Source of the DNA: a virus
IMG/VR virus record: IMGVR_UViG_3300005525_000091
Coordinates: 1 to 26,728 of that record
Direction: 5' to 3' (one strand)
DNA: 26,728 nucleotides
Positions 1 through 26,728 of this stretch are shown piece by piece (position 1 is the stretch's first letter; the number at the start of each line of letters is the position of its first letter). The notes under the pieces are model-generated. The model saw nothing but the letters and a program-made list of their open reading frames with translations. It had not been told where the DNA came from and did no database searches. The translations under genes and the position numbers were made by a program.

Positions 1-744
1 CTGAGGCTGGCGTCGACGAATTTCAACTACGAGCTACGAACGGTCGACGCGGGCGGTGTTTTTGAACTGGCGCGAAACGACGGAGTGGCAGCCGTCGTGC
101 TGTCTATCAATTCGAGCCGTGCGATCACGATCAACACGCCCGCGAGCGGTACAGCGCTCACCGTGAACGGTGGCGGCGGCGTCGCTGCGGCTCTGCAGGG
201 AACCAACGGCACGCTATTCTACGATGCTGTTGTTGGTGGCTTCGGAGATCTTTATTACACAGGCGGTCCGGGAAACGTCCTGCGCGTCGGACCCCGCGGG
301 TACAACAACGGCGGCGTCGCGCTGACGTACACGACGGCGGCGGGCGCGCAGCAGACCGCGCTGAGTGCCGCAGCGGGAACCGGCGCTGTCGCGATCAACG
401 CCCCGACCAGTGGCGTCGCGATGAGCGTTACCGGCAACAACGCCGCGCTCGCCCTGAACGTCACGGCCGGCACGGGCGCGTTAGCCGCGAACTTCACGGG
501 CAGCAATCTCGGCGGCATCGCGGTCCTCGGCGGAAGCGCCGCCGCGACCGATGCTTGCATTCAGATGGACGGCAACGCGGCGAACTCGTTCGCCTTCCGC
601 TGGGCGTCGAACCTGCACACGACTGGCGCTTCTACGCCGACTCTCAGCGCGAACAAGCCAGGTGCCAACGCGGGCGTCATCGCGTGGCTGAGAGTGTCCA
701 CGGGTGGCGGCGTCACGGGCTGGGTGCCTGTCTTCGGTAACTAA
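1..744 (+). CDS. Tail/head fibre-like protein, 3' portion (5' end outside window)
   Basis: The frame is open from the first base to a TAA at 742-744, so the gene starts upstream; an internal GTG at 85 is not needed as a start. The 247 visible residues are rich in Gly, Ala, Thr, Asn and Val and contain degenerate beta-type repeats: 'AITINTPASGTALTVNG' recurs as 'AVAINAPTSGVAMSVTG', each followed by an 'AAL..' segment. The C-terminus reads WLRVSTGGGVTGWVPVFGN, a type of ending common in phage fibre proteins. Composition and position next to the lysis genes support a virion fibre or receptor-binding role; no catalytic motif is visible. A short second copy of the C-terminal motif lies just after the stop in the same frame. 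Function is inferred from composition and context, not from a diagnostic domain. Confidence 0.7.
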   Translation: MRLASTNFNYELRTVDAGGVFELARNDGVAAVVLSINSSRAITINTPASGTALTVNGGGGVAAALQGTNGTLFYDAVVGGFGDLYYTGGPGNVLRVGPRGYNNGGVALTYTTAAGAQQTALSAAAGTGAVAINAPTSGVAMSVTGNNAALALNVTAGTGALAANFTGSNLGGIAVLGGSAAATDACIQMDGNAANSFAFRWASNLHTTGASTPTLSANKPGANAGVIAWLRVSTGGGVTGWVPVFGN

Positions 745-837
745 CATGCGCGCAATCTTCGTCGTTCACGCACTCGTGTGGTTGGTAGAGCTCGCGGCGA
801 CGGCGTGCGCGGCTGGATCCCCGTGTTCCAAGACTAA
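745..837 (+). repeat. In-frame duplicate of the fibre C-terminus after the stop codon
   Basis: Directly after the TAA at 742-744 the same frame stays open for 30 codons to a TAA at 835-837 and ends GDGVRGWIPVFQD. This mirrors the fibre's own ending GGGVTGWVPVFGN. A different frame of the same DNA offers a 33-codon ATG ORF (746-847) that carries no recognisable signal. The piece is best read as a remnant of a duplicated or exchanged fibre tip, or as a readthrough extension. Confidence 0.6.
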
Positions 838-877
838 GTACCTGTAATTGATAGATAACCTTCAAAGGAGAATGACA

Positions 878-1081
878 ATGTACGATCGCCCCTTGACTCT
901 CAATGGCCCTGTTCAGCTCGTCCTCCAGCCCCAGACGGTCGGGGTGATTCTAGATCTCATCGGTCAGCTTCCCTTCAAGCAGGCGGAGCCGATCATGCGG
1001 GAGGTCTGGAGTCAGCTCGTCGCGCGTGAGGATCAACTGAAACTGGATCTTCAGCGACTTGCCGACGAGGACGCTAGCTAA
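878..1081 (+). CDS. Small conserved-type protein, unknown function
   Basis: A 67-residue protein starting MYDRPLTLNGPVQL and ending in acidic LADEDAS. The ATG at 878 was chosen because AAGGAG (865-870) lies 7 nt upstream; an ATG at 872 and a TTG at 848 in the same frame are less well placed. It is amphipathic, with a Leu/Gln-rich middle (QTVGVILDLIGQLPF) and a helical second half, and has no membrane segment or signal peptide. It ends 2 nt before the next gene, so it probably belongs to the fibre/lysis transcript. I do not recognise a family. Confidence 0.7.
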   Translation: MYDRPLTLNGPVQLVLQPQTVGVILDLIGQLPFKQAEPIMREVWSQLVAREDQLKLDLQRLADEDAS

Positions 1082-1083
1082 TC

Positions 1084-1350
1084 ATGAGCATGAGCCATGC
1101 GACGATAACCCTGTTCGATCTCGTGAAGGGTCTGGCGACCCTTCTCGTAGGAGTACTGACCGTGCTGTACGCGAGTCTGGTTCGTCGCATGGATCGCCTA
1201 GAGGAAGAGCAAAAGACCAAGGCTGACCTCGCTGACCTCGCTGAAGTAAAGGAGATGATCAGAGAGAACCGGAGGGAGTCGCAGGCCAATTTCCAGACTG
1301 TGCAGGGAACGCTCAGCCAGATCCTCATGCGCATGGGTGGCGAAAAATGA
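1084..1350 (+). CDS. Small membrane protein with coiled coil (holin-like candidate)
   Basis: 88 residues. An N-terminal hydrophobic stretch (about residues 9-29, LFDLVKGLATLLVGVLTVLYA) would span the membrane once. It is followed by Arg-Arg and a highly charged predicted coiled coil (DRLEEEQKTKADLADLAEVKEMI...). This architecture recalls XhlA-type haemolysin/holin accessory proteins in reverse order, but no family is certain. It lies just upstream of the endolysin and is preceded by the previous stop at 1079-1081. A role in lysis or as an inner-membrane anchor is inferred from position. Confidence 0.65.
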   Translation: MSMSHATITLFDLVKGLATLLVGVLTVLYASLVRRMDRLEEEQKTKADLADLAEVKEMIRENRRESQANFQTVQGTLSQILMRMGGEK

Positions 1351-1369
1351 TTTCCTTGGGGCGGAGCTT

Positions 1370-1399
1370 CTCCCTCCTCTCCGGGGGAGGGAGTTTTTT
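1370..1399 (+). terminator. Intrinsic-terminator hairpin overlapping the endolysin RBS
   Basis: CTCCCTCCTC (1370-1379) pairs with GGGGAGGGAG (1384-1393) apart from one T-G wobble, closing a TCCG loop inside a C-G pair (UNCG type), and is followed at once by six T (1394-1399). This has all parts of a rho-independent terminator. The 3' arm is also the only Shine-Dalgarno sequence for the ATG at 1400. Confidence 0.75.
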
Positions 1400-1771
1400 A
1401 TGAGTTGGAAGCATTTTAAACATCATGAATTTTCCTGCAAGCATTGCGGGGAAAATAAAATGGAGGACAGCTTCGTAGATAAGCTCGATGCGCTTAGGGA
1501 AGAGTGTGGATTTCCACTACGGCTCACCTCCGCCTATCGCTGCCCTGAGCACAATATGCGCGTCAGTACGACGGGACCAGATGGACCTCACACGACTGGA
1601 CGTGCTGTGGATATTGCGGTTCGGGGTCCGCAGGCGTATCGTGTAGTCGCCCTAGCTGCGAAGCATGGATTCACGGGAATCGGAGTACACCAGAAAGGTG
1701 CCGTCCGATTTATCCATCTAGACGATCTTTTCCCTCCTCTACACCCGAGGCCTAACGTATGGAGCTACTGA
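1400..1771 (+). CDS. Endolysin, peptidase M15 family (D-Ala-D-Ala carboxypeptidase/L-Ala-D-Glu endopeptidase type)
   Basis: A 123-residue single-domain zinc peptidase that would cut cross-links in peptidoglycan at lysis. Visible M15 features: LTSAYRCPEHN (about 42-52), the zinc motif HTTGRAVD (H64...D71) and the second histidine in RFIHLD (H106, D108). The length fits M15_3/VanY-like phage endolysins. An N-terminal C13-x2-C16 plus H15 is unusual for a minimal endolysin. The start is the ATG at 1400, preceded by GGGAGGGAG; a longer frame from 1337 would run through the terminator hairpin and lacks family similarity. No signal peptide, so release probably depends on a holin. Its 3' end overlaps the next gene by 13 nt. 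Confidence 0.9.
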   Translation: MSWKHFKHHEFSCKHCGENKMEDSFVDKLDALREECGFPLRLTSAYRCPEHNMRVSTTGPDGPHTTGRAVDIAVRGPQAYRVVALAAKHGFTGIGVHQKGAVRFIHLDDLFPPLHPRPNVWSY

Positions 1772-1968
1772 AACAGATTCATAAGTATTGGACTGTCTGG
1801 GTCGGGTACGTCGCGATAGTCGTAGGGGTTGTCGAACTTCACAGTGGTGCCATCCTCCAGTACGTCCCAGCCGAGCACAAGGCCAAAGTCGCCCTTGTTT
1901 TCGGCGTGTTGGTCGTATTCACCCGCATCCGCCGCGACCTGATGGCGGCGTTCAAGAGGGCCGCATGA
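1759..1968 (+). CDS. Putative holin (two membrane segments)
   Basis: 69 residues with two hydrophobic helices, about 12-30 (TVWVGYVAIVVGVVELHSG) and 43-56 (VALVFGVLVVFT), and a basic tail RIRRDLMAAFKRAA. This is the topology of a small class II holin. It starts inside the endolysin gene (13-nt overlap) and ends in an ATGA overlap with the next gene, as is usual in lysis cassettes. It would permeabilise the inner membrane to let the endolysin out. The assignment rests on topology and neighbours; the family is not certain. Confidence 0.65.
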   Translation: MELLKQIHKYWTVWVGYVAIVVGVVELHSGAILQYVPAEHKAKVALVFGVLVVFTRIRRDLMAAFKRAA

Positions 1969-2366
1969 ACTGGCTTCGTCGTCAGTGGGTGCGTTTCACC
2001 ACTTTTTTCCTCGGACTCCTAGCGGCCGTGGGTCTTGGCGTCGTTTCGGCCAACCCCATCGTCGATCGAGTTTCGTGGGTGAACGCTACGCAGTTGACGG
2101 ACGGCTCAGCCGTTCCTGCGGGCGGCATCGCGAAGACGGTCGTGCAGTGGGGTACGTCGATCAACGGTCCTTTCAATGGTGGGCAAGCGGAAGTCAACTT
2201 CCCCGGCACGGAAGTCACTTTCACCCGTCCCGCTCCAGGTTTCGGAACTCGGTGCTACGTGGCTTATCACGTGACGCCGTCGGGGCAGGTGGGGGAACCC
2301 TCGCCTGCGGTCTGTAAATCGGTCGTTGCGCCTCTGGCAGCGCCCTCCAATATAAGGGTAGAGTAA
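1965..2366 (+). CDS. Signal-anchored beta-sandwich (Fn3-like) protein, unknown function
   Basis: 133 residues. The N-terminus has a basic patch (NWLRRQWVRF) followed by a hydrophobic segment (about 12-28, TTFFLGLLAAVGLGVVSA), i.e. a signal peptide or anchor with a possible cut after SA. The remainder looks like one immunoglobulin/fibronectin-III-type fold: VSWVNATQL, AKTVVQWGTSINGPF, EVTFTRPAPGFGTRCYVAYHVTPSGQVGEPSPAVCKSV split over strands, with two Cys (about 95 and 111) that could form a disulfide outside the cytoplasm. It starts by ATGA overlap with the holin candidate. Similar small secreted proteins occur in lysis regions, but no function is known to me. Confidence 0.65.
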   Translation: MNWLRRQWVRFTTFFLGLLAAVGLGVVSANPIVDRVSWVNATQLTDGSAVPAGGIAKTVVQWGTSINGPFNGGQAEVNFPGTEVTFTRPAPGFGTRCYVAYHVTPSGQVGEPSPAVCKSVVAPLAAPSNIRVE

Positions 2367-2395
2367 TGGCTAAGAAGTGCAAGCGGAAGAAGTGA
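2366..2395 (+). CDS. Possible 9-residue basic mini-ORF
   Basis: ATGGCTAAG... encodes MAKKCKRKK and stops with TGA at 2393-2395. Its ATG overlaps the previous stop (TAATG) and its stop lies 1 nt before the ATG of the Rz gene. It may be a translational bridge, or a real tiny basic peptide with a single Cys. Support is only the tight spacing and the striking composition. Confidence 0.3.
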   Translation: MAKKCKRKK

Positions 2396-2396
2396 G

Positions 2397-2747
2397 ATGA
2401 TTCCCCACATCATCGCTGCGGCGGCAGTCGGTATCGCAATCGCAGGGGTCACCGGATACGTGTACGGCCGCAGCGATGGTGTGTCTATCGAACAAGCTCG
2501 GCAACTCGCTGCGAAAGCGTCTAGAGAAGAGGCTCTTTCGCAGGTTGCTGACGTCGTGAGTAAGATGCAGGTTGTCAATAAGACGATCACGCAGAGGGTG
2601 GAACGTGAGACCATCGAGAAGCCTGTCTATCGTGATTGCGTCAACACTCCTGACGGGATGCAACTCATTAACGAAGCCCTCACCGGAAGGCCCGGATCGG
2701 CTGGTGGTGGTGAGTTGCCCCGAACTGACAGAGCAACTGGACCCTAG
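2397..2747 (+). CDS. Rz: Rz-like inner-membrane spanin (i-spanin)
   Basis: 116 residues. The N-terminal hydrophobic helix (about 3-24, PHIIAAAAVGIAIAGVTGYVY) has a short cytoplasmic end and is followed by a long charged helical region (SIEQARQLAAKASREEALSQ...) typical of the periplasmic coiled coil of i-spanins. The decisive evidence is the embedded reading frame of a lipoprotein (Rz1) starting inside this gene. The pair would bridge inner and outer membranes and fuse them at the last step of lysis in a Gram-negative host. Length is somewhat short for the family (about 120-160). Confidence 0.8.
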   Translation: MIPHIIAAAAVGIAIAGVTGYVYGRSDGVSIEQARQLAAKASREEALSQVADVVSKMQVVNKTITQRVERETIEKPVYRDCVNTPDGMQLINEALTGRPGSAGGGELPRTDRATGP

Positions 2748-2859
2748 TTTCGGCGCCACGGTTCGCAAGCTGGTAGAGGTCGCGAATCAGTATCGTATTT
2801 GCCGCGAGGCCGCGTTAAATGGAAGATCTCAGCCTAGCAGTCGCTCAGAGACTCCGTAG
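2605..2859 (+). CDS. Rz1: Rz1-like outer-membrane lipoprotein spanin (o-spanin)
   Basis: Overlaps the Rz gene in another frame and extends 112 nt past it. From the GTG at 2605 the product is 84 residues: a basic N-terminus, a hydrophobic stretch (LSIVIAST) and a lipobox LLTGC with the lipidated Cys at residue 19. The mature part is short and contains Pro (KPSPEGPD). A TTG at 2572 in the same frame would give a longer, more basic leader and cannot be excluded. With the Rz product it would form the spanin complex across the periplasm. The last 41 nt overlap the following gene. Confidence 0.8.
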   Translation: MRPSRSLSIVIASTLLTGCNSLTKPSPEGPDRLVVVSCPELTEQLDPSFGATVRKLVEVANQYRICREAALNGRSQPSSRSETP

Positions 2860-3991
2860 GTTCGCGCAGGACAACCCCAAGACTGACCTCGCTCTGGGCT
2901 TCGTTCCTGGTGTGGGGCAGGTCTACGGGGCGGCGCAGACGGCGGCTTCCCTCCGTGACCCCGAGGCCAGTGGTTTGGAGAAGGGGATGGCTGCGGCTTC
3001 GATGCTGCCGTTCGGCAAGCTCGGCACCAAGATCGCTGAGAAAATTCGCAACGTCACGAGGGAGAGCGAGTTTCTCATTCGCCGCCGAGACAAGCTCCAG
3101 AAAGAGTTCGACAACCTGTTCGCGCAGCGCCGAGCCACTCGCGGCACAGACAAGAATGTAGAGATCGCACAGCGGCAGCGCGAGCTCTTCCGTGAGATCA
3201 CCGATCTGCAAGATAAGATCGACGCGGCTCGGGTGGCAGAGCGCAACTCGGGCAGTCTGTCTTTCGACCCTACTCGCTCGCAGATTGTTGTGGGTGAGCG
3301 TGGGATTATGAATAACCCGAAGGCTATAATCGGCGATTTCTGGGAGGGGCGAGACAAGCGCCTCAGGGGCGAGATCTCGGATCTCTACTCCTATGTACGT
3401 GACGAGGCTACACAGGCCGGGAAGATGGGTGATCTACTCAATCATCCGAAACTCTATAAGGCTTATCCCGAGCTCAGGGATATCCAGTACGACTTTGATC
3501 GCACCCTCGATGACCATGTAAGGGGTAAATTCAGCCCTGCCGAGAATTTGATCCGCCTGAACCCTAATATGTCGCCCGATGAAGTACGCTCTACTATCCT
3601 TCACGAGCTTCAGCACGGGGTGCAGGATATCGAGAATTATGGCCGAGGATTCGTCGGCACGGACAGTGGCGTGGCTGGATCTTTCTACAAGTACATGAAG
3701 GATCTGGGCGAGACCGAGGCCCGGGTGACGCAGCAGCGGCGCAATTGGAGTCTGACTGAGCGTAAGTCTGTGGCCTTCCCCGATCACTTGGCGGCTGAGC
3801 AGCGGCGGTTGGACTACATCCGGCAGCAGGCCATCGACGATCCTATGCGTCCGGTGACTTCGAGCCAGCTAGCCTTCGAGTGGACTGATCGACTTGAGCA
3901 GCCGGACATCATGGCGAACTACGTCCGCCGCTTTGAGAAGACTGGCCCTCGCAAGCCGTTCGAACAGGTAGATCCCCTGAAGTTGAGGTGA
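2819..3991 (+). CDS. Putative metallopeptidase-like protein with HELQH motif (LPD23-like)
   Basis: 390 residues. The N-terminal third has a Gly/Ala-rich, partly hydrophobic region (ALGFVPGVGQVYGAAQ, GMAAASMLPFGKLG) like that found upstream of toxin or translocated domains, followed by a charged coiled coil (about 80-140). The C-terminal half carries DEVRSTILHELQHGVQDIE, with H262-E263-x2-H266 as a zincin-type HExxH motif, and GFVGTDSGV downstream. This resembles Large Polyvalent Protein associated domain 23 of phage and mobile-element proteins. The ATG at 2819 follows GAGG and lies inside Rz1. Placement in the lysis cassette is odd; it could be a virion-delivered or late-acting protease. Catalysis is not proven, since the third metal ligand is not obvious. 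Confidence 0.65.
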   Translation: MEDLSLAVAQRLRRFAQDNPKTDLALGFVPGVGQVYGAAQTAASLRDPEASGLEKGMAAASMLPFGKLGTKIAEKIRNVTRESEFLIRRRDKLQKEFDNLFAQRRATRGTDKNVEIAQRQRELFREITDLQDKIDAARVAERNSGSLSFDPTRSQIVVGERGIMNNPKAIIGDFWEGRDKRLRGEISDLYSYVRDEATQAGKMGDLLNHPKLYKAYPELRDIQYDFDRTLDDHVRGKFSPAENLIRLNPNMSPDEVRSTILHELQHGVQDIENYGRGFVGTDSGVAGSFYKYMKDLGETEARVTQQRRNWSLTERKSVAFPDHLAAEQRRLDYIRQQAIDDPMRPVTSSQLAFEWTDRLEQPDIMANYVRRFEKTGPRKPFEQVDPLKLR

Positions 3992-3994
3992 GCC

Positions 3995-4474
3995 ATGCTC
4001 TTCCGTAACCCCAAGAAAGTCGTGTACGTTATCACGGCGTTTCTGGCCCTATTTCTCCTCACCCTTGCCACGAAATGTCGTGCCGCCGAACTCGAGTTCG
4101 GGGCAGGGTCGACGTTCGTGCGGGGGCAGACGGCCGTCGTGGATCTCACCCTCAGCGGCCCCATCGATGGGCTTGAGGCCAACTGGCAGGGGTCGCTCAC
4201 TCTCGTAGGGTCCAGCACCTACGGAGAGGCTGAGCAGCCTAACAATTTCGCGCTTCAGGGTCTCCTTGTAGACGGTATTGGTAAACTCGACGTCGGCCTC
4301 GGGGTAGCGTACCTCCAGAACACGGATCGCTACAATGGCAGCTCGCTCAACTTCGCTCTGCAACTCGCGTACCGCTTGGGTGATTTCAAGATTACGGTTC
4401 GTCATTGGTCTAACGCGGGAACCCGCGCTCCTAATTTGGGTCGTGATTTCGTGCTACTCTCTTACCGCTTCTAA
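3995..4474 (+). CDS. PagL-like lipid A 3-O-deacylase (acyloxyacyl hydrolase family)
   Basis: 159 residues. Residues about 8-31 form a signal peptide (VVYVITAFLALFLLTLA) with likely cleavage after CRAA. The rest alternates polar and apolar residues as in an 8-stranded outer-membrane barrel and ends in Phe (LLSYRF). The PagL active-site segment is clear near the end: HWSNAGTRAPNLGRD, with H137 and S139 matching the His-Ser pair. At the position of the catalytic Glu there is Asp (D151). The family removes the 3-position acyl chain of lipid A in the outer membrane. SD GAGG 6 nt before the ATG; last gene of the lysis cassette. A role in weakening the envelope or changing the LPS receptor is inferred. 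Confidence 0.8.
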   Translation: MLFRNPKKVVYVITAFLALFLLTLATKCRAAELEFGAGSTFVRGQTAVVDLTLSGPIDGLEANWQGSLTLVGSSTYGEAEQPNNFALQGLLVDGIGKLDVGLGVAYLQNTDRYNGSSLNFALQLAYRLGDFKITVRHWSNAGTRAPNLGRDFVLLSYRF

Positions 4475-4580
4475 CCCTATAAACCGCCCATTTTTACCCC
4501 TACCCTACCCCTACCCCTAGCCGTTAGGACGGCTCCACGGGGCTTGTAGGCGGTCCCAGCTAGGCCATTTGCGGCCCGGG
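4475..4580. other. Convergent intergenic region with repeat module A
   Basis: Lies between the convergent stops of the PagL-like gene (+) and the glycosylase-like gene (-). It holds four C-runs (4497-4500, 4503-4505, 4508-4511, 4514-4517) spaced by TA, a perfect 6-bp hairpin AGCCGT/ACGGCT (4519-4524 and 4529-4534), and TCCACGGGGCT (4534-4544). GGCCCG/CGGGCC further right can also pair. No U-tract terminator is visible. The same arrangement recurs at 13860-13906. Confidence 0.6.
4497..4544 (-). repeat. Module A: G-run (quadruplex-type) + hairpin + AGCCCCGTGGA
   Basis: Read on the - strand: AGCCCCGTGGA, a 6-bp hairpin with a 4-nt loop, then GGGG-TA-GGGG-TA-GGG-TA-GGGG, a textbook G-quadruplex pattern with 2-nt loops. 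Its partner (module B, 13860-13906) has the same order of elements in the same orientation. Confidence 0.65.
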
Positions 4581-5012
4581 TTACGGGGTTTGCCCGGGTA
4601 CGGGCCAGATATACGGAAGATGGGGCGAGACGTCCCAGCCGAATTTTCCGTAGTGTTCGGGGTGCTTACGTAGCAGATTGGATTGGTGGCTGCGATGGAA
4701 GCGGACGTTGCCAATCCAGTCTGGAAGATGTATCGGGTGTTGCGCATTGGCGTCTAGGAACTCGCGAAACTTCACCCCAATGTGATCTCGATAGTTCCGC
4801 CGCGTCCACTCGTCACAGCAGGCGAGTCCGTAGGTTGCCAGCGCCAAGGCGTGTCCTCGCCACATTCGAGTCGCAGGGTGATTCGCCCATCCGCCTCCGT
4901 AAAAGAGAGCTTGAAGGAGTTGGTAGGCTTCGACTCGCTGCTTGCCGAGGCGGCGATAATCGAGGCAGCGGGCGGACTCGGCGAAGTCGGGGTAGGGGAG
5001 GAAGGTTTGCAT
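4581..5012 (-). CDS. MSMEG_6728/Pyr_excise-family protein (pyrimidine-dimer glycosylase-like)
   Basis: 143 residues. It matches the pattern of the MSMEG_6728 group of the pyrimidine-dimer DNA glycosylase family (T4 endonuclease V fold): MQTFLPYPDF at the N-terminus, CLDYRRLGKQRVEAYQLLQAL, NHPATRMWRGHALAL and DEWTRRNYRD. T4 endonuclease V uses an N-terminal Thr amine as nucleophile; here residue 2 is Gln, so the chemistry may differ. It would act on DNA in the cytoplasm. It is the last gene of the leftward operon. The SD is weak (AAGAGA), so translation may be coupled to the overlapping upstream gene. The first 241 nt lie within another ORF. Confidence 0.8.
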   Translation of the reverse strand: MQTFLPYPDFAESARCLDYRRLGKQRVEAYQLLQALFYGGGWANHPATRMWRGHALALATYGLACCDEWTRRNYRDHIGVKFREFLDANAQHPIHLPDWIGNVRFHRSHQSNLLRKHPEHYGKFGWDVSPHLPYIWPVPGQTP

Positions 5013-5287
5013 GGCTTGGGTTTTCTCTTGCGGGTGATGCCTTCGACAACCTCTAGGATCTCGCGGCTGCGAGTGTCGTTTTCGGGAGTCGCGTACCAGT
5101 AGCGGATACCGTCTTCTTCAATGATATCTACGGCTTTGCATTTCCGCAGATTCGAGAGTGCAGCGGATATCTGGTTTTTCGCGTGAGGTAGCTGCGACCG
5201 TATCTCGGAGGTCGTGAGTAGGGTGCCGCTGCTGATGAGATGTACATACACCTGATTGGTGTATGTCGTATGTTTGACTCTTCGCAT
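4772..5287 (-). CDS. Winged-helix DNA-binding protein with overlapping C-terminal extension
   Basis: 171 residues from an ATG preceded by TTGAGGG. Residues about 8-70 look like a winged helix: YVHLISSGTLLTTSEIRSQL, ISAALSNLRKCKAVDIIEEDGIRYWYA (recognition helix and wing). A basic, Pro/Ser/Thr-rich linker (KRKPKPCKPSSPTPTSPSPP) follows, then a short segment LSFTEADGRITLRLECGEDTP that reads like folded protein. The linker and tail are encoded in the DNA shared with the glycosylase-like gene. It is probably a phage transcription regulator; only the N-terminal domain is well supported. Confidence 0.65.
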   Translation of the reverse strand: MRRVKHTTYTNQVYVHLISSGTLLTTSEIRSQLPHAKNQISAALSNLRKCKAVDIIEEDGIRYWYATPENDTRSREILEVVEGITRKRKPKPCKPSSPTPTSPSPPAASIIAASASSESKPTNSFKLSFTEADGRITLRLECGEDTPWRWQPTDSPAVTSGRGGTIEITLG

Positions 5288-5390
5288 ATGCCCTCAAGTT
5301 GAGGTAGTGCCTGCTGTGATCACCCCCGGCAGGCGCGGGGAACGGGTGCGGCTGATCACTGCCGCTAGCATCTAGCGCCGGTACTGGAAC
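5288..5390. promoter_or_regulatory. Short intergenic gap with operator-like palindrome
   Basis: CGCTAG-CAT-CTAGCG (5363-5377) is a perfect 6+3+6 palindrome. Two TGATCA palindromes flank a GC-rich stretch (about 5317-5358). It lies upstream of the winged-helix gene on the - strand and may be an operator or RNA structure. No convincing -10/-35 pair was found. Confidence 0.4.
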
Positions 5391-5690
5391 TCACTCTCTG
5401 GGTGAGCGATCCACCGTCGGCCAAGGGATCGGCGCGCCGCCTCTATCCTGATCAACGTAATTTCGGTCTGGCTCGGCGGCACTGTCGGCCTTGGCAAGCT
5501 CGATGTATTTCTCGAGGAAGTGCTGAGCTTTCTCAAGATCTTGGATACCATTTTTCTTTCTCCATCGCATCACATACTTCGTGATCTGACCTTGGAAGTA
5601 GTCAAGGTTGTGCTGCGCGACAATGTCCCAGTGCTCAATCGCAGAGCCCTTGTAGTGCGCGCCGCCGACTTGTTTTGAGTTTGCTGCCAT
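5391..5690 (-). CDS. DUF3310 family protein (SaV-like)
   Basis: 99 residues from the only usable ATG (5690). The DUF3310 signature is visible: VGGAHYKG...IEHWDIVAQHNLDYFQGQITKYVMRWRKKNGIQDLEKAQHFLEKYIEL, split here at GQITKYV for length; conserved features are the HY near the start, the W/Y-rich helix and the KY..R...K..QDL.KA core. The family is common in phages; older annotations call it a nucleotide kinase, but no P-loop is present, so biochemical function is unknown. It sits beside nucleotide-metabolism-type genes. The tail is acidic and Pro-rich (SAAEPDRNYVDQ). The SD is weak (AAAGGG). Confidence 0.8.
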   Translation of the reverse strand: MAANSKQVGGAHYKGSAIEHWDIVAQHNLDYFQGQITKYVMRWRKKNGIQDLEKAQHFLEKYIELAKADSAAEPDRNYVDQDRGGAPIPWPTVDRSPRE

Positions 5691-5769
5691 GTGGTTAGTG
5701 TGCCCTTTGTCTTGGGGAGTAGCAACAGCGGATTTGCCCGGAAGGAAGTACGGCCCGATGTGGTCCACC

Positions 5770-6231
5770 CTAGAAATCTCCGTCGTTGACTTGGAGGCAG
5801 TCGTATCCGAGGTTTCGCCACGCGCTAACGACCCTCTTGCGATCTTCGAGGACCAGTAGAATGCGGTCTTTGCCTCCAACGTGGTCAGCCCACGAAGGTT
5901 TGAGGATATGATCGTCTGTACGGTCTTGCAAGTCTCGCATCCGCAAGAAGTCGTATGGGACAGAGTGTTCTGCCAGCCACCGTCGTGTGACGGATTCGGT
6001 GGAGGCACACCGTCCAGTGAAGATAGCGATTCGGAAATAGGAGTCATGCAGTGAGCGAACAAGGCGAATGATCGCCGGGCGTGGTGCATCGCCACCACAA
6101 AGGCTGAAGTACTCATCCCACTTCCTTGTTCCGGGCGGGCCGGAGATCAGGTGGTTCCGGTGCTTGTCGCAGGCGAGGGTCCCGTCGAGGTCGACGATGA
6201 CCGTATCTTTCGTTGTACCCATTCCGAGCAT
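5770..6231 (-). CDS. HAD-superfamily phosphatase, T4 PseT 3'-phosphatase-like
   Basis: 153 residues from the ATG at 6231, preceded by GGAGG at 6-nt spacing (a TTG at 6243 lacks this). HAD motif I is VIVDLDGTLA (D14, D16), motif II IFTGR, and motif IV VLEDRKRVVSAWRNLG (Glu-Asp where Asp-Asp is usual). The ending CLQVNDGDF is typical of the phosphatase half of polynucleotide kinase/3'-phosphatases. The kinase half is absent. Substrate may be a 3'-phosphate end or a nucleotide; in this context (next to a thymidylate synthase homologue) a nucleotide-pool role such as dTMP removal is possible but speculative. The 5' end overlaps the preceding gene by 85 nt. Confidence 0.8.
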   Translation of the reverse strand: MLGMGTTKDTVIVDLDGTLACDKHRNHLISGPPGTRKWDEYFSLCGGDAPRPAIIRLVRSLHDSYFRIAIFTGRCASTESVTRRWLAEHSVPYDFLRMRDLQDRTDDHILKPSWADHVGGKDRILLVLEDRKRVVSAWRNLGYDCLQVNDGDF

Positions 6232-7166
6232 GCCATCCTCCAATCTGATGCCACAATCAGGTTTACGAACTTCATGCCATCTCCCTTCCGCTCCTTACGG
6301 TCCGCGTAGGCGCAGTGGATTGGCAGAACTACATTCATCATCCACGCGGTCTTGAAGTTGCCGCGCTGCTTCAGATACACGAACCGCTCGCAGTCATCCA
6401 GCAGATCCCGCCAGTTCTCTCCCTTCTCCAGTAGGGGGAGGGGCTTGACCTTCCCGGCCCGGTAGGGATCGTAGGCGCTGACCGTCTGCCACACTTCGTT
6501 GAAGTTCTCGAGGTTCTTGTAGACGTGTAGGTTGTTCGTGAACACCCGGTAGATGCCCACATCCTTCCCAAGCGCGAGCGCCACGAGCTCGTGGAGGTAG
6601 GTCATGTGAACGGCGTTAGCGCCGAGCATGCCCCACACGAGATCGTTCGAGCGGTTGATCACAGTCATGTGGAGCTTCTTGCCCACGATTCGGAACATGA
6701 TCGACGTGTTGCACGGAACGTCGGCGTGCTTCTCTAGGTCAGAGCTTGGATCCCACATAGAGATAACAGCCCGACGAGAAGCAGGATCTTGCTCCAAAAC
6801 GCCAACGACTCGTTCGATCTGATCCACACCGAAATGATCGCGCCAGCGATACCCGTAAGCACCATGAACAGTATCACTCCCAGGATCAGCATACTCGCGG
6901 TATCGTGCATTGTAGAATTCTAGGAAACGCACGTCGTTGCTTCCCGCGAACATCCACACCGTCTCCATCACATGGAAAAACGGGTTGGCGTTCCGCACGG
7001 GGTCGAACAATACCCGCTCGATTGGGTGTAAGATTTCCAGCATGACTGGCATGGCGGCAGACATCACCGGACCGTTCCGGCTCTGCTCTTCAATCGCCCA
7101 TACTCGCATCTTCCAGAAGGCTTCGCAGTAAGCCTCAGGAACATTGGTGCCCAGAATTACGTTCAT
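6147..7166 (-). CDS. Thymidylate synthase homologue (thymidylate synthase or dUMP/dCMP hydroxymethylase)
   Basis: 339 residues. Fold landmarks: ETVWMFAGSND (about 68-78, like ELLWFLxGxTN), HGAYGYRWR (101-109), SRRAVISMWDP (130-140), catalytic Cys in ADVPCNTSIMF (C152), and VINRSNDLVWGMLGANAVHM (169-188). It transfers a one-carbon unit from folate to C5 of a pyrimidine nucleotide. The RSND...GAN variant differs from cellular ThyA (RSxD...PFN) and is the kind often seen in phage proteins of this fold. Beside an alpha-GPT-PPlase-like and a glycosyltransferase gene, a hydroxymethylase making 5-hydroxymethyl-dUMP (or dCMP) is plausible. The C-terminal Ser/Thr-rich tail is encoded in the overlap with the HAD gene. 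ATGA overlap with the upstream gene. Confidence 0.85.
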   Translation of the reverse strand: MNVILGTNVPEAYCEAFWKMRVWAIEEQSRNGPVMSAAMPVMLEILHPIERVLFDPVRNANPFFHVMETVWMFAGSNDVRFLEFYNARYREYADPGSDTVHGAYGYRWRDHFGVDQIERVVGVLEQDPASRRAVISMWDPSSDLEKHADVPCNTSIMFRIVGKKLHMTVINRSNDLVWGMLGANAVHMTYLHELVALALGKDVGIYRVFTNNLHVYKNLENFNEVWQTVSAYDPYRAGKVKPLPLLEKGENWRDLLDDCERFVYLKQRGNFKTAWMMNVVLPIHCAYADRKERKGDGMKFVNLIVASDWRMACSEWVQRKIRSSSTSTGPSPATSTGTT

Positions 7167-7357
7167 TCTTTCTCTATCTCCTCGGCTATGTCAAGGAACG
7201 TTTTGGCGATGCGCGTTGCTCGCCGCTCAGCAATCTTCATGGTCGCAACCAGATTCGGATGTTTGCGCCTCGCTGACGCATCTTGCCAACTTCGGCGGAA
7301 TTTATTAGCCCGGGCTAGGAGCTGATCGGCAGCCCACCTATAATCATCAGCGTCCAT
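7163..7357 (-). CDS. Small basic helical protein, unknown function
   Basis: 64 residues from the ATG at 7357: MDADDYRWAADQLLARAN..., Arg/Lys-rich middle (SARRKHPNL, AERRATRIAK) and acidic end DIAEEIEKE. The start overlaps the end of the alpha-GPT-PPlase-like gene by 11 nt and the stop overlaps the next ATG (ATGA), so it is translated within the modification block. A much longer in-frame ORF (to 7627) is rejected as an antisense-type shadow inside the neighbouring gene. No family recognised; an accessory subunit is possible. Confidence 0.65.
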   Translation of the reverse strand: MDADDYRWAADQLLARANKFRRSWQDASARRKHPNLVATMKIAERRATRIAKTFLDIAEEIEKE

Positions 7358-8219
7358 TATAGCCCCGCTTGGACCGTCCGGTGCCGGTAAGGACTCGGCA
7401 GTATTTGTCAAACTCGCAAAGGCAGTTTTGGAGGTCTTGGTTGCAGATGATAGGAGTTCCGACAGGCCAGTTCTGATCGACGTACTCGCGTATGGTCTGG
7501 AAGTGGCGAGTGAAAGTACCCGGCGTGACATTTTCGGGCTTGCCGTAGTGGAACCACGAGGCTCCGCGGAGGCTGCCGGGCCCGTGGGCAACGAAGGTAT
7601 ATCGGTCTGGCGCGGTGTTGAGCTCATAGTTGCTGGTGTTCTTGAGATCCGCTATGATTTGGGCTGCGAGGAAGGAGCCGATACCATCCACAGTTTTGAG
7701 GATTTTGTAGGCAGCCTCCAACGTACCGGCTCCGCGCACCTGCGAACCAAGATTGCGGGCGTTCACGGTCTCCAGTACCTGATCTACAAGATAGTCGATC
7801 TTACTCATCGACTGCCCGTGGGTGCTGACGATGTACGCCCCACCCCAGATCTTACCCTGCTCAGCGAGGGCGTAGAGAATTTCCTTGATGTTATCGGGGG
7901 AGTGGTAGAAGATGTATCCGACTTTCCCCAAGGTGTCGGGCCAATTGATGAACCGAGAGAAGATGATGTTGTATTCGAAGTTCGGGTGCGCGTGTGCGAC
8001 CGAGTACATCTTTCGAATGTACTTGGTTACTTTGTCATTCTCTCGGTGAACGTTGCAGAAGTACGTACTCTGGAAAATAGGGTCTTCTGACCACGGCCTC
8101 GGCTTGCCGTCTTGCTTCCGCAGATGGATGAGATACCGCTCCTTGATCCAGTAGGTGAGGAGCTTGGGGTAGTCAAAATCAACCTGCGTTGTAAGCTCGC
8201 TTCCACTGGATACGGACAT
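7347..8219 (-). CDS. Alpha-GPT-PPlase/HMUDK helical-domain family protein (DNA hypermodification)
   Basis: 290 residues. The N-terminal signature RKQDGKPRPWSEDPIF (34-49) followed by STYFCNVHRENDKVT (51-65) is characteristic of the alpha-glutamyl/putrescinyl-thymine pyrophosphorylase group (also found as the helical domain of 5-hmdU DNA kinases). A helix-hairpin-helix is visible at about 174-193 (LKTVDGIGSFLAAQIIADLK), as in DNA glycosylases, and the end carries LCEFDKYCR. Members act on modified thymine in phage DNA. No P-loop kinase domain is fused here. Start: ATG 8219 with AGGAG at 7 nt, inside the last 41 nt of the glycosyltransferase gene. Function as a base-modifying enzyme is inferred from family and neighbours. 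Confidence 0.8.
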   Translation of the reverse strand: MSVSSGSELTTQVDFDYPKLLTYWIKERYLIHLRKQDGKPRPWSEDPIFQSTYFCNVHRENDKVTKYIRKMYSVAHAHPNFEYNIIFSRFINWPDTLGKVGYIFYHSPDNIKEILYALAEQGKIWGGAYIVSTHGQSMSKIDYLVDQVLETVNARNLGSQVRGAGTLEAAYKILKTVDGIGSFLAAQIIADLKNTSNYELNTAPDRYTFVAHGPGSLRGASWFHYGKPENVTPGTFTRHFQTIREYVDQNWPVGTPIICNQDLQNCLCEFDKYCRVLTGTGRSKRGYNGR

Positions 8220-8940
8220 CGGTGCGCTCCTGACCGCCCCATGCGGTCTTCGTTTGCTTGGTGACTACATCCACGAACTCGGGGTGTAGCTCTTTGAGTC
8301 GGTAAGCGGCGCGGGCCTGCTCCTCCATCGTACGGTAGGTGGAGCACCCGCCCGTCACGTTGGAACCCTTTTGGTCGTGAACAATCCAATTGATTTTGAC
8401 GTTCGTGTAGCCCTTGCGCAGAAGCTGAAGGGTCACATCGAAGTCTTCCATCAGGTGAATGCGGTCGAAGCGGACACCCTCTTGTTTGAGGATATCTGAG
8501 CGATAGCAGAGAACTCGCAGGAGGCGGGTGTTGTAGAGCATCCGGGCAATCTCCCGATTGCCGCCCTCCCGCGTACTGACCCCCACGTGAGCGTAACCCT
8601 TATCCAGTAGCCTCTCGATCTGTACAAACAGATCTTCAACCTCCTCAGGGGTCGAGTCGCGGAACTTGGAGGGGTCGTCTTCCCGGCGGGTGGCGAAGCG
8701 CAGATCGTCATCCAACATGACTACCGCCGGATCCTCTAGGCAATCTAGCGAGTAGTCGAGGATGTACTGGCGGGTCGGGCCGATGCCCTTGACGTGGGAG
8801 GGCTGCGGAATCCACGCTGCCCCGTCGGGGATCCCCATGCGCTCTGGGGATATAAAGATGACTTGCTGACGCAGCTTAGGCGGAAGATGCCTGTAGGTGA
8901 GCTGCTCTACCCGATTGAGGGTAGGGATGAAGATATGCAC
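8179..8940 (-). CDS. TET-associated-type glycosyltransferase (TAGT family), DNA base glycosylation candidate
   Basis: 253 residues starting with GTG at 8940 (GGAG 7 nt upstream). GT-A features: N-terminal IFIPTLNR, nucleotide/metal-binding VVMLDDDLRF (D77-D79), and the TAGT-like block HLMEDFDVTLQLLRKGY (162-178), GGCSTYRT (197-204) and WKRAY near the C-terminus. TAGT enzymes are thought to put sugars on hydroxymethylated bases in phage DNA; most were noted beside TET/JBP oxygenases. No such oxygenase is in this window; instead the gene is joined to an alpha-GPT-PPlase-like gene and a thymidylate-synthase-fold gene, so the acceptor could be a 5-hydroxymethylpyrimidine made at nucleotide level. 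Confidence 0.8.
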   Translation of the reverse strand: MHIFIPTLNRVEQLTYRHLPPKLRQQVIFISPERMGIPDGAAWIPQPSHVKGIGPTRQYILDYSLDCLEDPAVVMLDDDLRFATRREDDPSKFRDSTPEEVEDLFVQIERLLDKGYAHVGVSTREGGNREIARMLYNTRLLRVLCYRSDILKQEGVRFDRIHLMEDFDVTLQLLRKGYTNVKINWIVHDQKGSNVTGGCSTYRTMEEQARAAYRLKELHPEFVDVVTKQTKTAWGGQERTDVRIQWKRAYNAG

Positions 8941-8964
8941 TGTGTTTCTCCAGGTGGAGGGGGA

Positions 8965-8986
8965 GTCCCGAATGGAGCATCGGGAC
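8965..8986 (-). promoter_or_regulatory. Hairpin upstream of the glycosyltransferase gene
   Basis: GTCCCGA (8965-8971) and TCGGGAC (8980-8986) form a perfect 7-bp stem with an 8-nt loop in the 86-bp gap between two leftward genes. No T-run follows, so it is more likely an RNA-processing, stability or regulatory hairpin than a terminator. Confidence 0.45.
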
Positions 8987-9026
8987 CACCGCTACCGGGA
9001 AACAAGCCTCCCGGGTGGGGCTACTT

Positions 9027-9347
9027 TTACTCGCCGATCTTGATCAGGCCGTGGCCCACGTCCCAGGCGAGGTCCGCGTAGGTGACGCCCTTCGCGAGCG
9101 CCTCACCCACGGTCGCGGAGCCGAAGTAACCCTCGAACCGCTCGCGGCTCTTGCCGCGCTTCGGGTTGCCCTCGACGAGCACCGTGACCTTGGCGTCGTT
9201 CGGGTACAGCGTGGCGAAGCGGCTCACGCGCGGGGCCTTCGGCTCCTTGGGGGCCTTCGGCTCCTTGGGGGCCTTCTCGGCCTTCGGCGCCTTGGGAGCC
9301 TTCGGCGCCTTGGCGGGCGGGGTCAGATCCAGCGTCTCGTCGGTCAT
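9027..9347 (-). CDS. Lys/Pro/Ala-repeat protein with small C-terminal domain (DNA-binding candidate)
   Basis: 106 residues, start ATG 9347 with AAGGAG at 7 nt. Residues about 10-40 are repeats of (K)AP and KEP (AKAPKAPKAPKAEKAPKEP, 19 residues), like the tails of histone H1-like bacterial proteins. The C-terminal 60 residues (TVLVEGNPKRGKSRERFEGY...GEALAKGVTYADLAWDVGHG) resemble a small domain seen in phage proteins with NPKR..S..RF. It could bind or compact phage DNA or act in nucleoid takeover. It is the first gene after a promoter/operator-like sequence. Confidence 0.7.
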   Translation of the reverse strand: MTDETLDLTPPAKAPKAPKAPKAEKAPKEPKAPKEPKAPRVSRFATLYPNDAKVTVLVEGNPKRGKSRERFEGYFGSATVGEALAKGVTYADLAWDVGHGLIKIGE

Positions 9348-9372
9348 CTTCGTACTCCTTGGGGTTGTTTTG

Positions 9373-9427
9373 CACTGAGCTACCCACTCAGTGAGCGTAT
9401 ATTAGCCTATGTCAACAGCTAATGCAA
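9373..9427 (-). promoter_or_regulatory. Putative promoter and operator for the KAP-repeat gene
   Basis: On the - strand TTGCAT (9422-9427), 17 nt, TAATAT (9399-9404), with a TTGACA also at 9410-9415 inside the spacer. Just downstream lies CACTGAG-7 nt-CTCAGTG (9373-9393), a perfect dyad placed where a repressor could block elongation or initiation. This is the only promoter-like site I found inside the leftward operon. Confidence 0.45.
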
Positions 9428-9628
9428 CTCCCCCGGTGTACTGATTGTGGCAAGGGTGTCACTCACCAGTGCCACGATCAGACTCTCGGGGACCGTATCC
9501 AGGAATTGCGTCAGGTCGGATACGGGGGTCGGCGAGTCGCCTTGGAGGAAGTGCCTTCCACTCGGAGACACGCCGATCGCCCATACGCCTGTCTGCTCTT
9601 CCCACAGCAAAATGTCTTGGGGTGCCAT
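9419..9628 (-). CDS. Small protein, unknown function
   Basis: 69 residues from the ATG at 9628, which lies 4 nt after the helicase stop; an upstream ATG at 9664 lies inside the helicase gene. The sequence MAPQDILLWEEQTGVWAIGV...GRHFLQGDSPTPV reads like a compact beta-rich protein, followed by a helical end (LTQFLDTVPESLIVALVSDTL). Its last codons overlap the putative promoter of the next gene. No family recognised and no good SD, so coupling to the helicase is likely. Confidence 0.6.
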   Translation of the reverse strand: MAPQDILLWEEQTGVWAIGVSPSGRHFLQGDSPTPVSDLTQFLDTVPESLIVALVSDTLATISTPGELH

Positions 9629-9632
9629 ACGG

Positions 9633-11042
9633 TTAAGCCTGCGCCTTATCTGCCAGAGCTGCAAGCAGAGATTGCTGAGTCTTATCCTTGGCGTTCAGAA
9701 CCTTGACTACGCGCTCGTCGATGGTGTCTCGCGCCACGATGTGATACACAAATACAGAGCGCGCCTTCTGCCCTTGTCGATAGATCCGCGCAATAGCCTG
9801 ATCGTAGTACTCAAGATTCCAGGTAATCCCGAACCAAATGACGTGAGCGCATGAGCCTTGTAGATTGAGGCCATGACCCATTGATGCGGGATGACCAAAT
9901 AGTACGGGGATTCTACCCGCATTAAAGTCATCGATAAGCCGGGAGAGTTTGCTTTCCGAGATACCACCGCCCAAGACCGGAACCTTACCCAATCGGGCGA
10001 GCAGTCGTTCCAGATCGTGTTGGAACTCATAGAGAATGAGGGTTGGTGCTCCACCCAACTCTTCGAGGAGATCCTCCAAGGCATCCAGCTTCTCATCGTG
10101 AATTTTCTTCCAATTGCGGTTGAGGTCCACATATACGGCTCCGTTTGCAATTTGGCGACACTTGCCGCCCGCGACCGCAGCATTCGCAGCCACAATGGCT
10201 GAGTCATCCATGAGAGCTACGAACTCTTCCTCTACCTTATCGTAAACTCGCCGAGCGGATTCCGGCAGATCTACGAACACATCCTTGTAGATCAAGTCTG
10301 GCATCAGCAAGTAGTCCTCCGCAGACAGCTGGAGGACGAAGGGCTTCACCTTCTGCACTACCTCGTTGAATGCCGTATCTCGTGGCACCCAGACGTAGGG
10401 ATTCATCGGGTTAGGCTGCGTGAAGAACCGCTGCCTGAAGTGGGTGACGTATCGCCCAAGGGCTGCGCCCTGATCTAGGATGTAGATCTGTCCGAACAAA
10501 TCCATCAGCCCGTTGGGGACTGGAGTGCCGGTGAGGATCCAACGGTATTTGAACGTAGGCAGTAGGTTCTTGAGAATCTTGAATCGCTTGGTGCTGGAGT
10601 CCTTCAGCTTGGAGCTCTCGTCACAGCACAGTACGTCGAACTTCGGACGTATCGTGAGTGGGTCGAAGAGCCACTGGAGGCCCTCGTAGTTGATAATGTA
10701 GATATCGTAATCACCATCTAGCCGGTCGGCTTTATCCGGCCCGTGCAGGACGGTGTACGTCAAATGCTCCGTGTGCGCCCACTTCTTGATCTCGTCAGGC
10801 CACGTTTTCAGCGCGACCCGGAGCGGGGCCACGATCAGCATCTTCTTGGCGAAGCCCTTCTTGTGAAGGACCATAAACGCCGAGAGAACGCTAACTGTCT
10901 TCCCCAACCCCGGGTCGAGGAACAGCCCCGCTGCCCCCTGACTGATCAGGGTTTTGATCGCTTTGACTTGGTAGGGGTGTGGAGTGAATTGGGCGGTGGT
11001 TTTCGTGCTGTCGAAGATAGTAGATTCCGTCATCCGAGTCAT
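9633..11042 (-). CDS. SNF2/DEAD-type superfamily 2 helicase
   Basis: 469 residues from ATG 11042 (an ATG at 11033 is also possible; neither has a strong SD). Motifs in order: Q-motif-like HPYQ (22-25), Walker A LDPGLGKT (K48, T49), Ia IVAPLRVALKTW, II VLCCDESSKLKD (DESS), III ILTGTPVPNG, then C-terminal VI YYDQAIARIYRQGQKARSV. The QxxRxxRxGQ-like motif is typical of SNF2 proteins. It is an ATP-driven DNA translocase, likely for replication, recombination or repair. The first 152 nt overlap the VRR-NUC gene, which suggests a coupled nuclease-helicase pair. Confidence 0.9.
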   Translation of the reverse strand: MTRMTESTIFDSTKTTAQFTPHPYQVKAIKTLISQGAAGLFLDPGLGKTVSVLSAFMVLHKKGFAKKMLIVAPLRVALKTWPDEIKKWAHTEHLTYTVLHGPDKADRLDGDYDIYIINYEGLQWLFDPLTIRPKFDVLCCDESSKLKDSSTKRFKILKNLLPTFKYRWILTGTPVPNGLMDLFGQIYILDQGAALGRYVTHFRQRFFTQPNPMNPYVWVPRDTAFNEVVQKVKPFVLQLSAEDYLLMPDLIYKDVFVDLPESARRVYDKVEEEFVALMDDSAIVAANAAVAGGKCRQIANGAVYVDLNRNWKKIHDEKLDALEDLLEELGGAPTLILYEFQHDLERLLARLGKVPVLGGGISESKLSRLIDDFNAGRIPVLFGHPASMGHGLNLQGSCAHVIWFGITWNLEYYDQAIARIYRQGQKARSVFVYHIVARDTIDERVVKVLNAKDKTQQSLLAALADKAQA

Positions 11043-11334
11043 CCGTCCAGGTTGCGTTGACGCCTCTCTCACGGAGCTCATTTATTCTTTGGTACTGGAG
11101 CTCCCTCGGTTCCTTGCCGGGAACTTTCGTCTCCATGTAGATGTGATAGCCGTACTTATTGACGAACAGCCGGTCGGGCCATCCTGCCTCAATAAAGCGT
11201 AGTTTAGCAGTTATCCACCCACGTCGCCTAGCCCAAGATACAATCCGCCCCTCGATCGTCGCCTCCCGGTCGTTGGACCGGTCAGGACGCTCGGGGGTGA
11301 AGGTTTGTATCTCCTCTTTCAGCTTCTTTGCCAT
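10891..11334 (-). CDS. VRR-NUC domain nuclease
   Basis: 147 residues. VRR-NUC core of about 90 residues: EGRIVSWARRRGW (Glu of motif I), EAGWPDRLFV (Asp), YMETKVPGKEPRELQYQRINEL (ExK and Gln; split after GKEP when matching). The family cuts branched DNA such as Holliday junctions or flaps. Start ATG 11334 has GGAGG at 6 nt, just after the RecB-like gene stop. The C-terminal 50 residues (HRPIHSTPLPSQSDQN...) are low-complexity and are encoded in the overlap with the helicase gene, so the fold probably ends near residue 97. It likely works with the helicase and nuclease on either side. Confidence 0.85.
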   Translation of the reverse strand: MAKKLKEEIQTFTPERPDRSNDREATIEGRIVSWARRRGWITAKLRFIEAGWPDRLFVNKYGYHIYMETKVPGKEPRELQYQRINELRERGVNATWTDDSDDGIYYLRQHENHRPIHSTPLPSQSDQNPDQSGGSGAVPRPGVGEDS

Positions 11335-11336
11335 GA

Positions 11337-11987
11337 TCAGCCTCCGAAGCGGCAGGGGCCTCCGTTAGCCTTAGCGAATCCGCACCAGCGGCAGGAGTAC
11401 TGCGGATTTGGGAAGAAAGCCTCAGCACTGAGGAGGCTATTGACTCTCCCTTCCCAGCGTGCGCGGATCGCGGGAAGATCGGCACGAGTATACCGCTTTT
11501 CACGATTCTGCCCCAGATCCAGGTAGACGTGCGTAGCTACGATCTCCTCGACCTCGGAGTAGGTGGAGAAGACGGCCGCGGCGTAGAGGTCCTTCTGGTC
11601 ATCATGATCATCGTAGATCTTACCCGTCTTCCAATCGAAGACATGAGCCTTGGATTCCAGCACTACCAGTGCGTCCAGTACTCCGCGCCACCACGCGTCC
11701 GAGTCTCCAAACGCACAGGGAGTCCAATCCGCTCGGAGGGCGAGCTGGAGTTCGGCTTTACCGCCCGATTGACGAACGTTGGAGAGGAAGCCGTGGTAGT
11801 ACGAGAGGTCCGCTGGCAAAGCCTCCGTAATTCCTGCGACAAAATCTTCGACGATCTTGTGTTTATCGATACCTCGGGATGCGGCGGCACCTTTCGGCTC
11901 CTTCAGACCGTCAATGTAGCGATACTTGTAGCGAGCGCGACACTTCTCGAATGTGCCGAGCTTAGACAGAGACCACGGGAGGCTCAC
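11337..11987 (-). CDS. RecB/Cas4-like PD-(D/E)XK nuclease with Fe-S cysteines
   Basis: 216 residues, GTG start at 11987 overlapping the polymerase stop (GTGA), with GAGGAG at 8 nt. Motifs: LSKLGTFEKCRARYKYRY (first Cys, C16), RGIDKHKIVE (His of motif I), GVLDALVVLESKAHVFDWKTGK (D...DWK catalytic core), DQKDLYAAAVF (QxxxY), and a terminal cluster YSCRWCGFAKANGGPC. One N-terminal and three C-terminal Cys match the 4Fe-4S arrangement of AddB/Cas4-type exonucleases. It probably resects or trims DNA ends in phage replication/recombination. Confidence 0.88.
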   Translation of the reverse strand: MSLPWSLSKLGTFEKCRARYKYRYIDGLKEPKGAAASRGIDKHKIVEDFVAGITEALPADLSYYHGFLSNVRQSGGKAELQLALRADWTPCAFGDSDAWWRGVLDALVVLESKAHVFDWKTGKIYDDHDDQKDLYAAAVFSTYSEVEEIVATHVYLDLGQNREKRYTRADLPAIRARWEGRVNSLLSAEAFFPNPQYSCRWCGFAKANGGPCRFGG

Positions 11988-13825
11988 GGCTCATACTCCT
12001 CAATGTCGGCCCAATTGGCGCCTTTGAAGCCCTCACTCTTGAAGGGCACGTCGAAACGGTCGGCGTTCATAGCCTCCCGGAGAGTAGTCATCGCGCGGGC
12101 GGCTTCTTCCTCCGGCGCGCTAATATTGATTTCGTCGTGTACTGTGGCGACGAAGGTATGATCCCACCGACGGGCAGACTCCCAGTCGCAGATCGCTTGC
12201 TTGGTCTGGTCGGCTGCCGAGCCTTGAATAAGGTAATTGAGGAGCTTGTAGTGGAAATCTCGCATCCTACCGTCGATGACCTTGGGCGGCTCACTGTAAT
12301 ACAGGCGTCCTCCCCACGTTCGGATAGGCTGATTGCCGCGGCCTCGCCGCTGAACGTCATCCATGAGAGCTCGTATCCCCGGCATGGCGGTAAGATAAGC
12401 TTCTTTGATGGCGAAGGCTTCGTTGTACGGGCGATCGAGCTGGACGGAGAGGCCGTTCGCGCCTGTGCCGTAGATGATGCTGAAGCCCGTAATCTTGACG
12501 TCTTTGCGCGCATAGGTGATCCCGATCAGTTGTGTGATCAGCTCCTGAGCCATCGTGTGGGGGTCGAGGTCAGGGTTGGCACGATACGCTTCGCCGAGCG
12601 CACCCTCCTCAAAATGTGCGAGGATACGGATCTCCTGGGAGGAGAAGTCCCGCTTAAGCCAGACATGCCCCTCGTCAGGCAGGCAGTACCGACGCATCAC
12701 CGGGAGGGGCGGGAGTCCGTCGGGAATCGTGAGTGCCTTACCCAACCGATCTCGAAACTCATTCGGAACATTCTGAAAGTTCGGCTGGTCCGACGATAGC
12801 CGCCCGGTGCGTGTTCCCTTACTGTCTCGATCTGTACGTGCCTGCCGAACCTGATTCCAGTTTGGATGCAGCCGCCCGTCCCGCTGGGAGAAATCCAACC
12901 ATGGCCGTATGAACGTGGAAAGGCACGTTTCAAGCGCGCCAGTATACTCATAGAGTACCTTAACGTCCGGGCGGACGATGTGGATGTTGCCCTTGGCGAA
13001 GCTCCGCTTACCCGTGCCTGTCATCACCCACTCAGTGACGCTGCCCGAGGCTTCCAGTGCATCGGCGAGTACCTCGTTGGACGAATCGGGGTGTACGCCG
13101 ATCAGCTTCTCGATGCGGCCCTTGGCGATCTCCAGCGCACGGGTGTAGACGGTCTCGTGATGCTCCAGCGTGTGGGTGTCGAGGCGGATGCCCCGCTGAG
13201 TCCCGTACACGAGGGTCGGCATCAGGCGGCGCTCGCGGTCGTACGCAGCCTCCATCCCCTTCTCTTGTATATCTGCTAGGCGCTGATCAAATAGATGCCG
13301 TGTACGTACAACGTCACCGACAGCGTAACGACCGACCAAATCTGCCGGAGCTTTCGAAATGTACGCGCCCGCGTTCTTAAGCGTTGCTCCCGGTACGTTC
13401 CGTACAATCCACGCATACAGTTCAGACTGTTCGTCTGCCTGCATTCCGAGATAACGATCAGCACTAGGCTTAAGACTGAAAGTGCTGGCATAAGGATCAG
13501 ATAGAAAGAGGAGATAGAGGGTGTCATGAATCCTCTGCCAATTCTGATAGAGATTGATCTGGGCGTTGCAGAAATAGTGATTCCACACGCTGAGGTCGAA
13601 CGGGGCGTTGTGGAAAAGCAGCGGTCGTTTAGACTGAGCGAGCTTGGCGAGATACTCGTGAGCCTCAGCCCACGTACAGTTATTCTCGTCGCTGTGACCC
13701 CACGCGAGGTAGGTGGGCTCTTGTCCAGGCACCCAGACGGCCACTCCGACCGGCCTAGGTGGATTGATCAGCGGATTGCCTTCAATGGCCTCCGTTTCAA
13801 AATCTACTGTTATTGGATTGACCAT
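11984..13825 (-). CDS. DNA polymerase, family A with 3'-5' exonuclease
   Basis: 613 residues from ATG 13825, with GGGAGGGG directly before it (a TTG at 13843 would cross the SD). Exonuclease motifs: ITVDFETEA (ExoI), LLFHNAPFDL (ExoII), YAVGDVVRTRHL (ExoIII YxxxD type). Polymerase motifs: A, VWLKRDFSSQEIRILAHF; B, KDVKITGFSIIYGTGANGL with Phe at the dNTP/ddNTP-selectivity position; C, VATVHDEI. No 5'-nuclease domain; the size resembles T7-like phage replicases. It heads the nuclease-helicase gene group and overlaps the next gene by 4 nt. If the phage carries modified bases, this enzyme must accept the modified triphosphate or the base must be modified after synthesis. Confidence 0.95.
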   Translation of the reverse strand: MVNPITVDFETEAIEGNPLINPPRPVGVAVWVPGQEPTYLAWGHSDENNCTWAEAHEYLAKLAQSKRPLLFHNAPFDLSVWNHYFCNAQINLYQNWQRIHDTLYLLFLSDPYASTFSLKPSADRYLGMQADEQSELYAWIVRNVPGATLKNAGAYISKAPADLVGRYAVGDVVRTRHLFDQRLADIQEKGMEAAYDRERRLMPTLVYGTQRGIRLDTHTLEHHETVYTRALEIAKGRIEKLIGVHPDSSNEVLADALEASGSVTEWVMTGTGKRSFAKGNIHIVRPDVKVLYEYTGALETCLSTFIRPWLDFSQRDGRLHPNWNQVRQARTDRDSKGTRTGRLSSDQPNFQNVPNEFRDRLGKALTIPDGLPPLPVMRRYCLPDEGHVWLKRDFSSQEIRILAHFEEGALGEAYRANPDLDPHTMAQELITQLIGITYARKDVKITGFSIIYGTGANGLSVQLDRPYNEAFAIKEAYLTAMPGIRALMDDVQRRGRGNQPIRTWGGRLYYSEPPKVIDGRMRDFHYKLLNYLIQGSAADQTKQAICDWESARRWDHTFVATVHDEINISAPEEEAARAMTTLREAMNADRFDVPFKSEGFKGANWADIEEYEP

Positions 13826-13997
13826 ACCCCTCCCAGCGCACAAACGGCCAAGCTGGCACCCCTACCTTACCCTACCCCCGGTGCAATTGGCACGTCCACG
13901 GGGCTGGTAATGCGTCGTAGGGGCAAGATTAGTGCCCGGCTTTGCGGCTACCCCGGCCGGGCGCGGGGTGGAGTCCCTTATGGCGGAGGGAGCCGAC
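13826..13997. other. Intergenic region upstream of the polymerase, with repeat module B
   Basis: 172 bp between two leftward genes, with no ORF I would accept. It contains module B (13860-13906) and a GC-rich stretch near 13957-13976 with ACCCCG/CGGGGT able to pair. It may hold a processing site or promoter for the polymerase segment; no sigma70-like boxes stand out. Confidence 0.5.
13860..13906 (-). repeat. Module B: second copy of the G-run/hairpin/AGCCCCGTGGA module
   Basis: On the - strand AGCCCCGTGGA, a hairpin GTGC/GCAC (13882-13885 and 13891-13894), then G-runs of 5, 3, 2 and 4 spaced by TA or TAA. The element order and outer box match module A at 4497-4544, while the stem sequence differs, so the structure rather than the stem bases appears to be kept. 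Confidence 0.6.
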
Positions 13998-14729
13998 TTA
14001 GAACTTACGCTTCTTGCCGGACTCGGGGGCGGGAGCCTCGGGCTCTTCCTCGATCGGCTCGTACGGCTTCAGCAGGATCTCGAGAGCCGACTTGTGGCGG
14101 GCAAACAGGTCCGCGAGGAACTGCTCGTTGACCACTGCCTTCGTCTGGAACTGGACCTCGAACTGCTTCGTGGCGTGCGGCACGACCTTGATCTCGGTCA
14201 GCACACCGAAGCTCGGGCGGCTGTACTCGGCAGCCAGCGTCTGGATGTACTTCTTCCAGTTCGCGACGCTGGTGACCGGGATGCTCATCAAGGCCAGCGG
14301 CGCCTTCATGATCGCCCCATCCTTGAGGTCATCTCCCGGGATCATGGCGAGACGGCGGACTTCCTTGCACGCCTTGCCGCGACGGCCGTTGCCAGCCGAG
14401 CCCCACTCGGCCTGCGGACAGCCGAAGCACTGGTCGTGCTGCTTCTGCGCCGACATATCGTGCGGCACCATGTCGATGCCGGTCTCCGAGAGCGCGAAGC
14501 ACTCGGGGATGGCGATCTTGGTGGGGTCGTACGGACCAGAGTAGAACTTGTTCTCGAACGCGCTGGCGACGATCACGGCGAGCAGCTTGTTCCCGGGCAG
14601 GGGAACGTCCATGTAGGACATGAAGCCACTCTTCAGCGAGATGGTGGAGACCTGAGGACGCTCCAGCGCGGACTGCGCCTTCGCCATATCCTCCATCTGC
14701 TTTTCCCAATTGACAATATCGGTGGACAT
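13998..14729 (-). CDS. Candidate ssDNA-binding protein with zinc-type Cys cluster
   Basis: 243 residues. The middle has HDMSAQKQHDQCFGCPQAEW...GKACKEVRRL, i.e. His/Cys residues (HxxxxxxxHxxC, CxxC, later C) that could bind zinc. The C-terminal tail is Glu/Pro-rich (PYEPIEEEPEAPAPESGKK), like the acidic tails of phage SSBs, though it ends basic. Beta-type segments surround the cluster. It lies just upstream of the DNA polymerase in the operon, the usual place for SSB-like proteins. Name given with caution: family recognised by context and layout, not by a diagnostic OB-fold motif. Confidence 0.6.
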   Translation of the reverse strand: MSTDIVNWEKQMEDMAKAQSALERPQVSTISLKSGFMSYMDVPLPGNKLLAVIVASAFENKFYSGPYDPTKIAIPECFALSETGIDMVPHDMSAQKQHDQCFGCPQAEWGSAGNGRRGKACKEVRRLAMIPGDDLKDGAIMKAPLALMSIPVTSVANWKKYIQTLAAEYSRPSFGVLTEIKVVPHATKQFEVQFQTKAVVNEQFLADLFARHKSALEILLKPYEPIEEEPEAPAPESGKKRKF

Positions 14730-14736
14730 GATAGAC

Positions 14737-15111
14737 TTACCTCTTTGACACGGTGAGATCGTACACGGTGTAAGAGCTTACACCGGGGATCTGCAAGCCA
14801 TCCTCCCAACGAACCTTGACCGCCTCCTCCGTCAGTCGACGGTGCAGGAGATCCAGAGCTTCGTTCTCGAGGATGTACTTGTGAATCAGCTCCCAGTCCT
14901 GTGCGACAGGCTTCTTCTTGGTCTGCAGATTGACGCCGAACTTGGATCCGGCGACAGTGGCGGAGCCTGCTTCCAGCAGCGCACTGATGATGCGCTCCTT
15001 CAGCATGTTCTCCTCTTCCTTCAGGGCGTTCGCTTTCTTGTCAGCCTCGAGTCGCTCAGCGCGCTTCTGGCCGAATGCGTCCGTGAGGACTGCGATATCT
15101 TTGAGATCCAT
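14737..15111 (-). CDS. Helical replication-region protein, unknown function
   Basis: 124 residues, ATG 15111 with AGGAG at 6 nt. The first 50 residues are a charged helix (QKRAERLEADKKANALKEEE) and the rest is mixed: AGSKFGVNLQTKKKPVAQDW, YILENEALDLLHRRLTEEAV, IPGVSSYTVYDLTVSKR. Phage proteins of this layout often sit beside SSB genes; the helix plus small alpha/beta domain resembles Gp157-like or related groups, but I cannot assign it. The downstream gene starts 7 nt after the stop. Confidence 0.7.
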   Translation of the reverse strand: MDLKDIAVLTDAFGQKRAERLEADKKANALKEEENMLKERIISALLEAGSATVAGSKFGVNLQTKKKPVAQDWELIHKYILENEALDLLHRRLTEEAVKVRWEDGLQIPGVSSYTVYDLTVSKR

Positions 15112-15182
15112 AGCCTACTCCTAGGCGGGCTTGGCAGTATGCCCGTTGTCCGCAACCTCCGCAAGCAAGACTTTGCGGACGG
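15112..15182 (-). promoter_or_regulatory. Gap with 8-bp inverted repeat
   Basis: GTCCGCAA (15148-15155) and TTGCGGAC (15173-15180) are perfect inverted copies 17 nt apart, located between the stop of the DUF3846-like gene and the SD of the next. They could be an operator or an mRNA hairpin. Confidence 0.4.
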
Positions 15183-15497
15183 TTAGCGTGTCAATACGAT
15201 GGGGTCGGGAACCCAGATTGCACCGGGACCGTGGAACTGCTGGATCGAGTAGGTGCTGCCCTGAGCGTAGTAGTCAGCGGCGAGCTGGCGAATCTCCGAG
15301 TTGGCGGGGAGGCGCTTGAGGATGCCTTCCTCGTTCACGTAGCAGTCGCGAGCTCTGCCGTTGTACTTCACCCGAATGCGTTCGATGTAGCCACCGACTG
15401 CGGCGCTGAGGGTCTCCCAATTGGGGGGTCCGGATTTCTCCCACCGCTGCTCGGTCTTGGTGCCGTCGGGCTGAATGATGACGAGTGTGCCAGCCAT
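15183..15497 (-). CDS. DUF3846-like small protein
   Basis: 104 residues from ATG 15497 (GGGAGG at 7 nt; TGATG overlap with the upstream gene). Pattern: MAGTLVIIQPDGT, then VGGYIERIRVKYNGRARDCYVNEEG and LKRLPANSEIRQLAADYY, which resembles DUF3846 phage proteins (GYIE...  followed by NEEG.L..LP.N). The function of the family is unknown. It would be a cytoplasmic early protein in the leftward operon. Confidence 0.65.
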   Translation of the reverse strand: MAGTLVIIQPDGTKTEQRWEKSGPPNWETLSAAVGGYIERIRVKYNGRARDCYVNEEGILKRLPANSEIRQLAADYYAQGSTYSIQQFHGPGAIWVPDPIVLTR

Positions 15498-15832
15498 CAC
15501 TCGTCCTCCCGCCAGTTGTGGTCGTGCCGATCGCGGCTGGAGTAGTTGCGCAGGGAGCCCTCGGTCTCCTGCCAGTGGTCGAAGTCCGGGTCGCGCTTGG
15601 CGAGCTCGGCGGTGAGGATATCCACCGTGTCAACCAGCGCGCTGATGCGTTTCCCCAAGAAGCCCGCGTCGAAGCCGATGGGCTTCCCTTCGCACGCCTT
15701 CCGCAGCGTCTCGATCTGCTTGGTGTGGTGAGCGATCGCGTTGATGAGATGGCTCGGGGTCATGTTCCCGACCTCCATCTCGATGCCACGATCGGTCACG
15801 TAGGTCTGACTAACCTTACGTCTGATGCCCAT
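15497..15832 (-). CDS. Hypothetical early protein
   Basis: 111 residues, ATG 15832 with GAGGAG at about 5-6 nt. The middle is helical (THLINA-like SHLINAIAHHTKQIETLRKA; SALVDTVDILTAELAKR) and the C-terminus is hydrophilic with His/Asp/Arg (SSRDRHDHNWREDE). No domain recognised. It overlaps the next gene by one shared base pair set (TGATG), so it is part of the same transcript. Confidence 0.65.
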   Translation of the reverse strand: MGIRRKVSQTYVTDRGIEMEVGNMTPSHLINAIAHHTKQIETLRKACEGKPIGFDAGFLGKRISALVDTVDILTAELAKRDPDFDHWQETEGSLRNYSSRDRHDHNWREDE

Positions 15833-15977
15833 ACTTTACTCCTCGCGCGCACGGTGCGCGCCCATGTAGTGTGCCACGATTGGCAAGACTTGCAAGCCCC
15901 CAGACTATTCGGCAAACTCCCTCTGGGGCAGGAGCTGACCATACGGTGTCGTTGTCGGCACCGGACTTGCCTGATTT
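15833..15977. other. 145-bp gap with hairpin and a duplicated gene end
   Basis: Contains a GCGCGC/GCGCGC hairpin (about 15845-15861) just upstream of the SD of the next gene. At 15905-15925, read on the - strand, it encodes QREFAE-stop, a near copy of the PEEFAE-stop end of the zinc-ribbon gene at 15978. No complete gene is visible. Confidence 0.5.
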
Positions 15978-16142
15978 CTATTCCGCAAACTCCTCGGGGC
16001 GGTCGATGAACTCTACCTTCAGTGACTCGCACTTCGGGCATTTCATGTTGACCATGTACGGGATCACGTTCGTGACCTCGCAATCCTCCATCTCGCCCGA
16101 CCAGCCGCACTCGGGGCAGGTCACGGTGTCAGTGACTTTCAT
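15978..16142 (-). CDS. Small zinc-ribbon protein
   Basis: 54 residues: MKVTDTVTCPECGWSG, then MKCPKCESLKVEFIDRPEE. Two Cys pairs (C9-x2-C12 and C35-x2-C38) form a classic zinc ribbon. The start overlaps the stop of the upstream zinc-ribbon gene (ATGA), which strongly supports translation although the ORF is very short. Likely a small nucleic-acid- or protein-binding early factor. A partial copy of its 3' end follows about 55 bp downstream. Confidence 0.75.
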   Translation of the reverse strand: MKVTDTVTCPECGWSGEMEDCEVTNVIPYMVNMKCPKCESLKVEFIDRPEEFAE

Positions 16143-16354
16143 TTGTAGGTCACTCCGTCGGAGAGCTTGTAGTAGGTGATCGCCGAGTTCATGTGGAGGT
16201 ACACCGCGAAATCTGCTTCACATCCATCGTGGCAGGTTATGATGGTTTTGTACGGCTGCGGGTAATCCTCCATGACCTTAGCCATGTCGAAATTCCAGGT
16301 GGACTCGCCCCCGCATTCGGGGCAGATCAGGATCTCCTTGATGTATCCTTTCAT
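16139..16354 (-). CDS. Small zinc-ribbon-like protein
   Basis: 71 residues from ATG 16354 (GGAG at 5 nt). CPECGGES near the N-terminus and TCHDGCEADF in the middle give two CxxC/CxxxC pairs plus His. The pattern ESTWNFDMAKVMEDYPQPYKT lies between them. Coupled to the next zinc-ribbon gene by ATGA. The two tandem zinc ribbons may have arisen by duplication and divergence. Function unknown. Confidence 0.7.
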   Translation of the reverse strand: MKGYIKEILICPECGGESTWNFDMAKVMEDYPQPYKTIITCHDGCEADFAVYLHMNSAITYYKLSDGVTYK

Positions 16355-16362
16355 CACGGCTC

Positions 16363-16593
16363 CTACATGATACGGGTAAGGGTGACGATCAGCGGCATGA
16401 TCAGCTGCGCGCGATCCTTAGGCGGGTACATCCGCAGAGTCTCAGTCATGATGACCGTGCAGCCAGCGAGGATCTCGATATCCTCCATGCTCTGCTCAGG
16501 GAAGACGCTCAGCATCCTGTGAGCAGTATCAAGCGCCTTGGTGTTGAAGTCGTTCACGCACTTGGTCGCTTCAATATCCAGATTCACAGCCAT
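16363..16593 (-). CDS. Hypothetical protein, first gene of the leftward operon
   Basis: 76 residues from ATG 16593, with GGAG at 7 nt; an ATG at 16608 in the same frame precedes that SD and is less likely. Mostly helical: MAVNLDIEATKCVNDFNTKA, LDTAHRMLSVFPEQSMEDIE, hydrophobic end LIMPLIVTLTRIM. No family recognised. It is the promoter-proximal gene next to the divergent control region. Confidence 0.6.
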   Translation of the reverse strand: MAVNLDIEATKCVNDFNTKALDTAHRMLSVFPEQSMEDIEILAGCTVIMTETLRMYPPKDRAQLIMPLIVTLTRIM

Positions 16594-16796
16594 CGTCTTG
16601 CTCCGCATACGCGCCCGTTGCGCGCAATAGTAAGGTGCGCTTTGTCACCGGTCTCCGCAAGGCCGATATTGCCGACCCCCATGGGCGGGCGCATACTGTT
16701 AAGCCGCCTTAATGAAAAAGCCCTCGCGAGCTCGGAACTCGGCGAGGGCTAAGATTGGGGCATCAACGGGCACATCTTAGCATCGCGAGGGCGTCA
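16594..16796. promoter_or_regulatory. Divergent control region between leftward and rightward early genes
   Basis: About 200 bp. It holds TTGCGCGCAA (a perfect palindrome near 16619-16628), a terminator facing left (16715-16750) and a dyad CTAAGAT-18 nt-ATCTTAG (16749-16755 and 16774-16780) just upstream of the primase-helicase start. No strong sigma70 pair was found on either strand, so a phage-specific or activated promoter may be used. Confidence 0.5.
16715..16750 (-). terminator. Intrinsic terminator for leftward transcription
   Basis: AGCCCTCGC (16719-16727) pairs with GCGAGGGCT (16742-16750) and the inner GAG/CTC extends the stem past one bulged base. On the - strand the stem is followed by a T-run (complement of AAAAA at 16715-16719). 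No leftward gene lies to its right, so it may insulate the divergent units or act as an attenuator in a leader. Confidence 0.6.
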
Positions 16797-18779
16797 ATGC
16801 AAGTGGCGAAATTGCCAAAGTATAGGATCGTCTCTCCTATACCGGATAATGATTTTACCAAAGCCGCTGCGGAAGTCAACGGAAAGTGGGCGCTCGAAGA
16901 CCTCGCCAAGAGCGGTCTCGAGCCTGAAGATATGCAGGCGAAGGCGTGGGCAGGCATCAAGATTCCGAAGGATGCCTCCGCCGGGTACGTGATTCCGTAC
17001 TTCCGCCCCGACGGGAGTCCGCTCACGAACGAGAAGGGTCATCCGTTGATGTACCGGACTCGTTTCCGGCTCCCTCAGTTCTACAAGGGTCAGCGGTACA
17101 GCCAGCCTGACGGGGAGTCGCTGATGCGGGAGGGGCTTCCCGCCTATCTCCCCTACTTCCCGCCGGGAGTTTTCGAACTACCTGAATCCGATGAGGTGAT
17201 CTGTGCCGAGGGAGAGAAGAAGGCTGCCTCGATCGTCAGGAACCTTCGGCTGCCTGCTTTCGGTATTGGGGGATGTCAACTCTGGCGCAACCCGGACGGT
17301 TCGGGTGGTGTCCACCCATGGATCCTTGACTTTCTCCGTCGTGCAGGGAAATCTAAGATCTGTATTGTTCCGGACGGGGACGTGTTTCGATACGACATCT
17401 GTCGAGCTTACGGCACCTATGCGCGAGCTCTACAGAATGAAGGATTTACGGTACGAATTGTTCAACCAGACGGCAAGATTGATGACCTCCTTGTTGAATG
17501 GGGAAGTGACGCTCAAGAGCGCTTTGGAGGACTTAAGGAAGTTGCTGTCGATGAGTTAGTTCAGTCACCCAAGAGCCTCGTCACGAAGTACGGGCTAGCC
17601 TTCCAGGAAGGGAAGCAGGGTGAGATCCGTGTTCACCAGCACAGCAGCAACATCATGCGCCTGCTGGAGGAGCATCCTGCCTTCCCGAAGCTCTGGCGCA
17701 ACCTTGACACTGCGCGTGTGATGATCGGTGATAAGCAGGCCGAGCCTGGACTCACCGAGATGGACATCGCCAACTACTTCCAGCACAACCTCGGGTTTGA
17801 TAAGGTCAACTCTCGACTGGTGATGACGTGTATCGACGCCCTGAGTCGGCGCAACGCGCGGAGTCCTTTCCTCGATCACATCCGGGGGATCACCTGGGAC
17901 GGGGTCAAGAGGCTCGATTCTTGGCTATCACGCACATGGGGCGTCCCAGATAGTGAGTTCCTGAAGGAAGTGTCCGCGAAGTGGCTGATCGGAGCCTGCG
18001 CGCGGATGGATAAGCCCGGCACCAAGATCGACTGGATGCTCATCGTCGTGGGGCCGCAGGGCACGGGCAAGACTTCTATGCCCAACATTCTGTTCCGCGG
18101 CAATGCGCTGACGCTGTACGGGGAGCAGAATGACAAGGATCTACACATGCTGATGCACTCCGGTTTGTGCGTCGGCTTCGACGAGCTCGACTCCTTCGGC
18201 AAGCGAGAGAGCTCGAATCTCAAGGCGATGATCACGAGGAACGAAGATGCCTTCCGCCCGCCGTATGGTTCTTCTGTCGAAGTATATCCACGCCGATTCA
18301 CCTTGTACGGTTGCGGTAATCGTTACGAGTTCCTTCAACACGACCCATCGGGCTACCGCCGATATGCAATCATCGAAGTTAATCGCCTCCTTGATTTCGC
18401 GGGGCTGGAAGCTGAAAGGGATCAACTGTGGGCCGAAGCGTGGGCGCGATATCTTGATGGTCGCGATCGATTTTGGGAAATCACAAACGCCTCGGTGAAC
18501 GCTGAAAAATACGCGATTGCGAATCCTCTCGAAGAGAAGGTTCGTGAAGTCCTGGATATGTGGAAGAACCAGCGACCCGAAGGAATGATGAAAAACGGGG
18601 AGATCTGGTTCACGATGGGGGCAATCTGTCAGCATCTGGGGATCGAGATCCGGTCGGCCAATGCGACCATCTCCCGCGAGATCGGAGGAGTCCTGAGATC
18701 GCTCCCCGAGCTGACTCCTCCCACGAAGGCTGAAAGTGGACCGAAGGGCGTCCAGAAGTATTACAAGCTGAAGCCTTAA
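16797..18779 (+). CDS. Primase-helicase: Toprim-like (DUF3854) plus VirE/P-loop ATPase
   Basis: 660 residues from ATG 16797 (GAGGG 5 nt upstream; an in-frame ATG at 16755 lies before the operator). N-terminal half: VICAEGEKKAAS (E138) and IVPDGDVF (D193, D195), a Toprim-like pattern of the DUF3854 group. C-terminal half: VirE-family superfamily 3-like ATPase with Walker A VVGPQGTGKTS (K425), Walker B VGFDELDSF (D462, E463) and the arginine-rich DPSGYRRYAIIEV. A C-terminal helical tail (about 590-660) may be a winged helix. It would unwind and prime DNA for the family A polymerase encoded opposite. Sole large gene of the rightward early arm. Confidence 0.88.
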   Translation: MQVAKLPKYRIVSPIPDNDFTKAAAEVNGKWALEDLAKSGLEPEDMQAKAWAGIKIPKDASAGYVIPYFRPDGSPLTNEKGHPLMYRTRFRLPQFYKGQRYSQPDGESLMREGLPAYLPYFPPGVFELPESDEVICAEGEKKAASIVRNLRLPAFGIGGCQLWRNPDGSGGVHPWILDFLRRAGKSKICIVPDGDVFRYDICRAYGTYARALQNEGFTVRIVQPDGKIDDLLVEWGSDAQERFGGLKEVAVDELVQSPKSLVTKYGLAFQEGKQGEIRVHQHSSNIMRLLEEHPAFPKLWRNLDTARVMIGDKQAEPGLTEMDIANYFQHNLGFDKVNSRLVMTCIDALSRRNARSPFLDHIRGITWDGVKRLDSWLSRTWGVPDSEFLKEVSAKWLIGACARMDKPGTKIDWMLIVVGPQGTGKTSMPNILFRGNALTLYGEQNDKDLHMLMHSGLCVGFDELDSFGKRESSNLKAMITRNEDAFRPPYGSSVEVYPRRFTLYGCGNRYEFLQHDPSGYRRYAIIEVNRLLDFAGLEAERDQLWAEAWARYLDGRDRFWEITNASVNAEKYAIANPLEEKVREVLDMWKNQRPEGMMKNGEIWFTMGAICQHLGIEIRSANATISREIGGVLRSLPELTPPTKAESGPKGVQKYYKLKP

Positions 18780-18785
18780 TCGGGC

Positions 18786-18857
18786 TTGCTGACATAGCTA
18801 GTGCTGCTAGTATAACTAGTGTGCTGCAACGGGCGGCGCGCACTAGGAGCACTAGCT
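18786..18857 (+). promoter_or_regulatory. Promoter P1 with CTAGTG/CACTAG operator array
   Basis: CTGACA (18789-18794), 16 nt, TATAAC (18811-18816) is a good sigma70-type promoter. Around it CTAGTG or its inverse occurs in AGCTAGTGCT (18796-18805), ACTAGTG, CACTAGG and AGCACTAGCT (18848-18857); the outer two are a perfect 10-bp inverted repeat. CTAGT-ATA-ACTAG (18808-18820) sits on the -10. The last arm abuts the ATG at 18858 and overlaps the SD AGGAG. Confidence 0.6.
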
Positions 18858-19229
18858 ATGAACGGGCGAAAGTTCTGGAAGCTGGTAGACAAGATCGAGC
18901 GCAACGACCTGCGCCCGTATTTTCGCTACCATTCGTGGACTGACCACTCCGACGGGCAGGCATGGGACGCCTTCAAGCGTACCGCCCGCACGCTGCGCGA
19001 GACTGCCCCGACCTACAACGATTACGGCGATTCGTGCACGCGCTACATCACGGTAGCCGCGAAGAACGTGGTGGCTGCGATTGCCCACGCACGTGAGGTT
19101 TACCCGTCGGAGCGGTGCCGACATGCCCACGATTGCTGCGGAAACTGGTATTGCTCGGACGCACGGCTAGTTCGCCGTACGAAGCGGCGCGAATGGCTGT
19201 TCGCGGTGGGCTGGCAGCAGAACGTTTAA
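18858..19229 (+). CDS. Hypothetical early protein, Cys/His-rich end
   Basis: 123 residues from ATG 18858 (AGGAG at 8 nt; an ATG at 18819 lies upstream of that SD). N-terminal MNGRKFWKLVDKIERNDLRP; middle with Trp/Tyr/Arg (YFRYHSWTDHSDGQAWDAF); C-terminal RCRHAHDCCGNWYCSD with four Cys and two His that could bind a metal, followed by a basic stretch RRTKRREW. It is the first gene after promoter P1 and would be made early. No family recognised. Confidence 0.65.
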   Translation: MNGRKFWKLVDKIERNDLRPYFRYHSWTDHSDGQAWDAFKRTARTLRETAPTYNDYGDSCTRYITVAAKNVVAAIAHAREVYPSERCRHAHDCCGNWYCSDARLVRRTKRREWLFAVGWQQNV

Positions 19230-19239
19230 TGGAGGAACC

Positions 19240-19419
19240 GTGAAAAAGTACACCGTCGTTTTGGAAATAGATATCCACCCATCCAGTCGCTGCTGGTTAG
19301 TGGTGATCGTTGAAGCTCGTAACAGTGACGAGGCAGAGCGTCTGGCAATAGAGGAGGCTCAGTCCAGCACCGACTGGATGGGCAATTGCCCGAAGATCCG
19401 CATCAAGGAGATCACATGA
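19240..19419 (+). CDS. Small hypothetical protein (GTG start)
   Basis: 59 residues from GTG 19240, preceded by GGAGG at 4 nt, 10 nt after the previous stop. Begins VKKYTVVLEIDIHPSSRCWL and continues with a helix NSDEAERLAIEEAQSS; the beta-strand/helix/strand pattern resembles the small alpha/beta proteins common in phage early regions (compare the gene at 20445). The stop overlaps the next ATG (ATGA). Confidence 0.65.
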   Translation: MKKYTVVLEIDIHPSSRCWLVVIVEARNSDEAERLAIEEAQSSTDWMGNCPKIRIKEIT

Positions 19420-19628
19420 ACGATAAGATCACATCCATCATCCCGACGCCCGGGGGAGAGGTCCGGCTGGTGCTGGAGGACCTCGGGAATCGTCGATGGG
19501 CACTGTTCGTCGCCGGGGGATTTCTCAGTAATGGGGATCCCGTTCGGCACATCACCGGGAACAGCGACGCGTTCCTGGAGTTCGCCGCTGAAGCCAATCT
19601 CATCTACAACTCACGGGAGGATTACTGA
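19416..19628 (+). CDS. Small hypothetical protein
   Basis: 70 residues from ATG 19416 (AAGGAG at 5 nt, ATGA overlap upstream). MNDKITSIIPTPGGEVRLVL then RRWALFVAGGFLSNGDPV and AFLEFAAEANLIYNSRED: a compact beta-rich protein with an acidic helix at the end. Its stop overlaps the next start (TGATG). Function unknown. Confidence 0.65.
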   Translation: MNDKITSIIPTPGGEVRLVLEDLGNRRWALFVAGGFLSNGDPVRHITGNSDAFLEFAAEANLIYNSREDY

Positions 19629-19843
19629 TGTTCACGCTAGAAGAGTACATTAAGATGCACGAACTGGGAGTCTCTCACCTGAATCCTCAGGCTGCACGAC
19701 TCCTCGCCGACCACCTGCGGGCGAAGGGATACGTCACTAAGACCCGGGTGATCGACGGGAAGAGGCGTCGGGTGTGGATGCGACCGGAGGAAGGCGGCAC
19801 GACGCTAGATGACCTGAAGCTGAAGCTGGCGGCGCTGGAATAG
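19628..19843 (+). CDS. Small basic protein, possible winged-helix
   Basis: 71 residues from ATG 19628 (GGGAGG at 7 nt). LEEYIKMHELGVSHL, NPQAARLLADHLRAKGYVTK and RVIDGKRRRVWMRPEE fit a helix-helix-wing arrangement with a basic wing. It could bind nucleic acid and regulate early genes. Last gene of the P1 transcription unit; promoter P2 begins right after its stop. Confidence 0.6.
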   Translation: MFTLEEYIKMHELGVSHLNPQAARLLADHLRAKGYVTKTRVIDGKRRRVWMRPEEGGTTLDDLKLKLAALE

Positions 19844-19844
19844 C

Positions 19845-19898
19845 TTGCTATTCTTGTGCGGGGCGGTACACTAGTAACAGTAGCGCACGGGGCGCTAC
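19845..19898 (+). promoter_or_regulatory. Promoter P2 with 7-bp hairpin
   Basis: TTGCTA (19845-19850), 16 nt, TACACT (19867-19872), similar in layout to P1 and with CACTAGT over the -10. Downstream GTAGCGC-ACGGG-GCGCTAC (19880-19898) is a perfect 7-bp stem in the leader of the next gene. Confidence 0.45.
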
Positions 19899-19914
19899 GT
19901 CAAAAGGCGCTAAA

Positions 19915-20247
19915 ATGGAAATCCAGGAATACTTTGACATGACCGATGCGGACACGGCGCTGCTGGTGTCTGAAAGCCTTGAAGAACTGGCGCTGGCGTT
20001 GCCCTTCATCAAGTCAGCCTACTTGGGCAAGAAGTTCCGGCTAATCGGCGATGATGACTCGCGGTGCAACGACAAGCCGTTTATGGACACGCTGTACACG
20101 CTCATCCGTCACGGGGTGAAATACCACGAATCGGGGCCGGGCTACTACGTCACGGGCGTCTACGGCTTGCGCGCGGGGTGGTTCGTGTACGGCGTGGGGT
20201 CCAGCGGGCAGTCCGCGATGGCTATCCTCTTCAGCGACGAGGGCTGA
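19915..20247 (+). CDS. Hypothetical early protein
   Basis: 110 residues from ATG 19915, with AAAAGG upstream. Acidic N-terminus (MEIQEYFDMTDADTALLV), helical ELALALPFIKSAYLGKKF, and a Gly/Tyr-rich C-terminus (GPGYYVTGVYGLRAGWFVYG). No membrane segment. First gene after P2. No family recognised. Confidence 0.65.
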   Translation: MEIQEYFDMTDADTALLVSESLEELALALPFIKSAYLGKKFRLIGDDDSRCNDKPFMDTLYTLIRHGVKYHESGPGYYVTGVYGLRAGWFVYGVGSSGQSAMAILFSDEG

Positions 20248-20250
20248 ATC

Positions 20251-20448
20251 ATGACCAAGGAAGAAAAGCTGCGGTTCGCCGACACACTGGTGGCAGTCGC
20301 CCAGGACCTGACGGTCCTGGCGCGGCTGCTGCGGGAAGACCGGGACGAGGAATGGACGGAGGTCGGTGCAGGACCGTGCTACGCGGCCATCATCGCGCAG
20401 GGGGCCATTTGGGAGGACATGGTCGCGCAGGGGGAAGTTCAGAAATGA
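20251..20448 (+). CDS. Small hypothetical protein
   Basis: 65 residues from ATG 20251, 3 nt after the previous stop. Mostly helical and acidic: MTKEEKLRFADTLVAVAQDL, ARLLREDRDEEWTEV, AAIIAQGAIWEDMV. The stop overlaps the next ATG (ATGA). No family recognised. Confidence 0.6.
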   Translation: MTKEEKLRFADTLVAVAQDLTVLARLLREDRDEEWTEVGAGPCYAAIIAQGAIWEDMVAQGEVQK

Positions 20449-20609
20449 AAGTGTACACAGTGACTGTCAAAAGGGTGGTACGAACTAAAACCTACGCTGT
20501 CGTCGCTGACAGCGTAGCGCAAGCACGACATCAAGCATTAGACAAAGCAGGACGAGACCCGGACATGAACCCACGAAAACTGTATGAAGTCGTGCGGGTG
20601 AAGACTTAA
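20445..20609 (+). CDS. Small basic protein
   Basis: 54 residues from ATG 20445: MKVYTVTVKRVVRTKTYAVV, then SVAQARHQALDKAGRDP and LYEVVRVKT. The strand-helix-strand layout and spacing (ATGA overlap) support a real gene. The stop codon lies within the first CTTAACCCAT iteron of the following region. Function unknown. Confidence 0.65.
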   Translation: MKVYTVTVKRVVRTKTYAVVADSVAQARHQALDKAGRDPDMNPRKLYEVVRVKT

Positions 20610-20759
20610 CCCATGTTTGCCGGACGGTGGTTTTTGGTTAAAGGCGTCCGCCCTTTAAAAACAAGGGCTTACGCCGTCTTAACCCATTAACCCATAATGT
20701 GTATACATACGCGTATTTTGAAATTACTCTTTTGGTAGGGTGCTAAAACATGGGTTAAG
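20605..20759 (+). other. Candidate replication origin: AT-rich region with iterons
   Basis: CTTAACCCAT occurs at 20605-20614 and 20678-20687, ATTAACCCAT at 20686-20695, and the inverse ATGGGTTAAG at 20750-20759. Between them lie an imperfect hairpin (GGCGT..GCCCTT / AAGGGC..ACGCC, 20643-20675) and an AT-rich stretch (about 20696-20750). Iterons plus AT-rich DNA near the primase-helicase gene fit an origin; proof is lacking. Confidence 0.5.
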
Positions 20760-20810
20760 TCGGTTAGCATCAGTTAAAGCGGCGGTTTTGGTCGTAAAAT
20801 GATGGGGTTT

Positions 20811-21030
20811 GGCACGACGACTCGCTTCCGCATGACCTCCGTCTCTCGTCCCGACGAGCCAGATTTCATCGATTTCCGACTATCACACCGTCGTCGACGA
20901 CGACTTGGGCCTCGTCAGGGAGGAAAATCATCGTCATCGATTCGTCAGTATCATGTCGTCAAAGACGATGATTTTCCTCCCCGACGAAAATCGTCGATTC
21001 ATCGTCATCACGTATGACGAATGTCGTCGC
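20811..21030. repeat. TCGTC/GACGA repeat block with 18-bp inverted repeat
   Basis: I count about 16 copies of TCGTC or GACGA in 220 bp, against less than one expected. Many form palindromes: TCGTC-CC-GACGA, CGTCGTCGACGACG, CGACGA-AAA-TCGTCG, TCGTCAT-5-ATGACGA. The largest is GGGAGGAAAATCATCGTC (20918-20935) and its exact inverse at 20964-20981 around a 28-nt loop. Confidence 0.7.
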
Positions 21031-21098
21031 GCAACGGCGGCAGTCGCCATACGCAAAAGAATACCAGTATTGAACTACGTAGGTGGCCTAGCACAAAC

Positions 21099-21135
21099 CC
21101 GCGCGTCGCGCAAGCACTTTATGCGCGACGCGCGG
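21099..21135. repeat. 14-bp GC-rich inverted repeat
   Basis: CCGCGCGTCGCGCA (21099-21112) and TGCGCGACGCGCGG (21122-21135) are perfect inverted copies around the 9-nt loop AGCACTTTA. No T-run on either side, so it is not a standard terminator; it could be a cruciform, a nuclease target or a protein-binding site. Confidence 0.65.
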
Positions 21136-21260
21136 CGCACGCGCGTATACACCAAAGCACGTGGCGTGTAAATACGTATATGCCACAATGCACCGGGTAG
21201 CATGCTGCGCTACATTAGCCACGCTGCCAACGGGGTAGCACAACACAAGGGCAACGCACC

Positions 21261-21533
21261 ATGGGCAAGGCAAGCAAGGCCAACACCGGCGGCGCGCCGG
21301 TAGCGGCACCGGCTACGCTGTACACGCTTAACGGCAAGTATACCGGCAGGCAGGGTACCAAGTACGGCAGCAACGGTACGCATAGCACGTTTGCGGCGCT
21401 GGCTGCCGTGGCGCAGGCCAACGGTGGCACGCTTACCTACGCGCAGGCACAGGCCGCGTGCAAGGCAAACGGGGACCCGGGCTTTGCCGCTTACGCACTG
21501 CGGCGCAAGTACCTGCTACCGGTGCAGGTGTAA
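21261..21533 (+). CDS. Hypothetical protein, Ala/Gly/Thr-rich
   Basis: 90 residues from ATG 21261 (AAGG about 10 nt upstream). MGKASKANTGGAPVAAPATL, then LNGKYTGRQGTKYGSNGTH and AAVAQANGGTLTYAQAQAAC; ends LRRKYLLPVQV. It looks like a small basic protein with a flexible N-terminus. It is a single-gene unit between the repeat region and a strong terminator. Codon choice (many GCA and GGC) differs somewhat from neighbours. Function unknown. Confidence 0.6.
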   Translation: MGKASKANTGGAPVAAPATLYTLNGKYTGRQGTKYGSNGTHSTFAALAAVAQANGGTLTYAQAQAACKANGDPGFAAYALRRKYLLPVQV

Positions 21534-21558
21534 CACGCTAGCACGCTAGCGCACCGGG

Positions 21559-21588
21559 CCGCGCTGCCGCAAGGCAGCGCGGTCTTTT
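21559..21588 (+). terminator. Strong intrinsic terminator
   Basis: CCGCGCTGCC (21559-21568), GCAA tetraloop, GGCAGCGCGG (21573-21582), then TCTTTT. It closes the rightward early region after the gene at 21261-21533. Just upstream ACGCTAGC is repeated in tandem. Confidence 0.85.
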
Positions 21589-21889
21589 GCGTTGCAGCAC
21601 GACGACTTTGTTGCGAAGACGCCACAAAACGACGACGCGGGCGACGACGACCGACGATGACCCCCCGGGGGTGATTCACTTTGACAAAACAAAAACACTC
21701 ACCCCACCCCCTCACAGAATCTTCGAGATTCCCACTCTGAATCCTCTAATACCCCAGTTTCTTCCCTCACAGAATCTTCGATCTCCAGTTTCGGATCCTC
21801 AGTTGCTATACATTCGGCGCCCACCTGTATAGTTTTCGAGTGCTGCACCACTTGCTTTTCACGCCTGCGCGCGTGTAGGCTGACTCGCC
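21589..21889. promoter_or_regulatory. Region upstream of terminase genes: GACGA cluster, direct repeats, late promoter candidate
   Basis: No gene. Five GACGA copies in one direction (21599-21657). CCCTCACAGAATCTTCGA occurs exactly at 21709-21726 and 21764-21781. TTGCTA (21803-21808), 19 nt, TATAGT (21828-21833) resembles P1 (TTGCTG, 19 nt, TATAAC) and is followed, as there, by TGCTGCA. This could hold the late promoter and a packaging start site. Confidence 0.5.
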
Positions 21890-22396
21890 ATGGACTTCCT
21901 ACCTGAATCCACGCGCGAGCCGCCGGAGGAGAAGACCCTCTCCGTCTACGAGCGGTACCCCATTATCCTCTCGGAGCGAGCGGAGTGGGCGAAGAAGCTC
22001 AACCGCCTCCCCAAAGAGGGTACGAAAGAGCAGCTCCGGCAGGCCCTCCTCGACGCCTTCCAGCTGATCGGCGGTACCCCCCGTATCGCGGTGGAGATGG
22101 ACGAGGATCCTCTCCCCTACCTCAAACTTTTGGCTGCGCTCGAGCCGAAGAAGAATGAGCACGAGCACACCGGCAAGGTAGAGATCGTGCAAGCCATCCC
22201 CCGCTCACCCCTGGACGGTGAATACACCGATGTCACAGATTGTAATCCCGTACGAGATGAGGCCGCACTTCCGGCCATTCCACTCTCGGACGACACGATT
22301 TGCGGTGATGGTGGCCCATCGACGGGCGGGAAAGACAGTCGCGTGCGTGAACGAGTTGATCGCGCGGGCGACGTATTCGACGAAGAAGAGACCTAA
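21890..22396 (+). CDS. Putative terminase small subunit
   Basis: 168 residues from ATG 21890. The first 110 look like a real small protein: ERYPIILSERAEWAKKLNRL, KEQLRQALLDAFQLIGGTPR (possible helix-turn-helix), MDEDPLPYLKLLAALEPKK. The gene lies directly before terL, the normal place for terS. The TerS would bind the packaging site and hand DNA to TerL. The last about 55 residues are encoded inside terL in another frame and have low-complexity character. Assigned by position and size; no sure family motif. Confidence 0.6.
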   Translation: MDFLPESTREPPEEKTLSVYERYPIILSERAEWAKKLNRLPKEGTKEQLRQALLDAFQLIGGTPRIAVEMDEDPLPYLKLLAALEPKKNEHEHTGKVEIVQAIPRSPLDGEYTDVTDCNPVRDEAALPAIPLSDDTICGDGGPSTGGKDSRVRERVDRAGDVFDEEET

Positions 22397-23603
22397 CTAC
22401 GCGTACATCGGCCCGATCCTGAAGCAGGCGAAGAAGGTCGCCTGGGAGTACCTCAAGGAGTACACCAAGGGTCTCGTCGACAAGGTCTCAGAGTCGGAGC
22501 TGTACGTCCGGCTCAAGCATAACGGGGCAGTCATCACCATCTGCGGTGCTGACAACCCCGACTCCTTCCGCGGGCAATACTTCGACGGTGTGGTGCTCGA
22601 CGAGTACGCGGACATGCACCCCGGCGTCTGGGGCTCCATTCTCGTCCCCGCGCTGTCCGACCGGCAGGGATGGGCGGTCTTCATCGGCACGCCCAAGGGC
22701 AAGAATCACTTTTTCAAGATCTGGGACGACGCCAAGACGAAGCAGAACTGGTGGAGGTTCATCCTCCGTGCGTCGGAGTCGGGCATTCTCTCCTCCGTGG
22801 ACCTTGAGATCGCCCGGGGCGAGATGGCGGAGGACGAGTACGCGCGTGAGTACGAGTGTGACTTCAACGCGGCGGTCCCCGGCACCTACTACGCTCAGCT
22901 GATCAACACGCTTGAGAAGCGCGGGCAGATCTACACCGCGGACGCGGAGTACTCGGAGGACTCGGGCATCCGGGTGGCGAGCGACCTTGGACGCTCAGAC
23001 TCGACGGCGCTGTGGTTTTATCAGCCCCGGCCGGACGGCATCGCGCTGATCGACTACGAGGAGTCGCACGGCCAGGACATCGATCACTACGTCGACCTCC
23101 TGGCGACGAAGCCGTACCTGTATTCTCATTTCTACGTCCCGCACGACGCTCGGGCGAAGACGCTGGCGACGAAAAAGTCCGCTATCGAGCAGTTCGACGA
23201 GGCGTTCAAGACGAAGCTCAAGCGGGCGGTCCATCCAGAGGCGGGCCGGGTCGTACAAATCGTCCCGAAATTGGACCTGCACGACGGCATTCAGGCGGTC
23301 CGCAAGACCCTCCCGAGCTGCTACTTCCACCCGCGCACGGAAAAGGGAGTCGAATGCCTCCGCGCGTACCGGCGCGAGTGGGACGAGGCGGCAAAGGTCT
23401 TCATCGACTCGCCCGTACACGATTGGGCGAGCCACGGCTCTGACGCTTTTAGGTACTTGTCCCTCATGGCAAATCCTGTTAAGCTCCCCGCCCCAGAAGA
23501 GAAGCCAAAGATCGTCCTGCCGAGCACTCCTCAAGTCCGTCTCGACGATCTTTGGAAGGAACGGGATCGCACTTTGTCGCTTTCGCGACGTAGGAGATGG
23601 TAA
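22230..23603 (+). CDS. terL: Terminase large subunit (packaging ATPase and nuclease)
   Basis: 457 residues from ATG 22230 (a GTG at 22218 is an alternative; the SD is weak). Walker A-type MVAHRRAGKT (about 28-37), Walker B FDGVVLDEYADM, coupling-type IGTPKGKNHFF, then the RNase H-like nuclease: RVASDLGRSDSTALWFY (first Asp), HDARAKTLAT, and a late acidic HDWASHGSDAFRYLSL. It pumps DNA into the prohead and cuts concatemers. The 5' end overlaps terS by 167 nt. Ends RRRRW with the stop overlapping the next ATG (TAATG). Confidence 0.93.
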   Translation: MSQIVIPYEMRPHFRPFHSRTTRFAVMVAHRRAGKTVACVNELIARATYSTKKRPNYAYIGPILKQAKKVAWEYLKEYTKGLVDKVSESELYVRLKHNGAVITICGADNPDSFRGQYFDGVVLDEYADMHPGVWGSILVPALSDRQGWAVFIGTPKGKNHFFKIWDDAKTKQNWWRFILRASESGILSSVDLEIARGEMAEDEYAREYECDFNAAVPGTYYAQLINTLEKRGQIYTADAEYSEDSGIRVASDLGRSDSTALWFYQPRPDGIALIDYEESHGQDIDHYVDLLATKPYLYSHFYVPHDARAKTLATKKSAIEQFDEAFKTKLKRAVHPEAGRVVQIVPKLDLHDGIQAVRKTLPSCYFHPRTEKGVECLRAYRREWDEAAKVFIDSPVHDWASHGSDAFRYLSLMANPVKLPAPEEKPKIVLPSTPQVRLDDLWKERDRTLSLSRRRRW

Positions 23604-23905
23604 TGCAGGGTATGGCTTTCTCTCCCCTCGGGAATAACGTCTCCGTCGTCGGTGGCGTAGCTTCCGTGGGTGCGGCGCTCCCGGGCGCTCAGGGCGCGGC
23701 GCAGACGATTCGCGTCTACAACGGCGCAAACGGCGTCGCCTTCGTCCGGTGGGGCGACGGCGCACAGACTGCCGTCGCCACCGACACGTTCGTGGCCCCC
23801 GGCGCGACTGAGGTCTTCTCCATTCCGGGCAACGTGACCGAAGTTGCTGCTATCCTCCCGGTCGGTGCGGGTAGCATCACGTTCCAGCGCGGCGCGGGCA
23901 TGTGA
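23603..23905 (+). CDS. Small beta-rich structural protein (decoration-type)
   Basis: 100 residues from ATG 23603 (AGGAG at 6 nt; an in-frame ATG at 23597 lies too near the SD). Gly/Ala/Val-rich beta strands: VVGGVASVGAALPG, TIRVYNGANGVAFVRWGDGA, EVFSIPGNVTEVAAILPVGA. This resembles small head-decoration or stabilisation proteins made with the packaging genes. The stop overlaps the next ATG (TGATG). Confidence 0.65.
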   Translation: MQGMAFSPLGNNVSVVGGVASVGAALPGAQGAAQTIRVYNGANGVAFVRWGDGAQTAVATDTFVAPGATEVFSIPGNVTEVAAILPVGAGSITFQRGAGM

Positions 23906-24081
23906 TGTACCGAGCTGAGTGTCCCACCTGCAAGACTAGCTATCCCATCAAGCCAGAAACGCGCGGCGGGGATCAGCTCGTGATGGTGTGCTCGGTCTGC
24001 AAGACGACTTTCTACGTGACTAAGCGCGCTGGGAGCTTCATGTTCCCGCGCGTGGAGCTGAGGAAGAGTGGCACTCCGTAG
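23905..24081 (+). CDS. Small zinc-ribbon protein
   Basis: 58 residues: MYRAECPTCKTSYPIKPE, then LVMVCSVCKTTFYVTKR and a basic end. Cys pairs C6-x2-C9 and C29-x2-C32 form a zinc ribbon. TGATG overlap with the previous gene and 14-nt overlap with the next support expression. A com-like or late regulatory role has been seen for zinc ribbons in phage structural operons; here it is unassigned. Confidence 0.75.
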   Translation: MYRAECPTCKTSYPIKPETRGGDQLVMVCSVCKTTFYVTKRAGSFMFPRVELRKSGTP

Positions 24082-24952
24082 TATCGACAACCTGCTGGTC
24101 ACCCTGTCGCCGGAGCCTCCTCCGGGCGCACTCGGACGGCTGTGGGTTGACGATAATGCGGCTTACCCGAATCTCTTCCAGTGTACGTCGCTGTCTCCGC
24201 TGACGTACACGAGCATTACGGGCGGCGGTGGAGGCGGCGGCGTTCCGACGAGCCGTCAAATCAACACCAACGCCCCACTCTCCGGGGGCGGGGACCTGAC
24301 CGCGGATCGGACTCTGTCCGTCAGCGACTTCACGTCGTCAACTCGCGGCACGGTCCCCGCCTCCGGCGGCGGGACGACGAATTTTCTCCGGGCTGATGGC
24401 AATTGGTCGCCGCCTCCGGGCGGAGGAGCGGCAGCGTGGGGCAGCATCACGGGCACCCTGTCGGCCCAGACGGACCTCCAGAGCGCACTGAACGCGAAGG
24501 CGAACGCCAGCATCCAGATCAACACGACTTCGCCGCTTCAGGGCGGTGGGGATCTGAGCGCGAATCGCACGCTGAGCGTGCTGGCGTTCGGCGCAGCTCA
24601 GGCGGGTGTGGTTCCGGCCTCTGGGGGTGGTTCTACCAGCTTCCTCCGCGCTGACGGCGTCTGGGCGACGCCTCCCGGGGGTGGGGGCTCGGCTGACATT
24701 AAGGAAGCAATCATCACCGTTCCCTACAACGGCTTCCGCCGTCAGGTCGCTACGGTGGTAGATGCGGCGGTCTCCCCTTCCAGCCAGATCATGGTCGGGT
24801 GGGGCGCCATTCAGAACACTGACGAAAATGATCCGGAATTTTGCGATGCCAGTTTCTTCGCGATTCCGGGCACGGGGCAGTTCGACGTCGTGGTGTACTG
24901 CGCGCGGGACATCATCGGCGGAACTTACAAAATCAACTATCAGGTGGGCTAA
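24068..24952 (+). CDS. Fibre-like protein with two long repeats
   Basis: 294 residues from a GTG at 24068 with GAGG 4 nt upstream. Two repeats of about 60 residues (about 62-120 and 148-207) follow the plan (Q)INT..PL.GGGDL.A.RTLSV ... VPASGGG.T.FLRADG.W..PPGGG. They are joined by WGSITGTLSAQTDLQSALNA, a linker widespread in phage tail-fibre proteins. The N-terminus (SIDNLLVTLSPEPPPGALGRLWVDD) may attach it to the virion, and the C-terminal 80 residues look globular. Position between terL and portal is unusual for a tail fibre, so a head fibre or capsid-attached adhesin is possible. Confidence 0.75.
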   Translation: MALRSIDNLLVTLSPEPPPGALGRLWVDDNAAYPNLFQCTSLSPLTYTSITGGGGGGGVPTSRQINTNAPLSGGGDLTADRTLSVSDFTSSTRGTVPASGGGTTNFLRADGNWSPPPGGGAAAWGSITGTLSAQTDLQSALNAKANASIQINTTSPLQGGGDLSANRTLSVLAFGAAQAGVVPASGGGSTSFLRADGVWATPPGGGGSADIKEAIITVPYNGFRRQVATVVDAAVSPSSQIMVGWGAIQNTDENDPEFCDASFFAIPGTGQFDVVVYCARDIIGGTYKINYQVG

Positions 24953-25717
24953 ATGGCTGTATTGACCGATGCACGGGGTAACGAATACTCGGGTCAGCTA
25001 GACCAAATCGGCGGCGGAACGGTTACCGACCCTCGCGCGCCCTCACAGAACCTCTCGGCACTGAACGCCGAAGTCGTCATGGACCTGAACGGCCATGCGA
25101 CCGTCTTCGTGGATGTTCGCGGCACCTTCTCCGCTACCCTCGTATTTGAGGGTACGGTCAACGGCACAGACTACTTCGCCATCCCGACGCTGAACTTCTC
25201 TACGCAGGCGTATGTGGCGAGTATCACGGCGGTCGCGCAGCTACTCCTGAACGTCGCGGGCTTCCGCCGCGTCCGTGCTCGCGTCTCCGCGTACACGTCG
25301 GGCAGTGCGGTTGTTGCGATGCGCGCCACGACCTCCGACGCGATCATCCAGGTCGAGCGCCTACCGATGACGCTCGGTATCACGGCGACCGGCGCGGCGG
25401 GTGCAGCTGTCACGCTGACGATCCCGTCGGCCACCGGTCTCTTCCACTACATCGACCACATCCGCATCGAGCACTTCGCGACCGCGCTGCTGACGGCCGC
25501 TGCGGCTCCGGTGATCGTCACGACCACGAACCTGCCGGGTACGCCGTCCTACAACTTCCGCGCGGACGCGGCGGCGCAGGGCACGCTCACCGAAAAGGTG
25601 ATCCAGTTCGGTGCCCCGGTCCGTTCTTCTGCGGCGGGTACAAATACGACGGTGGTCTGCCCGGCGACTACGGGCGTCCTCTGGCGTGCGACGGCGGCTT
25701 ACCGACTCGGAGTCTAA
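24953..25717 (+). CDS. Virion structural protein, beta-rich
   Basis: 254 residues, ATG 24953 directly after the previous stop. Beta-strand-rich sequence with few charged residues: VVMDLNGHATVFVDVRGTF, TLVFEGTVNGTDYFAIPTLN, LLLNVAGFRRVRARVSAY, then AAVTLTIPSATGLFHYIDHI and TTVVCPATTGVLWRATAAYR. The pattern (strands with Asn/Gly turns, a response-like NGTDYFAIP) resembles phage baseplate or head-surface proteins. Made together with terL and portal, it is probably a capsid accessory protein. No enzyme motif. Confidence 0.7.
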   Translation: MAVLTDARGNEYSGQLDQIGGGTVTDPRAPSQNLSALNAEVVMDLNGHATVFVDVRGTFSATLVFEGTVNGTDYFAIPTLNFSTQAYVASITAVAQLLLNVAGFRRVRARVSAYTSGSAVVAMRATTSDAIIQVERLPMTLGITATGAAGAAVTLTIPSATGLFHYIDHIRIEHFATALLTAAAAPVIVTTTNLPGTPSYNFRADAAAQGTLTEKVIQFGAPVRSSAAGTNTTVVCPATTGVLWRATAAYRLGV

Positions 25718-26728
25718 ATGGACAAGCCCACTGAATTCACGAACGATCCGGCGGGGCAAGCTCGCCGGTGGACGGCTGAGTTCTCTGCCGCCCGCAAATT
25801 CGTAGAAAATTTCCACAAAGATGGTGACAAGATCGTCAACCGCTTTCTGGACTGCGAGGAGGGAGTCAGCCCGGAGAACCCGGATGTTCGCCTCAACCTC
25901 TTTTTCTCCAACATCGTCACGCTGAAATCGATGCTTTACGGGAAACTCCCCAAGGTGGAGGTTTCCCGTACGAGCGCTGATCCGGATGATGATGTGGCTC
26001 GCGTGGCATCGCTGATGCTTACCCGCATCCTGAACCAGGACATTCAGGAGGAGGGTGAAGATTACGCGACGGTCATGCGTTCGTGTCTCGAAGACCGTCT
26101 GCTCCCGGGCATGGGCTCTTGCCGTCTACGCTATCAGGCAGACATCCAGAAGACCACCAAGCCCGCGATCACTGATCCCATTACGGGCAAGGAGCTCGCG
26201 CCTGCGGTCGAGCGCGAGATTGTCGCGGACGCCTGGACGGAGACGATCTACACGCACTGGAAGGATCAGCTGTGGTCGCCCGCGCGCACCTACAGTGAGC
26301 TTCGCTGGAAGGCATTCCGGGCCTTCATGAACAAGAAGAAGCTCATCGAGCGCTTTGGCGAGGACGCAGCGAAGAAGGTCCCTATGAAGTCTAAGGGGCC
26401 TCTGGACGACGACAAGAGCAAGCAGGTTGGTGATACTCCTTGGATGCAGGCCGAGGTCTGGGAGATCTGGGACAAGGAGAACAAGCAGGTCTGCTACTTC
26501 GTCGAGGGTATGGAGGAGACGCTGGAGTGTGGACCTCCGCCGCTGGAGCTCGACGGCTTCTGGCCCGACCCGCCGCCGATGATGGCGAATGTGACGACGA
26601 GCAAGTACATCCCTCGCGCGGATTACATGCTCGCGAAGTCGCTGTACGAAGACATCGACAACCTCCAGATGCGTATCGCGCTGTTGACCGATGCGTGTAA
26701 GGCGGTTGGTGTCTACGACAAGAATGAG
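25718..26728 (+). CDS. Portal protein (5' part, runs off the window)
   Basis: 337 residues visible with no stop. MDKPTEFTNDPAGQARRWTA, helical KFVENFHKDGDKIVNRFLD, then LNLFFSNIVTLKSMLYGKLPK (the 'NLF.SN..TL...LY...PK' opening of podovirus-type portals), the clip-like region DAWTETIYTHWKDQLWSPAR and YMLAKSLYEDIDNLQMRIAL. It would form the dodecamer ring at the packaging vertex. ATG lies directly after the upstream stop. The remaining head and tail genes must lie beyond the window. Confidence 0.85.
   Translation, partial: MDKPTEFTNDPAGQARRWTAEFSAARKFVENFHKDGDKIVNRFLDCEEGVSPENPDVRLNLFFSNIVTLKSMLYGKLPKVEVSRTSADPDDDVARVASLMLTRILNQDIQEEGEDYATVMRSCLEDRLLPGMGSCRLRYQADIQKTTKPAITDPITGKELAPAVEREIVADAWTETIYTHWKDQLWSPARTYSELRWKAFRAFMNKKKLIERFGEDAAKKVPMKSKGPLDDDKSKQVGDTPWMQAEVWEIWDKENKQVCYFVEGMEETLECGPPPLELDGFWPDPPPMMANVTTSKYIPRADYMLAKSLYEDIDNLQMRIALLTDACKAVGVYDKNE

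Follow-up and report, generated by a model that had tools for sequence, protein, structure and literature searches.

The window, 26,728 bases in length, is a linear fragment from IMG/VR whose minus strand carries a block of overlapping genes for a TAGT glycosyltransferase, a HEL (HMUDK_hel) protein, a thymidylate synthase (TS) homologue and a PNKP-type phosphatase (Table 1). The original prediction had grouped these genes as one coupled block, and the families are now confirmed by profiles, including PF20691 and PF18723, the two that it had put forward as checks and that both matched above cut-off. The overlaps amount to 41 nt between TAGT and HEL, 11 nt between HEL and a small ORF, 4 nt (ATGA) between that ORF and the synthase, and about 85 nt between the synthase and the HAD phosphatase. 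Shine-Dalgarno-like purine-rich stretches lie upstream of most starts in the block. Genes for a polymerase and a helicase adjoin the cassette. The small ORF, previously counted as a small helical member of the block, was rejected as a cassette component: it occurs only in near-identical copies of the window virus, and so is probably not part of the system.

Table 1. Genes of the block and its constant neighbours, with positions in the window.
Feature	Position	Strand	Profile match or distribution
TAGT glycosyltransferase, 253 aa, GTG start	8179..8940	-	PF20691 51.3 bits (cut-off 27.5); phrog_842 E 7e-43
HEL (HMUDK_hel, 'aGPT-Pplase clade 1'), 290 aa	7347..8219	-	PF18723 135.6 bits (cut-off 25)
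Small ORF, 64 aa, in the HEL/synthase interval	7163..7357	-	copies near-identical to the window virus only
Thymidylate synthase homologue, 339 aa	6147..7166	-	PF00303 83.6 (cut-off 24.3); best PHROG phrog_5131, E 6e-96
HAD phosphatase, PNKP/PseT type without the kinase half, ~153 aa	5770..~6231	-	PF25109 91.5 bits (cut-off 27.6)
DUF3310 protein, 99 aa, constant downstream neighbour	5391..5690	-	PF11753; relatives in 145 loci (same-contig copies counted)
Lys/Pro-rich small protein, constant neighbour upstream of the slot	9027..9347	-	phmmer relatives in 86 loci (same-contig copies counted)

How widespread is this arrangement? Single-protein scans for close relatives returned only copies of the window virus and one 50% relative, so alignment queries were needed. 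HEL, a synthase and an adjacent decorating enzyme recur in 86 non-redundant HEL loci. When 91 non-redundant HEL loci are sorted by the occupant of the decorating-enzyme slot, 66 have TAGT, 12 a P-loop 5-hmdU kinase, eight one of two other presumed glycosyltransferases and five none, and not one of the 91 holds two kinds of occupant. The HEL-query sample by itself gives 57 with TAGT, 10 with kinase and none with both, and an independent GTDB sample recovered the same slot classes. Most partners are within 300 bp of HEL, and every one shares its strand; the fetched loci include no fusion of HEL to TAGT or to the kinase. Twelve HEL loci that initially seemed partnerless mostly hold other presumed glycosyltransferases or lie on truncated contigs, and at one locus (L085) the sole HEL neighbour of note is a radical SAM gene. 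Neither GTB1 nor GTB2 profiles matched any PDB sequence; GTB1 has GT4 Pfam matches below cut-off, and GTB2, with no Pfam or PHROG match, is called a glycosyltransferase solely because of its place and length. The gene combination had been predicted to be unusual, but more than 60 non-redundant loci carry it, and Pelagiphages of the HTVC023P type with this gene set have already been reported (PMC9599517).

The occupant has changed many times. At least 15 partner changes are found on the careful HEL tree, and well-supported HEL-tree branches force nine changes for TAGT and six for the kinase. A natural pair of loci, L072 and L075, is 76% identical in DNA across the 2.6 kb that begin with HEL and 72% identical in 213 bp of upstream sequence, and between these similar flanks stands a kinase in L072 versus TAGT plus a radical SAM gene in L075. 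The slot is exclusive and is repeatedly exchanged between kinase, TAGT and other presumed glycosyltransferases.

In the window, profile searches for TET/JBP, for the 5-hmdU kinase and for ADDT gave no match. Because the window is a fragment, as are the other IMG/VR contigs, absence from it alone proves little, and relatives were used for claims of absence. The 5-hmdU kinase (PF18748) and TET/JBP are missing both from 33 TAGT+HEL contigs, 33-68 kb long, and from the complete genome of phage LuckyBarnes. The kinase profile is positive in M6 and in the kinase contigs; as PF18748 overlooks some divergent kinases (L098, Lucky3), the contigs were also searched with the broader phrog_800, which has no match in 34 TAGT+HEL records. 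ADDT (PF18724) is absent from the window, the TAGT contigs and LuckyBarnes, and the same profile is positive in M6. The TET profile PF12851 initially gave no match at all; its later matches, confined to L147 and L148, two TAGT contigs without HEL and synthase, provide the positive control that allows the absence of TET to be claimed. The searches for kinase and TET/JBP that the original prediction had proposed thus agree with its remark that no TET/JBP accompanies this TAGT. Its premise that TAGT mostly accompanies TET/JBP does not hold, as just two of the long TAGT contigs tested carry TET and T6-type phages have TAGT without it (PMC13390438). A window of only 26.7 kb would leave room for a divergent kinase and tailoring genes outside it; the system would then be the usual M6-type amino-acid hypermodification plus a sugar. 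Given the absence of the kinase by both profiles and from complete LuckyBarnes, the absence of ADDT, and the fact that TAGT and kinase never occur together at one HEL locus, the chance of this is slight in the extreme.

Which base is modified? The synthase homologue retains catalytic Cys146 as well as the residues that bind dUMP. Residue 177 of TS decides between dUMP and dCMP, Asn specifying the former and Asp the latter (PMC8670742); the window has Asn177, as do 156 of the 157 TS homologues of these loci, LuckyBarnes included. Trp80 is absent from the synthase homologues and the C-terminal PVAI is lost in the window, as in M6 and SFP10, a pair of losses that suggests hydroxymethylation over methylation. 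The residues are those of a dUMP-type hydroxymethylase homologue, not of the dCMP type with its Asp177, and the protein is presumed to be a dUMP hydroxymethylase. Were it instead a dCMP hydroxymethylase, TAGT would glycosylate 5-hmdC as in T-even phages; the TAGT family is that of the T6-type beta-glucosyl-HMC-alpha-glucosyltransferase (PMC13390438), and the LuckyBarnes announcement labels its enzyme a predicted dCMP-hydroxymethylase (PMC6588365). However, the near-universal Asn177, LuckyBarnes and the window included, and the presence of the same TS and HEL types beside a 5-hmdU kinase in M6 make a cytosine target improbable. Still harder to credit is that the homologue makes plain dTMP and TAGT acts on a non-DNA target, their linkage being that of a general DNA-metabolism block. 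The adjoining polymerase and helicase genes and the intact Cys146 and dUMP-binding residues are consistent with it, but, as in M6 and SFP10, the homologue lacks the Trp80 and the C-terminus that an ordinary TS requires to form the methyl group, a DNA-base kinase can stand in the slot instead of TAGT, and the PDB neighbours of HEL at Z of at least 5, among the matches listed, are all nucleic-acid or nucleoside enzymes. Three observations together point to 5-hmdU as the base: Asn177, the exchange of TAGT with the kinase, and the relatives that lack a kinase. This is in keeping with the predicted route in which a hydroxymethyl-pyrimidine made at nucleotide level would then be glycosylated.

The other enzymes of the block can be placed with respect to this base. 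The AlphaFold2 model of TAGT (pLDDT 95.6) has a GT-A fold, resembling for example GalNAc-T2 (Z 14.7, rmsd 3.8, 218 aligned), and the DDD metal motif, D77-D78-D79, is present in 65 of 65 relatives; profile score, fold and motif all place it in the PF20691 family. Its presumed substrate is 5-hydroxymethyl-dU in DNA, onto which it would transfer a sugar. The phosphatase position is occupied across loci by an HD hydrolase (46), a HAD protein (19) or both (2). The gene had been described as a PseT-like phosphatase, and a PNKP/PseT-type HAD gene is indeed present; since an HD hydrolase stands at the same place in many relatives, however, a nucleotidase is likelier than DNA-end repair, and the HAD phosphatase is presumed to be one.

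The predicted structure of HEL (pLDDT 94.4) has the fold of the helix-hairpin-helix (HhH) DNA glycosylases and is near that of the 5-PmdU glycinyltransferase. Foldseek alone gave no match for it at E < 0.001. The fold neighbours are a DUF2419/queuosine salvage enzyme, the PUGT glycinyltransferase (8z2m: Z 10.8, rmsd 4.0, 212 aligned) and HhH DNA glycosylases (OGG, 3knt, Z 9.8; EndoIII, 2abk, Z 8.1), and all PDB neighbours at Z of at least 5, among the matches listed, belong to the HhH-GPD superfamily or DUF2419. With regard to the Asp/Lys pair that catalyses base excision, Phe183 seemingly lies at the position of the lyase Lys; D205 is kept in phage HELs and variable in cellular ones. About 15 residues, polar ones included, are invariant regardless of partner, and most are shared with stand-alone cellular HELs. 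HEL is presumed to be a partner that recognises 5-hmdU and flips the base. Could it be the catalyst? HEL stands alone in many cellular genomes, where a quick look found no informative neighbours; it may accordingly carry out a reaction itself and not serve a partner. As a homologue of the ADDT/PUGT amino-acid transferases it would act on 5-hmdU, or on the base in glycosylated form, by adding a group or exchanging one, with TAGT acting earlier or later; its likeness to PUGT, a weak HEL/ADDT alignment (E 0.14) from the HhH through the LC motif, and the partner-independent invariant residues fit this role. Yet M6 has HEL besides ADDT, kinase, PLP and radical SAM enzymes, and we know of no step in the M6 pathway left over for it; the TAGT contigs lack ADDT, and sugars make poor leaving groups. 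A catalytic HEL is on these grounds rather unlikely. The presumed role in recognition and flipping is itself not strictly needed for the TAGT route, as the complete ctUhy936 has TAGT and the hydroxymethylase without HEL, and, since the M6 kinase is reported active when purified (PMC6449724), HEL may be dispensable for its partner's chemistry in M6 too.

Together, these results make it probable that the block serves thymidine hypermodification, as a cassette whose DNA glycosyltransferase stands in for the 5-hmdU DNA kinase. We infer the chemistry as follows. The TS homologue would convert dUMP to 5-hydroxymethyl-dUMP, which host or phage kinases would bring to the triphosphate for incorporation by the phage PolA-type polymerase, while the HAD (elsewhere HD) phosphatase would probably trim the competing dTMP/dUMP pool. 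HEL would recognise and flip 5-hmdU in DNA, and TAGT would move a sugar from an NDP-sugar onto the exposed hydroxymethyl, giving a base-J-like O-glycosyl-5-hydroxymethyl-dU that would shield the DNA from restriction. In kinetoplastids, glycosylated 5-hydroxymethyluracil is base J. We found no nucleoside analysis of a phage with TAGT and HEL. The original prediction stands in its genes, its lack of TET/JBP and its route, and gives way on unusualness, on TAGT as a TET companion, on the small protein and on the PseT reading. More tentatively, with a little less than an even chance, HEL may be a general module for 5-hmdU selection and flipping that phages combine with any of several exchangeable enzymes (P-loop kinase, GT-A TAGT and two other presumed glycosyltransferase families), so that a class of environmental phages would carry base-J-like glycosylated 5-hmdU without TET/JBP, and exchange of one gene would alter genome chemistry. 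If true, glycosylated 5-hydroxymethyluracil would occur widely among phages, made by a TET/JBP-free route, and HEL, although it takes its name from the kinase, would be a base-handling protein shared among partners and not part of the kinase. The natural kinase/glycosyltransferase swaps are matched enzyme pairs for probing HEL function, and the cassette could yield tools for glycosylating 5-hmdU in DNA.

Systems of the M6/PaMx11 type (hydroxymethylase, HMUDK_hel, kinase PF18748, ADDT PF18724) likewise have the TS/hydroxymethylase, HEL, an HD hydrolase, DUF3310 and PolA in one block, the M6 hydroxymethylase being 39% identical to that of the window over 94% of the protein and HEL 31%. In the cassette, however, TAGT replaces kinase and ADDT, and the predicted product is a glycoside as opposed to an amino-alkyl base; measured against the M6/ViI type, the window, itself a fragment, has HMUDK_hel and a dUMP-type hydroxymethylase and lacks the 5-hmdU kinase and ADDT. 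The excerpted text of the HTVC023P-type Pelagiphage report (PMC9599517) differs from the present analysis in holding no statement that a transferase replaces the kinase, and no analysis of exchange, fold or substrate residues. Brevibacterium phage LuckyBarnes (NC_047851), complete and cultured, has consecutive genes for TS, two TAGTs and HEL and is without kinase, ADDT or TET; unlike the window it has a much longer TS, a distant HEL and the second TAGT, which would perhaps build a disaccharide. TET/JBP-TAGT phage systems also use TAGT as the final glycosyltransferase, but their hydroxymethyl arises by oxidation in DNA, whereas the TAGT+HEL contigs are without TET. T-even HMC glucosylation (dCMP hydroxymethylase with alpha-, beta- or TAGT-type transferases), although of the cytosine type with Asp177 and without HEL, resembles the proposed route in that the hydroxymethyl is made at nucleotide level and the sugar is added in DNA.

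The cassette represents a well-supported new form of thymidine hypermodification, in which the chemistry and the part played by the HMUDK_hel protein are inferred. The predicted TAGT/HEL/TS/phosphatase block is real (Table): its genes lie on one strand, adjacent ones overlap, and a purine-rich stretch precedes most starts. The window spans an entire linear IMG/VR record. All four genes score well above the curated Pfam cut-offs with concordant PHROGs matches, including the two profiles proposed as a check, PF20691 for the glycosyltransferase (TAGT) and PF18723 for the HMUDK_hel protein (HEL). The Lys/Pro-rich small protein has relatives in 86 loci, copies included. A Pyr_excise gene lies downstream of the block, and the complete ctUhy936 likewise has a gene annotated as endonuclease V.

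Table. Genes of the cassette and its flanks in the window
Gene	Position	Strand	Remark
Pyr_excise (PF03013, T4 endonuclease V-like pyrimidine dimer glycosylase)	4581-5012	minus	downstream of block
DUF3310	5391-5690	minus	
PNKP-type HAD phosphatase	5770-6231	minus	Pfam + PHROGs
Thymidylate synthase homologue (TS)	6147-7166	minus	Pfam + PHROGs
Small ORF	7163-7357	minus	
HEL (HMUDK_hel)	7347-8219	minus	Pfam + PHROGs
TAGT	8179-8940	minus	Pfam + PHROGs
Lys/Pro-rich small protein	9027-9347	minus	directly upstream of slot

The window's TS keeps Cys146, Arg166, Asp169, Asn177, His207 and Tyr209 and lacks Trp80 and the ThyA C-terminal PVAI, as in M6 and SFP10. Loss of Trp80 and the C-terminus would, from what is established for thymidylate synthases, favour hydroxymethylation. 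Residue 177 sets the substrate, with Asn specifying dUMP and Asp dCMP (PMC8670742), and it is Asn in 156 of 157 homologues; the enzyme of Brevibacterium phage LuckyBarnes, announced as a predicted dCMP-hydroxymethylase (PMC6588365), is of the Asn type. Downstream of TS an HD hydrolase was recognised in 46 loci, a HAD phosphatase in 19 and both in two, and most of the other ~65 loci have no space for a gene before DUF3310. Two unrelated phosphatases alternating at one place suggest a nucleotidase controlling the pool; the pelagiphage enzyme has been termed a 5'-deoxynucleotidase (PMC9599517).

Alignment-based IMG/VR scans supplied 80 HEL and 80 TAGT loci, on partly shared contigs. Purpose-built profiles recover in most loci the order PolA, Lys/Pro protein, decorating enzyme, HEL, TS, HD/HAD phosphatase, DUF3310. 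In the HEL-query sample, picked without selection for TAGT, the decorating slot beside HEL holds TAGT in 57 loci, a P-loop kinase in 10, neither in 12 and both in none. Of these twelve, L030, L041 and L064 encode proteins resembling GT-B enzymes, which either match GT4 Pfam models below cut-off or are homologous to proteins that do. In six (L059, L062, L084, L088, L092, L094) a different family, similar in length, occupies or adjoins the slot; one has a radical SAM gene as sole slot neighbour (L085), and in two the contig ends at the slot. Removing HELs at least 80% identical leaves 91: 66 with TAGT, 12 with kinase, 8 with other presumed transferases, 5 without assigned partner and none with two kinds. 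Three of the five belong to cultured phages matching the broader kinase profile phrog_800; in Lucky3 the match adjoins HEL, and in Montesquieu and nACB2 it lies at another place in the genome. An independent GTDB scan again found TS and HEL with a kinase (often plus the amino acid:DNA transferase, ADDT), with TAGT or with other transferases; one GTDB locus without TS has a weak match to GTB1, a presumed transferase family, together with TAGT. The gene combination, called unusual in the original prediction, is therefore recurrent, nor is it new in itself, since a Pelagiphage set of TS, aG/PT-PPlase1, deoxynucleotidase and TAGT-type transferase was described earlier (PMC9599517).

The slot also changes hands repeatedly. 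A careful tree of 86 HELs requires at least 15 switches of partner label, and well-supported branches alone force nine changes for TAGT and six for the kinase. Between loci L072 and L075, DNA identity is 76% in the stretch that starts with HEL and runs to DUF3310, and 72% across 213 bp upstream; what separates these stretches is a kinase in one locus and, in the other, TAGT together with a radical SAM gene. L064 (GT-B) and L083 (TAGT) show the same pattern. A radical SAM/SPASM gene in or near the slot (L075, L085, L091, L092, L101, L142, L144, L183, L187, L194) hints that the sugar or the base is modified further.

Profiles for the 5-hmdU kinase (PF18748), ADDT (PF18724) and TET/JBP (PF12851) found no match in 33 TAGT+HEL contigs (whole records, 33-68 kb) or the complete LuckyBarnes genome; phrog_800 was silent in 34 such contigs and LuckyBarnes. 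As controls, kinase and ADDT were found in M6, TET in L147 and L148, and phrog_800 was positive in all 14 control genomes. L147 and L148 are the two TAGT contigs of the set without TS and HEL, so in this sample the enzyme ahead of TAGT is either a TET oxygenase or a hydroxymethylase working on nucleotides. T6-type phages use TAGT as a second glucosyltransferase (PMC13390438); the Pfam name "TET-associated" should thus not be read literally, and with the 33 TET-free contigs this speaks against the view that TAGT mostly accompanies TET/JBP. The TAGT model is confidently GT-A (pLDDT 95.6), and its DDD motif is invariant in relatives. LuckyBarnes has two TAGT genes side by side (L003:11154-12765), which would fit two-step (disaccharide) decoration. 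Publicly, M6-type 5-hmdU DNA kinases (PF18748) are labelled "terminase small subunit" (NC_007809 41685-42248, phrog_800 and related RefSeq entries).

What does HEL contribute? Along its length the AlphaFold2 model (pLDDT 94.4) matches the DUF2419/queuosine salvage enzyme (Z 10.8), PUGT, which is the 5-PmdU glycinyltransferase of PaMx11 (Z 10.8, rmsd 4.0, 212 aligned), and, at Z about 5.5-10, HhH DNA glycosylases, values in a range, below ~13, that may be chance for some helical folds. Foldseek by itself is weak; the assignment depends on the HhH motif and a consistent neighbour list, as matches with Z of at least 5 are exclusively of these three kinds. N56, R59, D62, R89, N92, Y129, D191, D205, GPG213-215, C268, E269 and K272 are identical with kinase, TAGT and other partners, which argues for the same job with each; base recognition and flipping would be the simplest, the main rival being that these HELs carry out a catalytic step of their own. 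Most of these residues, D205 less so, stay constant in HELs that stand alone in bacterial and archaeal GTDB genomes, of Haloferax, Halomarina, Bradyrhizobium and a nanohaloarchaeon (loci including L184-L186, L189, L192, L195, L211, L215, L222), near which no TS, kinase or glycosyltransferase was recognised. Among the predicted defence domains of DefensePredictor is an aGPT-Pplase domain of unstated clade (PMC13092281).

A literature search of limited reach, with the likeliest sources outside it, found no prior report of an exclusive slot with repeated exchange, of whole records lacking kinase and TET, of the dUMP assignment or of HEL as a partner-independent HhH-fold module. Cultured LuckyBarnes makes the cassette prediction testable. 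The cassette departs in one defining feature each from the TET-TAGT and HMC systems, and lacks two that define the M6/ViI system, kinase and ADDT. The proposed route would run like the M6/ViI pathway as far as 5-hmdU in DNA, its last step resembling T-even glucosylation.
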